This document shows, piece after piece, positions 1 through 64,000 of a stretch of 64,000 bases of DNA. Position 1 is the first letter of the stretch; the number at the start of each line of letters is the position of its first letter. A program made the translations under genes and the position numbers. The stretch lies in assembly GCA_021737185.1 (NCBI GenBank), contig JAIPEL010000002.1, forward strand, positions 1-64,000, in the 5' to 3' direction. The notes beneath the pieces are model-generated. The model worked only from the letters and a program-made list of their open reading frames with translations, made no database searches and was not told the origin of the DNA. The stretch is from Desulfobacterales bacterium (GTDB lineage Bacteria > Desulfobacterota > Desulfobacteria > Desulfobacterales > CAFBRK01).

Positions 1-502
1 GAAGCTGGGCAACTGTTTGAGCCAGTTAGGCCGCGTTAAGACGGCCGCAGCGCAAACACTTGCATTTCTGTGGCGATCCCCATTTGCCGCTGACATTTTT
101 CTGTATCCTGATCAGCGGCCGTCTTTACGCGGCCTTGATAGCGAGTTTTGGCCGGCTGGAGAGCTGATACCCATCGGCCTTCGGCGGTCCCGGGCTGGAG
201 GATTCCGGATAAGCGCATTCATGAAATATTCGGGTTAACGATTTCAAGGATACGTTTCACTAGGAAAGCGGCGCCGTCGACAAGGCGGACACCTCCATTT
301 TCGGTGCGGCGGCGACCGAGCCGAGGATCACCATGCCGATCAGAAGCAGCGGCATGGCAAAATGATGTGCGGCGGGGGCCGGCCCTTCAAGAACGCAGCC
401 GGCGCACCGGACACGGAGCGCCGGCCGTAGGTGGCAGGAAGAAATGCAGTTACCATACGAATTCTGAAATTCTGGGGGCGGAGATGGTGTTCGCTGGAGA
501 AA
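1..502. other. Non-coding left edge
   Basis: No convincing gene is visible in this stretch. The reading frames here have no recognisable motif or good ribosome site. The only clear structure is the inverted repeat at 29-134, listed separately. Confidence 0.6.
29..134. repeat. 20-bp inverted repeat around a 66-base spacer
   Basis: The 20 bases at 29-48 are the reverse complement of 115-134 with one mismatch; both arms carry a GGCCG core. The spacer holds a second shorter complementary pair (CAGCGCAAA near 48-56 and TTTGCCGCTG near 83-92). It could be a folded RNA, a recombination or protein-binding site, or a degenerate mobile element. No T-run follows, so a terminator is unlikely. Confidence 0.55.
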
Positions 503-922
503 TCATTTCTGCCGCTTGAACAGATAGGTCGACTGCGGCGACGAATTGCCCGTACATGGGGCCTGCCCGCTGAATTGGATCATTTCCCATCCGTCTTTTC
601 CCAGCGTGTTCAACACGGCGATGATCGATGGTTCTGCCGTCGAGTCTTTTTTCTGGGTGTAGCTTTCGATAAACTCCTTGAATGCCGCCCTTCTCGACTC
701 CAGCCCCCTCGGGCTGTTTTCCGATTGATGCGCCCGGACTTCCTTGCCGTCCCCGTAGAAAAAATACACCGTGGTCGAAGATTTCAACTTCCCGGCATTT
801 TGGTGAACGACCACCAGCTCCCCGTACTCGAAATATGGCTTTCCGGCTGCCGCTCCGGAAACCAGCGTGAAGAACAGGATCATGATTACCGTACCTATCG
901 AGAGGAAATATGTCTTTTTCAT
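503..922 (-). CDS. Secreted hypothetical protein, 139 aa
   Basis: The start at 922 is chosen because it opens with a typical signal peptide (MKKTYFLSIGTVIMILFF then a small-residue cleavage region near AAAG) and has an AGGTG site seven bases upstream; the longer frame to 1081 adds a non-signal-like leader. The mature part of about 115 residues is polar, has one cysteine, and ends in a segment reading DGWEMIQFSG, which resembles the conserved core of small DUF4177-like proteins. That resemblance is only a pattern impression. Probably periplasmic or surface exposed. Monocistronic as far as can be seen. Confidence 0.6.
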   Translation of the reverse strand: MKKTYFLSIGTVIMILFFTLVSGAAAGKPYFEYGELVVVHQNAGKLKSSTTVYFFYGDGKEVRAHQSENSPRGLESRRAAFKEFIESYTQKKDSTAEPSIIAVLNTLGKDGWEMIQFSGQAPCTGNSSPQSTYLFKRQK

Positions 923-1347
923 TGCCGCACCTGTTTCTGTTGCCGGACCCGTCGGATCCGTTATGTCATAATTGAACAAAGGGTCTTTTGAAACGCCTTT
1001 ATGATAGGCATTGCCGGGCAGGTTGTGAAGGTGGGCAGGGCCATATTCTCCGTCTGCAGCTCGGGTTTCTGAAAAAGACAAGGACGTGCCTGTAAGGGCG
1101 TGTGTTGCAGATGCCTATTTTCTGGTCAACCAACCGTTTTTCGTGCTTTCCGGAACGGAAAATGTTCATAAAATGGTGTCAGCTCACTTTATTTGCTTGC
1201 TTTTCGGTTAAATAACGCTTATTGTTCATCCATCAATCAAGTCCCGCCTCAATCGCAGGACAGTCTCTCTCTGAAGGACCACCCCGTGTTATCAAGTGAC
1301 ATCCTCCAGTTTGCGACATTGAAATTTTTCGAAAGGAGGATGTTCTC
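923..1347. other. Intergenic region and cold-shock gene leader
   Basis: No gene is seen. The rightmost part is probably the 5' leader of the cold-shock gene, which in this family is often long and structured. The strong AGGAGG site lies at 1334-1339. An AT-rich patch near 1180-1225 is the likeliest promoter area, but no clean -35/-10 pair was found. Confidence 0.4.
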
Positions 1348-1548
1348 ATGAGCAATGGAACTGTCAAGTGGTTCAATGACCAAAAGGGTTACGGCTTTAT
1401 CGAGCAGGAAGACGGACCGGATGTATTCGTGCATCATTCAGCGATCAATATGACCGGTTTTAAATCCCTCAAAGAAGGCGACCAGGTCTCTTTTGACATC
1501 GAGCAGGGGCAAAAAGGCCCGTCTGCTGCCAATGTCACAGTGATCTAA
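1348..1548 (+). CDS. Cold-shock domain protein, 66 aa
   Basis: A complete CspA-type single cold-shock domain that binds single-stranded RNA/DNA and acts as an RNA chaperone. Both nucleic-acid-binding motifs are present: RNP1 (KGYGFIEQ, about residues 13-20) and RNP2 (VFVHHSAI, about 30-37), plus the opening GTVKWFN. Length is normal for the family. A very strong AGGAGG lies eight bases before the ATG, and a canonical terminator follows within about 20 bases, so the gene is a single-gene transcript. The paralogue type (constitutive or cold-induced) cannot be told from sequence. Confidence 0.97.
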
Positions 1549-1568
1549 CCCTGCTTTCCAACCAGAAA

Positions 1569-1608
1569 AGGGCGTTCCTTCCGCGACGAAGGGACGCCCT
1601 TTTTTTTT
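1569..1608 (+). terminator. Intrinsic terminator of the cold-shock gene
   Basis: A 12-bp stem (1569-1580 with 1589-1600, one G-U pair) with a short loop is followed by eight T residues. Confidence 0.93.
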
Positions 1609-1728
1609 GCGCCTTTTCATTTCATTTCTCCAGCGGTCGAAACCTTTCCCGTCTAAGAATCATTTCCACGGCCCGTATTCGGGGAAACCATGCGGCCGCC
1701 TTATATATATAATGGAAGGAAAAAGGAT

Positions 1729-2067
1729 ATGCGGCATAAATATGTTATTTCATTAGGCAATTATGGCAAAAAGCTTCTGATCAAGGAATATGCGGATATC
1801 GACAAAAATCAGAAAAAACAAGTCCCTGAAATGCAGGTGAAAAACAAATATTCTTTCCTCTACGAGGAAACCTATGAAAGCGAAACGATTGTAAGCTCCA
1901 TTGCCAAAGGCGAGAACAGCCTGATTGCATCGCTTCGAACCCGGAATATGTTTCCCACAAGACCCCTTGCCATCAAGCTTGCCGAATCGGTCAGGACGCT
2001 ATACAAATCATCGAAAGGTGAAACTGTAGAGCTGTTCTTCGATGACATCGATATGGCGCCGGTATAA
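1729..2067 (+). CDS. Hypothetical protein, 112 aa
   Basis: The start at 1729 is preferred over the in-frame ATG at 1690 because a GGAAGGA/AAAAGGA site sits just before it, while 1690 lacks one. The product is soluble and basic at the N-terminus, has no cysteine, and ends in an acidic stretch (ELFFDDID). A central segment (ETIVSSIAKGENSLIASLRTR) suggests an alpha-helical regulatory or binding protein. I do not recognise the family. Codon use is slightly more AT-rich than the neighbours. Confidence 0.6.
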   Translation: MRHKYVISLGNYGKKLLIKEYADIDKNQKKQVPEMQVKNKYSFLYEETYESETIVSSIAKGENSLIASLRTRNMFPTRPLAIKLAESVRTLYKSSKGETVELFFDDIDMAPV

Positions 2068-2478
2068 ATCCCCTTTCCAAGGGGAGCGAAAAGAGGAAAC
2101 CCTCCTCTTGAAAATTGACCCCCCTGATCGCCGGCCGAATTTATCGTCCTGGATGTGCTGCCCAGCGGTGCTTTTTGAGGCCGCATTGACAGAACAGTAC
2201 CTCGTATTAGGTTTTTAAGTATAAAAAACCTCGGGTGGGATGCCTTTATCCAGTTCACCTCCGTATTCGGTCGGTATTGGCCGGCTCCTCCTCCTGCGCC
2301 CCGTCTTTTCCCGATGTTGTTCGTTTCTGTCTATTCGAGATAACCGGATAAGCCGAAACGGGCTGGCTCTGCTCCTGATTCGCATAGGCACTCTGGGTAA
2401 ACAACAAGAAGATTTCAGCAACGCGTGTAAACGGTGCAGGGAATCCTACCTGTCACGCGCCGACGATGGGAGGCAGAA
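2068..2478. other. Intergenic region
   Basis: Nothing convincing is encoded here. Frames on both strands are open for 60-80 codons, but these lack ribosome sites and have arginine/serine-rich compositions typical of shadow frames. Confidence 0.45.
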
Positions 2479-2871
2479 ATGAAAAAATTATTGATTTTCT
2501 TTTCGGCAGGCTGTCTGGGTGCACTGGCCAACAGCATCGCCCTGTGGCTGTTCGGATATTTCGGCATCACCACATCCCTTGGAGTATCGCTTGCGCCGGC
2601 CTTGACGCCGAACTGGCTCTATCCTCGAATCGTCTGGGGAGGCCTCTGGGGCCTGTTGTTCATTCTGCCTATGCTCAAATCCAGGCTGCTGCTCAAAGGC
2701 GCGGTGCTGAGCCTGTTTCCCACGGTCGTTCAACTGTTCGTCGTGTTTCCGCTAAAAGCGAACAAGGGAATCGCCGGAGTCGAGCTGGGGCTGCTCACGC
2801 CGGTGTTCGTGCTGTTTTTCAACTGGGTGTGGGGTTTCTTTTCGGCGCTGACCATAAAAATTACAAGATAG
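2479..2871 (+). CDS. Small integral membrane protein, 130 aa
   Basis: Start chosen at 2479 because a GGGAGGC site precedes it. The product is almost entirely hydrophobic, with about four membrane-spanning segments (roughly residues 5-25, 45-65, 72-92 and 105-125) separated by short loops. A small-residue-rich first helix (GCLGALANSIALWLFGYFG) suggests helix packing. I do not recognise a named family. It stands alone between a non-coding stretch and the exchanger gene 86 bases downstream, so it may share a transcript with that gene. Confidence 0.75.
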   Translation: MKKLLIFFSAGCLGALANSIALWLFGYFGITTSLGVSLAPALTPNWLYPRIVWGGLWGLLFILPMLKSRLLLKGAVLSLFPTVVQLFVVFPLKANKGIAGVELGLLTPVFVLFFNWVWGFFSALTIKITR

Positions 2872-2957
2872 AGCATCCATTGCATCGAATTCTATCTCGA
2901 ACTCCCTTATGACAGTGGCACCATGAAATTTTCAGCCAAATAGTTCCTAAAAGTCAA

Positions 2958-3929
2958 ATGGCTTTGACTCTTCCAATTCTGGCGGTGTTATCCGGCATGG
3001 TCCTGCTCGTCTGGGCAGCGAACCGGTTCGTGGAAGGTGCAGCCAGTGCGGCGCGGCATTTGGGTGCACCGCCTCTGCTCATCGGCATGGTGGTGGTTGG
3101 TTTCGGCACCTCCACCCCGGAAATGACGGTATCGGCCCTTGCCGCTGTCGAGGGCAACCCTGGCATCGCCCTTGGAAACGCCTATGGCTCGAACATCACG
3201 AATATCGCGCTGATCCTCGGGCTGACGGCCCTGGTCAGTCCCATCGCCGTGCATTCGCAGGTGCTTCGCAAGGAGCTGCCGATACTCATCGCGGCCACCG
3301 CACTGCCCGCCGGCCAGCTTGCCGATGGCGTTCTTTCACGCATCGATGCGGCCGTGCTGCTGATCGTCTTTGCCGGTTTGGTGACCTGGTCCATCTGGCA
3401 GGGGATGAAAAAAAAGACGGATGCGCTGGGCAGTGAAATGGAAAAGGAGCTCACGGCGCGTGCCATGCCGATTCAACGGGCGATCGCATGGCTGGTCATC
3501 GGGCTGATCCTGCTGATCGCAAGTTCCCGCATGCTGGTCTGGGGAGCGGTGAAAATCGCCCAGGGCGCCGGAATCGACGATCTGATCATCGGCTTGACCA
3601 TTGTCGCGCTGGGCACCTCTTTGCCGGAGCTGGCGTCGTCCGTGGCCGCCGTTCGGAAAAAGGAACATGAACTTGCCCTGGGCAATGTCCTCGGATCGAA
3701 CCTGTTCAATACGTTGGCCGTAGTGGGCATCGCGGGAGCGATTCATCCGGTCGCCGCGCCTCCGGAAATTCTGTCGCGGGACATGGTGGTGATGGGAATT
3801 CTCAGCCTGTCGCTTTTTTTCCTCGGATACGGCTTCAGGGGACGCCCCGGCAGAATCAACCGCATGGAAGGGGCGGCGCTTCTTTTGTGCTACTGCGGAT
3901 ACACCATCTTTCTGCTGTCCGGAATGTAA
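2958..3929 (+). CDS. CaxA/YrbG-type calcium/sodium antiporter
   Basis: An inner-membrane cation exchanger of the CaCA superfamily. The two inverted alpha-repeats are clear: the first has GFGTSTPE and GNAYGSNITN (about residues 52-85), the second has ALGTSLPE and GNVLGSNLFN (about 217-250). The glutamate and asparagine residues of these motifs form the ion site in characterised relatives. Length (323 aa) and about ten membrane segments are normal. No good ribosome site is visible, but the start matches the family N-terminus. It converges on the PII-like gene 17 bases away. It heads a row of cation-handling genes. The exchanged ion (Ca2+, Na+ or both) is inferred from the family. Confidence 0.93.
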   Translation: MALTLPILAVLSGMVLLVWAANRFVEGAASAARHLGAPPLLIGMVVVGFGTSTPEMTVSALAAVEGNPGIALGNAYGSNITNIALILGLTALVSPIAVHSQVLRKELPILIAATALPAGQLADGVLSRIDAAVLLIVFAGLVTWSIWQGMKKKTDALGSEMEKELTARAMPIQRAIAWLVIGLILLIASSRMLVWGAVKIAQGAGIDDLIIGLTIVALGTSLPELASSVAAVRKKEHELALGNVLGSNLFNTLAVVGIAGAIHPVAAPPEILSRDMVVMGILSLSLFFLGYGFRGRPGRINRMEGAALLLCYCGYTIFLLSGM

Positions 3930-3946
3930 GCGGATTGCACGGCCGG

Positions 3947-5074
3947 CTACTGTCTTCCCACATAGGTAAATGCCTTGGAAGTCTGGCGGATGTGAACCTG
4001 GCCGTGGCATCGGTCCGTGAAGGCGCCCGCCTCCCGAAGTGCCGCAACTACTGCAAAGACGGTGCTTTCCGGGACCACCATGCTGCAAGCATCCCGCGCA
4101 AGCGGTATATCGCTCAAGGGGGAATCGGCGGAGCGGATATGTTTCGCATGGCACATGGTGGCCCCGCCGGCCCCGGCCGCCATCGACGCCTCTACGAGCT
4201 TTATTCCTGTACCGGCGTCGCATAGAAGCGTAAGGTCCACCAGATTTCGAATATAGACTTTTTTTTGCCGGCCCTTTTTCTCAAAAACGCTTTTTCGGTT
4301 TCGCCAGTCTGTATTTCCCCGGATGCTGTCTAATACGGTGATGATCTGCTCGATGCTGGCCGCATAGCGCTGCTCTCCGCGCTTCACACGGAGATTGATC
4401 AGTCCTTTTTTGACCGGAAAACCGTAGATAAAACCGCTGCCCGGCCTGGACAGCTGCCCGGCCTCGATCATCATCTCCATGATATTGTTGGCTTCATAAG
4501 GCATGGTGAACGACTGCACGATCTCCTTTTCTGCGGGAATGGTGATCCGCAAAAGGCCCATTTTGTCCCGAACACCGGTCCCGGTCCCGAAATGAATGGA
4601 CGGCACGCACATGCCCATGTCCAGCGGGATCCTGGCCACCGTGTCTCCCTCGCCCCGCTTCATGATGCAGCAGATGCCGATGCAGGGATGCAGATGGATG
4701 GACGGCGCCTTGAACTCGAACGACGGCAGCTCATTTTCCACACAAAGATCGTGGCTCTTCAGCAACGTCACCTCTTCGGCGATTACCGTTCCTCTTCCCG
4801 GAAAATAGAGCTCTCCTTTGTCGATGATCAGACTGATGAGAGAATCTTCCAATTCCGGATTCACGAGAAAAAAGAGGGTGTCCAATGGGTCTTCGGCAAG
4901 ATCCCGCCCGGGCAGAAGGGAGAAGACCCCTTTTTTTTCTTCGATGACGAGCGAGCGGGCGGAATAGATATGACAGTCCTGAACCCCCGCTTCTTTCAAT
5001 GCATCCAGCACATCCTTGGATATGTTCCGGTGCAGGTATGCGGTAATGCGGGAGACGGTCCGGTTGCACTCCAT
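3947..5074 (-). CDS. Triple-domain PII-like regulatory protein
   Basis: A 375-residue protein that reads as three PII-like (ferredoxin-fold) domains in tandem: about residues 1-110, 120-230 and 235-375. Recurrent features are a helix of the form ALKEAG / MMIEAG / ALREAG and strand-turns such as GRGTV and HFGTGTGV. Classic PII proteins are trimers of about 112 residues, so one chain may mimic a whole trimer. The gene lies 11 bases downstream of the DUF1538 transporter with its own AGGAGA site, so both are surely one operon. By analogy with GlnK-AmtB it likely binds a nucleotide and gates the transporter. The T-loop regions diverge from GlnB/GlnK and no uridylylation tyrosine motif is evident. 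Confidence 0.75.
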   Translation of the reverse strand: MECNRTVSRITAYLHRNISKDVLDALKEAGVQDCHIYSARSLVIEEKKGVFSLLPGRDLAEDPLDTLFFLVNPELEDSLISLIIDKGELYFPGRGTVIAEEVTLLKSHDLCVENELPSFEFKAPSIHLHPCIGICCIMKRGEGDTVARIPLDMGMCVPSIHFGTGTGVRDKMGLLRITIPAEKEIVQSFTMPYEANNIMEMMIEAGQLSRPGSGFIYGFPVKKGLINLRVKRGEQRYAASIEQIITVLDSIRGNTDWRNRKSVFEKKGRQKKVYIRNLVDLTLLCDAGTGIKLVEASMAAGAGGATMCHAKHIRSADSPLSDIPLARDACSMVVPESTVFAVVAALREAGAFTDRCHGQVHIRQTSKAFTYVGRQ

Positions 5075-5085
5075 GGTTTCTCCTT

Positions 5086-7071
5086 TTATGTCTCTGCCGA
5101 AGCGTCTTCTTCCAGTGCGGCCTTTCTTTTCCGGTTGATGTGGAGCCCGAACAGAAGAACGGAAAGAATCGGGAACACCGATGCGGAAGCCAGAATGCCG
5201 AACCCTTCCACGACGCCTACCTGAGAGCCGATGCCAAGACCCATGGCAAGCACCAGGGGAACGGTGATCGGCCCGGTCGTGACGCCGGCGCTGTCCCAGC
5301 CGATGTTCACGAATTCTTCGGTCGAAAGCTTCGTCACAACCAACAGCAGGACGTAGGGGGGCAGCAAAATCCAGGCAAGGGGAATGGCCAGAACGATTTT
5401 GGTCACCCCCAGGGCAATGCCGGCGCCGACCCCGATGGCCACGGCCTGCATGAGAAATGACTTTTTAAAAGTCCCGGCGGTGACTTCCTCCACGGTGATG
5501 CCCAGGGCGTTCAACGCCGGCTCGGCCAGCGTGGCCCCGTATCCCATGATAAAGGCGAATAAAACAACGACGAAAACCCCGGCCAAGGGGCTTCCGGAGC
5601 CGAACAGCGGCCCCTTGGTCGGCGTGTAGTAGTATTTTCCGGTTTCAGGATCGAAGGCGGCCGAATCATAGGGGATGCTTTGGACCTTTCCGTTTTTTTC
5701 GACAAAGAAAAAGTGGTGCTTTCTGCCGTCTTCGGAGATGGCTGTTTTGACCAGGTCCGGGTCGAAATCGGCAATCGTTCGGTCTTCTTCGGGGATGGGG
5801 ATCGCCTTGAAAGCTGCCGGCAGCTTGTTTCCCACCTGGGTTCCCAGCTTGTCCAGCCCCAGTTCGATGCCGATGCTGAAGGTTGCCAGCCCGAGAATGC
5901 AGAAGAAAATGCCCAGCAAAATTTCATCGGGATAGGGCAGGGCCTCCCGCACCAGAAGAAAAAAAACCAGAAAAAGCGGTATGGTGAGCAGTCCGATGGC
6001 CTTGAAGGCAGCGGCAAAATTCTTCCCGACCAATTGCTGCATACCGATTCCGGCTTGGCTGGCCGTTGCGGGGCTGCCGGTTTTGGATGGGTTCGGCACC
6101 GGCAAAGATGGGGCGGTTTTTGGGGCATTGTTTCCGAAAAAGGCGGCCTGGGTTTCAGGATCGGCCTCGGATTGGACGTATTGTGTCAGTGCATCGCCGT
6201 CCTTGAAAAGCCGCTCGATTTTCGATCGGTTTTCTGCGGTGAAGAATTCGGCCCTGTCCATGGGTTCGGGGGCGGATCCGTTGAAAAAAAGGCCCAGGCC
6301 GAGTACGCAGATCGCCGGAAGCAAAGAAGCAAGGGTTACGACCCCGAATCCGGTGGTGCCCGACTCGACCGATCCCACCATTCTGGAAACTCCGATTCCC
6401 AATGCCAGCACCAACGGCACGGTGACCGGACCGGTGGTCACGGCGCCGCAATCCCACGCCAGGCCGATGATGCTTTTCATGTTTTCGTCGAAATTCGCCC
6501 AGGCCGTGATCAGGACCAATGCACCGACAAAGACGTAGATAAACGGCTTGAGGGAGATGCTGTAGTAGAAGCGGAGCATCCCCAGCCCGACCGCCAGGCC
6601 GACCCCGCTTCCCACGGAATAAACGAGATAGTGAGGGTACTTGTTGAGCAGCAGAAATAAAAGCGGCGCTTCCCAGGGCTTCACCGACGTTCCCGCCATC
6701 TGCAGGACCTGGATGGACGGTTCGGCCAGGGTCGCCAGAAACCCGAGAACCAGGGCAAAGGCCACGACGATCCAGATTGACGCTTTTTTGGGAAGTCCCC
6801 CGCCCACAAGAGACCCGAGGCGCATCAGCCCTAAAAACAGGCCTTCCATAAAGAAGGTCAGACCGACGACCACAAGCCCGATTCCGACGGCGACCACGGA
6901 CGCCTCGAAAATTTTGATTTTCAGGATGAACACCTGAAAAAACACCAGATACAGAATGATCAGCCAGACCGATTTGATCTGGGTCATCAACCGGTCCTTG
7001 ACGTAAGGGGCCAGCAGGGCCATGGCCTGGCGTGCGCCGAGCTTGATTCGCTGCGGTTTTTTAGCGGTCAC
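5086..7071 (-). CDS. DUF1538 double-repeat transporter (UmpAB-like fusion)
   Basis: A 661-residue inner-membrane protein made of two homologous DUF1538 repeats (about residues 1-260 and 350-640). Each carries the signatures TLAEPSIQVL / TLAEPALNAL and a matching WD-x-GAVTTGPVTVPLV / WDSAGVTTGPITVPLV segment. A soluble linker of about 80-100 residues rich in Pro/Thr/Ala separates them. Two separate DUF1538 proteins (UmpA and UmpB, Halomonas) have been reported as a two-component Na+(Li+,K+)/H+ antiporter; here both are one chain. The start is a GTG with an AGGTGA site upstream. It is co-transcribed with the PII-like gene that follows. The substrate in this organism is inferred. Confidence 0.85.
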   Translation of the reverse strand: MTAKKPQRIKLGARQAMALLAPYVKDRLMTQIKSVWLIILYLVFFQVFILKIKIFEASVVAVGIGLVVVGLTFFMEGLFLGLMRLGSLVGGGLPKKASIWIVVAFALVLGFLATLAEPSIQVLQMAGTSVKPWEAPLLFLLLNKYPHYLVYSVGSGVGLAVGLGMLRFYYSISLKPFIYVFVGALVLITAWANFDENMKSIIGLAWDCGAVTTGPVTVPLVLALGIGVSRMVGSVESGTTGFGVVTLASLLPAICVLGLGLFFNGSAPEPMDRAEFFTAENRSKIERLFKDGDALTQYVQSEADPETQAAFFGNNAPKTAPSLPVPNPSKTGSPATASQAGIGMQQLVGKNFAAAFKAIGLLTIPLFLVFFLLVREALPYPDEILLGIFFCILGLATFSIGIELGLDKLGTQVGNKLPAAFKAIPIPEEDRTIADFDPDLVKTAISEDGRKHHFFFVEKNGKVQSIPYDSAAFDPETGKYYYTPTKGPLFGSGSPLAGVFVVVLFAFIMGYGATLAEPALNALGITVEEVTAGTFKKSFLMQAVAIGVGAGIALGVTKIVLAIPLAWILLPPYVLLLVVTKLSTEEFVNIGWDSAGVTTGPITVPLVLAMGLGIGSQVGVVEGFGILASASVFPILSVLLFGLHINRKRKAALEEDASAET

Positions 7072-7168
7072 TTTTTTTCACCTGTAGGATTCAACTTGGG
7101 TGCCGACTGAAAAGTCAAAAAAATGGCGTCATCATCTCGCCGCTGTCGCCGTGGCATGTCGGTTTCAC

Positions 7169-7213
7169 CTCAACCTTCGGGTTTCGTCTCCACCATGAAT
7201 CCCGAGAGTTGAG
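7169..7213. repeat. Inverted repeat with CTCAACTTTCGGG-type arms
   Basis: The 18 bases at 7169-7186 are nearly the reverse complement of 7197-7213, leaving a loop of about ten bases. The same arm sequence recurs at both ends of the larger repeat at 9109-9355, so this is a dispersed element rather than a gene-specific hairpin. No T-run is present. It lies in the gap between the DUF1538 transporter and the end of khtU. Confidence 0.7.
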
Positions 7214-7255
7214 TTTCGCCCTGCACGAGGGACCGAAAGAACTCCCGGCGGCGGC

Positions 7256-8446
7256 CTATTCTGCAGCCCTTGCCCGTTGTTCGTTTTCGCGGCCTGCCGG
7301 GCGCTTGACCCACTTTTCGTGATACCAGTTGGCGATGCGCGGCGCCCGGCCGAAAAGATACACGCCGACGAATGCCGTGATCAGAATGTAAAATCCGCTG
7401 AAGATTCTGAGCGCCGGCACTGCAAGACTGGCGATGATTGCGGAAAATTCCCCCCGCTGCACCATGGAAAAGGCCGCGCGGCAGGAAACCTTCGGACTCA
7501 AGCCAAAAAGTCGGCCTCCGGTGTAAGCCGTAATGATTTTACCGGCAATCCCGAGCAGCACGAGGGCGGCCATCAGCCCCATGAAGGGAATGCCCTCCGT
7601 GAAATCGATGGTCGTGCCGAACCAGAAGAAAAAAAACGGCAGCACGAGATCCCGGGCGGGCAGGAGCAGGTGTTCGATTTCCGTGGCCCGGCCAGTTTCC
7701 GACAGCATGACCCCGGCCATGAACGCGCCCAGGATTTCAGAAAGGCCCAGCGCCATGGCCAGGCCGGCGTAGCCCAGGGCCAGCCCTACGGCCAGAAGCG
7801 GCATGAAGTCGGTCTCGATGTATTTGCCGATGAAGGCGTTCAGGCGCCGGAAGCCGAAATAGCCGATGAATGCGGCGCCGAACACCAGCAAAAGGATTTT
7901 TGCCGCCAGTGCCAACAGGTATGCTGCCGAGACCTGACCGCCGCCGCCGATGCCGGCGATGAAAGAAACCAGAATCGGGGCGATCAGGTCTTCGAAAATG
8001 AGCAGGGCCAGAATAAACTCCGCCTCGGGATTTGCCAGCCGCTTGTATTCATCTAACATTTTGGCGGAGATGGAGGAGCTGGTCGCATAGGCGATGGAAC
8101 CGATGACAAACGCAGAAAAAAGGTCCAAGCCGAACAGCAGCGCCAGGGTCATGGCCCCGCCCAAGTTCAACGCTGCGTCAATGAGTCCGGCCGGCCAGAT
8201 CCGGCGGGAGATGGCCACCATGCGGGCAAGGGGAAACTCGAGGCCCAGAATGAAAAACAGCAGCACGATGCCGATTTCAGCGGCGATATGAACCAGTTCA
8301 TTTTCAAAAAAAAACGAGGAAACGACGGCGCCCAGGGCAATATACATCAGAACCGACGGCAGTCTGAGCTTCTGGGAGGCAAAGCTGACGGCAAAAAAGG
8401 TGCACATCATCAGGCCGGCAAGAAGAAGAAAAGGAAGATTTTCCAC
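7256..8446 (-). CDS. khtU: KhtU-like K+/H+ antiporter membrane subunit
   Basis: A 396-residue CPA2-family (Kef/KhtU) cation:proton antiporter in the inner membrane, with 12-13 hydrophobic segments. Visible signatures are FFILGLEFPLARM (about residues 63-75), AYATSSSISAKML in the fourth/fifth helix region, and a conserved MVQRGEFSAI near residue 330. The GTG start lies three bases after the khtT stop and is probably translationally coupled to it. In Bacillus the KhtU subunit is gated by KhtT, and the pairing here supports that assignment over other Kef members. It likely exports K+ for pH or osmotic control. Confidence 0.88.
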   Translation of the reverse strand: MENLPFLLLAGLMMCTFFAVSFASQKLRLPSVLMYIALGAVVSSFFFENELVHIAAEIGIVLLFFILGLEFPLARMVAISRRIWPAGLIDAALNLGGAMTLALLFGLDLFSAFVIGSIAYATSSSISAKMLDEYKRLANPEAEFILALLIFEDLIAPILVSFIAGIGGGGQVSAAYLLALAAKILLLVFGAAFIGYFGFRRLNAFIGKYIETDFMPLLAVGLALGYAGLAMALGLSEILGAFMAGVMLSETGRATEIEHLLLPARDLVLPFFFFWFGTTIDFTEGIPFMGLMAALVLLGIAGKIITAYTGGRLFGLSPKVSCRAAFSMVQRGEFSAIIASLAVPALRIFSGFYILITAFVGVYLFGRAPRIANWYHEKWVKRPAGRENEQRARAAE

Positions 8447-8449
8447 GGT

Positions 8450-8989
8450 CTACTTTCGCTCAGCGCCGGTATCAGGGGTGGATTCGTCCGCGTCGGATCC
8501 GTTGGAGCAGGATTGGCAAAGCTCGTCCACTTTTTTCGTCTGGTCCCGGTTGCCGATCACCATCAGCGTGTCTCCGGGCAGAACCACCTCATTCACGTCG
8601 GGGCTGCCGATCATGTCCTTGCCGCGCTGGATGCCGATGATAGTAGCCCCTGTCTTGCTCCTGAGCCGGGAGTCGATGATCGTCTGGTTGGCCAGTTCGC
8701 TTTCCGGGCAGACCTTCACCCATTCGATGCGAACGCTCTTTAACAGGAGCTCCACCCGGTCGTCGGCCACCGGCTGGTAGTCCACCCCCATGAGGATGGT
8801 GCCCAGATGGCGCGCTTCTTCATCGCTGAATTTGACCATGAGATCGGGCTCGTCCTCCTCGGCGTCGGCAAAATGGTAAATCTCCCGGTGTCCGCTCTGG
8901 TGCAGGATGACCACGATATGGTCGCCGTCCGCCGTGGTAAAGGCGTAGCGTTTGCCGACTCCCGGCAGGTCCCCGGTTTTGATCTCCAT
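8450..8989 (-). CDS. khtT: KhtT-like regulatory subunit with TrkA-C domain
   Basis: A cytosolic regulatory partner of the antiporter. The N-terminal 80 residues match KhtT (DLPGVGKRYAF, GDHIVVILHQSG, REIYHF). The C-terminal RCK_C/TrkA-C domain (about residues 85-165) ends with VVLPGDTLMVIGN, the usual ligand-binding fold for nucleotides such as c-di-AMP in relatives. A polar tail with two cysteines (LCQSCSNGSDAD) follows and looks lineage-specific. A GGAGG site precedes the ATG. First gene of a two-gene operon with khtU. Confidence 0.9.
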   Translation of the reverse strand: MEIKTGDLPGVGKRYAFTTADGDHIVVILHQSGHREIYHFADAEEDEPDLMVKFSDEEARHLGTILMGVDYQPVADDRVELLLKSVRIEWVKVCPESELANQTIIDSRLRSKTGATIIGIQRGKDMIGSPDVNEVVLPGDTLMVIGNRDQTKKVDELCQSCSNGSDADESTPDTGAERK

Positions 8990-9108
8990 ATCCGCCTCCG
9001 TATGATGTGTGGGTGTAAAATTGCCTGTGCGATTTTATAAACGTTGTATCGAAAAAATGTTCAACGAACAATATCCGGTGAGCGTATAGCGGGCGCTGCG
9101 GCCCAAGC

Positions 9109-9355
9109 CTCAACTTTCGGGATTCATGATACCGCGAAATGGATAATTTGCTGTCGGTATACGAACTCGCCCCAAAGGATACCTAACATCAGCGCAGGCC
9201 AAAACATCTTCAAAATCAATAAGTTGTTTGAATGGCAGCGGCAATCAAGGAGCGCACAGCAGGCGCTGATGTAAGGTATCCTAAGGGGCTCAGACAGCGT
9301 ATACCGCCATCAAATCACCCATTTCGCTTCACTGGGGACGAAACTCGAAAGTTGA
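9109..9355. repeat. Large imperfect inverted repeat, ~90-base arms
   Basis: The left arm (9109-9195) and right arm (9263-9355) are imperfect reverse complements. Matched blocks include CTCAACTTTCG, GCGAAATGG, CGGTATACG, AGGATACCT and CATCAGCGC. The spacer is about 67 bases and encodes nothing. The outer ends match the smaller repeat at 7169-7213. It is a MITE-like element or a structured RNA. It fills the gap between khtT and the CNNM-family gene. Confidence 0.75.
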
Positions 9356-9369
9356 GTTAAGCCCCGCGT

Positions 9370-10431
9370 TTAAAAATCCTCGGCGTCCTCTTTTTGCAAT
9401 CCCATTGCCTGGGCCCGTTTGAGCCACTGCCGGCGGGCTGCGGCACGAAGATCGGCCACATGGTCGGTTTCGTCGACGATCTCGATTCCCAGCAAGGTTT
9501 CGAGAATGTCTTCCATGGTCAGGATTCCGGCGACGTCCCCGTGTTCGTCGACCACGAGCGCTGCATGCTGCCGGTCCTTCAAAAACCGCTCGAAGAGATG
9601 GATCAGCGGTGCTTTTTCCGGGACTGCCGACAGATCCCGCCCCAAGGCCGCCAACGGTTTGTCTTGATTGCCGGCCGAGGCTTCCCGGTAGATGTCGCTT
9701 TTCAATACAAACGCGTCGATGGCATCCGGGTCTTTCTGGAACACCGGAATCCGGGAAAACTGGATGTCCGGATACGTTTCGATAACCTCTCCGACGGTAA
9801 TTGTTTCCGGAAGCCTGAACATGACCGTTCGCGGTGTCATGATGTCTTCCGCCCTCAGTTTGCGAAGGTGCAGCAGGTTTTTGATAATGGAGGACTCCTG
9901 TTCTCCAAACAGCCCCTCTTCGAGCCCCAGCTCGGCGATGGCCCGAAGTTCATCCCGGCTGAAGCTGTATCCCTTTCGCCTTCTTGCCATGAGTCGGGTA
10001 AGCTGGACGGACAATAGCACCAGCGGATAGAGCAGCACGATCATCGCCGAAAGAATGCGAGCGGAGACCGGCGCAAGCTCCCGCCAATAGAGGGCTCCCA
10101 GGGTTTTAGGGATGATTTCGGAAAGAACCAGGATCAAGAAGGTCAGCACGGCCGAGGCAACGGCCACGCTTCCGCTTCCGAACACCAGCAGCGCCTGGGC
10201 GCCGACCCCGGCTGCGCCCACCGTGTGGGCGATGGTGTTGAGGCTGAGGATGGCGGCAAGGGGGCGGTCGATGTCTGCCTTCAGCTTGCGGATCCGCCGG
10301 CCAATCCTGGGGGACTTTTTTTCAAACGCCGAGGCATAGCTGGGCGTGATCGACAACAGCACCGATTCGAGAAGAGAGCAGAGAAAGGATATGCCCAGGG
10401 CGAGAAAGAGGTAGAAAAGAAGCAGATTCAT
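9370..10431 (-). CDS. CNNM/CorC-family protein (DUF21 plus CBS pair)
   Basis: A 353-residue inner-membrane protein with an N-terminal DUF21 transmembrane domain (about residues 1-180; four hydrophobic stretches) and a tandem CBS-domain module. The latter includes AEDIMTPRTVMFRLP (about 194-208) and DEHGDVAGILTMEDILETLLG (about 297-317), both diagnostic for the CorC/CNNM family. These are implicated in Mg2+/Co2+ efflux or its regulation, the CBS pair binding Mg-ATP in relatives. It lacks the C-terminal transporter-associated CorC_HlyC domain, so it is a short form. The start overlaps the stop of the upstream zinc-ribbon gene (ATGA). Confidence 0.88.
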   Translation of the reverse strand: MNLLLFYLFLALGISFLCSLLESVLLSITPSYASAFEKKSPRIGRRIRKLKADIDRPLAAILSLNTIAHTVGAAGVGAQALLVFGSGSVAVASAVLTFLILVLSEIIPKTLGALYWRELAPVSARILSAMIVLLYPLVLLSVQLTRLMARRRKGYSFSRDELRAIAELGLEEGLFGEQESSIIKNLLHLRKLRAEDIMTPRTVMFRLPETITVGEVIETYPDIQFSRIPVFQKDPDAIDAFVLKSDIYREASAGNQDKPLAALGRDLSAVPEKAPLIHLFERFLKDRQHAALVVDEHGDVAGILTMEDILETLLGIEIVDETDHVADLRAAARRQWLKRAQAMGLQKEDAEDF

Positions 10432-10592
10432 TTGGCTTTCTTCTCAGGTGGAATGTCGGCACCGCAATACTTGCACCGAACAGGCTTGCCTTTCATGTTT
10501 GAAGGAACGATCCGGGCTTTTTTGCATTTCGGGCAGACTCGCTTCAAACTTTTGATCGAGCTGAATATCGATGCGAGAAAGTATGGATTCAT
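10428..10592 (-). CDS. Zinc-ribbon mini-protein, 54 aa
   Basis: A short gene with two knuckles, CPKC (about residues 23-26) and CKYC (about 42-45), 15 residues apart: a classical zinc-ribbon spacing. The surrounding residues are very basic (KKARIV, KKAK at the end). An AAGGTGA site lies eight bases before the ATG. Its stop overlaps the start of the CNNM-type gene (ATGA), which argues strongly for real, coupled translation. It probably binds nucleic acid or acts as a metal-responsive accessory of the membrane protein. It belongs to no named family I can identify. Confidence 0.8.
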   Translation of the reverse strand: MNPYFLASIFSSIKSLKRVCPKCKKARIVPSNMKGKPVRCKYCGADIPPEKKAK

Positions 10593-10628
10593 GATGGATT
10601 CACCTTATAGCACAAAATGGAGTTTTGT

Positions 10629-10742
10629 CTGAAACTTCGGTCGAAGTCGGGGTTTTGCGTAGGGCACGACCTCCGTGTCGTGCCGCACGGAACGGCACGG
10701 AGGCCCTTCCCTACACAGGCAGAGGCTTCGGCAGAAATTTCA
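10629..10742. repeat. Dispersed repeat family B, copy 1
   Basis: The element begins TGAAACTTC and ends AAATTTCA. Internally it has GTAGGGCACGACC and GTCGTGCCGCACGGAACGGC. A longer copy lies in the opposite orientation at 26114-26294. Inverted ends and a palindromic middle are MITE-like. Confidence 0.65.
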
Positions 10743-10807
10743 TCATTGATCAAATCCCGTTCGCGAACGGGACGCGGGGCTCATATGAAACTTCATCATA
10801 CGCAGCC

Positions 10808-10926
10808 CGTCATCCCGGCCGCAGCGAAGCGGAGAGCCGGCATCCAGATGTCTTTGAAATTACTGGATTCCCGCTTTCGCGGGAATGACGGAAAAAGCAA
10901 AATTCGGACTTTTTACGAAACAATCA
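10808..10926. repeat. Dispersed repeat family A, copy 1
   Basis: It contains CGTCATCCCGGCC, then a hairpin ATTCCCGCTTTCGCGGGAAT, and ends with the conserved tail CGGACTTTTTACGAA. Other copies lie at 13960-14113, 14979-15040, 33634-33784 and 48075-48170. Confidence 0.7.
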
Positions 10927-11246
10927 ACCTTGAACCTCGAACCCTGAACGTTGAACGCCGCGCCAGCGGCAAGGCTCATATCGGCGCTGAACGGAAAAGG
11001 AGCAAAGCCCTTCACACCGGCAGGGCCGTCGACAGGGCCATAGAACTGACAACTTCAATCATAGCTGTAACATTTGCTGCAGCTGAGTCAAGCATATGGC
11101 GCGGTACGATGCGCCTGGCCGTAGCTGCAAGATCCCTGTTTTCCCGGCATCCGAGGCACTATCCCCGCTTATAGGCTATAGGTGCAAACCGGCCGGCATT
11201 CTCGGATTCGAGGCCCGCTGCCCCATAAACGTTTTCCAAAGACTCC

Positions 11247-11275
11247 TTGACAATAGGGAACAGGGCCGATATATT
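11247..11275 (+). promoter_or_regulatory. Sigma-70 promoter of the arsR/redox block
   Basis: TTGACA at 11247-11252 and TATATT at 11270-11275 are separated by exactly 17 bases. Transcription would begin near 11282, which excludes the upstream ATG at 11247 as the arsR start. A short dyad overlapping the -10 (ATATTCC) recurs near 11672 ahead of the permease gene and may be the repressor site. Confidence 0.8.
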
Positions 11276-11300
11276 CCAAAAAAGCGATATGGAGCGAACC

Positions 11301-11648
11301 ATGAAAGAGTTTTTGAAGGTGATGAAGGCTGCATCGGACCCCACCCGGGTCAAGATGTTAAAGATGCTGGAACAAAAGAGAATGTGCGTCTGCGAGATCC
11401 AAACCGGACTCGGGGCGGCACAGTCCACCACCAGCAAGCATTTGAAGATCCTGGAAGACGCCGGCCTGGTCATGTCCCAAAAAGACGGCCTGTGGGTGAA
11501 CTACACCCTTGCCGACGGCCGCCAGAGCCCCTATGCGGCCGCGCTGCTGGGCAATCTTCGCCACTGGCTCAACGAAGAGCCGGAGATCGCCGCCGTCACC
11601 AGTCAGGTCCAGCGGCTTGACCGTTTCCAGATTTTGAACAAGAATTGA
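11301..11648 (+). CDS. ArsR-family winged-helix repressor
   Basis: A dimeric metalloregulator. The DNA-binding winged helix spans about residues 10-85 with the recognition helix around STTSKHLKILEDAG. The metal-sensing motif CVCEI (residues near 33-37) in helix alpha3 is the arsenic/antimony-type CxC site. The start at 11301 has a GGAG site six bases upstream; 11289 is the alternative. It is the first gene of the block and presumably represses it and the adjacent permease in the absence of thiophilic metal or metalloid. Length (115 aa) is normal. Confidence 0.92.
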   Translation: MKEFLKVMKAASDPTRVKMLKMLEQKRMCVCEIQTGLGAAQSTTSKHLKILEDAGLVMSQKDGLWVNYTLADGRQSPYAAALLGNLRHWLNEEPEIAAVTSQVQRLDRFQILNKN

Positions 11649-11769
11649 TCAAATGGAAGCCTATATTTTGATATTCCGATGTATAGAAATATTCAATTCA
11701 TCTTTTAACCGTTTTCGGGGCACGCGAAACTAAAATAAAATCGCGAACGCAATTTTATTTGGAGACACC

Positions 11770-13158
11770 ATGAGTCAGACAACAAACGTTGCAGAAGAAA
11801 CCCATTTCCAGGAAGACGCAGACAACCATAGCGAGGAACAGGCCGAGCCGAGCCAGATCGACTGGTCGATGATATGGAAGCCGCTGGCCGCGATTATCGG
11901 GGTTTTCGTGCTGTTTTTCTTTCTGCCCATGGGCAGCGAGCGGTTTACCGGATCGGTGATCGAAGCCCTGGCCCTGGCCAAATGGTACGCCCAGGAGCAC
12001 GTGCTGCTCTGCCTGGTGCCGGCCTTTTTCATCGCCGGCGCCATTGCCGTGTTCGTCAGCCAAGGGGCGGTCATGAAATACCTGGGCGCCGGCGCCCACA
12101 AGGTGCTCTCCTACGGGGTGGCCAGCGTGTCCGGATCCGTGTTGGCGGTCTGTTCCTGCACGGTGCTGCCCCTGTTTGCAGGCATCTGGCAGCGGGGAGC
12201 GGGCCTGGGGCCGGCCGTGGCCTTTTTATACAGCGGGCCGGCCATCAACGTGCTGGCCATTATCCTCACCGCCCGAATTTTGGGTCCTGAATTAGGGGTA
12301 GCCCGGGCCGTGGGCGCGATCGTGTTCAGCGTGGTCATCGGCCTGCTCATGCACCTGATGTTCAGAAAAGAGGAGCAGGCCAAGGCCGCTGCGGCCATGC
12401 ACATGCCCGAACCGGAGGTGGACCGGAGCCTCGGCCAGAACGTGCTCTTTTTCGCCGTCATGATCGGCCTGCTGGTGGCGGCCACCTGGAGCGAGCCGGC
12501 CCAGGACGCCGGCTTATGGCATGCGGTCTATTCGGTAAAATGGCTTCTCACCGGCGGATTCGCCCTGGCGCTGGGCGCACTGATGGTGTTCTGGATGGGG
12601 GTGAAGATCTACAAGGTGCTGGCGGCCGCTGTTGCGGTTCTGGCGATCGCGCTCCTGGTGCCGGCTCATCCGCTAATCCCCTTTTCGGCCGGCATCGTCG
12701 CTTTTGTCGTGCTGCTTGCCACCACGCGGGGAGAAACCGAGAGCTGGTTTCTGTCCACCTGGGATTTTGCCAAGCAGATCCTGCCGCTGCTTTTGGCCGG
12801 GGTGCTGGTGGCCGGGCTCCTGCTGGGACGGCCGGGCTCGGAAGGGCTGATTCCCTCCGAATGGGTCAGCGGTCTTGTGGGCGGAAATTCCCTGTGGGCC
12901 AACGTGTTTGCCTCGGTGGTGGGCGCCTTCATGTACTTTGCCACCCTGACCGAGGTACCGATCCTGCAGGGACTGATCGGCGCGGGCATGGGAAAAGGCC
13001 CGGCTCTGGCCCTGCTGCTGGCGGGTCCGGCCCTGAGCCTTCCCAACATGCTGGTCATTCGAAGCGTACTGGGAACGAAAAAAACTGCGGTCTTCGTCGG
13101 CCTGGTGGTGGTCATGGCGACGATCAGCGGACTGATCTTCGGGACCTTTTTCGCTTGA
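11770..13158 (+). CDS. YraQ/ArsP-type permease
   Basis: A 462-residue polytopic inner-membrane permease of the DUF318/ArsP family. The family signature CSCTVLPLFAGI (about residues 128-139) is followed by GLGPAVAFLYSGPAINVLA, and the second half has a matching VGAFMYFATLTEVPILQGL and a repeat-like GPALSLPNMLVI. ArsP members export trivalent organoarsenicals, and the vicinal cysteines in this motif may bind the substrate. The N-terminal 35 residues are polar and acidic. A GGAGAC site precedes the ATG. Placement right after an As-type ArsR supports metalloid export, but other soft-metal or sulfur substrates remain possible. Confidence 0.85.
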   Translation: MSQTTNVAEETHFQEDADNHSEEQAEPSQIDWSMIWKPLAAIIGVFVLFFFLPMGSERFTGSVIEALALAKWYAQEHVLLCLVPAFFIAGAIAVFVSQGAVMKYLGAGAHKVLSYGVASVSGSVLAVCSCTVLPLFAGIWQRGAGLGPAVAFLYSGPAINVLAIILTARILGPELGVARAVGAIVFSVVIGLLMHLMFRKEEQAKAAAAMHMPEPEVDRSLGQNVLFFAVMIGLLVAATWSEPAQDAGLWHAVYSVKWLLTGGFALALGALMVFWMGVKIYKVLAAAVAVLAIALLVPAHPLIPFSAGIVAFVVLLATTRGETESWFLSTWDFAKQILPLLLAGVLVAGLLLGRPGSEGLIPSEWVSGLVGGNSLWANVFASVVGAFMYFATLTEVPILQGLIGAGMGKGPALALLLAGPALSLPNMLVIRSVLGTKKTAVFVGLVVVMATISGLIFGTFFA

Positions 13159-13340
13159 GTGTATGCTGACGCAATTATTGTGACAATTGTTTCACCGCTG
13201 AGTCGCTGAGAATGCGGAGGATACGCACAGATGATATTAAGGGTTTTTCTGCGCCCTCGGCGTCTCCACGGTGAGTATTCGTCGATCTACACTACTTCAC
13301 CGAAATAATGCCATCGAGTACTAAGGATCAGGAATCGGAC

Positions 13341-13856
13341 ATGAGTGATGTCGAAGTGACCCGCACCCGGGTAGGCAAGCATCCCGTAGGCATCATCGAC
13401 CTGAAAAAAGGCCTGGCAGCGGTGGATGCCGAATATGCCGGCAGATCCGATGGCGAAATCGCCGAAGCGCTGCTGAATCAATTGGGACAGTGGAACTATA
13501 TCGATCCAAAGGTCCGCGAGCTATACGGCAAGGCGTTTTTGCGGGAGTATAAAAAGTGGAAGGGCGAACCCTTCGAGGAAGAGGAAGAAACCGGCGGTCT
13601 GCAGGTCAAGGTGCTCGGCCCCGGATGCCCCAACTGCGAAAAGCTGGAGCAGGACCTGATGGCGATATCCGTCGAGATGAACCTGCCCATCGACCTGGAG
13701 CACGTCCGGGATCCGGAACAGATCGCCGAATACGGCATGATGGCCATGCCGGCGCTGGTGATCGGAAAAGAGGTCAAGGCCGCCGGCCGTGCACCGACCA
13801 AAGCCACGTTAAAACAGTGGCTGGAGCAGGCCGCTTTCGCAAAGCGGAACGAATAA
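13341..13856 (+). CDS. Fusion of NYx-type helical domain and small redox-disulfide thioredoxin
   Basis: A 171-residue cytosolic protein. Residues 1-85 form an alpha-helical domain (GIIDLKKGL, NQLGQWNYIDPKV, AFLREYKKWKG) that is also encoded as a stand-alone gene at 24552-24782. An acidic linker (EEEEE) joins it to a small thioredoxin-like domain with the redox site GPGCPNCEKLE (about residues 95-105) and the cis-Pro loop MMAMPALVIG. Such CxxC mini-thioredoxins are typical partners of ArsP-type permeases. An AGGA site precedes the ATG. The fusion suggests that the helical domain works with the redox protein. Confidence 0.8.
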   Translation: MSDVEVTRTRVGKHPVGIIDLKKGLAAVDAEYAGRSDGEIAEALLNQLGQWNYIDPKVRELYGKAFLREYKKWKGEPFEEEEETGGLQVKVLGPGCPNCEKLEQDLMAISVEMNLPIDLEHVRDPEQIAEYGMMAMPALVIGKEVKAAGRAPTKATLKQWLEQAAFAKRNE

Positions 13857-13959
13857 GGTTCAGACAAGCGCCGGCCCCTGGTCGTGAGTGCCCAGATTTG
13901 TCGGTCCTGAAAACCTCCCCCGCGAGGCGATCAGTTTGATCAATACAGAAACTTCCCCG

Positions 13960-14113
13960 CCCGTCATCCCGGCCGACCTGTCCGGCGAAGCTGGAAGCGA
14001 AGACGGAAGCGAAGCGGAGATCCGGGATCCAGAACTTATCGAAATCACTGGATTCCCGCTTTCGCGGGAATGACGGATAAAGGGAAATTCAGCCTTTTTA
14101 CGAAACCATCAAT
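13960..14113. repeat. Dispersed repeat family A, copy 2
   Basis: The copy begins CCGTCATCCCGGCC. It has the central hairpin ATTCCCGCTTTCGCGGGAAT and ends CCTTTTTACGAAACCATCAA. It sits between two genes of the redox block without disrupting either. Confidence 0.7.
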
Positions 14114-14164
14114 TATTGGATCTGTCTTTCAAAGCCGGATCGAAAACCGAAAAGGAGAGCAGCA

Positions 14165-14398
14165 ATGGAAATCAAAGTACTGGGACCGGGCTGTCCGAAA
14201 TGCCAGCAGACGGAAAGAATCGTCAAGGAGGCCGTTTCCGAAAGCGGCGTGGATGCTCAAATCGACAAGGTGACCGACACCATGGAAATCGCCGGCTACG
14301 GCGTGTTCGGAACGCCGGCGGTGGTGGTCGACGGCGAGGTCAAGTCTGTGGGAAAGATTCCGAAGAAAGAAGACGTCAAAAAATGGCTCAAAAAATAG
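14165..14398 (+). CDS. Small redox-active disulfide thioredoxin, 77 aa
   Basis: A stand-alone mini-thioredoxin of the MTH895/TM0077 type. The redox site is GPGCPKCQQ (about residues 6-14) and the cis-proline loop is VFGTPAVVVDG (about 47-57). It lacks a signal peptide, so it acts in the cytoplasm. Its sequence is close to the C-terminal half of the fusion protein at 13341-13856. An AGGAGAGC site precedes the ATG. It probably passes electrons to a reductase or to the permease's cytosolic cysteines. Confidence 0.92.
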   Translation: MEIKVLGPGCPKCQQTERIVKEAVSESGVDAQIDKVTDTMEIAGYGVFGTPAVVVDGEVKSVGKIPKKEDVKKWLKK

Positions 14399-14408
14399 GG
14401 AGGATGTC

Positions 14409-14969
14409 ATGGCCGAAACATGCTGCGGCAGCGGAAACGACGTGCTGCTCGAAAGCTACCGGCTGGAGATCTTCAACTCGGCGTGCAACCCCGGCGCCAT
14501 GGCCGTGCACTGCTTCGCCCATCTGGACCAGGACATCAGTGATGCCCTGCCTTACCTGAATGCCGCCCTGGGCGGATTCGAATACATCCAGGATCCGCCC
14601 TCGGTCACCTTCAAGGCCCAGGGCAAGCTGATTACCGTCCACGGGCGCAAGATCGCGGTCAACGCGCTCAAGGACGAAGCCGAGGCCCGCAAGATCGTAG
14701 AATGGCTCAAGCGGGAGATCAACGACGCCTGGGACAACAGGGACCAGATCGAGCCCAGCACCGAAGGCGCCCCCCGGCCGAAGGTGATCGAGGTTCTGAA
14801 GCTTCTTCCGAAAACCAACTGCAGGCAATGCGGCGAGCCCACCTGCCTGGTGTTTGCCACAAGGCTGGCCGAAGGGGCCAAAGGGGTCGATGCTTGTGAA
14901 CCGCTGGATTCGGAGCAGCGCGGAGCCCTGGAAAACTACCTGGGCCGGTTCAACCTGGCGGATTGGTGA
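14409..14969 (+). CDS. Fe-S-cluster protein with C-terminal 4Fe-4S motif
   Basis: A 186-residue cytosolic protein. The C-terminal third carries TNCRQCGEPTCLVFA plus a later DACEPL, the four-cysteine pattern of the small Fe-S domain found in CO dehydrogenase/acetyl-CoA synthase corrinoid subunits (AcsD/CdhD-like). The N-terminus has a CC pair (AETCCGSG), and a middle segment of about 100 residues is unrecognised. It starts ten bases after the mini-thioredoxin, so it is in the same operon and is a likely electron donor or acceptor in the redox relay. Family members recur next to ArsP-type permeases, but their reaction is unknown to me. Confidence 0.78.
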   Translation: MAETCCGSGNDVLLESYRLEIFNSACNPGAMAVHCFAHLDQDISDALPYLNAALGGFEYIQDPPSVTFKAQGKLITVHGRKIAVNALKDEAEARKIVEWLKREINDAWDNRDQIEPSTEGAPRPKVIEVLKLLPKTNCRQCGEPTCLVFATRLAEGAKGVDACEPLDSEQRGALENYLGRFNLADW

Positions 14970-14978
14970 TCCTGTCTA

Positions 14979-15040
14979 ACCACGGCTTTCGCCGGAATAA
15001 CGGAAAAGGGCAAATTCGGGCTTTTTCGAAGCCATCAGTG
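14979..15040. repeat. Dispersed repeat family A, truncated copy 3
   Basis: Only the right half remains: GGCTTTCGCCGGAATAACGG and the tail AAATTCGGGCTTTTTCGAAGCCATCA. Confidence 0.55.
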
Positions 15041-15173
15041 GTGGATGCTAAAACACGGCCGGTCAAGGCAAAGAACTTGATCTGAAGACCTATGGATGGT
15101 AACAATACCAGCCGCGATCACCGTATGATCCGGGTTTCAGGGTCAGAAAAACGCTCAGTAAATCCTTTCGAGC

Positions 15174-15578
15174 ATGAAAGGCCTTATGGGTAAGAACTTT
15201 CTACCAACTTTCATGATCACGCTGGTGGTTTTCACGTTGACCTTCGGTGGGGCATGTGCCGCCCTCTCGCCGGCGGCGGGAAAAGCCTCCTGTAAAGAGA
15301 ACCGACATTTGGACGGCGGGCTCGCAGCCACCGGAACCGGTAGCTGCCACTTACAGCCGTGCCGAGCCGAAGGCGGTCGAATCTTTCTATTGCCGAACCT
15401 ACCGTCTCTGAACCATAAATCAGACCGGCAGATTCATTGCCCGGCACCGGGCAAACTTGCCGCTGCATCGAACGTGCCCACCCTGTTTCCAGTGCGGGGG
15501 GGCAAGGCATTTTTGAAGTTGCCTCTGTCGTACAAGCTGCCGCCATTATTTTCCCTGCACTGCGTCCTTATCTGTTAA
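15174..15578 (+). CDS. Putative secreted Cys/His-containing protein, 134 aa
   Basis: Residues 1-30 look like a signal peptide (FLPTFMITLVVFTLTFGGACA). The rest is unusual: six or so cysteines and several histidines (SCKENRHLDGG, SCHLQPC, HCPAP, HCVLIC) spread over about 100 residues, compatible with metal binding. No good ribosome site is visible, and the second half has low-complexity hydrophobic runs. I therefore rate it a probable but unproven gene in the redox/metal block. Confidence 0.45.
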   Translation: MKGLMGKNFLPTFMITLVVFTLTFGGACAALSPAAGKASCKENRHLDGGLAATGTGSCHLQPCRAEGGRIFLLPNLPSLNHKSDRQIHCPAPGKLAAASNVPTLFPVRGGKAFLKLPLSYKLPPLFSLHCVLIC

Positions 15579-15753
15579 ATCCTCTTTCTTCGGTTGACAG
15601 GGGCGATGGATGTTTCTCCCCTGGATAGTCTTTCGCAAGCCCCGCCCGGTCCGGGTGGCGGTTCCCCCGATTCGATTCAGAAGCCGCCGGGTCGTCCGGC
15701 CGGAAGATACGGTGCACATGATCACAAAGGACAACGATAAAAGGTGCGATGAA

Positions 15754-16683
15754 ATGCGTTTCCAGAGAGTAAAAAAATCCTGCGGGCGATTGATTTTATG
15801 CGCAATGGTGTTGATACTGTCGGCCGTCTTTCCGGGAGACTCCGGCGCCGCCACATTGGGCAGCCGCTACCCCGGACTCAGCACAGGCCTGCTCAAATCC
15901 GCGGAGCTGGCGTCCCTGGATGAAGATGTCCTGCTGACGTCAAAAGGGGTCATCATCACGCACAAAGAGCTGCTCGATGGCATCAAAGACCAGGAGCCGG
16001 TTCTGCGCGCGCAGCTGGAAAAGAACCTGATCTTCCTGCTGGAGCAGGAAGCGGTGCGCCGCATTTTGCTAAGCGAAGCCGAAAAGGCGGGCATTGCGGC
16101 TGCAGACGGAGACGAAAACCGGGCGATTCAGGCCTTGTTCGGACACCGCACCCGGGATTTGGCCGTATCTGAAAACGAAGCGCTCGCCTTTTATGCAGCC
16201 AACAAGGAAACGATGGGCGGCGCCCCCTTCGAGCAGGTTGCGGACATGATCCGCCAATACCTGCTCCAGGACAAACAGCAGAAAGCGGTCGCCCGCTATA
16301 TCGACGGCTTGGGCGATTCCGTGGCCATGCGCATCAACGGGAACTGGGTCAAAGCCCAGGCCAGCCTGGCTGCGGATAACCCCGTGGACAGGGCCCGCCG
16401 CTCCGGCAGGCCGACCCTGGTGGAATTCGGCGCCACGGGCTGCGTGCCCTGCGACATGATGCAGCCCATTTTGGACAAGCTGCGCAAGGAGTATCCCCAA
16501 CAGCTCAACGTGGTCTTCGTCCATGTGGGCGAAGAGCAGATCTTAGGGGCGCGCTACGGCATCCAGTCCATCCCCGTGCAGGTGTTCTTCGACGCCGACG
16601 GCAATGAGGTGCTCCGGCATGTCGGTTTCTTCGCCCAGAGCGAAGTGGAGCGGCAGCTGGCCAAAATGGGGGTGAAAAAATGA
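15754..16683 (+). CDS. Exported SurA-like plus thioredoxin fusion, 309 aa
   Basis: The ATG at 15754 is chosen because of its AAGGTG site and because it exposes a signal peptide (CGRLILCAMVLILSAVF). Residues 35-190 resemble the helical N-domain of SurA-type chaperones (ITHKELLDGI, LEKNLIFLLEQEAVRR), without a parvulin domain. The C-terminal 110 residues are a thioredoxin with the active site GATGCVPCDMM (about residues 226-236) and cis-Pro loop IQSIPVQVFF. Periplasmic. Its stop overlaps the next thioredoxin start. It likely hands electrons from the membrane CcdA to folding substrates. Confidence 0.85.
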   Translation: MRFQRVKKSCGRLILCAMVLILSAVFPGDSGAATLGSRYPGLSTGLLKSAELASLDEDVLLTSKGVIITHKELLDGIKDQEPVLRAQLEKNLIFLLEQEAVRRILLSEAEKAGIAAADGDENRAIQALFGHRTRDLAVSENEALAFYAANKETMGGAPFEQVADMIRQYLLQDKQQKAVARYIDGLGDSVAMRINGNWVKAQASLAADNPVDRARRSGRPTLVEFGATGCVPCDMMQPILDKLRKEYPQQLNVVFVHVGEEQILGARYGIQSIPVQVFFDADGNEVLRHVGFFAQSEVERQLAKMGVKK

Positions 16684-17105
16684 TGTCCAAAGCAAATTGG
16701 GGCAAAGCGGCGGCGGTGGCGCTGGTTGCGGGGCTGGCCGTCATTGCCGCCGTCCAGGTGCAGGGGCCGGCCAAAGGCCCGGAGGCCGGAATCCCGGTGG
16801 ACCGACCGGGCCCTGCCGCGCCTTCTTCCGGCCGGGTGACCATGATCGACCTGGGAGCCACCGAGTGCGTTCCATGCAAGATGATGGCCCCCATCATAGA
16901 AGAGCTGAAAAAAGAATATGCCGGAAGGGCCGATATCATCTTCATCGACGTATGGAAAAACCCGCCTGAGGCCAGAAAATACGGTATCCGGGCCATTCCC
17001 ACGCAGATTTTCTTCGATGCCGGGGGGCGGGAGGTCTACCGCCATACCGGTTTCCTTGATAAGAAACGGATTGTCGACGCCCTGACCCGGCTGGGGGTAT
17101 CCTGA
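16680..17105 (+). CDS. Exported thioredoxin, 141 aa
   Basis: An N-terminal signal anchor (AAAVALVAGLAVIAAVQV) precedes a thioredoxin fold with active site GATECVPCKMM (about residues 59-69), cis-proline loop IRAIPTQIFF and GFLDKKRIVDAL at the end. The ATG (two are adjacent at 16680 and 16683) overlaps the upstream stop. The core is nearly identical to the thioredoxin in the arsenic operon at 50289-50699 (shared MAPIIEELKKEYAG). It is probably reduced by the CcdA-type protein encoded next. Confidence 0.92.
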   Translation: MMSKANWGKAAAVALVAGLAVIAAVQVQGPAKGPEAGIPVDRPGPAAPSSGRVTMIDLGATECVPCKMMAPIIEELKKEYAGRADIIFIDVWKNPPEARKYGIRAIPTQIFFDAGGREVYRHTGFLDKKRIVDALTRLGVS

Positions 17106-17156
17106 CCGCAGCAGTGCAATCGGTGACGACAACCTAAAAGAGAAGGTTTTCGCGGT

Positions 17157-17867
17157 ATGTTCGATCAATTTCTGATTACGGTAAACCAGTGGATGTCCGG
17201 CGGGCTGGTTCTTGCTGCTGCGGGTGCCTTTGCCTGGGGCATGGTCAGCGTGCTGCTTTCCCCGTGCCATCTGGCCTCCATCCCCCTGATCGTGGCCTAC
17301 GTGGGCGGCCAGGAAAACACCCTTCATCCACGGCGGGCTGCCGGGTACGCGATCGCCTTTTCGGCGGGGCTGTTCATCACCATCGCGGTGGTCGGCATCG
17401 TCTGCGCCCTGCTGGGGCGCATGTTGGGAGATGTGGGCACCTGGTGGCAAGTGCTCGTCGGCGCCGTTCTGATCTGGGTGGCTTTAGGCATGCTGGGAGT
17501 GCAGGCCTGCTCCATGTCCGGATCGCTCCTTTACCGGCTCAACTTGCGCGGCATCCATGGCGCTTTCGGCCTGGGGCTGGCCTACGGCGTGCTGTCGGGC
17601 TCCTGCACTTTTGGTTTCATCGCACCTATTCTGGCCATCGTCACCGTGCAGCAAAAGATCGTCGCAGGTTCGGTGATGATGATCCTTTTCGCTGTGGGTC
17701 ATTGCCTGCCCATCGCCATTGCCGGCAGTTCGACGGCCATGTTGCGCAAAGTCACGGAAAACAGCGCCTGGCAGGGAGCCGGCATTTGGTTCCGGCGCGG
17801 CGCCGGGGTGGTGATCGCCCTGCTGGGGGTTTATTTCATATACACCCCGTTTGCCGGAGGGATCTGA
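17157..17867 (+). CDS. CcdA/DsbD-type transmembrane electron carrier
   Basis: A 236-residue inner-membrane protein with six membrane segments. It carries the family signature VLLSPCHLASIPLI (cysteine about residue 39) and a second half with SGSCTFGFIAPILAI (cysteine about 150). These two intramembrane cysteines carry electrons from cytosolic thioredoxin to periplasmic thioredoxins. No fused periplasmic domains are present, so the two thioredoxin genes upstream are its likely partners. It lies 51 bases after the second thioredoxin stop. Confidence 0.92.
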   Translation: MFDQFLITVNQWMSGGLVLAAAGAFAWGMVSVLLSPCHLASIPLIVAYVGGQENTLHPRRAAGYAIAFSAGLFITIAVVGIVCALLGRMLGDVGTWWQVLVGAVLIWVALGMLGVQACSMSGSLLYRLNLRGIHGAFGLGLAYGVLSGSCTFGFIAPILAIVTVQQKIVAGSVMMILFAVGHCLPIAIAGSSTAMLRKVTENSAWQGAGIWFRRGAGVVIALLGVYFIYTPFAGGI

Positions 17868-17967
17868 CTCGGCGGCCGACAGGGGGTTCGATCTAATGTA
17901 AAGATCCGGGATCGGAGGACCCGGCTTTGAGTTAAGCCCGGAGGGCACGAATTCCTTTGGTTCCCTT

Positions 17968-18130
17968 AAATCCGAAATTCGAATATCGAAATTCGAAACA
18001 AATCCGAATGACCCAAATTCGAATGATCAAAACAACTGCAGATTTCCAGATATTGAATTCGCCCTTGTTTGGGTTATTGGGTCATTTGAATTTCGAATTT
18101 GTTTCGTATTTCGTATTTCGTGCTTCGAAT
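17968..18130. repeat. AT-rich inverted-repeat element (AATTCGAA type)
   Basis: The left half reiterates AATTCGAA, CGAAACAAAT and CATTCGAAT-like words. The right half has their complement (TTTGAATTTCGAATTTG, TTTCGTATTTCG). The element is far more AT-rich than its surroundings and encodes nothing. It occupies the 390-base gap between the CcdA and rhodanese genes. Such elements commonly occur in many copies in environmental proteobacterial genomes. Confidence 0.65.
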
Positions 18131-18260
18131 TTTTTTGTTTCGGGTTGAAAGGCAGAGCCAATTGCTTCTGACCTGGTCCTGATGATCGGGATTGTGAGAT
18201 TGCATTCAAACATTCGGTATGCCGGCGGCATCGCTTTGCCCGGCGGGAACAGATACAGCT

Positions 18261-18767
18261 ATGGACATGGATCGACAAAAACGAAGCGCTTTCAAACAAT
18301 CGCTCTGGCAGATGCCCGCGATCATTGCCGTGGCCTGCCTGATCGGCCTTGCCGTCAACCAGTTCCGGCCCGACGGCATCGCGCTTGTCGGCGACTGGTC
18401 CCAGGACGCGCGCTTTTTAGACGCCGCCGGAGACAGCCTGGTGGTCTCTATTGAAACGGCCGAGCAACTGTTCCGGCAGGAAAGGGCCCTGTTCGTCGAT
18501 GCGCGTTCGCAAAGAGAGTATGCCGCAGGCCACATTCGCGGAGCGCTGAGCATACCCTGGCAGGAGGTGGACCGATATTTCATCGAAATGGTCGACCGGC
18601 TGGAAGGCCCTCACACCATCATCACCTACTGCGACGGGGAAACCTGCGACCTGAGCCACGACCTGGCCCTTTTCCTCAAAGAGATGGGGTTTGAAAACGT
18701 GCGCGTGCTGGTCAACGGTTGGACCGTGTGGAAACAGGGCGGCCTGCCGACGGATGAGGGGGGATGA
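18261..18767 (+). CDS. Membrane-anchored rhodanese-like protein
   Basis: An N-terminal membrane segment (IIAVACLIGLAVN, about residues 19-31) is followed by a periplasmic rhodanese domain. Visible landmarks are VDARSQREYAAGHI (about 82-95), IPWQEVDRYF and the active-site loop TYCDGETCDLS (about 129-139), with the catalytic cysteine expected first in the loop. Rhodaneses carry sulfane sulfur as a persulfide. Start uncertain between 18219 and 18261; 18261 fits the topology. It lies four bases upstream of the MauE/DoxX gene, a recurrent pairing. Confidence 0.85.
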   Translation: MDMDRQKRSAFKQSLWQMPAIIAVACLIGLAVNQFRPDGIALVGDWSQDARFLDAAGDSLVVSIETAEQLFRQERALFVDARSQREYAAGHIRGALSIPWQEVDRYFIEMVDRLEGPHTIITYCDGETCDLSHDLALFLKEMGFENVRVLVNGWTVWKQGGLPTDEGG

Positions 18768-18771
18768 CATC

Positions 18772-19236
18772 ATGCGCGGTCAATTTTTGTATCACGCGGC
18801 GCGGATCGTTCTGGGGCTGATCTTTTTGTTCGCCTGCTATGACAAGATTTTGCATCCGGGAGAATTCGCCGAAGTCGTCTACAATTACCAGCTGCTGCCG
18901 GACAGCCTCGTCAACGTCACGGCGATCCTGCTTCCGTGGGTGGAGCTGGCGCTCGGTCTGAGCCTGATTTTCAATGTCTGGATTCCCGGCGCGGTCCTGC
19001 TCGGCAATCTGCTGCTTGTGGCTTTTTTCTCGGCGCTGCTCTTTAACCTGGCCCGGGGTCTCGATGTGAGCTGCGGCTGTTTTTCCACCGCCCCCGGAGA
19101 AGAGGCCATCGATCATTTTACGGTGCTCAGGGACATGTCGTTTCTCCTTGTCTCCGGCTACCTCTTTTACGCAGCATTGTTGTCGGGTTCGCCGGCCGCC
19201 GAAAAAGCAGCGTGGCCGCGGGCTGAGACCGAATAA
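18772..19236 (+). CDS. MauE/DoxX-type membrane protein
   Basis: A 154-residue protein with four membrane helices. The opening helix has FACYDKILHP, and the last loop has the diagnostic SCGCFS motif (about residues 100-105) of the methylamine-utilisation MauE family. MauE-type proteins serve periplasmic disulfide or redox maturation. A strong GGGGGA site precedes the ATG. It forms a pair with the rhodanese, and both probably funnel electrons or sulfur toward the DUF1573 protein encoded next. Confidence 0.88.
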   Translation: MRGQFLYHAARIVLGLIFLFACYDKILHPGEFAEVVYNYQLLPDSLVNVTAILLPWVELALGLSLIFNVWIPGAVLLGNLLLVAFFSALLFNLARGLDVSCGCFSTAPGEEAIDHFTVLRDMSFLLVSGYLFYAALLSGSPAAEKAAWPRAETE

Positions 19237-19463
19237 AACAGTTAGAGCGCTTGCCAAAATAACGTTCCGATATCAAGGGGTGACGCTTGAGCGCATCGAT
19301 TCCCATCTATAAGCCGCACCCCAAGCGCTCTAAGTGGTTTTTATTTCACATATAGGGATTGTCAAACAGCCGATCTATGACCTTGAGTTCGCGGGGCGCC
19401 AGTGCATATCAAACTCTTTCAAAACGGAACGGAAATATGACAATCCCTATAAAAGGAACCCTC

Positions 19464-20171
19464 ATGACTCGAAAAGCAATGGTACTGTTCGGTCTTGCGC
19501 TCGCCGTTTGTGTGTTGACGGCAGAAATTGCTTTGGCCGACCCAACGGCGGAAGGAGCTCCCCATCTGGTGCTCGGCGAGACGCGCTATGATTTCGGCAC
19601 CGTGGTGGAAGGAAGTCCGGTTTCCTGTGAATTTGTGGTTGCAAACAAGGGTGACGCCCCGCTTCAGATCCTGGAAATGAAGTCCGGCTGAGGATGCACT
19701 GCCGCGACCAGTACGCGGCAGATCCCTCCCGGGCAGGAGGGTCGCATCCAGGTGAATGTGCACACCGCCGGCTACGGCGGGCAGACAATGCGGGAGAGCA
19801 TTCAGATCAAAACCAACGATCCGGTTCTTCCCTGGTTCAGCGTGGGGGTGGTCGGCAAGGTGGAAAAATTCGTCGACATCCAGCCCGAACGTGTTCATAT
19901 GGAAGGCCCTGCCGGCCGGATGCTGTCCGCCGAGGTGACCATCATCCCCCGGCCGGATCGCCCGTTTCGAATCGGGCAGATCCGGGTCAAAAACGGCACC
20001 TTCATCAAGTATGAACTGACCCAGCGCTGCGCCGACGGCAAAAACCGCTGCGTGATCCGGGTGGAAAATACCCGAAAGGAAAAAGGCCGGTACATCGACG
20101 CCCTTTTTGTGGAAACCGACAGCGAAATCAAGCCGGTGATCCCGATATACGTCATGGGCACGATCCGGTAG
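19464..20171 (+). CDS. DUF1573 protein, candidate selenoprotein (in-frame TGA)
   Basis: A 235-codon frame with a single in-frame TGA at 19689-19691. N-terminal signal peptide (LFGLALAVCVLTAEIALA), then a DUF1573 immunoglobulin-like domain: YDFGTVVEGSPV, then EMKSG-TGA-GCT, then IPPGQEGRIQVNV and IKTNDP. DUF1573 members have a CGCT motif here, so TGA replaces the first cysteine, as expected for selenocysteine. Eight bases downstream is a perfect 8-bp stem suited to a bacterial SECIS. The frame stays open and conserved for 160 more codons, unlike a decayed gene. ATG chosen for its AAAGGAAC site. Likely periplasmic, redox-active. Confidence 0.82.
19689..19721 (+). promoter_or_regulatory. Candidate bacterial SECIS element after the TGA
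   Basis: TGA at 19689-19691 is followed after seven bases by CTGCCGCG (19699-19706), loop ACCAGTA (19707-19713) and CGCGGCAG (19714-19721), a perfect 8-bp stem. Opening the top G-C pair gives a loop that begins with G, as is usual for bSECIS. The stem-to-UGA distance is in the known range. Confidence 0.7.
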
Positions 20172-20187
20172 CCGGGAGGGATTAACG

Positions 20188-20337
20188 ATGAACCTGAAAC
20201 CCGTGCAGCTTCGCCTGGAAACCGAGGAGGTGCGCCGGCTTCTTCAGGCATCGCTGGATGACGATGCGAAGGAGGCCCTGGCCTTCGTCAAGACCGTGCT
20301 TGCCAAAAAAGTCGAAAAAGCCCTCCAGCGGCATTGA
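20188..20337 (+). CDS. Small conserved helical protein, 49 aa
   Basis: A compact, charged, helix-rich protein with the core RRLLQASLDDDAKEALAFVK. A GGGAGGG site lies eight bases before the ATG, 16 bases after the DUF1573 stop. A paralogue at 23845-23985 shares the pattern [11 protein letters not shown] and a lysine-rich end. The pair shows a small family of about 45-50 residues that rides with redox/metal genes here. It is cytosolic and has no cysteine. Function unknown. Confidence 0.72.
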   Translation: MNLKPVQLRLETEEVRRLLQASLDDDAKEALAFVKTVLAKKVEKALQRH

Positions 20338-20468
20338 GTGCCGGTTTTCGAGGCCTGCTACGGCCCCGGTCAGAGCGAGCGATACGGCGGGCGATGAGCC
20401 CGTGAAATTGAAAATATGCTGATATATCAGCGAGTGCGATTTACCCGGATCGGAGGGCAGTCAATCCA

Positions 20469-21311
20469 ATGAATATCGAGAAAAAGGAAAATGGAAGCAG
20501 GCGACCGCATGAAATCGACAAGTTGAGCGTACTCATATTGGCAAGCTTCCTGGCGTTTTTGGTCCTTGCCGGCCCCTTTTCTCCGGCCATGGCCGAATGC
20601 CCGCCGGCTGAAAGGCTCAAGGCGGATATCGAGCGGGTGACGAATCAAAAGACCGAGATCGTGGCGATCCGCCCCTCTGCGGTACCGTCTCTTTGTGAAG
20701 TGGTGGTGTTCAACGGCTCGCAGAACGGGATTTTTTACACCGACACGACCGGGGAGTTGTTTATTTTCGGGAACCTGATCGAGGCCGCCGATGGAAACAA
20801 TCTCACCCGGCAGACCCTGGCGGAGTTCAACCGGCTGACGGACCGGGAGATGGAAGAGCTTTCCTTTTTTACGGCGTTTTCCATCGGAGACGAGTCCGCA
20901 ACGGTGTTGTATTATGTCACCGACCCCCAGTGCCCTTACTGCAAACGCGGAGAGGAAGACCTCAAAAAGCTGGCCGCGGAAGGAAAACTCCACGCCCGGT
21001 TCTTGTTGTTCCCGCTCGCTTCCCACGAGGGCGCATTCGAACAGTGCGTTTCCGTCGTCTGCGACGGCAAGGGCCTGGAGGATTTCGAAAACGGCTACCG
21101 CTCGGAGAATCAATGCGAAGACGGCCGGCTGCTGGTGGAGTCGGGCGTCGATTTTTTGAAGAAGAAAGGGGTTCAAGGGACGCCGACCTATATTTTCGGA
21201 GACGGCCGGTTTCACAGCGGGTTTCTGAAGATGCCGGATCTTCTGAAGCGGCTGAACGCTTCTCAGCCTCGATCGGAGACATCCGGTGCTGGCCCGGCGG
21301 AAAGCAAATAG
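20469..21311 (+). CDS. DsbC/DsbG-like periplasmic thiol-disulfide protein
   Basis: The product (280 aa) has a long N-terminal leader with one membrane segment (VLILASFLAFLVLAGPF), ending in a probable signal-peptide cleavage near AMA. It continues with a DsbC-type N-domain (residues 45-120) and a thioredoxin-like domain with active site TDPQCPYCKRGE (CPYC near residue 156) and cis-Pro loop VQGTPTYIFG. DsbC-family proteins isomerise wrong disulfides and are kept reduced by DsbD/CcdA, so the CcdA gene in this block is a natural partner. A GGAGGG site lies 11 bases upstream. The tail is Ser/Gly-rich. Confidence 0.87.
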   Translation: MNIEKKENGSRRPHEIDKLSVLILASFLAFLVLAGPFSPAMAECPPAERLKADIERVTNQKTEIVAIRPSAVPSLCEVVVFNGSQNGIFYTDTTGELFIFGNLIEAADGNNLTRQTLAEFNRLTDREMEELSFFTAFSIGDESATVLYYVTDPQCPYCKRGEEDLKKLAAEGKLHARFLLFPLASHEGAFEQCVSVVCDGKGLEDFENGYRSENQCEDGRLLVESGVDFLKKKGVQGTPTYIFGDGRFHSGFLKMPDLLKRLNASQPRSETSGAGPAESK

Positions 21312-21436
21312 CCTGATGCAAAAGCGGTCCTCCGATCCATCTTGGACTCGATCCAAAACACACTGGCCGGATCCGGAAGTTTGACCAAGGAAATAGAAGC
21401 GGCTGGGTGCTGCCAAAGACAGGAAAGACGAACCGT

Positions 21437-23329
21437 ATGGAAGCGCAAAAAATGGCCAACCTAAAAGTACTGATGATCGATGCGGCCAGCGGTTTTTATC
21501 GTCTCCAGCGCTACCGCGTGGGCGACTTCTTCGGGCCTGTGGATCTTGGCATTCATCTGGCCTACCGCCACGACAGCCTGACCATCGGCGGCGGTCTTCT
21601 GGCAGGCTCCGTCTTTCCGGGATCCAACCGATTGATCTTCTGCGGCATTTCTCCCTGCTGGCACGGCTTTTATGTCTCTTCCATGGGCGGCGCGGCCCTG
21701 GTTTTCGATAATTTGGGCATCAATATGGTGTCCATTCTCGGTAAAGCACCCCAGCCCTCGATGCTCTACCTCAACCGAACCCACGGAGAAGAGATCGATG
21801 TCGAACTGGTGGGAGTTTCACCGGAGGGCATCTGGGAAAAAGAACCCAAAGGGGTCTATGCCGTAATGGAAGAAGCACTGGCGACCTTTGGCGGCCGTTA
21901 TGAAAACGACCCGCGGGTGCTGGCGGTGGGCCCGGCATCCCGACACAGCGATTTCGGGGCCGTCGCCTCCGCCCCGATCCGCAAGGGCGCATTGACGCCT
22001 GTGGATACCTGGGCCGGCAGGGGCGGGTTCGGTTCCAAGCTTCTCCAGCAACACGGCATTATCGGCATCATCTACGGAGGCACCCATATCGATGCGGACT
22101 TGCGCGATCGTTCCGTTGCGGATCAATGGTTCGAGGATAAATATAACCAGCGCATGGCCGCCAAGGACCTGGATGCGACCACCAAGTACCGCTATGATCC
22201 CAAGCTCGAAACCGGCGGCACCTTCGGAGTGAATTACGCTTCCATGGAGGGGAGCCTTCTGGCGCTTAACTACCGCACCATTTACTGGAGTGAACCCGAG
22301 CGGCGGGAGCTTCAGCAGCACTTCATTCAGAATCACTACCTCAAACAATTCAACGAGGAAACCATCCGGAAAAAGCAGCAGAAAACTTGCGGCGAGCCCT
22401 GTGCAGCCGTTTGCAAAAAGATGAACGGCGTGTACAAAAAGGACTACGAGCCTTACCAGGCCATGGGGCCGCTATGCGGCATCTTCGACCAGCGCGCCGC
22501 AGAAGCGCTCGCCCACCATGCCGACACCTTGGGCTTCGATGCCATATCGGCCGGAGGCGTTCTGTCCTGGCTGATGGACTGCCTCGATGAAGGCCTGATC
22601 GAACCCGAACGTGTTGGGGCGGACCGCATGCCGAAATGGGACATCAAGAATTTCGACGTGGCCGCGGATTCAATGCATAATGCCGCCGTCGGAATGAGGC
22701 TCTTAGATGAGATGGTCAGTCCGCAAGGTAAGGTTCCCCTCAAACTTGGGGCCAGAAAATTCGCCCGCGGCCTGGCTCGGGAAAAGGGCAAGCGCGTTCT
22801 GGATCTTTTTGTCCATAACGGCTTTGCCCGGCAAGGCTGGATGGTTCCCAACCAGTACTGGACGCCGGGGGTATTGGCGCCCATGGCCATTTCAGGCAAG
22901 TACTACATGCATTACGGCCGCGATTTCATCGAACCCAGGGAGCTTGGAAGGGAAAACGCCCGCCGCATGCTGCAGGAGCTCATGCTGGACAACCTGGGCC
23001 TGTGCCGGTTTCACCGGGCCTGGGCCGAAGAGTTGATGCCGGACATCGTCGAAAAGATTTTCGGCATGAAGGAACGGTTTCTGGAATCGGTGAGGCTCAC
23101 GGCAAGCCGAATCACGAGCAGGAATGCAGCGGTATTCTGGGAATCGGAGCGCAATATCGACATGATCGCAGCCTTCTTGAAGAAACAGCGGGAGGCGGCC
23201 GGCGTCCAGGACCCGGATCTGGATCGATGGATAGACCGGTTTGGCCGGGACAAGCATCAGGCGGCCTTTGATTTCTGGTACGAGATGCACAAGGGCGTTC
23301 ATGAAATGCTGAGGGATTTTCCGGTATAG
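21437..23329 (+). CDS. Aldehyde:ferredoxin oxidoreductase family, tungsten enzyme
   Basis: A 630-residue cytosolic AOR-family protein. Ligands of the 4Fe-4S cluster are visible as CGEPCAAVC (C318, C322, C326) and a fourth cysteine at LGLCRF (about residue 522). The N-terminal pterin-binding domain has GGGLLAGSVFPGSNRLIFCG and AVGPASRHSDFGAVAS. The enzymes use tungsto-bis-pterin to oxidise aldehydes or reduce carboxylates with ferredoxin. The start is at 21437, with 21452 an alternative. The exact substrate cannot be told. It directly follows the redox block, and the molybdenum/tungsten-cofactor genes at 61.4-63.5 kb would serve it. Confidence 0.93.
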   Translation: MEAQKMANLKVLMIDAASGFYRLQRYRVGDFFGPVDLGIHLAYRHDSLTIGGGLLAGSVFPGSNRLIFCGISPCWHGFYVSSMGGAALVFDNLGINMVSILGKAPQPSMLYLNRTHGEEIDVELVGVSPEGIWEKEPKGVYAVMEEALATFGGRYENDPRVLAVGPASRHSDFGAVASAPIRKGALTPVDTWAGRGGFGSKLLQQHGIIGIIYGGTHIDADLRDRSVADQWFEDKYNQRMAAKDLDATTKYRYDPKLETGGTFGVNYASMEGSLLALNYRTIYWSEPERRELQQHFIQNHYLKQFNEETIRKKQQKTCGEPCAAVCKKMNGVYKKDYEPYQAMGPLCGIFDQRAAEALAHHADTLGFDAISAGGVLSWLMDCLDEGLIEPERVGADRMPKWDIKNFDVAADSMHNAAVGMRLLDEMVSPQGKVPLKLGARKFARGLAREKGKRVLDLFVHNGFARQGWMVPNQYWTPGVLAPMAISGKYYMHYGRDFIEPRELGRENARRMLQELMLDNLGLCRFHRAWAEELMPDIVEKIFGMKERFLESVRLTASRITSRNAAVFWESERNIDMIAAFLKKQREAAGVQDPDLDRWIDRFGRDKHQAAFDFWYEMHKGVHEMLRDFPV

Positions 23330-23481
23330 ACGGGAATGTCAGCAATGCCCGGTCTTGATTCTCCCAAACATTTCGTTATGTGGCGTAATATAATAATTGA
23401 TTGATGTAGCGGTGCGACAGGACGTCTGCGGCAGAGGAAGCATACTGCCGGAACCGAAATGATTTTTGCAGGAGGTATGAC

Positions 23482-23703
23482 ATGCAGCAGCTTTTGAATC
23501 AATTCAAGGCCCTGACAGACGACGAGAAGCTCGCCTTCATGAAGGAGGCCATGCCCCACATGGCGGAGATTTTTCAAAGCGATCCGCAGAAGATGATGGC
23601 CGAAATGATGCCAGTCTGCATGAAGGTGATGTCGTCGAGAGGGATGAACATGGACATGATGCGAGCTATGATGAAGAACATGATGGGACAATCCGAGAAA
23701 TAA
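23482..23703 (+). CDS. Methionine-rich small protein, 73 aa
   Basis: An acidic N-half (LLNQFKALTDDEKLAFMKEAM) leads into a C-half with about a dozen methionines (MMAEMMPVCMKVM, MNMDMMRAMMKNMMG), suggesting a soft-metal ligand (Cu+/Ag+ or As) or a flexible amphipathic helix. A strong GGAGG site precedes the ATG. It starts a run of tiny genes downstream of AOR, possibly cotranscribed. I do not recognise a family. Confidence 0.75.
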   Translation: MQQLLNQFKALTDDEKLAFMKEAMPHMAEIFQSDPQKMMAEMMPVCMKVMSSRGMNMDMMRAMMKNMMGQSEK

Positions 23704-23719
23704 AGAAAGGAAAAGCAAT

Positions 23720-23854
23720 ATGACCGGCTCGACCATCAAACAGGACAAGAAACGCTTTCCCTTTGGTATAGGCGATGAATGGGACACGATGCGATGCGTT
23801 GACCGATGGCAGGCGAAGAAACGTATGACACGGAGGGCAGATTCATGGTGGTAA
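23720..23854 (+). CDS. Small basic protein, 44 aa
   Basis: The product is short and strongly basic, with the segment RFPFGIGDEWDTMRCVDRW in the middle and a tryptophan-rich end (ADSWW). An AAAGGAAAAG site precedes the ATG. The gene overlaps the next one by ten bases (23845 start). The close packing with neighbours on both sides and good ribosome site support a real gene, but no family is recognised. Confidence 0.55.
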   Translation: MTGSTIKQDKKRFPFGIGDEWDTMRCVDRWQAKKRMTRRADSWW

Positions 23855-23985
23855 CGATATCGGATCAGGACCTGATGCGGATGAAGGCCGCCTTGCTCGA
23901 CGATGACCGCGACGAGGCGCTGCAAATCATCAAAGAGCTGGTCAAGCAACTGGAAATACAAGCCGGGCGGAGGGGTTTACTATAA
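23845..23985 (+). CDS. Small conserved helical protein, paralogue, 46 aa
   Basis: It shares with the gene at 20188-20337 the pattern L-x-A-x-LDDD-x-x-EAL-x-(F/I)-(V/I)-K. The ribosome site would lie inside the preceding gene (GGAGGGC, 23834-23840). It runs into the sequence preceding the broken pdxJ. Predicted as a charged amphipathic helix pair. Function unknown. Confidence 0.65.
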
Positions 23986-23993
23986 AGGACGCT

Positions 23994-24298
23994 CTCACCT
24001 GCTTTACGTCAATATGAATCCTGTCGCTGTCTTAAGGGATGCTCGGGGAGGGGAGGATCCCGATCCCGTTGAAACAGAAAGCGATAAGGAGCTTGACAGG
24101 ATATACCGGGCGGCGAAGCATGCCGTACAAGTTGGATTGAAGGTCAGTGCAGGCCATGGACTCAACTATAGCAACATTCTGCCTTTGTTGAAGGCCAGGG
24201 CGATGGAGGAGGTCAGCATCGGCCATGCCATCATTGCAAGGGCCGTATTTGTGGGGCTGGCCAGGGCGGTTGAAGAAATGCTCGAGATATTGGAATAG
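23994..24298 (+). pseudogene. pdxJ: pdxJ remnant with the centre deleted
   Basis: The first 25 residues match the N-terminus of pyridoxine 5'-phosphate synthase ([15 protein letters not shown]). After DPDPV they switch to the C-terminal region ([21 protein letters not shown]). About 140-160 residues in the middle are missing compared with a normal 240-residue protein, including most of the TIM barrel and catalytic residues, so it cannot work. No start codon is present in the usual place. The remaining ends are intact and in frame. Confidence 0.85.
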
Positions 24299-24551
24299 CC
24301 GCCGTTCATTTTTGCCTCGGTTCGGGTTGACGTCGATCGTTTTCAGGACCGGGCGTTTCCGGCGGTCGACCCGAAAAAAACATCTCGAAGCCGCGGCAAA
24401 ACCATGGAGGTGGAATATGTCAGCAAAAGAAGAGGACCGGTCGAAAATCTCAGGAAACGGATCGAAAAGTGCGCAAGTCCAGGCACACACGGATGAAAAC
24501 GGCTGAAAGGACGGGTGAGTCTCTCCTCAGCCGGCAGTTGGCCGGCATGTA

Positions 24552-24782
24552 TTGAAGTTTGCCGACGGTACCCAGGTCGGCGTCATGGGGCTGGGCGACA
24601 TCATGGCCGAGCTTTGCGCTGAAAACAGAGCGGCCAACAGCGAAACCGCCGAAAAGATCCTCGAACGACTGGAGGAGAAAAATTATATCCCGTCTTCGGA
24701 GCGCGTCCAAAGAGAGTACAAATCTGTCCTGCTCAGGGAATACAGAGCTTACATCGAGGACCGATCCGGCAGCGCTGGGTAA
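24552..24782 (+). CDS. Stand-alone NYx-type helical domain protein, 76 aa
   Basis: The frame needs a TTG start at 24552. Segments GTQVGVMGLGDIM, ERLEEKNYIPSS and LLREYRAYIED line up with residues 10-85 of the redox fusion at 13341-13856 (GIIDLKKGL, NQLGQWNYIDP, FLREYKKW). The absence of the thioredoxin half here and its presence there indicates a split/fused pair. No cysteine cluster except one (ELCAEN). The ribosome site is weak, so the start is uncertain. Its partner may be one of the separate mini-thioredoxins. Confidence 0.7.
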   Translation: MKFADGTQVGVMGLGDIMAELCAENRAANSETAEKILERLEEKNYIPSSERVQREYKSVLLREYRAYIEDRSGSAG

Positions 24783-24820
24783 TCGGGTATAAAGAAATGA
24801 AATCGTAAAAGGATGGCAGA

Positions 24821-26086
24821 ATGTATCTCACCACCATGACCCATCGGGACGAACTCTTCGATACGACCATTCGGTGGCTCAACGACGATATCGCCCCGGA
24901 AGACGGTGAGAGGATCACCCGGATATTTTTATACGAGAGCGCCGTGTCGGCGGTCGTCGTCGATTGGATCATCACCTGGCTGGACAGTCTTTTCAGCGGG
25001 CCGCTCGGGATCGAAAGAATCCGTCAAAAGCAGGTGCTGCGACGGCGGTTGATCCAGTACCTGCCCCGTCAAAGCGCGCGCACCCGGGAGCTGATCCGAC
25101 GGTTCGAAGAAAATCCGGAGTACTTTTTCCCGCGCCTGCCCATCGACGCCCTGCTGGTTACGACGTCGGACTCGCAGCTGGCGGCCATCGGCCGGATCAA
25201 GCGTCTGACCCGGGTGGCGGAAAAAGTTTCTTTTCGGCTGGTGGACGCGCTTTTCAAGGAAATCCAGGCCGAAGCCCGGCAGCAGGCAGGGCAGCGGGCG
25301 GCTGCGGCCGGTGTGCTGCTCCCCGATCTGCTCAGCTCCGACCAAGAGATGCAAACCGACTTTGCCGCGGCCGAGGCGGAGGTGGCCCGCCGGTTTCGAA
25401 ACCGCAGCGTGTTCATCTCCCGCGAGTCCATGACCGTCAACGATCTGGTCGGTTTCAAGATGGTCGGCGATCCGGAATTTTTAGAACAGGTGCCGGGGCT
25501 GCTGGATCGAGAACCGGGGATGACCCTTGTTGAAACCGAGAAGCACACCGGCAACTACAATGCCGTGAACCTCCTGGTGGAAATCGATCTGCCGGCCCCG
25601 GACGAACTGGCCAGGCACCTGAAGGGGTTTGACTGGTCCATCGCCAGGCAGCGGGGATTTGATCCGGCGGCGGCAAAACAGGGCTTGATGAGTTACCTGG
25701 CCCGCGGAGCCGGGACGGTGCGCATCGAGATCATCTTGACCACCTACGACGAACTCATGGAATCGGAGTTTGGCCGCTCGATGCACGAGCTACGGGTGGT
25801 GCGGCTGCGACAGCGCCAGACCTACAGGGGGCCCATCGCCCAGAACGCGGCTTACCTGATCGAATACATGCTGGCGCTGGCCGCTTCTCCCACCGTCGAA
25901 GTAAAGGAGCTGCCGATCAAGATGTACGGCCGATACCTGCCCGAAACCATCGCCAGCACCAAATCCGCCCTTTTCGGCAAAGAGCTCGACGGCGCGCTGC
26001 TGGATGCCTTTTCCATGAAATTGGGCGGTCTTGACCGGCTCCGGCCTGCCGGGCCGCCGGCGGTCACGAACGTGCCCCGGCTGTGA
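24821..26086 (+). CDS. Unknown 421-residue protein, possible nucleotidyltransferase-like core
   Basis: I do not recognise the family. It is soluble; a hydrophobic stretch near residues 42-58 (ESAVSAVVVDWIITWLDSL) may be an amphipathic helix. Residues 200-330 read SMTVNDLVGFKMVGD, then HTGNYNAVNLLVEID and VRIEIILTTYDEL. The order resembles the D-L-x-G-x-R-(I/V) and E-(I/L)-x-(I/L)-x-T elements of RelA/SpoT-like (p)ppGpp synthetase folds, with poor similarity elsewhere. That is only a pattern-level inference. An AAGGATGG site precedes the ATG. Neighbours are small proteins upstream and a flavodoxin-like reductase downstream. Confidence 0.7.
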   Translation: MYLTTMTHRDELFDTTIRWLNDDIAPEDGERITRIFLYESAVSAVVVDWIITWLDSLFSGPLGIERIRQKQVLRRRLIQYLPRQSARTRELIRRFEENPEYFFPRLPIDALLVTTSDSQLAAIGRIKRLTRVAEKVSFRLVDALFKEIQAEARQQAGQRAAAAGVLLPDLLSSDQEMQTDFAAAEAEVARRFRNRSVFISRESMTVNDLVGFKMVGDPEFLEQVPGLLDREPGMTLVETEKHTGNYNAVNLLVEIDLPAPDELARHLKGFDWSIARQRGFDPAAAKQGLMSYLARGAGTVRIEIILTTYDELMESEFGRSMHELRVVRLRQRQTYRGPIAQNAAYLIEYMLALAASPTVEVKELPIKMYGRYLPETIASTKSALFGKELDGALLDAFSMKLGGLDRLRPAGPPAVTNVPRL

Positions 26087-26356
26087 CCGCGAGGCGATCA
26101 GTTCGATTAACCGTGAAACTTTTTTCAAAGCCTCAGCCGATGTAGGGAACGGCCTGCGCCTGTCTGGGCGAAGTTGCGAAGCAACGAAGACTGGTGCCGT
26201 TCCGTGCGGCACGACACCCGACTTCGCCTCCGGCTACGCACGGGCAGGCGCAGGTCGTGTCCTACAAAAACCACCGACTTCGGGCAAAGTTTCACATGAG
26301 CCCGATGCTCCTGCAAATGGGTTATCATCACCGCCAAAAGAGACATAGGAAAAGCC
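26087..26356. other. Intergenic region filled by repeat family B
   Basis: No gene is visible. The stretch is mostly the family B element at 26114-26294. The rest is the leader of the reductase gene. Confidence 0.6.
26114..26294. repeat. Dispersed repeat family B, copy 2 (reverse orientation)
   Basis: The ends are TGAAACTT and AAGTTTCA, and the inner part has GTTCCGTGCGGCACGAC and GGTCGTGTCCTAC. It is a longer, reverse-orientation copy of 10629-10742. Confidence 0.65.
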
Positions 26357-26995
26357 ATGACCTTACTGGGATTCAGTGCGAGCGCCGTAAAAAACGGCAA
26401 TGTGGACCGGATGGTCCGAGCCGTCCTCGAAAAGAGCGCAGAGCCGTACGAGTTTGTCCGGCTGAGTGAACTGGCCTACAGTCCTTGCCGGGCCTGCCCC
26501 CATCAGTGCGCCAAGGATAATTTGTGCACGCTCGACGACGACTTAAAACCGTATTACCCGAAAATTCTCGCCGCAGATGCCCTTGTTCTGGGCACCCCGG
26601 TCTATTTCGACAGCATGAACGGATTCATGAGCGTTTTTTTGGAGCGGCTGTGGTCGTTTCGTCATTGCCGGTTCCCCCTCGAGGGCAAGCCCTTTGTCGT
26701 TGTCTCCACAGGAGACAAGCAGGATGCCGCAGAACTGGCGATCGAAGCGGTCAAACGCCGGATGATCGCCTACCGGGCGTCATTTGTCGGCAGCGTTTCC
26801 TTCGGATCGACGATTTTCCCCTGCTACACTTGCGGATATGGGCACCGGTGCAAGGTGGGCGGCTTCTTTGAGCGATACGGCGAGGAGGGAATTCGAACGC
26901 TGAAAATCACCCCGGATCTTTTCAAACGATGGGAGGATTTTCCGGAAATCGCGTCCGGGATCGACAGACTGGCCGAGAAGATTTCAGATCGGTAA
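26357..26995 (+). CDS. NADPH-dependent FMN reductase / iron-sulfur flavoprotein-like
   Basis: A 212-residue flavodoxin-fold protein. The N-terminal FMN-phosphate loop GFSASAVKNGNVDRMV (about residues 4-19) and VLGTPVYFDSMNGFMSVFLERL (about 79-100) are typical of NADPH-dependent FMN reductases. A cysteine set PCRACPHQC (about 42-50) followed by LCTLDDD matches the compact cysteine cluster of iron-sulfur flavoproteins, and a further CYTCGYGHRC lies near 156-165. Both suggest metal or cluster binding. It is probably soluble. The electron partner is unknown. Confidence 0.85.
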   Translation: MTLLGFSASAVKNGNVDRMVRAVLEKSAEPYEFVRLSELAYSPCRACPHQCAKDNLCTLDDDLKPYYPKILAADALVLGTPVYFDSMNGFMSVFLERLWSFRHCRFPLEGKPFVVVSTGDKQDAAELAIEAVKRRMIAYRASFVGSVSFGSTIFPCYTCGYGHRCKVGGFFERYGEEGIRTLKITPDLFKRWEDFPEIASGIDRLAEKISDR

Positions 26996-27365
26996 ATGCC
27001 AATGGTAGTGGTCAAATCCATAAGTTACCGGCCGCGGGGATAAAATTTTTGCGGCGATAAGGATCACTTCAGCCTGTATTTTTTTCAGTTCATAGCTAAG
27101 CATTCACTCGCTGATCCCCAGAGCTTCATCGGCCCGGGTTTGATGTCCGCCGGTGTTCTTCATCGCCTGTTCAATGAGCAGGCCTTCCAGATTCTCGACA
27201 GCCTCTTTAAGCGCTCCTAAATACAGGGAAATCAGTTGACCATTGAAGGCGTTTTCATATAATTTCAGTGAGAGCAAAAAGGTATGAGTAAGTTAGGCTC
27301 AACATGAGTCAGTCAAGAGACTCAAACTTCAGTTGGTGTTCAAATAACGGAAACGGCAAAAGCTC
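26996..27365. other. Intergenic region holding a regulator remnant
   Basis: No intact gene. The only recognisable content is the broken sigma-54 regulator tail on the minus strand (27062-27236). The remainder is the leader of the helicase gene, with no clear promoter. Confidence 0.55.
27062..27236 (-). pseudogene. Tail of a sigma-54-dependent regulator (Fis HTH)
   Basis: Read on the minus strand, LKEAVENLEGLLIEQAM, then TGGHQTRADEALGISE is the Fis-type C-terminal helix-turn-helix of NtrC-class activators. An in-frame TGA at 27106-27104 stands where Arg is usual (GIS-E-R), after which MLSYELKKI continues the family sequence. The central AAA+ domain and receiver domain are missing. A plain C-to-T nonsense change (CGA to TGA) explains it. 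Confidence 0.75.
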
Positions 27366-30300
27366 ATGCGGTCAAACTCAAAAAAACTTCCTTTGAGCAT
27401 CCTAAATTACTTTGCCGCATTTACGGAAACAAAGTTCAACTTTAAAACGCTTGTCAATTATTGCTGGACCGATGACGAGTTCTCCCTTGACCTGGGCCTG
27501 TTTCCAAAATTTCAGGAGCAACTGCTGGCAAAAATCAAGGCCGGCGACAACGGGCCAATTGCCGTCAAGCCACATGAACATACCTTGTCGCTTCTGAAAG
27601 ACGACCTTTTATTCGACATTGAAAAAGCGCTTTCCGGTAAATTCGGCCCCGGTTATTTGCAGAAATGTGTTGAGCAGGAGCTGGCCGCCATTGTTGAAGC
27701 AGATAAGGTGATTGTTGCGTCCGGACAGGAAGCCAAGGTAACGGCACAAGAAGATGAGCCGGACCCTATAAGAACTCAGCAGCAACATGCAAAGGCTTTT
27801 CTTGAAGGTGCGCGAAAATACAATCTGGCTTTCCGCAAGCAGCTTGAACGGATATTGATCGACCACCAGGATCAAAAAATCGACCGTTTGAAGGCTGAAC
27901 TGAGTCTTGCCAGGGTTCCCGCATCGATTTTCAACAGCACCCATTTTTTAAAACAACAGTTTGACGCCATGCAGCTTTTGGCGCGCGACAGCCAAAGTGA
28001 AGCAGATTATTTTGAATCCGTAAAAAACCATTTTAAAATCAACCTTACGGATATTGCTCTATATGACCTGTTTATCAATATTCAGAAATATGCCCGCTTC
28101 AACAGCACCGGTACGCAATATCTATTTTTTCATGAGTTGAACAGAACAACCGATCCAAACAATCCGGAAGCATACCCCGTATTTTTTATTGAGGTTGATT
28201 TTGCGCTGGGTACGGATGAAGTACAAATCTCTTTTCCCCGGGACCTGATTTTCATCAACACGCCGGCCGTCAATTATTTCAAGTTCCCGTCGATCCTCAC
28301 CACGCCGCGATCCACCACGTTTCAGCATGCAGCCGCCGATATCAGGGGCATTGAAACTTTTTTGCAGACCCAATACGGCATCAGCGAACCGTTTGCGCTG
28401 GAATCCCACTTTAAAAGAATCGCCGCGCCCAAAGAGAATTTTCCAGCTATCCGGTGCCGGCTCGGATTTCAGGTGGTCCGCAAGGAAAACAAACGGCTTC
28501 TGGACTATTCCGAGCTGATGACCCGCCTGCTGGCCGGCGGCGGCAGCAAATTCAGCGACTTTATCGCCCAATACATTGAGGGCCATATCGAAAACACACA
28601 GGATCAGGTGGACCGGCAATACAAGCAGCAGTACCCGGTCAAAAGCCCGAAGCGGTATATTTCAGACATCCCCCTGCATTTAAATGACGCCCAGAAAAGG
28701 ATTCTGCTTTCCCTGGGCAACGCCAAAAACAGAATTGTCGTGGTGGACGGCCCGCCCGGAACCGGAAAATCCCATACCATCGCCGCCCTGATTTACTGGG
28801 CCAACCAGGAGAAAAAATCGGTTGTCATCACCTCCCATAAAAAAGAAGCCCTGGATGTGATCGACCGCATGCTGACCGACAAGTTCAAAACGCTTCACCC
28901 AACTGCCAAACCCTCTATCATCCGGTTTGCCAAGAACGGCAACTCGATCAATACGCTGGAAAACACTCTTCAAAATTCGGTCATCAACGCCGCCGGCAAC
29001 CGGACCAATGACTACAACGAAGAAGCCACGATCAAAGATGACCGGGAGGGAACGGCCCGGATCGTGGAAAAAATAGAAGGCCAGCTCTCTAGGGCCGGCA
29101 GATACACGCAGAACACGCAAGACCTGCTCGCCTTAGAGCAGCTTCAAGAGGAACTGGTCGCCTCTTCGATGCTGGCGCCGGACGATACCGACCTGCCCAA
29201 AGTCCCGGCATCGGTCAAGATCGATTTCAACGGCCTGATGAAATTTTCCGCCCATCAACACCTTGGCGGATTAAAACAGATGGCCATACCGGAGCTGGAT
29301 TTCCTGCTGAAACACAACTCCGACATCCCCCAGTTTCTCAACGCCTGCGAAGCACTCAACCTGCACGGCCAGGCGGCCAGCATCGATATATGCACCACCG
29401 CCATTCCAGATAAGTTTGTCCAACTGGTTGAAACCGGCCTGTCGATTTTTAAGCACACCATCCCTGTCCATTTGCTGACGTCCCAGGACCTTGCCGGTAG
29501 TTTTGTAAAAAGGCTTTTCAAAAAGCCGCCGGATGAAAAAGAACGCACGGAGTTGATCAATTCCCTGAAAAGCCTTCAGTATGCCGACATCCTGGGTGAC
29601 ATCGCGCGATTAAAAGAGGCGCCCTCCGAATCGATCACCCTGGGCGATCTTGCGGCCGGACTTGGCGATCTTCGCACCGCCCTTTCCCTGCGAAAACACA
29701 AAGACATTATCCGCGAATATAGAAGCATCAGCAGCAACCGGGAAAAGTCGGTTTCCGATATTTACCAGACCCTCAATAATGTCGCCCCGCTGCTGAACGA
29801 TGTCGACGCGGCCCTGATTGATTCGATCACCAACCTGTTTGATTTTTACGGCCCCATTCTCTCAAGGCTGAACATTGAAAGAGACAACCTGTACTCGCTT
29901 TCCCGCCTTCACCTGCTGACCGGCGCGGAAATAAAAATCTGGCAGTGGATCAACTTCCACTACCGGCTGTCGATTGAAACGGATGTCAACACCGTCGGCA
30001 AAGAAGACTTTGACGCCTATTACGAGCTGCGGCAAAAAGTGGTGGAGCATGGCAACGATACCCGCCTGAAAAACCTGAACAACCATCTGAATGAAATCGC
30101 CAAAATCAAGGTCTCCTTTGAAGGCGGCAAGCGTTTCACCACGGATCAGGCTCGGGTGCTGTTAAGTAATACTTCCGGGCTGATCGCCGAGCCGGGCATG
30201 ATCTCCCGGTTTTTCCCCATGGAGGAAAATCTGATCGATCTGCTGATCATCGACGAGGCCTCCCAGGTTTCCATTGCCAACTCGATCTCCCTTATTCTGA

Positions 30301-31703
30301 GAGCGCGGCAAGTGGTTGTTTTCGGCGATGAATACCAGTATGGCGCGGTCAGCGCCGTCCATGTCAGCGCCAAATATTCGGCCAGTTATTTCCAGGAAAT
30401 CATTCAGGCCTACACCCATGATTATCAGGTTACGGCTTCCGAGCAGGAAGCCGCGGCGCTGGTCGATACCGTCTCCAGGGAAATCGATGACGATGATCTT
30501 GAGGTGGAGCCGGTCACCCGGCCCCAGGATAATGCCGGCAGCATCCTGTGGCTCAAAACCTTTAACATTCGAACCTCGACCCTGAGTTTTGCCAAGGCCA
30601 TCGCCAACTACACCACCTCGCTGCGGGACCATTACCGCAGCTTTTCGGAAATCATCGACTACTCCAACACCTTCTTTTACAAACCGGCCCAGCTTGAACT
30701 GACGGTCAACCGGATCCGTACCCGGCCCATCGCCCAGGTGCTTCAGTTCATGAAGGTCGACACCAAAGGCGATTCCGGCCGAAACGTCAACCTGGATGAA
30801 ATCGATGCCATTATCGATGATTTAAATGGCCGTATCGCTGACGGTTTTTCCGGCACCATCGGCATTATCACCTCGTTCAAGGAGCAGCAGGCCCGAATGG
30901 AGCAGGCCATAAACGAAAAGATGAATCTGCCGGAGCTCAAACGAAACCATAACCTGGCCGTCTGGTTTGTGGGCGACGTGCAGGGCGAAGAACGGGATGT
31001 GGTCTATTATTCGTTCGTGGAAGATAACAAATTCGGCAACGCGGACTTGAGAAGTATTTATCCGGTTATCGGCGGCACGGCAGACACCATTCGCAGCCTG
31101 AAGATGCAGCGCCTGAACGTGGGATTCAGCCGGGCCAAAGACACCATGGTTTTTGTTCACAGCATGCCCCTTGGCGATTACAGCCGCTCCCGCCTGGGGG
31201 ATGCCCTGAAGCATTACCAGGGGCTTCTCGAAAACACGGCCCAAAACGATTTTTTTGTAGAAGACCCGTCTGTTTTTGAGTCACCGGCTGAAGAGCGCCT
31301 ATATCGGTTGCTGGTCGACACCCGGTTTGTGGAAACCCACCGGGAAAACCTCAAAATCGTGCCCCAGTTCAACATCGGCGAATATATCCGGGCGCAATAC
31401 CGCAAACAGATTCCCCGATACCGGGTGGATTTTCTGGTCACCCTGGCCCAAAACGGCCGTGAACAGGCCCTGATCCTGGAGTATGACGGCGTGGAGTATC
31501 ACACCAAAAACCCGGAAATTGTCACCGGCCATAACTTCACCGCCGAATACCTGGACTATGACATCAGCCGCCAGATCGAGCTGGAAAGTTACGGCTACCG
31601 GTTTTTGCGGATAAACAAGTTCAACCTGCGGCCGGAGCAGCCGGGGCAGACCGAAGTGGATGTTCTGGATCGGCTCCTGGCCCGCGCCTTTGCCGGCCAA
31701 TGA
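27366..31703 (+). CDS. Large SF1 helicase with C-terminal Vsr-like nuclease domain, 1445 aa
   Basis: A single-chain defence-type helicase-nuclease. Residues 1-430 have no named domain. Walker A is GPPGTGKSHT (about residue 460), motif II IIDEASQV (about 959), motif III GDEYQYG (about 987), and motif VI VGFSRAK (about 1250). The C-terminal 150 residues (YRVDFLVTL, ILEYDGVEYH, LESYGYRFLRINKF) match Vsr/DUF559-type PD-(D/E)XK nucleases. Upf1-like helicases with this tail are common in defence islands. The next gene starts 13 bases later and probably works with it. Confidence 0.88.
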   Translation: MRSNSKKLPLSILNYFAAFTETKFNFKTLVNYCWTDDEFSLDLGLFPKFQEQLLAKIKAGDNGPIAVKPHEHTLSLLKDDLLFDIEKALSGKFGPGYLQKCVEQELAAIVEADKVIVASGQEAKVTAQEDEPDPIRTQQQHAKAFLEGARKYNLAFRKQLERILIDHQDQKIDRLKAELSLARVPASIFNSTHFLKQQFDAMQLLARDSQSEADYFESVKNHFKINLTDIALYDLFINIQKYARFNSTGTQYLFFHELNRTTDPNNPEAYPVFFIEVDFALGTDEVQISFPRDLIFINTPAVNYFKFPSILTTPRSTTFQHAAADIRGIETFLQTQYGISEPFALESHFKRIAAPKENFPAIRCRLGFQVVRKENKRLLDYSELMTRLLAGGGSKFSDFIAQYIEGHIENTQDQVDRQYKQQYPVKSPKRYISDIPLHLNDAQKRILLSLGNAKNRIVVVDGPPGTGKSHTIAALIYWANQEKKSVVITSHKKEALDVIDRMLTDKFKTLHPTAKPSIIRFAKNGNSINTLENTLQNSVINAAGNRTNDYNEEATIKDDREGTARIVEKIEGQLSRAGRYTQNTQDLLALEQLQEELVASSMLAPDDTDLPKVPASVKIDFNGLMKFSAHQHLGGLKQMAIPELDFLLKHNSDIPQFLNACEALNLHGQAASIDICTTAIPDKFVQLVETGLSIFKHTIPVHLLTSQDLAGSFVKRLFKKPPDEKERTELINSLKSLQYADILGDIARLKEAPSESITLGDLAAGLGDLRTALSLRKHKDIIREYRSISSNREKSVSDIYQTLNNVAPLLNDVDAALIDSITNLFDFYGPILSRLNIERDNLYSLSRLHLLTGAEIKIWQWINFHYRLSIETDVNTVGKEDFDAYYELRQKVVEHGNDTRLKNLNNHLNEIAKIKVSFEGGKRFTTDQARVLLSNTSGLIAEPGMISRFFPMEENLIDLLIIDEASQVSIANSISLILRARQVVVFGDEYQYGAVSAVHVSAKYSASYFQEIIQAYTHDYQVTASEQEAAALVDTVSREIDDDDLEVEPVTRPQDNAGSILWLKTFNIRTSTLSFAKAIANYTTSLRDHYRSFSEIIDYSNTFFYKPAQLELTVNRIRTRPIAQVLQFMKVDTKGDSGRNVNLDEIDAIIDDLNGRIADGFSGTIGIITSFKEQQARMEQAINEKMNLPELKRNHNLAVWFVGDVQGEERDVVYYSFVEDNKFGNADLRSIYPVIGGTADTIRSLKMQRLNVGFSRAKDTMVFVHSMPLGDYSRSRLGDALKHYQGLLENTAQNDFFVEDPSVFESPAEERLYRLLVDTRFVETHRENLKIVPQFNIGEYIRAQYRKQIPRYRVDFLVTLAQNGREQALILEYDGVEYHTKNPEIVTGHNFTAEYLDYDISRQIELESYGYRFLRINKFNLRPEQPGQTEVDVLDRLLARAFAGQ

Positions 31704-31716
31704 AACGGACATTGCC

Positions 31717-33336
31717 ATGATGGCGGTCGATCAACTCCAAGCATTAATGATTTCCAACGAAGATGAAAACCTGGAATTCAAGGAGGCCAAAACCGGCTTT
31801 CATTTTGACAAGCTGGCAAAATATTGTGCGGCCCTGGCCAATGAGGGGGGCGGCCATATTATTCTGGGAGTAACCGACAAACGGCCCCGCCGGGTGGTCG
31901 GCACCAAAGCCTTCAGCCAGCCGGAACGGACCCGGGCCGGTTTGATCAAAAGACTTCATATAAACATTAAATTCAGCCTGATCGACCACCCCGACGGCCG
32001 GGTTCTGGTCTTTCATGTGCCCGAACATCCGGTCGGCAATCCAATCAAAGCCGAGGGTATTTACTGGGAACGTCAGGGTGACAGTCTGGTGCCCATGTCC
32101 GAAGACCGCCTGCGATCCATTCTGGCCGAGGCCGGGCATGATTTTTCCGCCGATATCTGCCCCAATGCCGTCATGGCCGATCTGGATCCCGAGGCCATTG
32201 AAGATTTCCGCCGGCGCTGGATAAAAAAATCCGGCAACCAGGGGCTGGCTGCCCTTTCTCACGAACAGCTTTTAAACGACATCGAAGCCATGGCGGACGG
32301 CAGGCTGACCTATGCCGCCCTGATTCTGTTCGGCACCCATGCGGCCCTGGGCCGTCATCTATCCCGGGCGGAAGTGGTCTTTGAATACCGTTCTTCCGAC
32401 GCCTCCGGTCCGGCCCAGCAGCGGGTGGACTTCCGGAAGGGGTTTTTCAGCTTCTACGACCGGCTGTGGGACCTGATCAACCTGCGAAACGACTTGCAGC
32501 ATTTCCAGACCGGCCTGTTTATCGAGGATATCCCCACCTTTTCCGAACGGCCCGTCCGCGAGGCCATTCTGAATGCCGTCAGCCACCGGGACTACCAGCA
32601 CCCCGGCAATATTTTTGTCCGCCAGTATTCCCGCCGCCTGGTGATTGAAAGCCCCGGCGGGTTTCCTCCGGGAATCAATGAACAAAACATTTTAGACCGC
32701 CAGGCCCCGCGCAACCGCCGCGTGGCCGATATATTCGCCAAATGCGGGCTGGTGGAGCGTTCCGGCCAGGGCATGAACCTGATGTTTGAGGTCAGCATCC
32801 AGGAAGGCAAATCCATACCGGATTTTACCGGCACCGACGCCTATCAGGTGACCCTGACCTTAAACGGCGAGGTTCAGGATGTCCGTTTTCTTCAGTTTCT
32901 GGAAAAAGTGGGCCGGGAAAGGCTGGAGCTTTTCGGGACCGAGGATTTTCTGCTGCTGGATATTATCAACAAGGGCCGGCTTGTCCCCGACCACCTGAGA
33001 GCCCGTCTGCACCAGCTGGTAGCCATGGGGATTATCGAAAGATCCGGCAAAGGCCGAGGCGTCCGCTATGTGCTTGCCCGCCGCTATTATAAAATGACCG
33101 GGCAAAAAGGCGCTTATACCCGCCAAAAAGGGCTGGATCGGGAAACCAACAAGGCCCTGCTGATGAAACACATTCAGGACAATAAAGACAGCGGCAGCCG
33201 GTTGGGTGAACTCAGGCAGGTGTTGCCGGCATTGTCATATTCTGAGGTGCAAAGCCTGGTTCGAGAGCTGAAAGCCGAAGAAAAGATTTACAAAGTCGGC
33301 AATACCAGCGCAGCCCGCTGGTATCCAAAACGATAA
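31717..33336 (+). CDS. AlbA_2 (Schlafen) domain plus HATPase regulator, 539 aa
   Basis: The start is the first of two adjacent ATG codons at 31717/31720. Residues 5-130 form an AlbA_2 domain (ENLEFKEAK, LANEGGGHIILGV), the DNA/RNA-binding module of Schlafen-like proteins. Residues 280-400 form a HATPase_c_4 domain (REAILNAVSHRDYQHPGN, VIESPGGFPPGINEQN, GQGMNLMFE). Two winged-helix segments follow. Such proteins have been described as transcriptional regulators or defence effectors; AlbA_2 in Schlafens can be a nuclease. It is coupled with the upstream helicase-nuclease. Confidence 0.85.
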   Translation: MMAVDQLQALMISNEDENLEFKEAKTGFHFDKLAKYCAALANEGGGHIILGVTDKRPRRVVGTKAFSQPERTRAGLIKRLHINIKFSLIDHPDGRVLVFHVPEHPVGNPIKAEGIYWERQGDSLVPMSEDRLRSILAEAGHDFSADICPNAVMADLDPEAIEDFRRRWIKKSGNQGLAALSHEQLLNDIEAMADGRLTYAALILFGTHAALGRHLSRAEVVFEYRSSDASGPAQQRVDFRKGFFSFYDRLWDLINLRNDLQHFQTGLFIEDIPTFSERPVREAILNAVSHRDYQHPGNIFVRQYSRRLVIESPGGFPPGINEQNILDRQAPRNRRVADIFAKCGLVERSGQGMNLMFEVSIQEGKSIPDFTGTDAYQVTLTLNGEVQDVRFLQFLEKVGRERLELFGTEDFLLLDIINKGRLVPDHLRARLHQLVAMGIIERSGKGRGVRYVLARRYYKMTGQKGAYTRQKGLDRETNKALLMKHIQDNKDSGSRLGELRQVLPALSYSEVQSLVRELKAEEKIYKVGNTSAARWYPKR

Positions 33337-34063
33337 AGCAGATTGCGTTAAAAACCGTTAAACGCAATCAAAACCCAATGCAATAAATACAACATATTGA
33401 TTTTAAAAAATATATATTGCATCATGGTTTTGCGTAAAAACCTTATCGACGCAAAAACCAACGCAATAAGCCAACTGAACATGTTCGGCGAAGACGAGAG
33501 GAGAACCAAGAAGATCATTGCCCATACGTAGGTGTCATCCTGAAGAAGGTGCTTGCCCTTTCAGTTGGGATCGAGGCCTCTGTTTCGTTTATCATCAATA
33601 TCAAAGCGATCATGGGGGTAAGCATGATGCCTTCGTAAAAAGTCCTGATTGGCCTCACTTCGTCATTCCGGACGAGCGGAGCGAGATCCGGAATCCAGTG
33701 ACTTCAGGCACATCTGGATGCCGGATCAAAGCCTGCCCTGGACTCGATCCAGGGTCCGACATGACGTTTCGGGGACTTTTTACGCTTTCATCAAGCATGA
33801 TTATTTCAGCTATCTGTGCGATGTGCGTGGTGGCAAAAAAATTGAGATTTCGCGAGCACCTTGAATGGGCAGAAAAGCACAAATGCTTGGACGACATCTA
33901 CCAATTCATAATAGGGCTCAGCGAAGATCAATGGTGTCACGGCGAGTGAAAGCGTCGAACAACGGTATGATTAAGATTGCCGAGAGCCTCCGGCTTTCGG
34001 AAAACTTGCATGCTAAATGATCAGGAGTTCATACCCGAGCTGGATTAGCCCCGGAGAGCCAGA
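33337..34063. other. Intergenic region: AT-rich patch, MITE-like repeat, possible small ORF
   Basis: Near 33337-33475 there is an AT-rich patch with reiterated ACGCAA/TTGCGT words on both strands, which could be operator sites. The repeat at 33634-33784 fills the middle. A GTG-started frame at 33829-33948 would encode 39 residues (FREHLEWAEKHKCLDDIY), which look protein-like but lack a ribosome site, so it may be a fragment. No intact gene is claimed. Confidence 0.5.
33634..33784. repeat. MITE-like family A copy with perfect terminal repeats
   Basis: A 151-base element whose ends CGTAAAAAGTCC (33634-33645) and GGACTTTTTACG (33773-33784) are perfect 12-bp inverted repeats. Internally it has GTCATTCCGGA and GATCCGGAATCCAG. 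It is the best-preserved member of family A. No transposase is encoded, so it would need one in trans. Confidence 0.75.
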
Positions 34064-36205
34064 ATGGCAAAAACCAACCTGACCGACGAAGAAAAACAGC
34101 AGATCATTGAAGCCATCAACGACAACACCGAGCCGCCCCCGGAGCTGATGCCTCGCCTCTTTCCCCATGTGGCGGAAAAATACGATGTGGCCGCCCTGGA
34201 CCGGGCCAAGATCGCCACCCTGGAATATGCCGGCAAGCGCAGCGAGGCCGCCATTTTAAACCAGACGTTCACCGTGGAAAGCGGCTCGCCCCTGCAAGCC
34301 GAGCGCCTTTTTAAAGAGGGCAGCCTCTCCGGCCAGACCCAGCTTGAAATCCTCGATTATCTGAACAAATCCAAAACCGACTGGATGAACCTGATCGTTC
34401 AGGGCGATAACTTGCAGTTTTTAAAGACCTGTTTTCAGAACCAGGACCCTCTGATCAGGGACAAGGTCAAGGGCAAGGTCAAACTAGTCTATATTGACCC
34501 GCCGTTTGCGACCAAGAGTGATTTTAAAGGCGCTGCAAATGAAAAAAGTTATTCTGATAAGGTTGCTTCTGCGGAATTTATAGAGGGATTACGGGAACGT
34601 TTAATATATTTAAGGGAAATTTTATCAGCTGACGGAAGTATATATATACATTTGGACCAGAAAATGGTGCATTATGTAAAAGTGCTAATGGATGAAATAT
34701 TTGGGAAAGAAAATTTTGTTAATGAAATTATATGGCGAAGAACTGCAGCACATAATGATGCAATACGATTTGGAAGTATCCACGATTTAATTTTATATTA
34801 TTCAAAAACTTCAAATCGCATTTGGAATTCTCAACGTATGATTGTTGATAAAGACTATGTTGGAAGATTCCTTGATAATATAGACGAAAAAGACGGCAAG
34901 AGATATGCGAGGATTGATCTCACAGCGCCTTCACATGGAAGTGATAGTGGGCGTTTTGAATGGCATGGGAAAATTCCCCCTCCAAGTAGGATGTGGGCAT
35001 ATAAAAGAGAGGTCTTAGATAAGTGGGAGTCCGAAGGAAAAATTCATTGGCCCCAAAAAGGAATGCCGAGGTATAAAAAGTTTGAGGACGAGTTCGAGGG
35101 TCCAGTTTTGCAGGACATTTGGACTGATATAAGACCAATTCATAATCAATCAAAAGAAAGGCTTGGTTATCCTACCCAAAAACCGGAAGATTTATTAGAA
35201 AGGGTAATTTTAGCAAGTAGCAATAAAGACGATTTGATATTAGATATATTCGCAGGAACGGGTACTGTTGCCGCTGTTGCGGAAAAGCTCGGCTGCCGCT
35301 GGATCGTGTGCGATTTCGGCAAGCACGCCATCTACACCATGCAGAAACGCATCCTGCGTATCGGCGAATCCAAGGACCTTGGCAAGGATGTTCCCGCCAA
35401 CAAAAAATACGGCAAAGGCCCGCAGCCCTTCTGCGTGGTCTCCTGCGGGGCCTATGATTTTTCCCGCATCATGAACCTGCGGGAAAACAAGGACGCTTAC
35501 ATCAATTTTGTGCTGGGCCTGTTTCAACTGCCCCGGGACGCCAAAGACCTCAACGGCCGGTTCGGGCTGACCCATATCTACGGGGAAAAGGACGGCCACC
35601 CGGTGGAGGTCTACCCGGTCTGGGAGGACGAATACCTGAAAAACATCCGCATCGACGAGGAGTATTTGCAGCAGATCCTGATCCAGTCCGGCGGCAAACT
35701 GCGAGGCGACTATTACATCATCACCCCGGAAACCTGCACCGTGATCAGCGACACCACCTTGAAAAATGCCGCCGGCAAGGAAGTGCATTTCAAGCTGCTC
35801 AAGTTTCCCTACAAGGTGCTGGAAGAAGTTTCCAGAAATTTCCAGATCACCGAACAGCCCAGCGCCCAGGAAAACGTCAACAACCTCATCAACGCCACCG
35901 GATTTTACTTTAACAACGCGGTGGAGATCGCCGTTAAAAAGATCAGGGGCGGCCTGAAAATCACCGAATTTACAACCGGCATTATGGACAGAAACGGCGA
36001 AAAATTCAGCGGCCTGGAAGGCCTGGCCATGCTGCTGGTGGACGTGGATTATGACGACAACATTTTCGACATGGAAAAGACTTTTTTTGCCAAAGACATC
36101 AACGACGACCGGGAAATCAAGATCCCCGGCTTGACCGGCAGCGTGGCGGTGATCGCCATCGACAAGCACGGCAACGAAAGCAACCCGTTTATTCTAAAAG
36201 AGTAG
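34064..36205 (+). CDS. mod: Type III restriction-modification methyltransferase (Mod)
   Basis: An N6-adenine methyltransferase of the beta class. The catalytic motif DPPF (Asp at about residue 145) precedes the AdoMet-binding LDIFAGTGT (about 393), with the target-recognition region between. The C-terminal 250 residues are a structural domain. The ATG at 34064 lacks a strong ribosome site but matches the family start. Codon use in about 34510-35270 is clearly AT-rich against a GC-rich flank, so the recognition region is a mosaic from another source. It supplies site specificity for the Res subunit four bases downstream. Confidence 0.95.
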   Translation: MAKTNLTDEEKQQIIEAINDNTEPPPELMPRLFPHVAEKYDVAALDRAKIATLEYAGKRSEAAILNQTFTVESGSPLQAERLFKEGSLSGQTQLEILDYLNKSKTDWMNLIVQGDNLQFLKTCFQNQDPLIRDKVKGKVKLVYIDPPFATKSDFKGAANEKSYSDKVASAEFIEGLRERLIYLREILSADGSIYIHLDQKMVHYVKVLMDEIFGKENFVNEIIWRRTAAHNDAIRFGSIHDLILYYSKTSNRIWNSQRMIVDKDYVGRFLDNIDEKDGKRYARIDLTAPSHGSDSGRFEWHGKIPPPSRMWAYKREVLDKWESEGKIHWPQKGMPRYKKFEDEFEGPVLQDIWTDIRPIHNQSKERLGYPTQKPEDLLERVILASSNKDDLILDIFAGTGTVAAVAEKLGCRWIVCDFGKHAIYTMQKRILRIGESKDLGKDVPANKKYGKGPQPFCVVSCGAYDFSRIMNLRENKDAYINFVLGLFQLPRDAKDLNGRFGLTHIYGEKDGHPVEVYPVWEDEYLKNIRIDEEYLQQILIQSGGKLRGDYYIITPETCTVISDTTLKNAAGKEVHFKLLKFPYKVLEEVSRNFQITEQPSAQENVNNLINATGFYFNNAVEIAVKKIRGGLKITEFTTGIMDRNGEKFSGLEGLAMLLVDVDYDDNIFDMEKTFFAKDINDDREIKIPGLTGSVAVIAIDKHGNESNPFILKE

Positions 36206-36209
36206 CATC

Positions 36210-39065
36210 ATGGCCGGAAAGAAAAGGAAAAAAGCGGTCGTTCAAAGGATGAACCTGTCCGAACACACCCTGGATATCAATATCCGGCGGTGCAACTACA
36301 ACAAGTTCAATTTCTCGGCCATCGAGGACTATGTGCGGCAGTTGACCGGGACCCGGGAATACCAGTACCAGGCCGTCAAACAGGTCATGATCTATCTCTG
36401 GGGCGGGGCCTACAGCACCATTGTCGACCTGGCCGGGGAAAACTATGCCAAGCCCCGGATTCAGCAGCGGTTCGGCAGCAGGCAGATGCTCATCAACCAC
36501 CTGCCCCTGCCGGACCGGCTGTCCGGCGTGGTGCACATGGCCACCGGCACGGGCAAATCCTACGTGATGTTTGCCGTGGCCTATCTGTCCCTAATCATGG
36601 GCCTGACCCGGCGTGTGCTGGTGCTGGGGCCGGCTTCCACTATCATTGAACAGGGGCTGCGGGAAAAATTCAAGGATTTGATGACCGATCAAAAGCTGGC
36701 CGGCAAATTACCGCCCCCATACAGGGGCAAGGCCATCAACATCTTAAACGACAACGACCCCATCGAAGACGATTCCATTATCATAGAAAACATCAACGCG
36801 GTCTACACCTTCGGCGCCATTACCGACACCCTGTTTAAAAACACCGACGAGGTGCTGGTGCTGGGCGACGAGATTCACCATGCCTATTCCCATCTGCGAT
36901 ACGCCGAAAACCGCCTGGTCATGGACCAGGAGGAAACAGTCGAGGGAAGGCGCAGCGATGAGAAGGAAGAGCGCCTGTGGATGCAGTTTCTGCGGGGCAA
37001 CAAACAGATCACCCGGCACATCGGCTTTACCGGCACGCCCTATAACCAGGACGAGTATTTTGCCGATATCATTTTCAACTACTCCATCAAGGACGCCATC
37101 GAGCAAAAATACATCAAGGACATCAACAACAACGTCCGCACCCGGACCGACGAGGGCGACACCCCCCTGACCATTGACCAGCGCTTTGAGATCGTTCTGA
37201 AAAACCACCTGGACAACCGGGAAAAATACGCCTACCGGGATTCAAAAGGCAGGCGCCGGGTCAAGCCGGTTACCATATTTATCTGTCCTACCCAAACCAA
37301 CGCCCAGGCAAGAAGCGAGGCGTTTATCAAATTTCTGGGCGATTATGAAAAAAAACACAACGACGCCACCGGCACGGATTCCGAGATCGCCGACCGGATG
37401 CGCAAAAAAGTGATCTGCGTGGTCAGCCGCATTTCGCAATCCGAGTACAAAGACCAACTGGACCATATTGAAGAAATCGACCCCAAAAAGACCGGCGGCG
37501 CGGTGGAGTATGTTTTTGCCGTCAACAAGCTGTCCGAAGGCTGGGACGTGGACAACGTCTTTCAGATCGTGCCCATGGAAGAGCGGGTGTTTAAATCCAA
37601 ACTGCTCATCTCCCAGGTGCTGGGCCGCGGGCTGCGCATCCCCCGAAATATTCCCAGCGCCCATATTCATCAGACCTATCCCTATCTCACCGTGACCAAC
37701 CATGACCGGTTTGCTGATCACATCAGGGAAATGGTGGATTCCGTCACCCAGAGCGACATGTATCTTTCCTCGCGGCCCCTGACGGATATGGATCTGGACC
37801 GGGCCGGCCATCATTTCTGCCTGTTCAACCTGAACTACATTGCCACCACCAGAACCGTGGATGCCGAGAAAAAGAAAACCACGCCTCCCGGGGCTTTGGT
37901 CCTGACGCCGTTTGATGAAACCCTGGGCGTCACCATCACCCGGGCAAAGGATGAAAAGCGGTATCAACTGGACAGAAATTTTTATACCGTCGATGAAGTG
38001 GTCTTCGATATCCACAACCGGTTTGCGCTCCGGCCGTTTGAATCCCTGCACTTTGATTTCGGCGAAGTAACGGTTGCCGACCGGTATCCGGCCGAGGAAG
38101 ATATCAAAACCGTCATCCGAAAAGCCATGGAAGCGGCGGCAATAACCGGCAACCGGCTTTCCCTGGACAACAAAAAACAGATCGACAACTATTTTAACCA
38201 GTTTCTGCCGCCGGGCACCAAGAAGCGAGTTTTTGAAAATATCGAAGGGGACCTGACGCCCACGCCCACCGCTAACATGGATCAGCACAGCTTGCGCCTG
38301 AGTGAACTGGACAAGGAAGCTGCGGCTTTTCTGAGTGAAGACTATGAGAAGGAGCTTTCCGATGACAACAAGACCGTGCTGGAATTTTTGAGCCAATGGC
38401 GCGGCGCCCAAAAAGCGGACAAGCAACTTTTGCTTCCCATGTTCGAAGCCGATCCTTTTGTGACGGCCCATTCGGATATTATTCGCTCCTTGGTCGAAAA
38501 CGACACCCGTTCGCCTTATGCGGTCAACACCTCCAGGCTGAAAAACCCCCAATCCATCATTCTGGTGACCCATCATCCGGAAAGGGAGTTCGTTTTTCGG
38601 CTGATCGATCACGCGGATTATATCGACTCTTGGATAAAATCCCCGGACAAGGGCTTTTACAGCATCAATTATGAATTCTGGCGGAGCGGCAAAGACAGGA
38701 CCCGCCGGGGATTTAATCCGGATTTTTTCATAAAATTAGATCTGGACAATTACATGGCAACACTGGGCGCCCAGGGACAAAACAATCACATCGAAGCGCT
38801 GAGAACACTTCAGGACGAGGGCGTCGAATACCTGCTCCGGGTGGTGGAAATCAAATCGGATGAAGACGATGACGAAGCCACCCCGGCCAAGGCCGAATAT
38901 GCCGAAGCGCATTTTGAAAAACTGAACCAAAAATTAAGAGCGGTAAATATCGCCGACATTCCCAAAGAACACCGGCCGGACGCCCGGCAGCATTACACTT
39001 TCGATCTTCTCGCGCCGGCTCTTTACGACCAGTGGTTTTCAAGTTTGAGGAAGGGGAGATTATAG
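36210..39065 (+). CDS. res: Type III restriction endonuclease subunit (Res)
   Basis: The DEAD/DEAH helicase-nuclease of the type III pair, 951 residues. Visible are Walker A TGTGKSY (about residue 111), motif II DEIHHAY (about 220), GFTGTPY (about 275), motif VI QVLGRGLRIPR (about 470), and the endonuclease PD-(D/E)XK site FNPDFFIKL/VVEIKSDED (about 835/878). It cuts unmodified DNA at a fixed distance from two Mod-recognised sites. It starts four bases after mod. Length and domain order are normal, with no frameshift, so the system is probably functional. Confidence 0.95.
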   Translation: MAGKKRKKAVVQRMNLSEHTLDINIRRCNYNKFNFSAIEDYVRQLTGTREYQYQAVKQVMIYLWGGAYSTIVDLAGENYAKPRIQQRFGSRQMLINHLPLPDRLSGVVHMATGTGKSYVMFAVAYLSLIMGLTRRVLVLGPASTIIEQGLREKFKDLMTDQKLAGKLPPPYRGKAINILNDNDPIEDDSIIIENINAVYTFGAITDTLFKNTDEVLVLGDEIHHAYSHLRYAENRLVMDQEETVEGRRSDEKEERLWMQFLRGNKQITRHIGFTGTPYNQDEYFADIIFNYSIKDAIEQKYIKDINNNVRTRTDEGDTPLTIDQRFEIVLKNHLDNREKYAYRDSKGRRRVKPVTIFICPTQTNAQARSEAFIKFLGDYEKKHNDATGTDSEIADRMRKKVICVVSRISQSEYKDQLDHIEEIDPKKTGGAVEYVFAVNKLSEGWDVDNVFQIVPMEERVFKSKLLISQVLGRGLRIPRNIPSAHIHQTYPYLTVTNHDRFADHIREMVDSVTQSDMYLSSRPLTDMDLDRAGHHFCLFNLNYIATTRTVDAEKKKTTPPGALVLTPFDETLGVTITRAKDEKRYQLDRNFYTVDEVVFDIHNRFALRPFESLHFDFGEVTVADRYPAEEDIKTVIRKAMEAAAITGNRLSLDNKKQIDNYFNQFLPPGTKKRVFENIEGDLTPTPTANMDQHSLRLSELDKEAAAFLSEDYEKELSDDNKTVLEFLSQWRGAQKADKQLLLPMFEADPFVTAHSDIIRSLVENDTRSPYAVNTSRLKNPQSIILVTHHPEREFVFRLIDHADYIDSWIKSPDKGFYSINYEFWRSGKDRTRRGFNPDFFIKLDLDNYMATLGAQGQNNHIEALRTLQDEGVEYLLRVVEIKSDEDDDEATPAKAEYAEAHFEKLNQKLRAVNIADIPKEHRPDARQHYTFDLLAPALYDQWFSSLRKGRL

Positions 39066-39066
39066 A

Positions 39067-39567
39067 GTGAAATCCTGTCTTCATCTGCTCATCAGGGCGA
39101 TGCGAAGTGCTGCAATGCTTGCCTTGGCTGGACTCGTTCTCTGCGGCACCTGTTTTTCCCAAACCCGGCAGGAGCACGTGCATCACAAGGCCCATACCGT
39201 GATGCCCTTCGACATTTCAAAGGCCGTTCACATCTTTAAAATGACGGAATCCGGCGGTATACAGCGGGTCGTGGCCAAAGATCCCGGCGACACCGATCAG
39301 GTAAGGCTCATTCGCCGGCACCTGAGGCAGGAGGCGGAGAAGTTCCGGCGCGGCGATTTTTCGGATCCGGTAAAACTTCACGGGGCCGACATGCCGGGCC
39401 TTCGCGAGCTTCAAGCCGGAGCGTCCCGCATCCTGATCTCCTATACGGATGTCCCCGCCGGGGCCGAGATCCGGTTCGACACATCCGACATCTGCCTCAT
39501 CACAGCCGTGCACCGGTGGTTCGGTGCACAGCTCTCCGAACACGGGGCCGACGCCGTATCGGAATGA
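39067..39567 (+). CDS. Secreted conserved hypothetical protein, 166 aa
   Basis: The GTG start at 39067 has an AAGGGGAG site within the end of res. A signal peptide ([17 protein letters not shown]) leads to a mature part with a histidine cluster (EHVHHKAH) and conserved core ([58 protein letters not shown]). Homologues are widespread in proteobacteria and often mis-annotated as aspartate carbamoyltransferase. The histidines suggest metal binding. It is one base from res but functionally unrelated. Confidence 0.82.
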
Positions 39568-39569
39568 GT

Positions 39570-39688
39570 ATTTCGGCGCGGCAGTCCTGGTTCTTTACGG
39601 GGTGATTCCGACCCTGCAGCCGGTTCACTTCGGGCGGGTCTATGCGGCCTACGGCGGGGTGTTCGCGTGGCTGAATTTACCGATATAG
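39570..39688 (+). pseudogene. Remnant of a YnfA-family membrane protein
   Basis: In one frame it reads [26 protein letters not shown], which is the central conserved stretch of the UPF0060/YnfA family (small four-helix membrane transporters, SMR-like). The first helix and the final two are missing. Confidence 0.8.
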
Positions 39689-40384
39689 GACCACGTCATC
39701 CGCCACGCCAAGCAGCCGGTGATTGTCGTCAAGAGGTGCTGAAAAGATCGTTATACAGCGTTCAGCACTTGCTGTTCTGCTTGACAGCCGATCGATTCTG
39801 AAAATCTCCAGACGGTGCAGGGCGCTTCCCGACCAGGACCGGCGGTCTGCAGATGACATGTTGGGGTATGGTGCTGCAGGAGTGCCAGAATAATGGTTGT
39901 CGACACTTCTGCGGTGGTTCTGGTTTTGCCGCGCACGTCAGCGATCCTCCCCTCCGCCATCTTTCCAACGGCATCGCAAGTGGCCCTTGACGACACATCG
40001 ACCCGCAGGTCCATCAGGTCTTTTCTTTTTGGTCATATAATAAGGTCAGTGCCATACGCGACCTGAACCTACCCTGAAAAGTGCCTCAGTGGGCGGCTGG
40101 TCCGCGTCTACGTGGAGATTCTCGCCTTCGACAATCCCGAGACGTCGCGCCTTCCCGCCACCTGCCTGCCAGCAGGCAGGTCGTCAGATAAGTTCCTGAG
40201 ATGATAATAACTTCCGGTTTTGCCGTCGTTCCATCAGTCATCCACGCTGGACAGCGGTAGGGCTGACTTCTTGATGTTTTTTAAAAGTATCGGTTGATAT
40301 TAACTGTCACTAACAGTAACCTGATTGGCAATTACAGAATGGATGGGCAAAATGCGTTCACGGCCATGGAAAGGGGCCCTATCG
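39689..40384. other. Intergenic relic region
   Basis: No intact gene. A frame beginning near 39894 reads MVVDTSAVV, reminiscent of the N-terminus of a PIN-domain toxin, but it loses the pattern at once. A perfect 10-bp palindromic hairpin lies at 40160-40181 (ACCTGCCTGC..GCAGGCAGGT). A 5-bp dyad ACTGT-CACTA-ACAGT at 40303-40317 lies 68 bases before the excisionase-type gene and may be its operator. Confidence 0.5.
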
Positions 40385-40573
40385 ATGGAAAAACCGAAAG
40401 ATGTCCTCAACATAAACGAACTGGCCAGCTACCTGGATATTCCCAAATCGACGATTTACAAGCTGGTCCGGGAAAGAAAGATACCGGCCCAGAAAGTGGG
40501 GCGTCACTGGCGGTTTCACAAGGAAACCATCGATGCCTGGCTTGGAAACCGCACGGAGGCAGGAAAACCGTGA
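40385..40573 (+). CDS. Excisionase-type helix-turn-helix protein, 62 aa
   Basis: A small DNA-binding protein with a MerR/HTH_17 helix-turn-helix: LNINELASYLDIPKSTIYKL then RHWRFHKETIDAWL, the classical excisionase signature. The ATG is chosen because the extra upstream frame does not look like the family, and AAAGGGG lies upstream. It is overlapped by the next gene (GTGA). It probably regulates recombination or acts as a transcriptional switch for the mobile remnants downstream. Confidence 0.85.
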   Translation: MEKPKDVLNINELASYLDIPKSTIYKLVRERKIPAQKVGRHWRFHKETIDAWLGNRTEAGKP

Positions 40574-40683
40574 ATCGCTATTTTTACAAGTACACGCCTC
40601 CCAGGCCGCTGGAGGAGATCGAAACCGACCTCAAGAAGATCGAAAAAGAGATTGCCGACATGCTCGCGGAGGTGACGGAATGA
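40570..40683 (+). CDS. Small coiled-coil protein, 37 aa
   Basis: The start GTG at 40570 overlaps the preceding stop (GTGA), and its own stop overlaps the RhuM start (ATGA), showing tight translational coupling. The sequence YFYKYTPPRPLEEIE is followed by a heptad-like charged helix (LKKIEKEIADML). Similar tiny proteins precede RhuM-type genes. Function unknown. Confidence 0.65.
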   Translation: MNRYFYKYTPPRPLEEIETDLKKIEKEIADMLAEVTE

Positions 40684-41647
40684 GTGAAGAGAACGGCCCT
40701 ATACGCCCTCAGGGCGAAATCGTCCTTTACCAACCCCGGCAGGGCAGCGAACAGATCCGCGTCCTGCTCGAAGGCGAGACCGTCTGGCTGCCTCAAGCGA
40801 TGATCGCCGACCTATTCCAGACCACTGTTCCGAACGTAAACATCCACCTGAAAAACATTTACGAGGAGGGTGAGCTTGAGGGAGCGGCAACTATTAAGGA
40901 ATACTTAATAGTTCGCCAGGAAGGTGCTCGGCGGGTGTCCCGTAAGGTTCTGCACTACAACCTCGATGCCATCCTATCCGTCGGCTACCGCGTGAAATCG
41001 CCCGTCGCTACGCGCTTCCGCCAATGGGCCACCGCTCGCCTGCGCGAGTACCTCGTCAAGGGTTTCACGCTTAACGACGACCGCCTCAAGGGCACCGACA
41101 GCGTTACCGACTACTTTGATGAACTGCTTGCCCGCATCCGCGAGATTCGTGCCAGCGAGGCCCGGGTTTACCAGCGGATTCGCGAGATTTTCGCCCTGGC
41201 CCGTGACTACCAGGAGGGTGAGAAAGAGACGCAGGTCTTCTTTGCCACCATGCAGAACAAGATGCACTACGCCGCCACCGGCATGACGGCTGCTGAAATT
41301 GTCCGCAGGCGCGCCGACGCGCCCAACGGCGGCAGGATATCCGCATGCAGGACTGGGAGGCGTTTCTCGACAAGTTCCTGCGGAACACCGAACTGCCTGT
41401 GCTGGCCAATGCCGGATCGGTCAGCCGCGACGTAGCTCTCGAATGGGCAGAGGGGCAGTACGACGCCTTTGCCGGGCGGCGGCGTCTGGAGGCGGAGACC
41501 GAGGCCGAAACGCGGTACGTGGAAGACCTTCGAACCTCCGCCCGCGTCCTTGAGCAGGAGCGCAAGAAGAAGCCCCCGAAGCAAAAGCAGGCAAAGGCGA
41601 AGAAGAAAGGCCGCAAGGGCGGGCCGGGCAAAGGGGGCGGATCATGA
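40680..41647 (+). pseudogene. RhuM-family gene, centre deleted and frameshifted
   Basis: The N-terminal 210 residues match the RhuM family (ETVWLPQAMIADLF, RKVLHYNLDAILSVGYRVKS). After TAAEIVRRRADAPNGG the frame jumps to the next frame near 41340, where MQDWEAFLDKFL and the typical C-terminus resume. The family's middle segment of some 50 residues is lost. The broken state makes function improbable. The end overlaps the hsdS fragment start. Confidence 0.85.
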
Positions 41648-42103
41648 GAAGTCCTGCCGCCCGGTCAGGCAAGCGAGCAGCATACCCGGCCTACAAGCCC
41701 TCGGGGGTGGATTGGGTTGGCGACATTCCCGAGCATTGGGAGGTTCATCGCCTTAAACACGTTGCGTCGGTCCAGTTCAGCAGCGTGGACAAGCATACCA
41801 TTGAGGGCGAAGAACCCGTACGCCTATGCAATTACCTGGACGTGTATTACAACGACTTCATCAAAGAGGGCCTCGAATTCATGTCCGCGACCGCTACGCG
41901 GAGCGAGATCGCCAGATTCCAACTGCATCATGGAGATGTGCTCGTGACAAAAGACTCTGAGTCCTGGGACGATATCGCTGTTCCGGCGTATGTTGCAGAG
42001 GAACTCGATGGCGTCCTGTGCGGCTACCACCTGGCTCACATTCGTCCCGACCTGCGGAAGCTGATCGGCGAGTACCTGTTCCGAGCGTTCCGGTCCCGTG
42101 GAA
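41644..42103 (+). pseudogene. hsdS fragment (type I specificity subunit, first TRD)
   Basis: The product reads PSGVDWVGDIPEHWEVHRL, the typical opening of type I specificity subunits, followed by most of one target-recognition domain (SWDDIAVPAYVAEELDGVL) and IGEYLFRAFRSRGI. At about 42100 it changes abruptly to recombinase sequence in the same frame. The second recognition domain and the hsdR/hsdM genes are absent. Confidence 0.82.
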
Positions 42104-43186
42104 TCGTGTCTCTACTCCGCAAATTCCCGCCGAAACACACCGGTCAGGGCCGCATCGCTTCTCTTCCTGAAGAAGGACGACACCTGGATCCGATCCAACT
42201 CGACAGGCTGGAACGATCCTTTCGCAAGTGGGCCCAAGACTCGGTACGCACAGACGTGCGTCTGGCCCGGCGCCGCATCCTGCTCATTTTTTTGCTGATC
42301 CGCTATACAGGCGCCAAATTGAACGAGGTTCTTGCCTTGAATCCCTTCGAGGACATCGATGCGAATCGGGGGCTGGTCACTCTTCGCGGGTCAGATCCCG
42401 ACAGGGCACCCGGACCGAGGCAGGTGTCAGATCTCCGAGCCCCTGTCCCGGGAAATTCAAGCTGCCCTTTCGGACCCCTCGTTCAGAGAGGCCATGGGCA
42501 ACGGGCTGCGCGTCGATCCCGGCTTTGTTCGCCGAAAGTTTTACGAGCGCGCAGCGGCATGCGGCTTTCCAAAAGAGGCGGGTGGACCGGAGATGCTCCG
42601 CAAGGCGCGCGCCGTGGAGTTGATCCAAGGCAACATGCCCCTGCCGGCGGTGCAAAAGCTGCTGGGCCATTCGACGCCTAACTTGACGTCTTCCTATGTC
42701 TCTTTTTCCGAGGATGACATGCAGCAGGTGATCCGATTATTCATGGAAAGGGAGGCTTCTCAAAAAACCAGCGCCCGAAATTCGTTTTTCGGAAAAATCG
42801 AATCCATCCGGAAAGGGGACATTCAAACCCGGGTGGTGCTGACCACCATCGGCGGATATTCCATTACAACCGTCATCACCAACGACAGCTTAGAGCGGCT
42901 CGGACTGAAGCAAGGGCGACTGATTACGGCGGAAGTCAAGACGCCCTGGGTCATCCTGCACAGTGGACAGGATGAACCGCCATGCAGCGCTGAAAACAGA
43001 TTCAAGGGGGTTGTCGAGCGTGTGCGCAAAGGCCGGGTCAATACGGAATGCACCGTCCGAATTGCCGACGGAACGGCAATTTGCGCCATTGTTTCAACGG
43101 AGGGCGCCGGGAGATTGAAGATGGATCGGGGAGATCGTGTCTGAGCGTTGTTCAACTGCTTTGCCGTTGTTTTGCATGTCGATTGA
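42104..43186 (+). pseudogene. Tyrosine recombinase / TOBE fusion gene, frameshifted
   Basis: The start of the recombinase is lost by fusion to hsdS. The integrase-like part shows RRRILLIFLLIRYTGAKLNEV, then LSREIQAALSDPSF, PGFVRRKFYERA and VQKLLGHSTPNLTSSYVSF. The C-terminal TOBE/molybdopterin-binding part has ARNSFFGKIESI and TVRIADGTAICAIVS. A single extra T near 42427 shifts the frame (RQV to QISEPL), and TGA at 43142 replaces the tryptophan in DRVWALFN, cutting the last 15 residues. Similar fusions are annotated as molybdate-responsive regulators. Confidence 0.85.
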
Positions 43187-43280
43187 TCGTCGCGGCAAAC
43201 GGTTGAGAAATTTTATCATCGACCGCCGAGATGACGGCCAGACCGAGCCACAGGGCGGCGATGGTGAAGATATCTTCCAT
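43152..43280 (-). pseudogene. N-terminal stub of a CPA2 cation antiporter
   Basis: The frame opens MEDIFTIAALWLGLAVIS, a typical first helix of Kef-type antiporters, then runs into antisense of the TOBE gene tail. The remaining ~380 residues are missing. Confidence 0.65.
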
Positions 43281-43336
43281 GAAGGCGCTCTCCTTTCCAG
43301 CTTTGTCTGGTGCGCGGTGAATAACCGTTGTCTGGT

Positions 43337-43789
43337 TTATCGGTCTTTCGCGGGAACCGTTGCCATCCACAGGGCGCCGGCCAGTCCCACTACCGCCGCA
43401 TACCCGAATCCCCAGCCTGCGCCGATCGCTGTCCACAGCAGACCGACGGCCAGGCTGGACACGAGGTCTCCGATGCCGTTAACCACACCCAGCACACCGA
43501 AGGCGAAGAGCGCCTTGGCCACAGCGGTCAGGGCATAGCCGGCCACGGTCCAGGTTTTGCGGTGGCCGATCTTGTCGCTGTGAAATCCGGCCCCGAGTTT
43601 GACGAAGCTGGAAAATGCATCGGCGACACCTTCGATGGCTCCCAGTGATGCCGTGCTCGCGCCGATGGCGCGCATGAACTGGGGCAGCACCGCCGTGGCC
43701 ATTTCATGGCAAATGTCGCCCAGCAGGCTGGCCAGACCGAAAGCAAAAACGTTTCGGTTGAGCCACCCGCCCCGCCCTTTTCCGGCCAT
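43337..43789 (-). pseudogene. MFS transporter with the centre deleted
   Basis: The 150-residue frame has an MFS N-terminus (NVFAFGLASLLGDICHEM, LGAIEGVADAFSSFVKLGAGF, GHRKTWTVAGYAL) joined, near AKALFAF, to the last two helices (VVNGIGDLVSSLAVGLLW). A normal 12-helix protein of about 400 residues has some 250 more residues between. In-frame internal loss. It may still be translated but cannot transport. Confidence 0.8.
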
Positions 43790-43986
43790 GACCGGAACCT
43801 GCTCCGCTCCAAGGTCTTAAATGTGTCGTAAATATCCATTCTCACCTGCGGACTGCCATCCAACGGACAATGCCGCTTCGAACCGAAGCGGCTCGAGCAT
43901 CAAGTTCGGAGCCGCAGCAGTGCGTCGGCAGAAAAACGCCGGCCAAGATTCTGAAGCCCTGCCAGAACTTCAGCCGCCGGGCGCGG
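43790..43986. other. Short gap before the dynamin gene end
   Basis: No gene or structured element is visible here. Confidence 0.4.
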
Positions 43987-45768
43987 CTACCCGGCCTCAT
44001 CCGATTCATTTGCCGGGGATAAGCCGGACTTCAGCATGGCGATATCGGCCTTGGAGGCTTCCAAAGCTGCGATCCTGTTCGTTATGCGGTTTATTTCCGC
44101 CTCGACGCTTCCATCATGGGCCTGCCGGCGACGATGGGCCGCCTCCATGGCGCCCTGTGTGGCTGCGACGGTTTCTTCCAGGCGTTCCCGAACTTTGCGG
44201 GCAAACCCGGCAAAGGAGATGTTCAGGTTCTGGAGCATGGACCAGCGAATGTTTTCCACATTGCGCCGGACCAGCCCATCCATGCGCTGGTCCATGGATT
44301 TGAGCAGGGGAAGCGGATCGGTGTTCCAGGTGCTCAGCACCCAGTAGGGTTTGCGTTTGATTTCCAGGGGATCTTCCGGTGAAAGGGGCCTGTAGGCTAC
44401 CTGAAACAAGTCCGCGGTGGTGCGGCGCAGTGTTTCCGTGAGCGTAAAAAGGCGCTGTTCATGCGGCCCAAGACACTCCAGCAAGCGCTCTTTGACGTTT
44501 TCGTTGAGCGCGACCCGCTGCTGCTCGAAAAAGTCTGGGATCGCATCGCTCCACGCCTGCTGTATGCCGGCTTTTGAAGATTGGCCGAAACGGTGCAAAA
44601 CAGTACCGCGATTCATGATTTCCTTTAGAAAACGTTCTGCCTCCCGGGCAAGATCGCGGGCCCGATCTTCCACAAAGGCTGCCACCCGTTTTTTGTCGCC
44701 GGCCAGAACATCCTGGATCAGCCGCCGCTCGCCTTCCGCCTGCTTCAGGCTTTTTTCGAAAAGGGCGATTTTTTCTTCGAGCTTCTGTTGGGGCAGGGTG
44801 AGCGCCTGCAGGGCGATGCCGGCCTCCATCAGTGCGGCATCGATAATTTCCATTGCCCGGCCAAAGACGGCTTCGGTCAAAGCGTTGAATTTTTCCTTGG
44901 CGAGATAGTCGACGAGAAAGGATTCGAGTTCTGCCATGCCGCTGGCCTTCCATCCTTCGGCGTCTGCTGCGGCCTTGGCTTCCAGTCCCAGCCGGGCCGA
45001 TACACAAAAAACGGGGAACCGGTTGTCTCGGTCGGCGTTTTCGGCCAAGACCTCCTTATAGAAGGAAAGGGCCTCCCTGAGTTCATCTTCATTCAGGTAA
45101 TCGATTTTGTTCAAAACGAAAAACAGCTGAGGTACTTTTTCCTTCACCTTCCCCAGGAAGTCGAGTTCCACTTCGGTGATGGGCGGATCGGCCGAAATCA
45201 GAAACAGGGCCGCATCGCATTGCTGGAGGAAGTCTACCGTGGCCCTTGTGTTGTGCAAATGAGTGGAGCCGATGCCGGGGGTGTCGATCAATACGGTCCT
45301 GCCGGAAAGAATGGGGGCCGGCAGTTGCACCGTGATCTCGGCGACCCCCAGCCTGTTTTCAGGGTTGCCTTTTTCCGTGACGAAGCCGGCCAGCCAGGCG
45401 TTTCTCTCGGCAGTCGAGGCGCCGGTAAATTCATCCTCCGGTCGGTCTCCCTGAAACCGGACGCTGATTTTGGGAGATTCGCCGTATTGAAGAAAGGTCG
45501 GTGCGGCGGTGAGGGGAACGACCCCCACGGGCAGAATCGGCTCCCCGGTCAAGGCGTTGAGCAGAGTGCTCTTGCCGCGCTTGAACTGGCCGAGGACCGC
45601 CAGGTGAAACCGGCCCTCGGAGTAGCGGGCGGACAGTTCCGTCAACTTTTTCCCGTAGGGGGTAAATTGCGGGCCGATTTGCAAGACCCTATCGGCTGCC
45701 TCTGTCAGAAGCGCCGCAAGCGGCAGAGAATTTTTGCCGGTCGTCGATGGCTTTTCTGCTCGTGTCAT
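43987..45768 (-). CDS. Bacterial dynamin-like GTPase, 593 aa
   Basis: A large membrane-remodelling-type GTPase. G1 is GQFKRGKST (about residue 60), G2 region PLTAAPT, G3 DTPGIGS (about 158), and G4 NKID (about 213). After the GTPase domain come long helical regions (about 290-593) forming the stalk/neck, with coiled coils (QKLEEKIALFEKSLKQAE, AEINRITNRIAALEASK). A strong AGGAGG site precedes the start. It lies 30 bases downstream of the antiporter and has no own promoter, so it belongs to the fluoride-switched transcript. Membrane fusion or repair is the family role. Confidence 0.9.
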   Translation of the reverse strand: MTRAEKPSTTGKNSLPLAALLTEAADRVLQIGPQFTPYGKKLTELSARYSEGRFHLAVLGQFKRGKSTLLNALTGEPILPVGVVPLTAAPTFLQYGESPKISVRFQGDRPEDEFTGASTAERNAWLAGFVTEKGNPENRLGVAEITVQLPAPILSGRTVLIDTPGIGSTHLHNTRATVDFLQQCDAALFLISADPPITEVELDFLGKVKEKVPQLFFVLNKIDYLNEDELREALSFYKEVLAENADRDNRFPVFCVSARLGLEAKAAADAEGWKASGMAELESFLVDYLAKEKFNALTEAVFGRAMEIIDAALMEAGIALQALTLPQQKLEEKIALFEKSLKQAEGERRLIQDVLAGDKKRVAAFVEDRARDLAREAERFLKEIMNRGTVLHRFGQSSKAGIQQAWSDAIPDFFEQQRVALNENVKERLLECLGPHEQRLFTLTETLRRTTADLFQVAYRPLSPEDPLEIKRKPYWVLSTWNTDPLPLLKSMDQRMDGLVRRNVENIRWSMLQNLNISFAGFARKVRERLEETVAATQGAMEAAHRRRQAHDGSVEAEINRITNRIAALEASKADIAMLKSGLSPANESDEAG

Positions 45769-45798
45769 TGGTACCTCCTCGGGCGGTCGGGTATTGGC

Positions 45799-47271
45799 CT
45801 ACCAGTCGTAGAGGATTTCCCAGTAACGGTCGAAATGCGGGTCGGTCCGGCTGTAGCGATAGTAAAGGGTTTTTCCGGTGCCGGGGCCGTTGTTCGTTTT
45901 TTCTTTCCAGTATCGGAGCAAAATCGCCGGCTGGAGCCCGGAGCCGCCCCGCTTGCCCGATTCCTGGATCCATTGCTCCTTTTCTTCGATCACTTTCCAG
46001 ACGGTGTCATGCTGGCGGCTTCTGATCCGCTCGCCGACTCTCGGAAGGCCCAGGGCGTCTCTCAGATCCTGAAACCGGAAGGAATACCGTTCTCCGCGGT
46101 CGAGGACCTTCTCCCCCAGCACCATGATCCCCAGGGCGCCGACGGGCGCGGTCACCAGGATGGAAAGAACGGCTACGGCCAAAATGACGTCTCCGGTGGC
46201 GACCCCGGCGGCCAGCGGCACGGCACCGATGGCCGCCTGGACCGTGGCTTTGGGAATGTAGGCCACCACGCAGAACAGCTTTTCCTTCCAGTTCAAGTCC
46301 GTGCCGAACAGCGAAACATAGGTGCCTGCGCTTCGAAACAGCAGGCCCACCGCGATCACCGCCAGACCGGCCAGGCCGGCTTCCCAGGCGACGTGGATGT
46401 CGACCTGGGCACCGACAAGCACGAAAAGCAGCAGTTCTGCAAACACCCAGATTTTTTTAAGCCTTTGGGAGATGATATGGGCGACGGCCTCGGATTTTTC
46501 GAGTATCACGAACCCGATCGCCATGACCCCCAGCAGGCCGGCGATCGGCACCACGTGCGCCAGGGCCTTCTCCAGCCAGACCAGGACAATGGCCGTTCCG
46601 ATGACCACGATGGTCCGCTTCGGGGGACGAAAGTCGTACCGGGTGAAAAGACGGTACAGCAAGTAGCCGAAAATCAAACCGGCGACGATGCCCAATGCGA
46701 TGCTGACGGGAATTTCGGCGAGCCTGGTGAGCAGATGAACCTCCCCGCCGCCGTACATGCCCAGAAACGCCGTAAACAGGACGATCACGAAAACGTCGTC
46801 CACAGATGAGGCACCCAGAATCAACGCCGGGATCCCCTTTTTGGTTCCCCGGCCCCGGTCCATGAAGTCGATCATCAGGGGCACCACCACGGCCGGGGAT
46901 ACCGCTCCCAGGATTGCGCCGAGAATGGCGGCTTCCAGAACCGTGATGCCGAGAAGTCGGGGGGCTACCAGCATCACGCCGGCGATCTCGAACACGGCCG
47001 GCACGGCGCTCATGGTCAACGCCGCCCGTCCGACTTGATGGAGGGTGTCCTTGCGAAGCTCGAAGCCGGCGCGGAGTAAAATGACGATCAGGGCGATCCG
47101 GCGAAAGTCCCCGGATACGGCCATGATCTCCGGTGACAACAGATCCAGGACATAGGGCCCGGCCATCACCCCCACCAGCAGCATCCCTACCAGGCCGGGC
47201 AGCTTCAGCTTTCGAAACAGGTAATCGCCGGTCAGTCCTAAGAGAACGATCAACGCAATGCCGATGGCCAT
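45799..47271 (-). CDS. CPA-type cation:proton antiporter, 490 aa, fluoride-riboswitch controlled
   Basis: An inner-membrane antiporter with about 12 helices. Its N-terminus (LGLTGDYLFRKLKLPGLVGMLLVGVMAGPYVL) and GSSVDDVFVIVLFTAFLG-type core (here GASSVDDVFVI) match the CPA1/CPA2 Na+(K+)/H+ fold. A soluble tail of about 100 residues (about 395-490) ends YRYSRTDPHFDRYWEILYDW, which is unlike common TrkA domains. The ATG has an AGGAG site. A fluoride riboswitch precedes it. Such antiporters under this riboswitch are thought to counter acid or ion stress caused by fluoride. Confidence 0.88.
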   Translation of the reverse strand: MAIGIALIVLLGLTGDYLFRKLKLPGLVGMLLVGVMAGPYVLDLLSPEIMAVSGDFRRIALIVILLRAGFELRKDTLHQVGRAALTMSAVPAVFEIAGVMLVAPRLLGITVLEAAILGAILGAVSPAVVVPLMIDFMDRGRGTKKGIPALILGASSVDDVFVIVLFTAFLGMYGGGEVHLLTRLAEIPVSIALGIVAGLIFGYLLYRLFTRYDFRPPKRTIVVIGTAIVLVWLEKALAHVVPIAGLLGVMAIGFVILEKSEAVAHIISQRLKKIWVFAELLLFVLVGAQVDIHVAWEAGLAGLAVIAVGLLFRSAGTYVSLFGTDLNWKEKLFCVVAYIPKATVQAAIGAVPLAAGVATGDVILAVAVLSILVTAPVGALGIMVLGEKVLDRGERYSFRFQDLRDALGLPRVGERIRSRQHDTVWKVIEEKEQWIQESGKRGGSGLQPAILLRYWKEKTNNGPGTGKTLYYRYSRTDPHFDRYWEILYDW

Positions 47272-47330
47272 GGAAAATCTCCTGAAATAAAAATGCCCTG
47301 CCAGGCGGCGGCCTTGCAGGGCATCGAAGC

Positions 47331-47358
47331 AAAAAACCCGCCTGGGTGTTCAGGCGGG
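47331..47358 (-). terminator. Riboswitch-linked intrinsic terminator
   Basis: On the minus strand: CCCGCCTG-AACAC-CCAGGCGGG followed by TTTTTT. It lies about 40 bases after the aptamer, so fluoride binding probably stops it from forming. A second hairpin without a strong T-tract lies just downstream at about 47293-47323 (TGCCCTGC/GCAGGGCA). Confidence 0.85.
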
Positions 47359-47394
47359 GCAGGATTCGCGTACTCCTACCCCAGGCTGTCTCGA

Positions 47395-47453
47395 GGTAGA
47401 AGTCATCAGCCCCAGAAAGGGGGCGGTTTTTGGCAGACTTCATTGCCGATGGT
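47395..47453 (-). promoter_or_regulatory. Fluoride riboswitch (crcB motif) aptamer
   Basis: On the minus strand the sequence reads GGCAATGAAGTCTGCC, then CCGCCCC...GGGGCTGATGACTTCTAC. These are the hallmarks of the crcB fluoride aptamer: the GGC(G/A)ATGR opening loop, the pseudoknotted stem and the ending CTGATGRCTTCTAC. The helix closing regions pair (GGC/GCC and GGGGC/GCCCC). It is placed immediately after a strong promoter. Confidence 0.92.
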
Positions 47454-47459
47454 CGCCTG

Positions 47460-47488
47460 CTTATAGTCGAAGCCCAAAAAACTGTCAA
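47460..47488 (-). promoter_or_regulatory. Sigma-70 promoter of the fluoride operon
   Basis: On the minus strand TTGACA (47488-47483) is followed after 17 bases by TATAAG (47465-47460). Transcription begins a few bases before the aptamer. Confidence 0.87.
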
Positions 47489-47578
47489 GCGCGATTGGGT
47501 GGATCGTCTCTGTCCCAGGGTTTGCCCACTCATGAAGGCAATGAGCCGTCGCTGCCGTTGTCTGGGCCGGAAAGCGGG

Positions 47579-47607
47579 TTGACAGATGATTTAGGGTGGC
47601 GTAAATT
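47579..47607 (+). promoter_or_regulatory. Sigma-70 promoter of the arsenic operon
   Basis: TTGACA (47579-47584) and TAAATT (47602-47607) with 17-base spacing. The following AT-rich run with AATT reiterations (AATTctaatAATTcgttAATT) is a plausible ArsR operator overlapping the start region. Confidence 0.8.
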
Positions 47608-47653
47608 CTAATAATTCGTTAATTGGCAAAATATAGAAAAAGGCGGGAAGGTC

Positions 47654-48049
47654 ATGAGGCACCTTGTCCGAACCACCAAGGCCCTTGCAGACGAAAGCCG
47701 GATCCGCATCCTGGGGGCGCTTCGCGAAAACGAGCTTTGCGTTTGCCAGCTCATCGAGCTGCTGGGGCTTGCCCCGTCCACCGTTTCCAAGCACCTGTCG
47801 ATTCTCAGAAATGCCCGTCTGATCGACAGCCGGAAGCAGGGACGGTGGATGTACTACCGTGTGGCCGGCGCGGATGCGCCCGAGCAGATTGCTCAGGTTC
47901 TCAGGTGGGTGTTTGAGACCTTCGAAAAAACGGAGCAACGGGAAAAGGACGACCGGCGGTTGAAAGAGATTCTGAGCATGGATCCGGAGATATTGTGCAG
48001 CCGTCAGCCGAGTTCCAACAGCGGCGATGCCAAGACGACTCAGGGATGA
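47654..48049 (+). CDS. arsR: ArsR-family arsenic repressor, 131 aa
   Basis: A winged-helix metalloregulator. The As(III)-binding motif is LCVCQLIELL (CxC at about residues 29-31), and the recognition helix is LAPSTVSKHLSILRNA. Its C-terminus adds about 40 residues with one cysteine (EILCSRQ). A GGGAAGG site precedes the ATG. It is the first gene of the operon and probably represses the promoter at 47579-47607 until As(III) or Sb(III) binds. It differs clearly from the ArsR at 11301. Confidence 0.93.
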   Translation: MRHLVRTTKALADESRIRILGALRENELCVCQLIELLGLAPSTVSKHLSILRNARLIDSRKQGRWMYYRVAGADAPEQIAQVLRWVFETFEKTEQREKDDRRLKEILSMDPEILCSRQPSSNSGDAKTTQG

Positions 48050-48074
48050 TGCTTTTGAAAAAACTCCCATAATT

Positions 48075-48170
48075 GTCGCTCCCGCGTAGGCGGGAGTTCA
48101 GAACTGTTTGAAATAACTGGATTCCCGCCTGCGCGGGAATGACAAAGAAAGAAAATAGCGACTTTTTACG
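48075..48170. repeat. Dispersed repeat family A, copy 5
   Basis: It consists of a hairpin CTCCCGCGTAGGCGGGAG (48079-48096), a hairpin ATTCCCGCCTGCGCGGGAAT (48121-48140) and the tail GCGACTTTTTACGAA. It sits between arsR and arsC without breaking either. Confidence 0.65.
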
Positions 48171-48194
48171 AAGATATCGACACCGAGAAGCAAA

Positions 48195-48659
48195 ATGACC
48201 GATCGTCTAAAAATTCTGTTCTTGTGCACCGGCAACTCCTGCCGGAGCCAGATGGCCGAAGGCTGGGCAAATCATCTCAAGGGCGATTCGATCGAGGCCT
48301 ATTCGGCCGGCATCGAAACCCACGGGATAAACCCGCTGGCGGTCAAGGCGATGGCCGAGGCCGGTGTGGACATCGGCAAACACGTCTCAAAAACCATCGA
48401 CGACCTGCCGGAAGCGCATTTCGACTACGTGGTCACCCTTTGCGGCCACGCCCACGAATCCTGCCCCCTGTTTCCGGGCCATGCGAAGGTGGTGCATCGG
48501 GGGTTCGACGACCCACCGAAGCTGGCCGAAGGCGCACAAAGTGAAGAAGAGGCCCTGGCGCACTACCGCCGGGTGCGAGATGAAATCCGAAAGTTTGTCG
48601 CAGATCGTCCGCAAAGTTTGTCGCGGCTAGAAGAGGCTGCACAAGGAGAGTTCCCATGA
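48195..48659 (+). CDS. arsC: Arsenate reductase, thioredoxin-coupled LMW-PTP type
   Basis: A 154-residue cytosolic enzyme reducing arsenate to arsenite. The P-loop [15 protein letters not shown] carries the catalytic cysteine (about residue 12), and the two resolving cysteines are in [11 protein letters not shown] (about residues 82 and 89). This is the thioredoxin-linked arsenate reductase arrangement. Its stop overlaps the acr3 start (ATGA). The exported thioredoxin genes here are not its donor; a cytosolic thioredoxin must be encoded elsewhere. Confidence 0.95.
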
Positions 48660-49747
48660 GCGATTCCACCATCAAACAACTGAGCGTTCTGGACCGCTTT
48701 CTCACGCTGTGGATTTTTCTGGCCATGGCCGCCGGGGTGTTCGGGGGCTACCTGTACCCCGGCGTGCGGGATTTTATCAACATCTTCCAGGTGGACACCA
48801 CCAACATCCCCATCGCCGTGGGTCTGATTCTGATGATGTACCCGCCGCTGGCCAAGGTGCGGTACGAAAAGCTGGGCTTCGTCTTCAGAGACGTGAAAAT
48901 TTTAGGGTTGTCCCTGGTGCAGAACTGGGTAATCGGCCCGATCCTGATGTTTTTGCTGGCCATCACGTTTTTGTCCGGCCACCACGAATACATGGTGGGG
49001 CTGATCATGATCGGCCTGGCCCGCTGCATCGCCATGGTCTTGGTCTGGAACGACCTGGCCAAGGGCGACGCCGAATACTGCGCGGGGCTGGTGGCGTTCA
49101 ACTCCATTTTCCAGGTGCTGTTTTTCTCGGTCTACGCCTGGTTTTTCATCACCATTTTGCCCGGCTGGTTCGGAATCGAGGGGGCCGTGGTCGATATCAC
49201 CATCGGCCAGATCGCAGAAAGCGTCTTCATCTACTTGGGGATTCCCTTTATCGCCGGGCTGATCACCCGCATCATCGGGCTGAAAACCAAGGGAGAAACC
49301 TGGTATCACGAGCGCTTCATCCCCAAAATCAGCCCGATCACGCTGATCGCCCTGCTGTTTACCATTTTGGTCATGTTCTCGCTCAAGGGCGAATACATCG
49401 TCAAACTTCCCCTGGACGTGGTGCGGATCGCCATTCCCCTGTGCATCTATTTTCTGGTCATGTTTCTGATCACGTTTTTCATGTCCATGAAATTCGGTGC
49501 CACCTACGAGCAGACCACGACGTTGTCTTTTACGGCGGCCTCCAACAACTTCGAACTGGCCATCGCCGTGGCCGTGGCCGTGTTCGGGATCAATTCCGGA
49601 GAGGCCTTTGCCGCGGTGATCGGCCCCCTGGTGGAGGTGCCGGTGCTCATTGCCCTGGTCAACGTGGCGCTGTGGTTCAAGCGCAGGTATTTTCCTTATG
49701 CGGTGGAGACTCCCACCGGGGTGTGCCACCTGACGTGCAAGCCATGA
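48656..49747 (+). CDS. acr3: Acr3-type arsenite efflux permease
   Basis: A ten-helix inner-membrane pump for As(III) of the Acr3/BASS family, 363 aa. The core has [19 protein letters not shown] (about residues 118-136, including the cysteine that is essential in characterised Acr3) and [20 protein letters not shown] (about 288-307, with the conserved glutamate). Energised by proton motive force. It overlaps arsC upstream and the universal stress gene downstream (ATGA), so the three are tightly coupled. Confidence 0.96.
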
Positions 49748-50244
49748 GCAGAACAATCGACCAGAGGCCTCGGGTAAGCCACATCCTGTTGGCCACTGAT
49801 TTGTCGGAAAACGCGAACCTGGCCTTTTCTTACGCCACGAGCCTGGCCGTTGCCTACGGCGCCAGGATCACTGTGCTCCATGTGGTTGAAAAACTGCCGC
49901 CCAATGCCGAACTTCTCATGGCGTCGTTTCTCGAGTATCGAGATGTGGAAGAATTCCGGGAGAAAAGCGGCGAAGAACTGGCCGCGCGGATCAAGGCCCG
50001 GATCGAGCGGTTCTGTTCAGATACCGCAGCGCAGATGCCCGACTGCCGCTTGATTTTTCAGAAAGTCGTCGTCGAGCCGGGAAACGCCGACGAGCGCATC
50101 GCCTTCCATGCGTCAGCCGTGGAATACGATGTGCTGGTGATGGGCAGCCGGGGCCACGGTCTGATCAAAGAATCCCTTATCGGCGGCACCTCGCGCAAAG
50201 TGCTCCAGAAAGTGCGAATCCCTGTCTTTCTGATCCCACTATGA
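49744..50244 (+). CDS. Universal stress protein A-family, 166 aa
   Basis: A UspA domain with [26 protein letters not shown] and the ATP-binding [22 protein letters not shown] motif (G-x2-G-x9-GS/T type, about residues 130-150). It probably binds ATP. Its position overlapping acr3 is often seen in arsenic loci of sulfate reducers. Role in metalloid stress is inferred. Confidence 0.92.
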
Positions 50245-50288
50245 TTGCCTGGAAGATTCCGTCGATCCGGTGAAAAGAAAGGATTCAT

Positions 50289-50699
50289 ATGCCAAAACGC
50301 GTCTATTGGCTTTTTATCTTCATTTTGATTTTGCTCGTCAGCCTTGCGTCGGTGCCGGCCGCGGCCGGCGATGCAAAACAGGGCGTCATACCGTCTGTAC
50401 CGACACCGAATATGGTCACCATGCTGGACCTGGGCGCAAATAAATGCGTTCCCTGCAAGATGATGGCGCCCATCATCGAGGAGTTGAAAAAGGAATATGC
50501 CGGCCGGGCCTCGATTATCTTCATCGATGTCTGGGAGCACAACGACCAGGTAAAGCGCTTCGGGATCCGGGCGATTCCCACCCAGATTTTTTACGACAAG
50601 AACGGCAAAGAGGTCCAGCGGCACGTGGGCTTCATGGACAAGAAAAGCATTGTCGCGGTTTTTGAAAAGCTGGGCGTTTCCAGGCCGGAGGGCAGCTGA
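50289..50699 (+). CDS. Exported thioredoxin, arsenic operon, 136 aa
   Basis: It has a signal peptide (VYWLFIFILILLVSLASVPAAAG) and a thioredoxin fold with active site GANKCVPCKMM (about residues 54-64) and cis-proline loop IRAIPTQIFY. Nearly the same protein is encoded at 16680-17105 (MAPIIEELKKEYAGRA shared), which indicates a duplicated module. A pre-ATG AAAGGA site is present. It works in the periplasm and needs a CcdA-type partner. Confidence 0.93.
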   Translation: MPKRVYWLFIFILILLVSLASVPAAAGDAKQGVIPSVPTPNMVTMLDLGANKCVPCKMMAPIIEELKKEYAGRASIIFIDVWEHNDQVKRFGIRAIPTQIFYDKNGKEVQRHVGFMDKKSIVAVFEKLGVSRPEGS

Positions 50700-50702
50700 T
50701 CG

Positions 50703-52076
50703 ATGAGCATGAGTTCGGATCCCGAAAGCAAGGCCCGAGAGGTCGTCGAGGCCTGTGCTGACTGCGACTGCTGCCGCCCGCCCATGGACCCGCCCTGTGC
50801 CGTGTTTGCCGAGCTGTACCGGCTATGGGACCGGGAGCGGGAATCCGGAGAGCCGATCAGCGCAGAATCGCTCCGCCGGATGGTGGATCTTTGCAACTTC
50901 TGTGCGCTGTGTCCGTGTCCGAACATCCGTGCCGACCTGATCGAAGCCAAGACACGGTTTGCGGCAAGAGACGGCCTGGCGCGCGGCGCAAGGCTGCTTC
51001 AGGACGTGGAGCGGTTGGCCCGCACCTGCGGGATGTTTCCCAAAATCCTCAATCGGGCGGCCGCAGGCGGCGTGCTGGGGCCGCTGCTGAAAAAGGCGGC
51101 GGGCATCCACCGGCTCAGCCGGCTGCCGGAATTTCCCGCCGAAAGCTTTGACCGCTGGACTGCCGAAAAAAACCTGGGAAAGACGGCAGAAACGGGCGCG
51201 GAAAGAAAGGTCGTCTACTTTATCGGATGTACCGGTCGGTTTCTGTTCCCGGAAGTGCCGCAGGCGGCGACGGATGTTCTCCAGCAATGCGGGGTTTCGG
51301 TTTTTTCCCCGGACCAGCGCTGCTGCGGCATGCCGCCTTTTTTGGAGGGAGACCGAAGCCTGGCCCTGAAGTTTGCCTCTGAAAATATCGAACGGCTGGC
51401 CGGTCTGGTTGAAGAGGGATACGCCATTGTCTGCACCTGCCCCACCTGCGCGTTTATGCTGCGCCGTGTTATTGCCGACGGCGCATACTACTCTTGCCGA
51501 TACCAGGAGAAAGCCGGCGGAGACGAAAAATACATCGTGGCCCCGGTAGGCGGCAAAGGCAGGCGCCAGGAGTTTGTCCCCTTGTCGAAAACCATTTACG
51601 GGCGGATACTCAAAGACGAAGGGTATTTTTCTTCCATCGATCCCTTGGCAAGGATCCAGGTGGCGGAAAACACCTGGGACCTTGGCGAGTACCTGCTCGA
51701 GCTGCAGGATGCGGGCGACTTTGTGCTGCCCCGCACTGCCGTTCAGAAGCGCCTCACCTATTTCGCCCCCTGCCATCAGCGGGAGCAGGAAATCGGAACA
51801 CCCTGGGCGGAGCTGTTGGGCCGAATTTCCGGCTGCCGGCTTGAACTCATCGACGGGCGGTTTTACTGTTGCGGCATGGCCGGCATCATGGGATTCAAAA
51901 AAGAGTTTAGAGAGAGTTCCGTGCAAATGGGACGGCCGTTGTTTGAAAAAATCCGGGAGCTGGATCCCGATGTCCTGGTCACCGAGTGCCTGAGCTGCCG
52001 GCTCCAGTTTCAACAGCACTTGCCCTACCCGGTGCGGCATCCCATCGAAATGATCAGAGAGGTTTTTCCATTTTAA
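50703..52076 (+). CDS. CCG-domain Fe-S oxidoreductase, 457 aa
   Basis: A GlpC/HdrD-type protein: N-terminal cysteine-rich cluster motifs (CADCDCC at about 17-23; CNFCALCPCPN at about 62-72), and two C-terminal CCG domains with CCGMPPF (about 210), CPTCAF (about 246), CCGMAGIMG (about 383) and CLSCRL (about 423). Such proteins pass electrons between low-potential Fe-S donors and a thiol or quinone. Fe-S proteins of this type appear in arsenic gene islands, and this one may reduce disulfides or methylated arsenicals. It starts three bases after the thioredoxin. Confidence 0.85.
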   Translation: MSMSSDPESKAREVVEACADCDCCRPPMDPPCAVFAELYRLWDRERESGEPISAESLRRMVDLCNFCALCPCPNIRADLIEAKTRFAARDGLARGARLLQDVERLARTCGMFPKILNRAAAGGVLGPLLKKAAGIHRLSRLPEFPAESFDRWTAEKNLGKTAETGAERKVVYFIGCTGRFLFPEVPQAATDVLQQCGVSVFSPDQRCCGMPPFLEGDRSLALKFASENIERLAGLVEEGYAIVCTCPTCAFMLRRVIADGAYYSCRYQEKAGGDEKYIVAPVGGKGRRQEFVPLSKTIYGRILKDEGYFSSIDPLARIQVAENTWDLGEYLLELQDAGDFVLPRTAVQKRLTYFAPCHQREQEIGTPWAELLGRISGCRLELIDGRFYCCGMAGIMGFKKEFRESSVQMGRPLFEKIRELDPDVLVTECLSCRLQFQQHLPYPVRHPIEMIREVFPF

Positions 52077-52136
52077 AGGCCCGGGAAGAAGGACTCCTAC
52101 TTTTGAAAGAAAACATAAAGATGTGAAGGAGGGAAA

Positions 52137-52937
52137 ATGAAAGAAGACCATGCCGATATCATCCGTCAACTGGTCAGAGGTCGCTATGCCGGAGCCGCCC
52201 AAGGCTCGGGCTGTGGATGCGGTCCGACAAGCCCTGCCGGCTGCTGCGGCTCTTCCATGACGATCGCCGAATCGACAAATCAACTCCTGGGCTACTCGCC
52301 GGAAGAAGTCGACAGCGTCGTCGAAGGCGCCAACCTGGGATTGGGATGCGGCAACCCGACCGCCATCGGCGAGCTCAAGCCGGGCGACGTTGTCCTGGAT
52401 CTGGGAAGCGGCGGCGGGTTCGACTGTTTTCTCGCCGCGAAAAAGGTCGGCGCCAAGGGTCGAGTCATCGGCGTGGACATGACGCCGGAAATGCTCGCCA
52501 GGGCGCGGGAAAACGCCGTGAAGATGGGGACGGCCAACGTCGAGTTCCGGCTGGGCGAGATCGAGCACCTGCCGGTGGCCGACAACAGCGTCGATGTCGT
52601 CATCTCCAACTGCGTGATCAACCTGTCTCCGGAAAAACGCCTGGTATTCCAGGACGTCTACCGCGCCTTGAAGCCCGGGGGGCGGCTGTACATTTCCGAT
52701 GTGGTGGCTACAAGGGAGATGCCGGAAGAAATGCGCGAGCAGGCAGCGCTGCTCACCGGCTGCATTGCCGGCGCGGAGCAAGTCGATCGGCTGCGAAGCC
52801 TTTTGGACGAGGTCGGATTTGTAGATGTCAATACCGAAGTCAAATCCCAAAGCCGGGAGATGATCAGCGGATGGTTTCCGGGAAGCGGTGCCGAAGACTA
52901 TGTGGCGTCCGCCGATATTCAAGCCGTGAAACCGTAG
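52137..52937 (+). CDS. arsM: Arsenite S-adenosylmethionine methyltransferase
   Basis: A 266-residue class I methyltransferase with an N-terminal cysteine set GCGCGPTSPAGCCG (about residues 25-38), the AdoMet motif VLDLGSGGGFDCFLA (about 86-100, with a cysteine used for arsenic binding in ArsM), and NCVINLSPEK (about 160-169). ArsM methylates As(III) stepwise to volatile or exported species. A strong GGAGGG site precedes the ATG. It ends the arsenic operon. Confidence 0.94.
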   Translation: MKEDHADIIRQLVRGRYAGAAQGSGCGCGPTSPAGCCGSSMTIAESTNQLLGYSPEEVDSVVEGANLGLGCGNPTAIGELKPGDVVLDLGSGGGFDCFLAAKKVGAKGRVIGVDMTPEMLARARENAVKMGTANVEFRLGEIEHLPVADNSVDVVISNCVINLSPEKRLVFQDVYRALKPGGRLYISDVVATREMPEEMREQAALLTGCIAGAEQVDRLRSLLDEVGFVDVNTEVKSQSREMISGWFPGSGAEDYVASADIQAVKP

Positions 52938-53271
52938 CGGAGGCGCTGCGGTTGCTTAGTACTTGGAGTCTATAAGGCATGGGATCAACGATTTCCCAAG
53001 AAGATAGAGAAAGTATAGAGAAAGGGGTTCGAGATAAATACAAAGAGGTCGCCAGAAGTCCGAAGGGCCAATTCGCATATCCAACCGGGAAAGGATTTCC
53101 TGGCGATCCTTGAACAGACCGGTTTTCGCCATGCCGAGTTGGTCGCCGAGACCGGTTTCAACAGCTCCCCGAAAACCAAGGGGGTGCTGTTTCGTGCCCT
53201 GAAGCCGGAAAACAGATAAAAAGCCTGCCTGAATTGCCACCCAAACGCAGCGTGAAAACAAGAAAGGCCCC
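52938..53271. other. Intergenic region with a methyltransferase remnant
   Basis: Apart from the pseudogene at 52979-53219, nothing is encoded. The following promoter belongs to the DUF39 leader. Confidence 0.5.
52979..53219 (+). pseudogene. SAM-methyltransferase remnant, centre deleted
   Basis: The first 40 residues read like the N-terminus of a class I methyltransferase (VRDKYKEVARSPKGQFAYPTG), then the frame shifts and jumps to the typical C-terminus (LEQTGFRHAELVAETGFNSS, TKGVLFRALKPENR). Some 150-200 residues including the AdoMet motif are missing. It follows arsM, so a former arsenic-linked methyltransferase is possible. Confidence 0.8.
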
Positions 53272-53300
53272 TTGACAGGACGACCGGAATCGTTTAAGCG
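53272..53300 (+). promoter_or_regulatory. Putative promoter of the DUF39 leader
   Basis: TTGACA at 53272-53277 with a weak -10 (TTAAGC/TAAGCG, 16-17 bases away). A second AT-rich hexamer TATAGG lies at 53305-53310. Confidence 0.55.
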
Positions 53301-53323
53301 TCCTTATAGGAAAGGAAGAAATC

Positions 53324-53398
53324 ATGTTTTCCAGGAACCGTCGGATCTCCGTTGAAATGTACATGATGTCCATGTGCCGGGGTGCGCCCATGGATTGA
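53324..53398 (+). CDS. Methionine-rich leader peptide, 24 aa
   Basis: A complete tiny reading frame with a good AAAGGAAG site. It has five methionines in its last 13 residues (VEMYMMSMCRGAPMD) plus a Cys. It lies between a promoter and an intrinsic terminator and precedes a homocysteine-synthesis gene, the layout of an attenuation leader. Stalling at the AUG codons would cover the left arm of a small hairpin (53369-53377 with 53386-53394) and free 53386-53393 to pair with the terminator's left arm. Confidence 0.72.
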   Translation: MFSRNRRISVEMYMMSMCRGAPMD

Positions 53399-53417
53399 TG
53401 TTTTTTTTTGCAAATCA

Positions 53418-53456
53418 AAGCCGTGGGCAGCCAAAGCTGCCCACGGCTTTTTTTTT
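53418..53456 (+). terminator. Attenuator terminator ahead of the DUF39 gene
   Basis: The 13-bp stem AAGCCGTGGGCAG / CTGCCCACGGCTT (53418-53430 with 53437-53449) is followed by a T-run. It lies 20 bases after the leader stop codon and 160 bases before the DUF39 start. The segment GCCCATGG (53386-53393) can pair with CCGTGGGC (53421-53428) as antiterminator (eight pairs, one G-U). Confidence 0.88.
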
Positions 53457-53615
53457 GTTTCGAAAGGACAGATACACGGTGGAGAAAATGATCTGCAGGA
53501 TTTTCTTTTTTCAGGAACGGGAGGGGCCCCTATGGATAATGACGGGGCTCCGGAAGGAGCCGTCCGCCGGCATCGGTTTTTTTCTTCGCCCTATATTCTA
53601 AAAAAAGGAGAAATC

Positions 53616-54806
53616 ATGACCCGAACCATACAACAAATCAACGAGAGGATTCGGTCCGGATCGGCGGTGGTGCTCACCGCTGAAGAAGTCATCGATGCGG
53701 TCAAACAAGACGGCATTAAAACGGCCTTCAAAAAGGTGGATGTGGTGACCACCGGCACCTTTAGTCCCATGTGCTCGTCCGGGGCGTTTTTCAACATCCG
53801 TCAGTCCAAAGAGAAAATGAAGATCGGCGGCGGGTTTGCCACGTTGAATCACGTGCCGGCCTATGCCGGACTGGCTGCTGCAGACATCTACCTCGGGGCC
53901 ACCGCCCTGCCTGACGGCGACCCGAGAAACGGCAACGGCCGGCCGGGCAAGTTCCGCTACGGCGGGGCCCACGTGATCGAGGCCCTGGTGGCCGGAAGGA
54001 AGGTGACCCTGCGGGCCGGCGGATACGGCACCGACTGCTACCCGAGGCGGGAACGGGTCCAGGAGATCGGGCTGGAGGACACCAACGACGCGTTTTTATT
54101 CAACCCGCGAAACGGCTACCAGAACTACAACGTTGCGGTCAACCCCTCGGACAAGCCGATCTACACCTACATGGGAAAGCTGAAACCTAAACTGGGAAAC
54201 GCCAATTACTGCAGCGCCGGCCAGCTTTCTCCGCTTTTCAAGGACCCCTATTACCGGACCATCGGCATCGGTACGCGCGTTTTTTTGGGTGGGGCCCTGG
54301 GCTACGTGGCCTGGAGCGGCACCCAGCACAATGCGGCCGTTCCGAGGCGGAAAAACGGGGCGCCGGTGCGGCCCGCGGGCACCCTTGCCCTGGTGGGCGA
54401 TTTAAAGCAGATGGACCCCCGGTGGCTTCGGGCGGTTTCTTTTGCCGGCTACGGGGTGACCCTCAGCCTGGCGCTGGGCGTGCCGATTCCGATCCTGGAC
54501 GAGGAGATGCTCCGCTTTGCCGCGGTCACCGACGAGGAGATCGTGGCCCCGGTAGTGGACTACAGCCGCTTTTATCCCACCGGTGAAGGCGAGCCGGTCC
54601 TGGGCGAGGTTTCCTATGCCGAGCTCAAGAGCGGCCGGATCCGCTTGAAGGGAAAAACCGTGCCGACCGGCTCATTTTCAAGCTATGCCAAGGCCCGGGA
54701 GGTGGCCCGGCACGTAAAGGCGCTGATCGAGAGCAAGGCGTTTTTGCTGACCGAAGCCCAGGCCCCCCTGCCCGGCGCCCGCGGAGAGCAGGAGGTGCGA
54801 TCATGA
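53616..54806 (+). CDS. Homocysteine biosynthesis protein (DUF39), 396 aa
   Basis: The start is the ATG with an AAAAAGGAG site; upstream in-frame ATGs are not credible. Family motifs include MCSSGAFFNI (about 52-61, with the functional cysteine), NHVPAYAGLAAADIYLG, NYCSAGQLSPL (about 190-200) and DYSRFYP. In archaeal and sulfate-reducer genomes DUF39 and its NIL-ferredoxin partner convert aspartate semialdehyde and sulfide into homocysteine. Their neighbourship here supports it. Expression appears set by the leader/attenuator just upstream. Confidence 0.92.
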   Translation: MTRTIQQINERIRSGSAVVLTAEEVIDAVKQDGIKTAFKKVDVVTTGTFSPMCSSGAFFNIRQSKEKMKIGGGFATLNHVPAYAGLAAADIYLGATALPDGDPRNGNGRPGKFRYGGAHVIEALVAGRKVTLRAGGYGTDCYPRRERVQEIGLEDTNDAFLFNPRNGYQNYNVAVNPSDKPIYTYMGKLKPKLGNANYCSAGQLSPLFKDPYYRTIGIGTRVFLGGALGYVAWSGTQHNAAVPRRKNGAPVRPAGTLALVGDLKQMDPRWLRAVSFAGYGVTLSLALGVPIPILDEEMLRFAAVTDEEIVAPVVDYSRFYPTGEGEPVLGEVSYAELKSGRIRLKGKTVPTGSFSSYAKAREVARHVKALIESKAFLLTEAQAPLPGARGEQEVRS

Positions 54807-55216
54807 AACAGGTCAGGACCGTTCTTTTTTTCCCGCCCGAATCGGTGGAAGAGCCGGTCACCTATCACCTGATCTCCGATCACGGCCTCCGGGTCAACAT
54901 ACTGCGGGCCCGCATCGATCCGGGAAAGCAGGGGCGGATGGTCGTCGATCTGGAAGGCGACGACAGCCAGTTGGCCGCCGGGCTCAATTACCTGGAAAGA
55001 ATCGGCGTCGAGGTCAAGCCGCTGACGACCGAAATCCGTCACATGGAAGAAACATGCACGGCCTGCACGGCGTGCATCCCCCATTGTCCGACCGGCGCTC
55101 TATCTGTGGACCGCGACGACTCCTGGGCGGTGGCCTTCGAGCCGGAAAAATGCATCCTATGCCTTTCCTGCATGGAAGTGTGCATCTACGGTGCAATGGT
55201 ATTGGGAGAAGAATAA
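54803..55216 (+). CDS. NIL-domain ferredoxin, DUF39 partner
   Basis: A 137-residue cytosolic protein. The N-terminal 75 residues form a NIL (substrate-sensing) domain. Two 4Fe-4S motifs follow: CTACTACIPHCPTGA (about residues 85-99) and CILCLSCMEVCIYGA (about 118-132). The start overlaps the DUF39 stop (ATGA). In methanogens and sulfate reducers this pair is required for homocysteine formation from sulfide; the ferredoxin likely supplies electrons to the DUF39 protein's thiol chemistry. Confidence 0.93.
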   Translation: MKQVRTVLFFPPESVEEPVTYHLISDHGLRVNILRARIDPGKQGRMVVDLEGDDSQLAAGLNYLERIGVEVKPLTTEIRHMEETCTACTACIPHCPTGALSVDRDDSWAVAFEPEKCILCLSCMEVCIYGAMVLGEE

Positions 55217-55217
55217 G

Positions 55218-55796
55218 ATGAAAAACCGCGTTATCGCCGGTGTGGACTATGAATCCTTCCTGGTGCAAATGGAAGAATTCCACGGGTACCGCTCCCCCGG
55301 CATGCTGGTGGGGGCTCTCATGCTCGATCGGGTCCTGGCCGCGGTGGGCGAAGCTCCCTATCTGAATGTGGTCTGCGAGACGGTGGTCTGCCTGCCGGAT
55401 GCGGTGCAGCTGCTCACGCCATGCACGATCGGAAACGGTTTTTTGCAGCTGCTGGACTGGGGAAAGTTCGCCCTCACCGGCTATGACCGGCAGACCTTGA
55501 AAGGAGAGCGGGCCTGGCTGGATTATGACCGGATGGCCGAATACCCCCTGGTTCGAGGTTGGTTCGAACGAACCGGGCAAAGAAAAGAGAAGCCGCCCTT
55601 CCAGCAACTGGCCGAGGAAATCCTGGCCGCGGCCCCGGTGCTGATCCGGCATCGGCCCGTGACAATGCTTCGCGCCCTGAAAAAGTCCGCGCCGGTGACG
55701 ACGGGCCCTTGCCCGGGCTGCGGCGAATCCTATCCCCTGCACCTGGGAAAGGCGTGCCCATCATGCATGGGAGAGGCCTATTGCCGGCCGGTTTGA
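55218..55796 (+). CDS. FmdE-family zinc protein, 192 aa
   Basis: It has the FmdE signature EFHGYRSPGMLVGALM (about 18-33), CETVVCLPDAVQLLTPCTIGNG (about 54-75) and a C-terminal zinc ribbon (GPCPGCGESYP, KACPSCMGEAYC). FmdE binds to formylmethanofuran dehydrogenase in archaea, but in sulfate reducers it more often accompanies molybdenum/tungsten enzymes. It starts one base after the ferredoxin stop. A second FmdE gene lies at the right edge of the window. Confidence 0.88.
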   Translation: MKNRVIAGVDYESFLVQMEEFHGYRSPGMLVGALMLDRVLAAVGEAPYLNVVCETVVCLPDAVQLLTPCTIGNGFLQLLDWGKFALTGYDRQTLKGERAWLDYDRMAEYPLVRGWFERTGQRKEKPPFQQLAEEILAAAPVLIRHRPVTMLRALKKSAPVTTGPCPGCGESYPLHLGKACPSCMGEAYCRPV

Positions 55797-55807
55797 AGGC
55801 CGTCGAA

Positions 55808-55924
55808 TCAACCCGATGAAGCCCGGACGTCGAAGATCTCGTAGACGGTGGGCCGGTCCAGCAGTTCCTCGATCCGGGCTTCATCGCGGTCTCTTTCTGG
55901 GCTGTTCTGCTTCCAAAAGCGCAT
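55808..55924 (-). CDS. Possible small protein overlapping the hdrA end, 38 aa
   Basis: The frame overlaps the last 44 bases of hdrA in another frame and continues LLDRPTVYEIFDVRASSG. The sequence looks protein-like, but there is no ribosome site of its own. Coupled reinitiation or a frame-shifted hdrA extension are alternatives. Low confidence. Confidence 0.3.
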   Translation of the reverse strand: MRFWKQNSPERDRDEARIEELLDRPTVYEIFDVRASSG

Positions 55925-58900
55925 CGATTTGAGCGTCGATCTGTTCGTCGGTGCTGTGTTTCAAGCGGATGGCCCGGGCCGGGCACTCGGCCGGGCAGAT
56001 GCCGCAGCCGCGGCACTTGGCCGGCGGAATCTCCGAAACCCCGTCTTGGTTGATAAACGGCGCGCCGAAGGGGCACACGCGCACGCAGGCAAGACATGCG
56101 GCGCACAGGTCGGGATCGACTTCGGCCACGGTGGCCGAGGTCTTCATCTCTTTTTTCGAAAGGACCTTGACGGCCTGCTGGGCAGCGCCCTGGGCCATGG
56201 CGATCGACTCGGAAATAAACCGCGGGCTGTGGGCCAGCCCGGCAAGGTAGATCCCGGGCGTTGAAAACTCCATCGGCTGCAGCTTGACGTGGGCTTCCAT
56301 GAAAAAGCCTTCCGGGGTGCGGGGCAGCTTCAACAGGTTGGCCACCGAACCGGATGCCTCGTGGGGGCGCATGCCGGCGCTGAGGACGACCAAATCGGCC
56401 TCGGCCCGAAAGTCTTCAAAGGAGCTTCTGTCGGTAAAATCCACGACCAGCTTTCCGTTGCCGTCGGTTTTGACCTCCGGCGGATGCTCCGGGATATAGC
56501 GGAAAAACAACGCCCCCAGCCGCCGGGCTTCCAGGTAGTAGAGCTCTTTGAACCCGAAGGTGCGCAGATCCCGGTACAAGACGACCACCTGGATGTCCGG
56601 GTTGGCTTTTCTCAGTGCGATGCTGTTTTTTACCGCAGCGCTGCAGCACACCCGGCTGCAATAAGGAAAATCGGCGTTGCGCGAGCCGACGCACTGGATC
56701 ATCACCACCCGGGACAGGCGGCGGATCTTATCGGGGTCGGTTCGGATGCGCCGGGAAAGCTCCACCTGGGTCAGGACGCGTTCGTCTTTGCCGTGAAGGT
56801 GCTCGCTGGGTACATAGGCCTGGGCCCCGGTGGCCACGACGACCGCCCCGTACCGGAGATCGAAACTGCCGCCCGCTCCTTGGACGGTGCCGGTAAAGGC
56901 GCCCACGTATCCGTCGTGTGCGGTGACTTCGCTGTCTGTGTAGACGGTGATCATGGGGTGGCTCAGCACGCGGCGTTCCAGGCGGCGAATCAACTGCTGC
57001 GGGGAGTCGCCCTCGAGGGTTTCGGTCAGGTTGCGGGCAAAGCCGCCGAGCTGATGATCTTTTTCCACCAGATGGACCGCAAATCCCTGATCGGCGACGG
57101 TCAGCGCGGCGGTCATGCCGGAAATGCCGCCGCCGATCACCAGGGCCGTGTCGGTGACGCGATAGCGCTGCTCGGTCAGGGGTTCGAGGTAAAGCGCGCG
57201 CCGGACGGCGCCTCGTGCCAGGGAGAACGCTTTTTCGGTGGCCTTGTCCGGTTTTTTGGCGTGCACCCAGGAGCATTGGTTTCGGATGTTGGCCATGGTG
57301 ATCAGGTACGGGTTGAGGCCGGCGCGGCGGAGGGTTTCGGCAAACAACGGTTCATGGGTTTTCGGAGAGCAGGCCGCCACGACGATCCGGTTCAGGTCGT
57401 GTTTGCGGATCGATTCGATCAGCCGGTCCTGGGTTTCGTTGGCGCAGGTAAATACGAAGTCTTCGGCCCACGCGACCTCCGGCATTTTGCGGAGGCGTTC
57501 GATGATCGCGGGGATGTCCACGACCCCGGAGATATTCGATCCGCAGTGGCAGACGAAGACGCCCACCCGCGGTTCGCCGGTGGTGGTGGGGGCGTCGACG
57601 GCTTCGGATTCGGCTGCCGGTCGGCTGCGGGCCGAAGAAAGCAGGATCGAGGCTTCGGCCGCGGCGGCGCCGGCCTGCACCACGGTCTCGGGGATGTCTT
57701 TGGGCGACTCGATGCCGCCGCACACATACACGCCGGCCCGATTGGTGGCCGCCGGCTCGTCAAAGGGGGCTTGTGCAAATCCATAGGGATTCAAGTCCAG
57801 CCCCAGCCTTCCGGCAAGGTCGCGCCACGAGCCGGGGGGCTGAAAGCCGCTGGAGAGCACGACCAGGTCGAAGGTCTCTTCTTTTTTCCGGTGCTGTTCG
57901 TGGTCGAAGGTTTCGATGATCAGGTTTTCGGTCTCCGGGTCAAGGTATACCTGGGAGATCATCGATCGCCGGTACTGGACCCCGTGCTGGCGGCGGGCGC
58001 GCTCCACGTAGTCGTCGAACCCTTTGCCGTGGGCGCGGACGTCCATGAAGTAGATGACGGCCTCGGTTTCGGGAAGATGGCTCCGGGTCATCACCGCCTG
58101 CTTTGCGGCGTGCATGCAGCAGACCGACGAGCAGAAGGGCCGGTTCCGGGCCGCGTCCCGGGAGAGCACGCACTGGATCCAGGCCACCTTTTGCGGCGTT
58201 TTGCCGTCGGAGGGGCGTGCAAGATGGCCGGCGGTTGGGCCGGTGGCAGACAGCATCCGCTCGTACTGCAGGGAGCTGACCACGTTTTGGTAGCGGCCGA
58301 ACCCGTACTCCCCGTGCTCACGGGTCAGGGCAAGCTCGAAGCCTGAGGCCAGGATCACCGCCCCTACCGAAAGATCGACGATCTCCGGCTTCTGGTTGAA
58401 GTCCACGGCGTCTGTCGGGCAGATTTTTTTGCACAGGCCGCATCGGCCGCGGGTCAGGTACAGGCAGTGATCGGGGTCGAGAGCGTATTTGAGGGGCACC
58501 GCCTGGGGAAAGGTTACGAATGCGGCTTTGCGCATGCTCAGCTCCCCGTTGAAGGCGTCGGGCACCTTCTTCGGGCATTTTTCGGCGCACTGGCCGCAGG
58601 CGATGCACTTTTCCAAATCGATGTAGCGGGGCCGCTTTTCGATGCGGGCGGAAAATCGCCCCGGATCGCCATCCAGGTCCAGCAGCCGGGTGTTGGACAG
58701 GATTTCGATGTTCCGGTGGCCGGCCACCTGCACCAGCTTCGGGGAAAACATGCAGGTGGAGCAATCGTTGGTGGGAAAGGTCTTGTCCAAACGGGCCATC
58801 ACCCCTCCCAGGGTGTAGGCGGTGTCGGCCAGATAGACATGGAAACCGGCGTCGGCAAGATCCAGGGCGCACTGGATGCCGCCGATTCCGCCGCCGACCA

Positions 58901-58958
58901 CCAGCACCTTCCCTTCGGGCGGACTGCTGAGATGAGTGATGGACGGGCTGCAGCTCAC
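55881..58958 (-). CDS. hdrA: HdrA, large heterodisulfide-reductase-type flavin/Fe-S subunit, 1025 aa
   Basis: The start is a GTG overlapping the hdrB stop (GTGA). The N-half has a flavin motif VVGGGIGGIQCALDLADAG (about residues 18-36), TFPTNDCSTCMF, two ferredoxin sites (CIACGQCAEKCPKK and CGLCKKICPTDA) and CSSVCCM. The C-half repeats the pattern (CHCGSNISG, VIGGGISGMTAALTVADQG, YCSRVCCSAAV) and ends with CAACLACVRVCPFGA and CRGCGICPAECPARA. This double architecture is a bifurcation-capable HdrA. No in-frame TGA occurs, so it is a cysteine form. Confidence 0.92.
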   Translation of the reverse strand: MSCSPSITHLSSPPEGKVLVVGGGIGGIQCALDLADAGFHVYLADTAYTLGGVMARLDKTFPTNDCSTCMFSPKLVQVAGHRNIEILSNTRLLDLDGDPGRFSARIEKRPRYIDLEKCIACGQCAEKCPKKVPDAFNGELSMRKAAFVTFPQAVPLKYALDPDHCLYLTRGRCGLCKKICPTDAVDFNQKPEIVDLSVGAVILASGFELALTREHGEYGFGRYQNVVSSLQYERMLSATGPTAGHLARPSDGKTPQKVAWIQCVLSRDAARNRPFCSSVCCMHAAKQAVMTRSHLPETEAVIYFMDVRAHGKGFDDYVERARRQHGVQYRRSMISQVYLDPETENLIIETFDHEQHRKKEETFDLVVLSSGFQPPGSWRDLAGRLGLDLNPYGFAQAPFDEPAATNRAGVYVCGGIESPKDIPETVVQAGAAAAEASILLSSARSRPAAESEAVDAPTTTGEPRVGVFVCHCGSNISGVVDIPAIIERLRKMPEVAWAEDFVFTCANETQDRLIESIRKHDLNRIVVAACSPKTHEPLFAETLRRAGLNPYLITMANIRNQCSWVHAKKPDKATEKAFSLARGAVRRALYLEPLTEQRYRVTDTALVIGGGISGMTAALTVADQGFAVHLVEKDHQLGGFARNLTETLEGDSPQQLIRRLERRVLSHPMITVYTDSEVTAHDGYVGAFTGTVQGAGGSFDLRYGAVVVATGAQAYVPSEHLHGKDERVLTQVELSRRIRTDPDKIRRLSRVVMIQCVGSRNADFPYCSRVCCSAAVKNSIALRKANPDIQVVVLYRDLRTFGFKELYYLEARRLGALFFRYIPEHPPEVKTDGNGKLVVDFTDRSSFEDFRAEADLVVLSAGMRPHEASGSVANLLKLPRTPEGFFMEAHVKLQPMEFSTPGIYLAGLAHSPRFISESIAMAQGAAQQAVKVLSKKEMKTSATVAEVDPDLCAACLACVRVCPFGAPFINQDGVSEIPPAKCRGCGICPAECPARAIRLKHSTDEQIDAQIDALLEAEQPRKRPR

Positions 58959-59794
58959 GGGATCACCCCCTTTTCCCGAAGCAGGGGAAGGGGGTCGGCC
59001 ACGTGTTTGCGGAGCCAGTGCTGCGGGCGGCCGCCGCTGTTCAAGGCCAGACGAAGCAATTCGGTGAAATAGAAGATCGGCGTCGCCGGTCCGCTCTCTT
59101 TTGCCTGAATCAGGTCCAGGTTCGACTGGCAAAGGGGGCAGGAAACGACGATGGCCTCGGCACCGGCCTGGCGGGCCTTGACGATCAGTTTCCGGGTGAG
59201 GGCTTCCTGGATGTCCCGCCGGCCGATGCCGATGCTGGCCCCGCAGCAGGTCGTTTTGTACGACCAGTCCAGCACCTCGGCGCCGGCGGCCTCGGCCAGC
59301 CGATCCAGGGTCTGGGGGTTTTCATAGTCGGTGTAACCGGTGATCCGCGGGGGGCGGACCATCTGGCAGCCGTAGTAGCTGACCAGCTTCAGCCCGGACA
59401 GCGGCCGAACGGTGCGCGCCCGGATTTTTTCCAGCATGTCGTCTTCGGCCAGAAGCCGGGTCATGTCGTGGATCTTGATCTTTCCGGTCACCGGCCAGGG
59501 AACGTCGTATATGCCTTTTTCGATCATGACCTGGGAAAACCGCATCCGGTTGAAGCAGTTGGCGCAGGGGACCACGATGTCCAGGCCGAGCTTTTCAGCG
59601 GCCGCGATGTTCCGCGCCGGCAGGGCGACGGCCATCGCCTCGCTCAGGCTGTGGGCGGCTGTCGCCCCGCAGCAGGACCAGTCTTCGATCTCCACCAGAT
59701 CGATTTGCAGCCGCCGGAAGACGGCTTCGATGGACTCGGCGTAGTCGCTTGCCATCCCTTCTAGGGAGCAGCCCGGATAAAAAGCCAGCCGCAT
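58955..59794 (-). CDS. hdrB: HdrB-like CCG-domain protein, 279 aa
   Basis: A catalytic-subunit-type protein with two CCG domains: YPGCSLEGMASDY, EDWSCCGAT, VPCANCFNRM, YYGCQMVRPP, TTCCGASIG and SCPLCQSN. Each module binds an unusual noncubane 4Fe-4S cluster that holds a thiol or disulfide substrate. Its ATG overlaps the hdrC stop and its stop overlaps the hdrA start. Substrate in this organism unknown (perhaps a DsrC- or CoM-like disulfide). Confidence 0.92.
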   Translation of the reverse strand: MRLAFYPGCSLEGMASDYAESIEAVFRRLQIDLVEIEDWSCCGATAAHSLSEAMAVALPARNIAAAEKLGLDIVVPCANCFNRMRFSQVMIEKGIYDVPWPVTGKIKIHDMTRLLAEDDMLEKIRARTVRPLSGLKLVSYYGCQMVRPPRITGYTDYENPQTLDRLAEAAGAEVLDWSYKTTCCGASIGIGRRDIQEALTRKLIVKARQAGAEAIVVSCPLCQSNLDLIQAKESGPATPIFYFTELLRLALNSGGRPQHWLRKHVADPLPLLREKGVIP

Positions 59795-60417
59795 CAGCGT
59801 ACCTTCCCGTTGCGGTTTTGAACCACCGTCCGGATTTCACCGACGGCCTTGCAGCGGTGGGGGAGGAGCTTCAGTTTTCCCCGTCGCCACAACGTCAGGC
59901 CCAGCTCGATTTCTTCTTTCAGGGCGCCGGTCCGAATTTTGTCTTTCAGGATGCCGGGCTTGAGGTTGAGGGCGCCCATGAGCCAGAATTCGTTGACGCG
60001 GCCGAAGCGCTGAAGCTCTTCGATGAACGTCCGGTGAAATGTCGCCAGTTGAAGCTCCCTGGGCTGGATGGCCGAGTTTGCGGCCATCTTGCGCAGGTGC
60101 TGGATCGTTTCGGCCACCCCCACGTCGTTGGGGCAGTAGGTGGTGCACATTTCACACGAGAGGCAGACCCAGACGGTGGAGCAAGACAAAAGCCTTTCCC
60201 GCCAGCCGATCTGGATATAACGGATCACCTGGTGCGGTTTGACGTCCATAAACGCGCTCACCGGGCAGGCGTTGGTGCACCGTTCGCACTGGTAGCAGGC
60301 GGAGATGTTCGCGCCGGTTTCTCCTTCCACCCGTTTCAGAAAATGATCGCCCCGGTCGCCGATTCGGTGCCGCGGCCGGATGCTGTCGGTCCGTCCGCCG
60401 GAATTGTCGTCATGCAT
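59794..60417 (-). CDS. hdrC: HdrC-like Fe-S protein, 207 aa
   Basis: Two 4Fe-4S ferredoxin motifs: CYQCERCTNACPVS (about residues 41-54) and CLSCEMCTTYCPND (about 84-97). In Hdr complexes it wires the flavin subunit to HdrB. It starts within the end of the preceding gene (60410-60417 overlap) and its stop overlaps the hdrB start, so translation is coupled. The N-terminal region is histidine/arginine-rich and lacks a signal. Confidence 0.92.
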   Translation of the reverse strand: MHDDNSGGRTDSIRPRHRIGDRGDHFLKRVEGETGANISACYQCERCTNACPVSAFMDVKPHQVIRYIQIGWRERLLSCSTVWVCLSCEMCTTYCPNDVGVAETIQHLRKMAANSAIQPRELQLATFHRTFIEELQRFGRVNEFWLMGALNLKPGILKDKIRTGALKEEIELGLTLWRRGKLKLLPHRCKAVGEIRTVVQNRNGKVR

Positions 60418-61321
60418 AGGCTCTCCTGCGGCATTCTTCTTCCTGCCGGGCGCAAAAGCCGAGAATTGTATCGATGTCCTTCAAAAGCCGGGCATAAATG
60501 ACCCGGTTTGACTGTTCCAGGCAGGAGAAAAATGCCGGATCGATCGCGCCGCTTTTTACTGCCGCCTCGCGCAAAAAGCGAATCATCCCGCGTCCGTCGA
60601 CCTCTTGGGGGCAGACATCCGTACATCGGTTGCACTCCAGGCATAGCCAGAGGGCGGGGGAGCGGAAAAGCGCTTCTGGCTGTCCGAGGTGGACCATCCG
60701 CAAAAGCGCCCGTGGATCGAATACATTGCGATGGCAGGAGATCGGACAAGTACTGGAGCATTCCCCACAGGCAAAACAGCGCAGAATACCCGTCTCCCTC
60801 ACCGGTCTTCGAAACGTCGAAAGCGCCGGCCTCATGTCTCCGGAAATGACCCGACGGGCAGGCGGCGGTATCGGAGTGTCCATCCACCGTCTCCAGCGGG
60901 TTTCGGTCAGTTCGACAGTTCTTCCGTCCAATGCCGCAGCAGCGGTACGCCACCGAACCCGCTGAAACCGGAAAAACAGGGCCTGATAACGCTGAACGTT
61001 TTCCCAGGAAATCCGGCCGCTGGAAATCATCTCCCTCCGGATATATGCAATCACCGCCGCGGGGCTCACGGAGTTGGGGCATATCTGCGCGCAGCGCCGA
61101 CAGGTCAGGCAATACCAGATTTGCGGGAGATCCAGCAGCTCATCCAGCATACCGAGGGCCGACATCCGGACGATTTTCTGCGGCCGCAGCCGGCCGGTGG
61201 CGATATTGACCGGACATTCGAAATCGCAGGAGCCGCAGGTCCAGCAGCATCGGATATCGGCCCGGCTTTCGGACTCGATACGCCGACGGGCTCGGGGTTT
61301 GTAGTGAATGATCCCTCCCAT
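60410..61321 (-). CDS. Second HdrC-like protein with two duplicated ferredoxin pairs, 303 aa
   Basis: The ATG at 61321 is chosen as it begins the typical MGGIIHYKPR; the longer frame to 61438 overlaps mobB. Four clusters are expected: CCWTCGSCDFECPVN, CLTCRRCAQICPNS, CFACGECSSTCPIS and CLECNRCTDVCPQE. The protein is therefore two HdrC-like units fused. It lies upstream of hdrC, with which it overlaps by eight bases. It could replace or extend HdrC in a larger electron-transfer chain. Confidence 0.87.
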   Translation of the reverse strand: MGGIIHYKPRARRRIESESRADIRCCWTCGSCDFECPVNIATGRLRPQKIVRMSALGMLDELLDLPQIWYCLTCRRCAQICPNSVSPAAVIAYIRREMISSGRISWENVQRYQALFFRFQRVRWRTAAAALDGRTVELTETRWRRWMDTPIPPPARRVISGDMRPALSTFRRPVRETGILRCFACGECSSTCPISCHRNVFDPRALLRMVHLGQPEALFRSPALWLCLECNRCTDVCPQEVDGRGMIRFLREAAVKSGAIDPAFFSCLEQSNRVIYARLLKDIDTILGFCARQEEECRRRAYA

Positions 61322-61364
61322 GTTTTCATCTCTGGCGGGTAAGTATTGATAGATATACTTTCCG

Positions 61365-61958
61365 CTAGCAGGCCGCCTTCCGGCACAAGGACCCGTGGCC
61401 GACGGCCGGGTCGAATCGTGCAGCGATGAAGTCCGCAAGCGCCGAAATATCCCGGCTGCCGAACCGTGGAACCTCCCAGTTTAGGTCGGCGTCGCTGACC
61501 ACGGCGATCAGGTTCGGGTCGTTGCGGCATGCCGGCGGTTTTCCGGTTTCGGGCCGATGCACCTCGATCTTCGGAAGCGGCGCCCGCTTGAAGCCTTCCA
61601 CCAGCACCAGGTCCATTGCCGGGAGCAGCGGGAGGATCTCCCACGGCTGGTGGTCGTGATCGGCATCCATGACCATGCCGATTTTATCGGGCGAGGTTAC
61701 GATCGTGGCCGCAGCCCCGGCCTGTTTGTGCCGCCAGCTGTCTTTTCCGGGGCGGTCCATCGCGAAGCCGTGGACGTCGTGTTTGATGGTGGCCACCCGC
61801 AGCCCGCGGCGGTTGAATTCGGCCACCAGACCAACGGTCACGGTGGTCTTGCCCGAGCCGGAAAACCCGGCGATGCCCACCATCGGGGGGTGTCCGGTAC
61901 CGGGTTCACTGTCGAGGCAGCGGACTCCTTCACGGTATGTCGCGGCAGTTGTCGCCAT
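61365..61958 (-). CDS. mobB: MobB molybdopterin-guanine dinucleotide synthesis protein
   Basis: A P-loop GTPase-type protein of 197 aa. The P-loop GFSGSGKTT (about residues 31-39) and VATIKHDVHGFAMDRPGKDSW (about 55-75) are diagnostic, as is LVLVEGFKRAPLPKIEVHR (about 118-136). It helps load guanine nucleotide onto molybdopterin and supports W/Mo enzymes such as the AOR. Its start lies within the end of the MOSC gene (29-base overlap). Confidence 0.93.
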   Translation of the reverse strand: MATTAATYREGVRCLDSEPGTGHPPMVGIAGFSGSGKTTVTVGLVAEFNRRGLRVATIKHDVHGFAMDRPGKDSWRHKQAGAAATIVTSPDKIGMVMDADHDHQPWEILPLLPAMDLVLVEGFKRAPLPKIEVHRPETGKPPACRNDPNLIAVVSDADLNWEVPRFGSRDISALADFIAARFDPAVGHGSLCRKAAC

Positions 61959-62436
61959 CTTTATCCTCCGATTGCATGCATTGCGCCTGATGTTCGATGG
62001 TATCGCCGGGTTTAACCCAGCCGCCTTTCAGGACCCGGACGAAGATTCCCTCCTTCGGCATCACGCAGTCTCCCACCTGGTGAAAGATGGCGCACTGGCT
62101 GTGGCACTCTTTGCCGATCTGGGTGACTTCCACAAGGCAGTCGGCGCCGATCCTCAGGCGGGCGCCGATCGGAAGGCGCCACAGTTCGATGCCTTCGGTG
62201 GTGATGTTCTCTGCGAAATCCCCCGGAGAGACGTCCAGGCCCTTTCGGCGGATCTTTTCGATGCTTTCGGCCGCCAGGAGGCTGACCTGCCGGTGCCACT
62301 TGCCGGCATGGGCGTCGTTTTGAAGGCCGAAGTCCTCGATCAGAAAGCCTGCTGCGATGTTCTTCTTTTTGACCCCTTTGCGGTCGCTGACGGAAACGGC
62401 CGTCACGCGCACCTTCGGTCGGGTTTCAGTCGGCAT
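61930..62436 (-). CDS. MOSC-domain protein, 168 aa
   Basis: The ATG at 62436 has an AGGAGA site. It carries a MOSC (molybdenum-cofactor sulfurase C-terminal) domain with DAHAGKWHRQVSLLA (about residues 40-54), FAENITTEG, GKECHSQCAIFHQVGDCVMP and GIFVRVLKGGWVKPGD. MOSC domains bind and pass sulfur or handle Moco. The three closely spaced cysteines are in the usual place. It belongs to a mobB-MOSC-MoeA-like operon. Confidence 0.92.
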   Translation of the reverse strand: MPTETRPKVRVTAVSVSDRKGVKKKNIAAGFLIEDFGLQNDAHAGKWHRQVSLLAAESIEKIRRKGLDVSPGDFAENITTEGIELWRLPIGARLRIGADCLVEVTQIGKECHSQCAIFHQVGDCVMPKEGIFVRVLKGGWVKPGDTIEHQAQCMQSEDKDGDNCRDIP

Positions 62437-62449
62437 CGAATCTCCTTTT

Positions 62450-63481
62450 CTACATTCCCTTGCCGAAGGGACAGTGCGGATAGCTGCACTCGGCACAGTC
62501 CCGGCAAAGGCCGCCGTGGCCGATAAAGGCCAGCTCCTTTTTCCCGATCCGTTCGCCGGCCAGGATCCGCGGCAGGATCAGATCCAGCACGGTGGTCCGG
62601 TGGTGCAGACCGCAGGCCGGCACGCCCAGCAAGGGTGTATCGCCGATATAGGCTGTCAGAAACATGGCCCCGGGCAGGGCCGCCGCCCCGTAGTGCACTT
62701 CTTGTGCTCCGGCCTTCCGGATGGCCTTGCGGGTGACGTCGTCCGGATCCACGCTCATGCCGCCGCTGAGAATAAGAAGATCGCAGCCGTTGTCCAGATG
62801 GTCGGCGATGGCTTCGGCGATCCGGGTTTCGTTGTCCGGCGCTAAGGACACCCCGGCGACCTGCGAGCCCAGATCGGCGATCTTGGCCGAAAGAATCGGG
62901 GCGAACTTGTCCTCGATCAATCCGTTGAAGACTTCGCTTCCGGTGACGACGATGCCGGCCCGGACCTTTTTCAGGGCCGCCACGCGGACCGCGCCGCCGT
63001 TTTGGGCGGCAACAGCGGCGGCCCGCTCCACCGGCGCCCGTTTCATCACCAGGGGGATGGCGCGGGTGGCGGCCACCAGCTCGCCTTTTTTCACCAGCGT
63101 ATGGCTGTGCAAGGTGGCGCACATGACCTCGTCGACCATGTTGAAGGCCGCCAGAGCCGCGGCATCCACCTTCAGCAGGCCGTCAAAGGCGGCGTGCAGG
63201 CCGATCTTGCCTTCTTTCGGCTGGTTTTCCCACGCGATTCCCTCTCCGGCCAGGGCGGCTGCCAGGATCGAGGCTGCCTGGTTTTCGTGGATTTCGTCTT
63301 CTTCCAGATCGATGAGGTAGAGATGGTTTTTCCCCAGCTTCTGCAGACGGCAGATATCCTCGCTGCAGACTTCATGGCCTTTTGTAAATGCCGGTCCCTT
63401 GAATTCGCCGGGGCGGATTTCGGTGATATCGTGGGCCAGGCGGGTGCCGACGGCGTCTTTGACATCGATTTTTTTCAGCAC
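62450..63481 (-). CDS. MoeA/MogA-type molybdopterin-binding protein with C-terminal Cys cluster
   Basis: The GTG start at 63481 is chosen for its GAGAGG site; an in-frame ATG at 63505 has none. Motifs VVTGSEVFNG and LLILSGGMSVDPDD belong to the MoCF-binding (MogA/MoeA) domain that inserts metal into molybdopterin. The final residues CRDCAECSYPHCPFGK add four cysteines spaced like an Fe-S or zinc site, absent in classical MoeA. It may couple cofactor insertion to a redox or metal sensor. Length is 343 aa. Confidence 0.87.
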   Translation of the reverse strand: MLKKIDVKDAVGTRLAHDITEIRPGEFKGPAFTKGHEVCSEDICRLQKLGKNHLYLIDLEEDEIHENQAASILAAALAGEGIAWENQPKEGKIGLHAAFDGLLKVDAAALAAFNMVDEVMCATLHSHTLVKKGELVAATRAIPLVMKRAPVERAAAVAAQNGGAVRVAALKKVRAGIVVTGSEVFNGLIEDKFAPILSAKIADLGSQVAGVSLAPDNETRIAEAIADHLDNGCDLLILSGGMSVDPDDVTRKAIRKAGAQEVHYGAAALPGAMFLTAYIGDTPLLGVPACGLHHRTTVLDLILPRILAGERIGKKELAFIGHGGLCRDCAECSYPHCPFGKGM

Positions 63482-63521
63482 GGCAACCTCTCTTTCGGCT
63501 GTCATTGAAGGGTTGAGGCTC

Positions 63522-64000
63522 TCAGGAAACGGAAACCAGGCCGCACCGTGCCGGCGCCTGCCGGGGCGGTTCAGGATCGGACGGCGCCGGCGGCGACCAG
63601 TCCATGTTCGGCCAGCTTACCTCCCGGGCGTGGCTGAAATAGCAGTCCTCCGAGCAGGGGCGGCATACCGGCGCGCCGTCCACGAGGTATTCTCTGCGGT
63701 CGCGGATGACCTGGCCGCAGCGGCTGCACACGGCCTTGTACCGGGTGGGCCCAGGCAGGTCGCACGCATCTAAGTTCACGCGGACTTTCTGGACCCGGAA
63801 CAGCACGCTGTCGGGCATGCGGCGGTAGGCCTCAAGCTGCCGGTCGCCTTTTCCGGCCACATCCGGTGCATAGGCGCAGGCAAGATCCCGGGCCTCTTCG
63901 GTGGAAAGAACGCGGAAAGCCTTGCCGGTCTCCAGGTTCACGAAGGTGGCCGCCATGATGCCGTAGTCCACGAACTTGAGGCTTCGCCTTCCCAGCTTGA
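63522..64000 (-). CDS. FmdE-family protein, C-terminal part (runs off the window)
   Basis: The 5' end lies beyond base 64000. The visible part includes VDYGIMAATFVNLETGKAFR and a C-terminal zinc ribbon (CSRCGQVIRDR, PVCRPCSEDC). It is a longer FmdE than the one at 55218. It stands first in the visible part of the mobB/MOSC/MoeA-like operon and is probably connected with formate or W/Mo enzymes. Confidence 0.88.
   Translation of the reverse strand, partial: KLGRRSLKFVDYGIMAATFVNLETGKAFRVLSTEEARDLACAYAPDVAGKGDRQLEAYRRMPDSVLFRVQKVRVNLDACDLPGPTRYKAVCSRCGQVIRDRREYLVDGAPVCRPCSEDCYFSHAREVSWPNMDWSPPAPSDPEPPRQAPARCGLVSVS

Follow-up and report, generated by a model that had tools for sequence, protein, structure and literature searches.

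The gene at 19464-20171 of the window (the whole 64,000-nucleotide stretch of Desulfobacterales DNA analysed here) very probably encodes a selenoprotein of the OS_HP2 (DUF1573) family, in which a single in-frame TGA almost certainly specifies selenocysteine (Sec). The window copy belongs to a branch of the family that is linked to a conserved block of thioredoxin, MauE and ArsP genes and carries an additional pair of cysteines. The reading that we favour, with a probability of roughly 0.6, is that the protein is exported, that its Sec is inserted under the direction of a hairpin in the coding sequence, and that it acts as a selenol/thiol shuttle together with MauE and a thioredoxin/DsbD-type relay. 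The features of the gene are as follows.

19464-20171, + strand: OS_HP2/DUF1573 selenoprotein gene (PF07610, 1.7e-18; NF041425, 123.8 bits)
19689-19691, + strand: UGA codon, almost certainly for Sec, at position 1 of the U-G-C motif (U76-G77-C78; homologue alignment)
19699-19721, + strand: putative bacterial SECIS hairpin with an 8-bp stem and a 7-nt loop (folding, recoding and family comparison)
20028-20051, + strand: codons 189-196, holding the extra cysteine pair C189 and C196 (alignment)

The open reading frame starts at ATG 19464, preceded by an AAAGGAA-like ribosome site, and ends at a natural TAG (20169-20171), giving 235 amino acids when the TGA is read as Sec. Its sole in-frame TGA is codon 76 and, as a sequence-only reading of this DNA had proposed, falls on the first cysteine of the DUF1573 CGC motif, so that the motif reads SG-U-GCT. 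The same reading held that both flanks fit the family in one frame, which is borne out by the closest relatives, 40-57% identical across the TGA; the Pfam DUF1573 match covers residues 38-119 and so spans both sides of the codon. The NCBIfam model NF041425, “OS_HP2 family (seleno)protein”, matches residues 39-134 above its cut-off of 100 bits, and the window protein has its TGA at position 1 of the UGC/CGC motif, where Sec or Cys characterises OS_HP2 proteins. OS_HP2 was equated with pfam07610, with a UxC motif, in a 2008 ocean survey (PLoS Genet 2008 GOS survey, PMC2398784), and reviews of 2022 and 2026 tabulate a “DUF1573 domain-containing protein, UGC”, both crediting the OS_HP2 selenoprotein to Zhang & Gladyshev 2007 (PMC9312934, PMC13188914). 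Given the NF041425 match and these listings, the selenoprotein family is not new; the sequence-only reading was mistaken in calling the gene a probable new selenoprotein and in taking DUF1573 to be unlisted among bacterial selenoproteins. No functional assignment of OS_HP2 was found in the literature examined.

An OS_HP2 homologue is present in the genomes of 54 of 58 relatives. Among 70 homologous loci of the order, the codon aligned to the TGA is TGA in 55 and Cys (TGC or TGT) in 14, while one locus (L114) has its TGA shifted by one codon; no residue besides Sec or Cys occurs at this position in the set. Close relatives have TGA or Cys there and no other sense codon, which was the pattern to look for if the gene encodes a selenoprotein. 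When 389 genomes of the order were searched, 20 other matches better than E 1e-53 emerged, of which three also belong to the 70-homologue set; each contains exactly one TGA, and both forms were found among 118 genomes drawn from the phylum. In L114 (9973-9975), where the TGA comes one codon earlier, SGG-U-AS replaces G-U-GC, so that the second cysteine is lost, and a good hairpin is retained. A nonsense mutation of the ordinary kind, or a sequencing or assembly error, might be entertained as the source of the TGA for a host assembly in 201 contigs, since a single in-frame stop is what one error would produce. Against this, the TGA recurs at the same codon in all close relatives and in those 55 homologues, which span many families of the order; in addition, the protein is conserved on both flanks and the hairpin is under selection. 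Recurrence at this one site rules out a pseudogene or error as its cause, leaving such an origin a negligible probability.

The host genome (4.5 Mb, 91% complete) encodes the full machinery for Sec insertion, selA, selB, selC and selD all being present: a tRNA-Sec with anticodon TCA (73.8 bits), SelB (367 bits), SelA (527 bits) and two copies of SelD. This, together with the TGA or Cys in close relatives, supports the earlier proposal that the gene encodes a selenoprotein. Each of the two host selD genes (L046 and L047; G000:C61:5359-6285 and G000:C60:12451-13371) has one in-frame TGA, so that the two selenophosphate synthetases are probably selenoproteins too. The near-certainty attached to the Sec codon, which is an assignment from sequence, derives from the presence of this machinery, the restriction of homologues to TGA or Cys, and the conservation of a hairpin in the UGA members.

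The hairpin 3' of the TGA noticed in the sequence-only reading is indeed there, formed by CTGCCGCG (19699-19706), the loop ACCAGTA (19707-19713) and CGCGGCAG (19714-19721). Its stem begins at the eighth base past the TGA, with 7 nt between, and its folding energy is -18 to -19 kcal/mol; compared with dinucleotide shuffles the whole fold is only moderately unusual (z = -1.87). Because the hairpin region is coding, synonymous recoding was used as the control, with each sequence compared against recodings drawn with the codon usage of its own locus, and the 8-bp stem appeared in none of 200 recodings of the window sequence. In the register used for the family as a whole (bases 13-19 pairing with 26-32, the U of UGA being 0), the 68 UGA members form on average 5.46 of 7 pairs; synonymous recoding predicts 3.37 (sd 0.14), and slid registers give 2.1-2.8 pairs. 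The 14 Cys members form 3.0 pairs, compared with 2.29 (sd 0.25) after recoding, a small excess that could be a remnant. The window stem is in another register than that of most family members (10-17 with 25-32), but five close relatives (L171, L174, L175, L176 and L177) pair 5-7 of its 8 positions, and the shift therefore appears to be inherited rather than a chance stem.

The published bacterial SECIS model asks for a loop of 3-9 nt, a stem of 4-16 bp, a minimum free energy of at most -7.5 kcal/mol, a G in loop positions 1-2 and a spacing of 16-37 nt between UGA and loop (PMC13188914). The window hairpin agrees with the model in loop size, stem and energy, and departs from it in two of four constraints: neither of the first two bases of its loop (ACCAGTA) is a G, and its UGA-to-loop distance, 15 nt, falls one short of the range. 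The source of the model notes that established selenoproteins may also depart from it (PMC13188914). As the loop G is missing from most fully stemmed family members (33 of 44), OS_HP2 hairpins may constitute a divergent class of SECIS, and the contrast between Sec and Cys members in hairpin conservation is evidence for a class that the standard consensus misses.

Columns 76-78 (U76-G77-C78) are invariant across the alignment when U is read as C. Besides the motif, the sole conserved cysteines are one member-specific pair, C189 and C196, which always occur together and are confined to 8 of the 40 aligned members, every one of them from the redox-block clade. An AlphaFold2 model with Cys placed at position 76 (mean pLDDT 89.7) is all-beta after an N-terminal helix; the helix is compatible with a signal peptide, and the remainder is predicted to form two Ig-like beta domains. 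A fold search returned Ig/ASH-like proteins of cilia and the Porphyromonas protein 2qsv, with TM scores no higher than about 0.5, and so supports the type of fold only. The PDB contained no sequence relative of the window protein, and no solved protein was found in which a UxC or CxC motif functions on an Ig-like fold. Relatives of 340-400 amino acids seem to carry extra Ig-like repeats; a MauE-DUF1573 fusion was considered for them and rejected, no MauE being visible by eye.

OS_HP2 genes occur in two genomic settings. Outside the block group, 54 of 68 loci have the gene directly before a HAD phosphatase gene, often with a priA-like gene further upstream (both names come from reading cluster sequences, not from a database match). 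The second OS_HP2 copy of the host (L081) is in this HAD-type setting and groups with that of a genome of the same family. At one locus (L188, G093:C37:14970-16208) a tandem pair of OS_HP2 genes precedes the HAD gene, one with a TGA and one without a stop, and is a natural Sec/no-Sec pair. The 19 block-type loci encode thioredoxin (15), rhodanese (14), DsbD_TM (13), MauE (13), Trx3 (11), ArsP (10) and HAD (0), counts that are biased by some block loci having been picked by similarity to the window protein. Block genes are nearly absent from the 68 other loci, none of which has MauE or the thioredoxin TrxB, while one (L112) has ArsR, ArsP and Trx3. Seventeen of the 19 block-type loci, the window copy among them, form one clade (support 99/93); the other two (L061 and L179) make up a second pair in a poorly resolved part of the tree. 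MauE is missing at 6 of the 19, some of them on short contigs, where gene absences are uncertain, and MauE is perhaps not obligatory as a partner.

In the window the block consists of the following genes, besides that of the selenoprotein.

11247-11648, + strand: ArsR-family repressor (Pfam)
11770-13158, + strand: ArsP_1 permease (PF03773, 5.8e-73)
13308-13856, + strand: protein with a C-terminal MTH895/ArsE-like thioredoxin domain (Pfam Thioredoxin_3 and family-model matches)
14165-14398, + strand: small thioredoxin of the MTH895/ArsE family (TIGR00412, 104.5 bits, cut-off 62)
14409-14969, + strand: protein with a C-terminal FeS domain (PF04060)
15610-16683, + strand: longer protein with a C-terminal thioredoxin domain (Pfam)
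16680-17105, + strand: thioredoxin-fold protein with an N-terminal membrane or signal segment (PF00085, 7.7e-15)
17157-17867, + strand: DsbD_TM/CcdA-like membrane electron carrier (PF02683, 3.9e-14)
18219-18767, + strand: rhodanese-like protein with an N-terminal hydrophobic segment (PF00581, 9.8e-17)
18766-19236 (start approximate), + strand: MauE/DoxX-family membrane protein with a CGCF motif, immediately upstream of the OS_HP2 gene (PF07291, 3.3e-27)
20469-21311, + strand: DsbC/DsbG-like periplasmic thiol protein (PF10411, 1.7e-11)

These Pfam matches agree with the earlier description of a periplasmic thiol-redox block around the gene. The MauE neighbour is well above the Pfam cut-off (95.7 bits versus 27), and its CGCF motif is invariant in the MauE proteins of the block (13 of 13 aligned homologues). 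The ArsP_1 permease scores below the cut-offs of the SO_0444 Cu/Zn and SaoE equivalogs. In the protein at 13308-13856, the part before the thioredoxin domain is DsrC/TusE-like by eye, Thioredoxin_3 being its sole Pfam match. A 49-amino-acid ORF (20188-20337) lies between the selenoprotein and DsbC-like genes, and similar small ORFs are found near OS_HP2 at several block loci. Some 28-31 kb downstream in the window, at about 47600-50600, there are further matches to the ArsR and thioredoxin queries, perhaps representing a second related gene group. Three candidates for a second Sec gene in the block were checked and none was supported: in L172 the rhodanese adjoining a block-type OS_HP2 (4837-5334) carries an in-frame TGA close to the C-terminal end, where the window protein has Gly, which is probably an error or truncation; the rhodanese of L171 looks like a frameshift; and the DsbC match of L052 holds a TAA.

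MauE and MauD are the maturation pair of methylamine dehydrogenase. The window block resembles this system in placing a MauE-family membrane protein beside soluble extracytoplasmic thiol proteins, but differs in that the soluble partner would be the DUF1573 selenoprotein; no mau structural genes were seen in the window block. It also resembles the three-selenoprotein Tso system, where TsoB is a rhodanese/DsbD fusion selenoprotein, in bringing together rhodanese and DsbD-type membrane parts. However, in the window these are separate genes without Sec, and their products match TsoB weakly (45-49 bits against a cut-off of 805), which rules out a Tso system. Compared with OS_HP2 proteins in general, the window protein has the same domain, the U-G-C motif, a score over the cut-off and a Sec/Cys exchange column, and it is set apart by its branch, tied to the thioredoxin/MauE/ArsP block, and by the extra cysteine pair.

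In the mechanism that we propose, UGA 19689 would be read as Sec by the host SelA, SelB, SelC and SelD, with the hairpin immediately 3' of the codon directing its insertion. Once mature, the protein would consist of two Ig-like domains in the periplasm, with Sec76-Gly-Cys78 as a redox pair on the first and C189/C196 perhaps as a resolving or structural disulfide. In the branch of the window copy, it would serve as a soluble selenol/thiol shuttle, exchanging electrons with its CGCF-bearing neighbour MauE and with the operon's thioredoxin/DsbD-type relay; the operon would be under ArsR-type control.

The main rival accepts the Sec and takes U-G-C for a ligand of metal(loid)s or mercury rather than a redox couple, the block, with its ArsR and ArsP, then being an operon for metal(loid) resistance. 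Sec has been proposed as a metal ligand in SaoB, SaoC and the UXX-star proteins (PMC13188914), and the ArsR repressor, ArsP_1 permease and ArsE-like thioredoxin are neighbours that such an operon might have. Nevertheless, the thioredoxin folds, DsbD_TM, DsbC and MauE encoded nearby suggest thiol-disulfide exchange, and most OS_HP2 members adjoin a HAD phosphatase and none of the genes of the block; we consider a ligand role unlikely, at about one chance in four. Less probable still is a role as a substrate or as a structural Ig-type protein, with UGC a passive bond and the operon serving only to fold it. The Ig/ASH-like fold seen by structure match would suit such a role, as would weak matches of the family model within very large open frames (over 1000 amino acids), but most members retain the costly Sec at a single invariant position, which speaks for reactivity, and beyond the motif the conserved cysteines are limited to the one member-specific pair.

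As a selenoprotein, the window gene is no more than a further member of a family that has been known since 2007. In the literature covered, which leaves aside some recent work on selenoprotein neighbourhoods, no mention of the block-linked OS_HP2 branch was found, and this branch is possibly undescribed so far. It is conceivable, though we hold it only tentatively, that the OS_HP2 proteins linked to the block form a subfamily of their own, a selenol/thiol Ig-fold partner of CGCF-bearing MauE, with a second cysteine pair in a subgroup, in a periplasmic electron relay of undescribed type for defence against metal(loid)s or sulfur species. The division of OS_HP2 into HAD-linked and thioredoxin/MauE/ArsP-linked forms points to MauE as a specific candidate partner and to a stress setting in which the function of the family may be tested.
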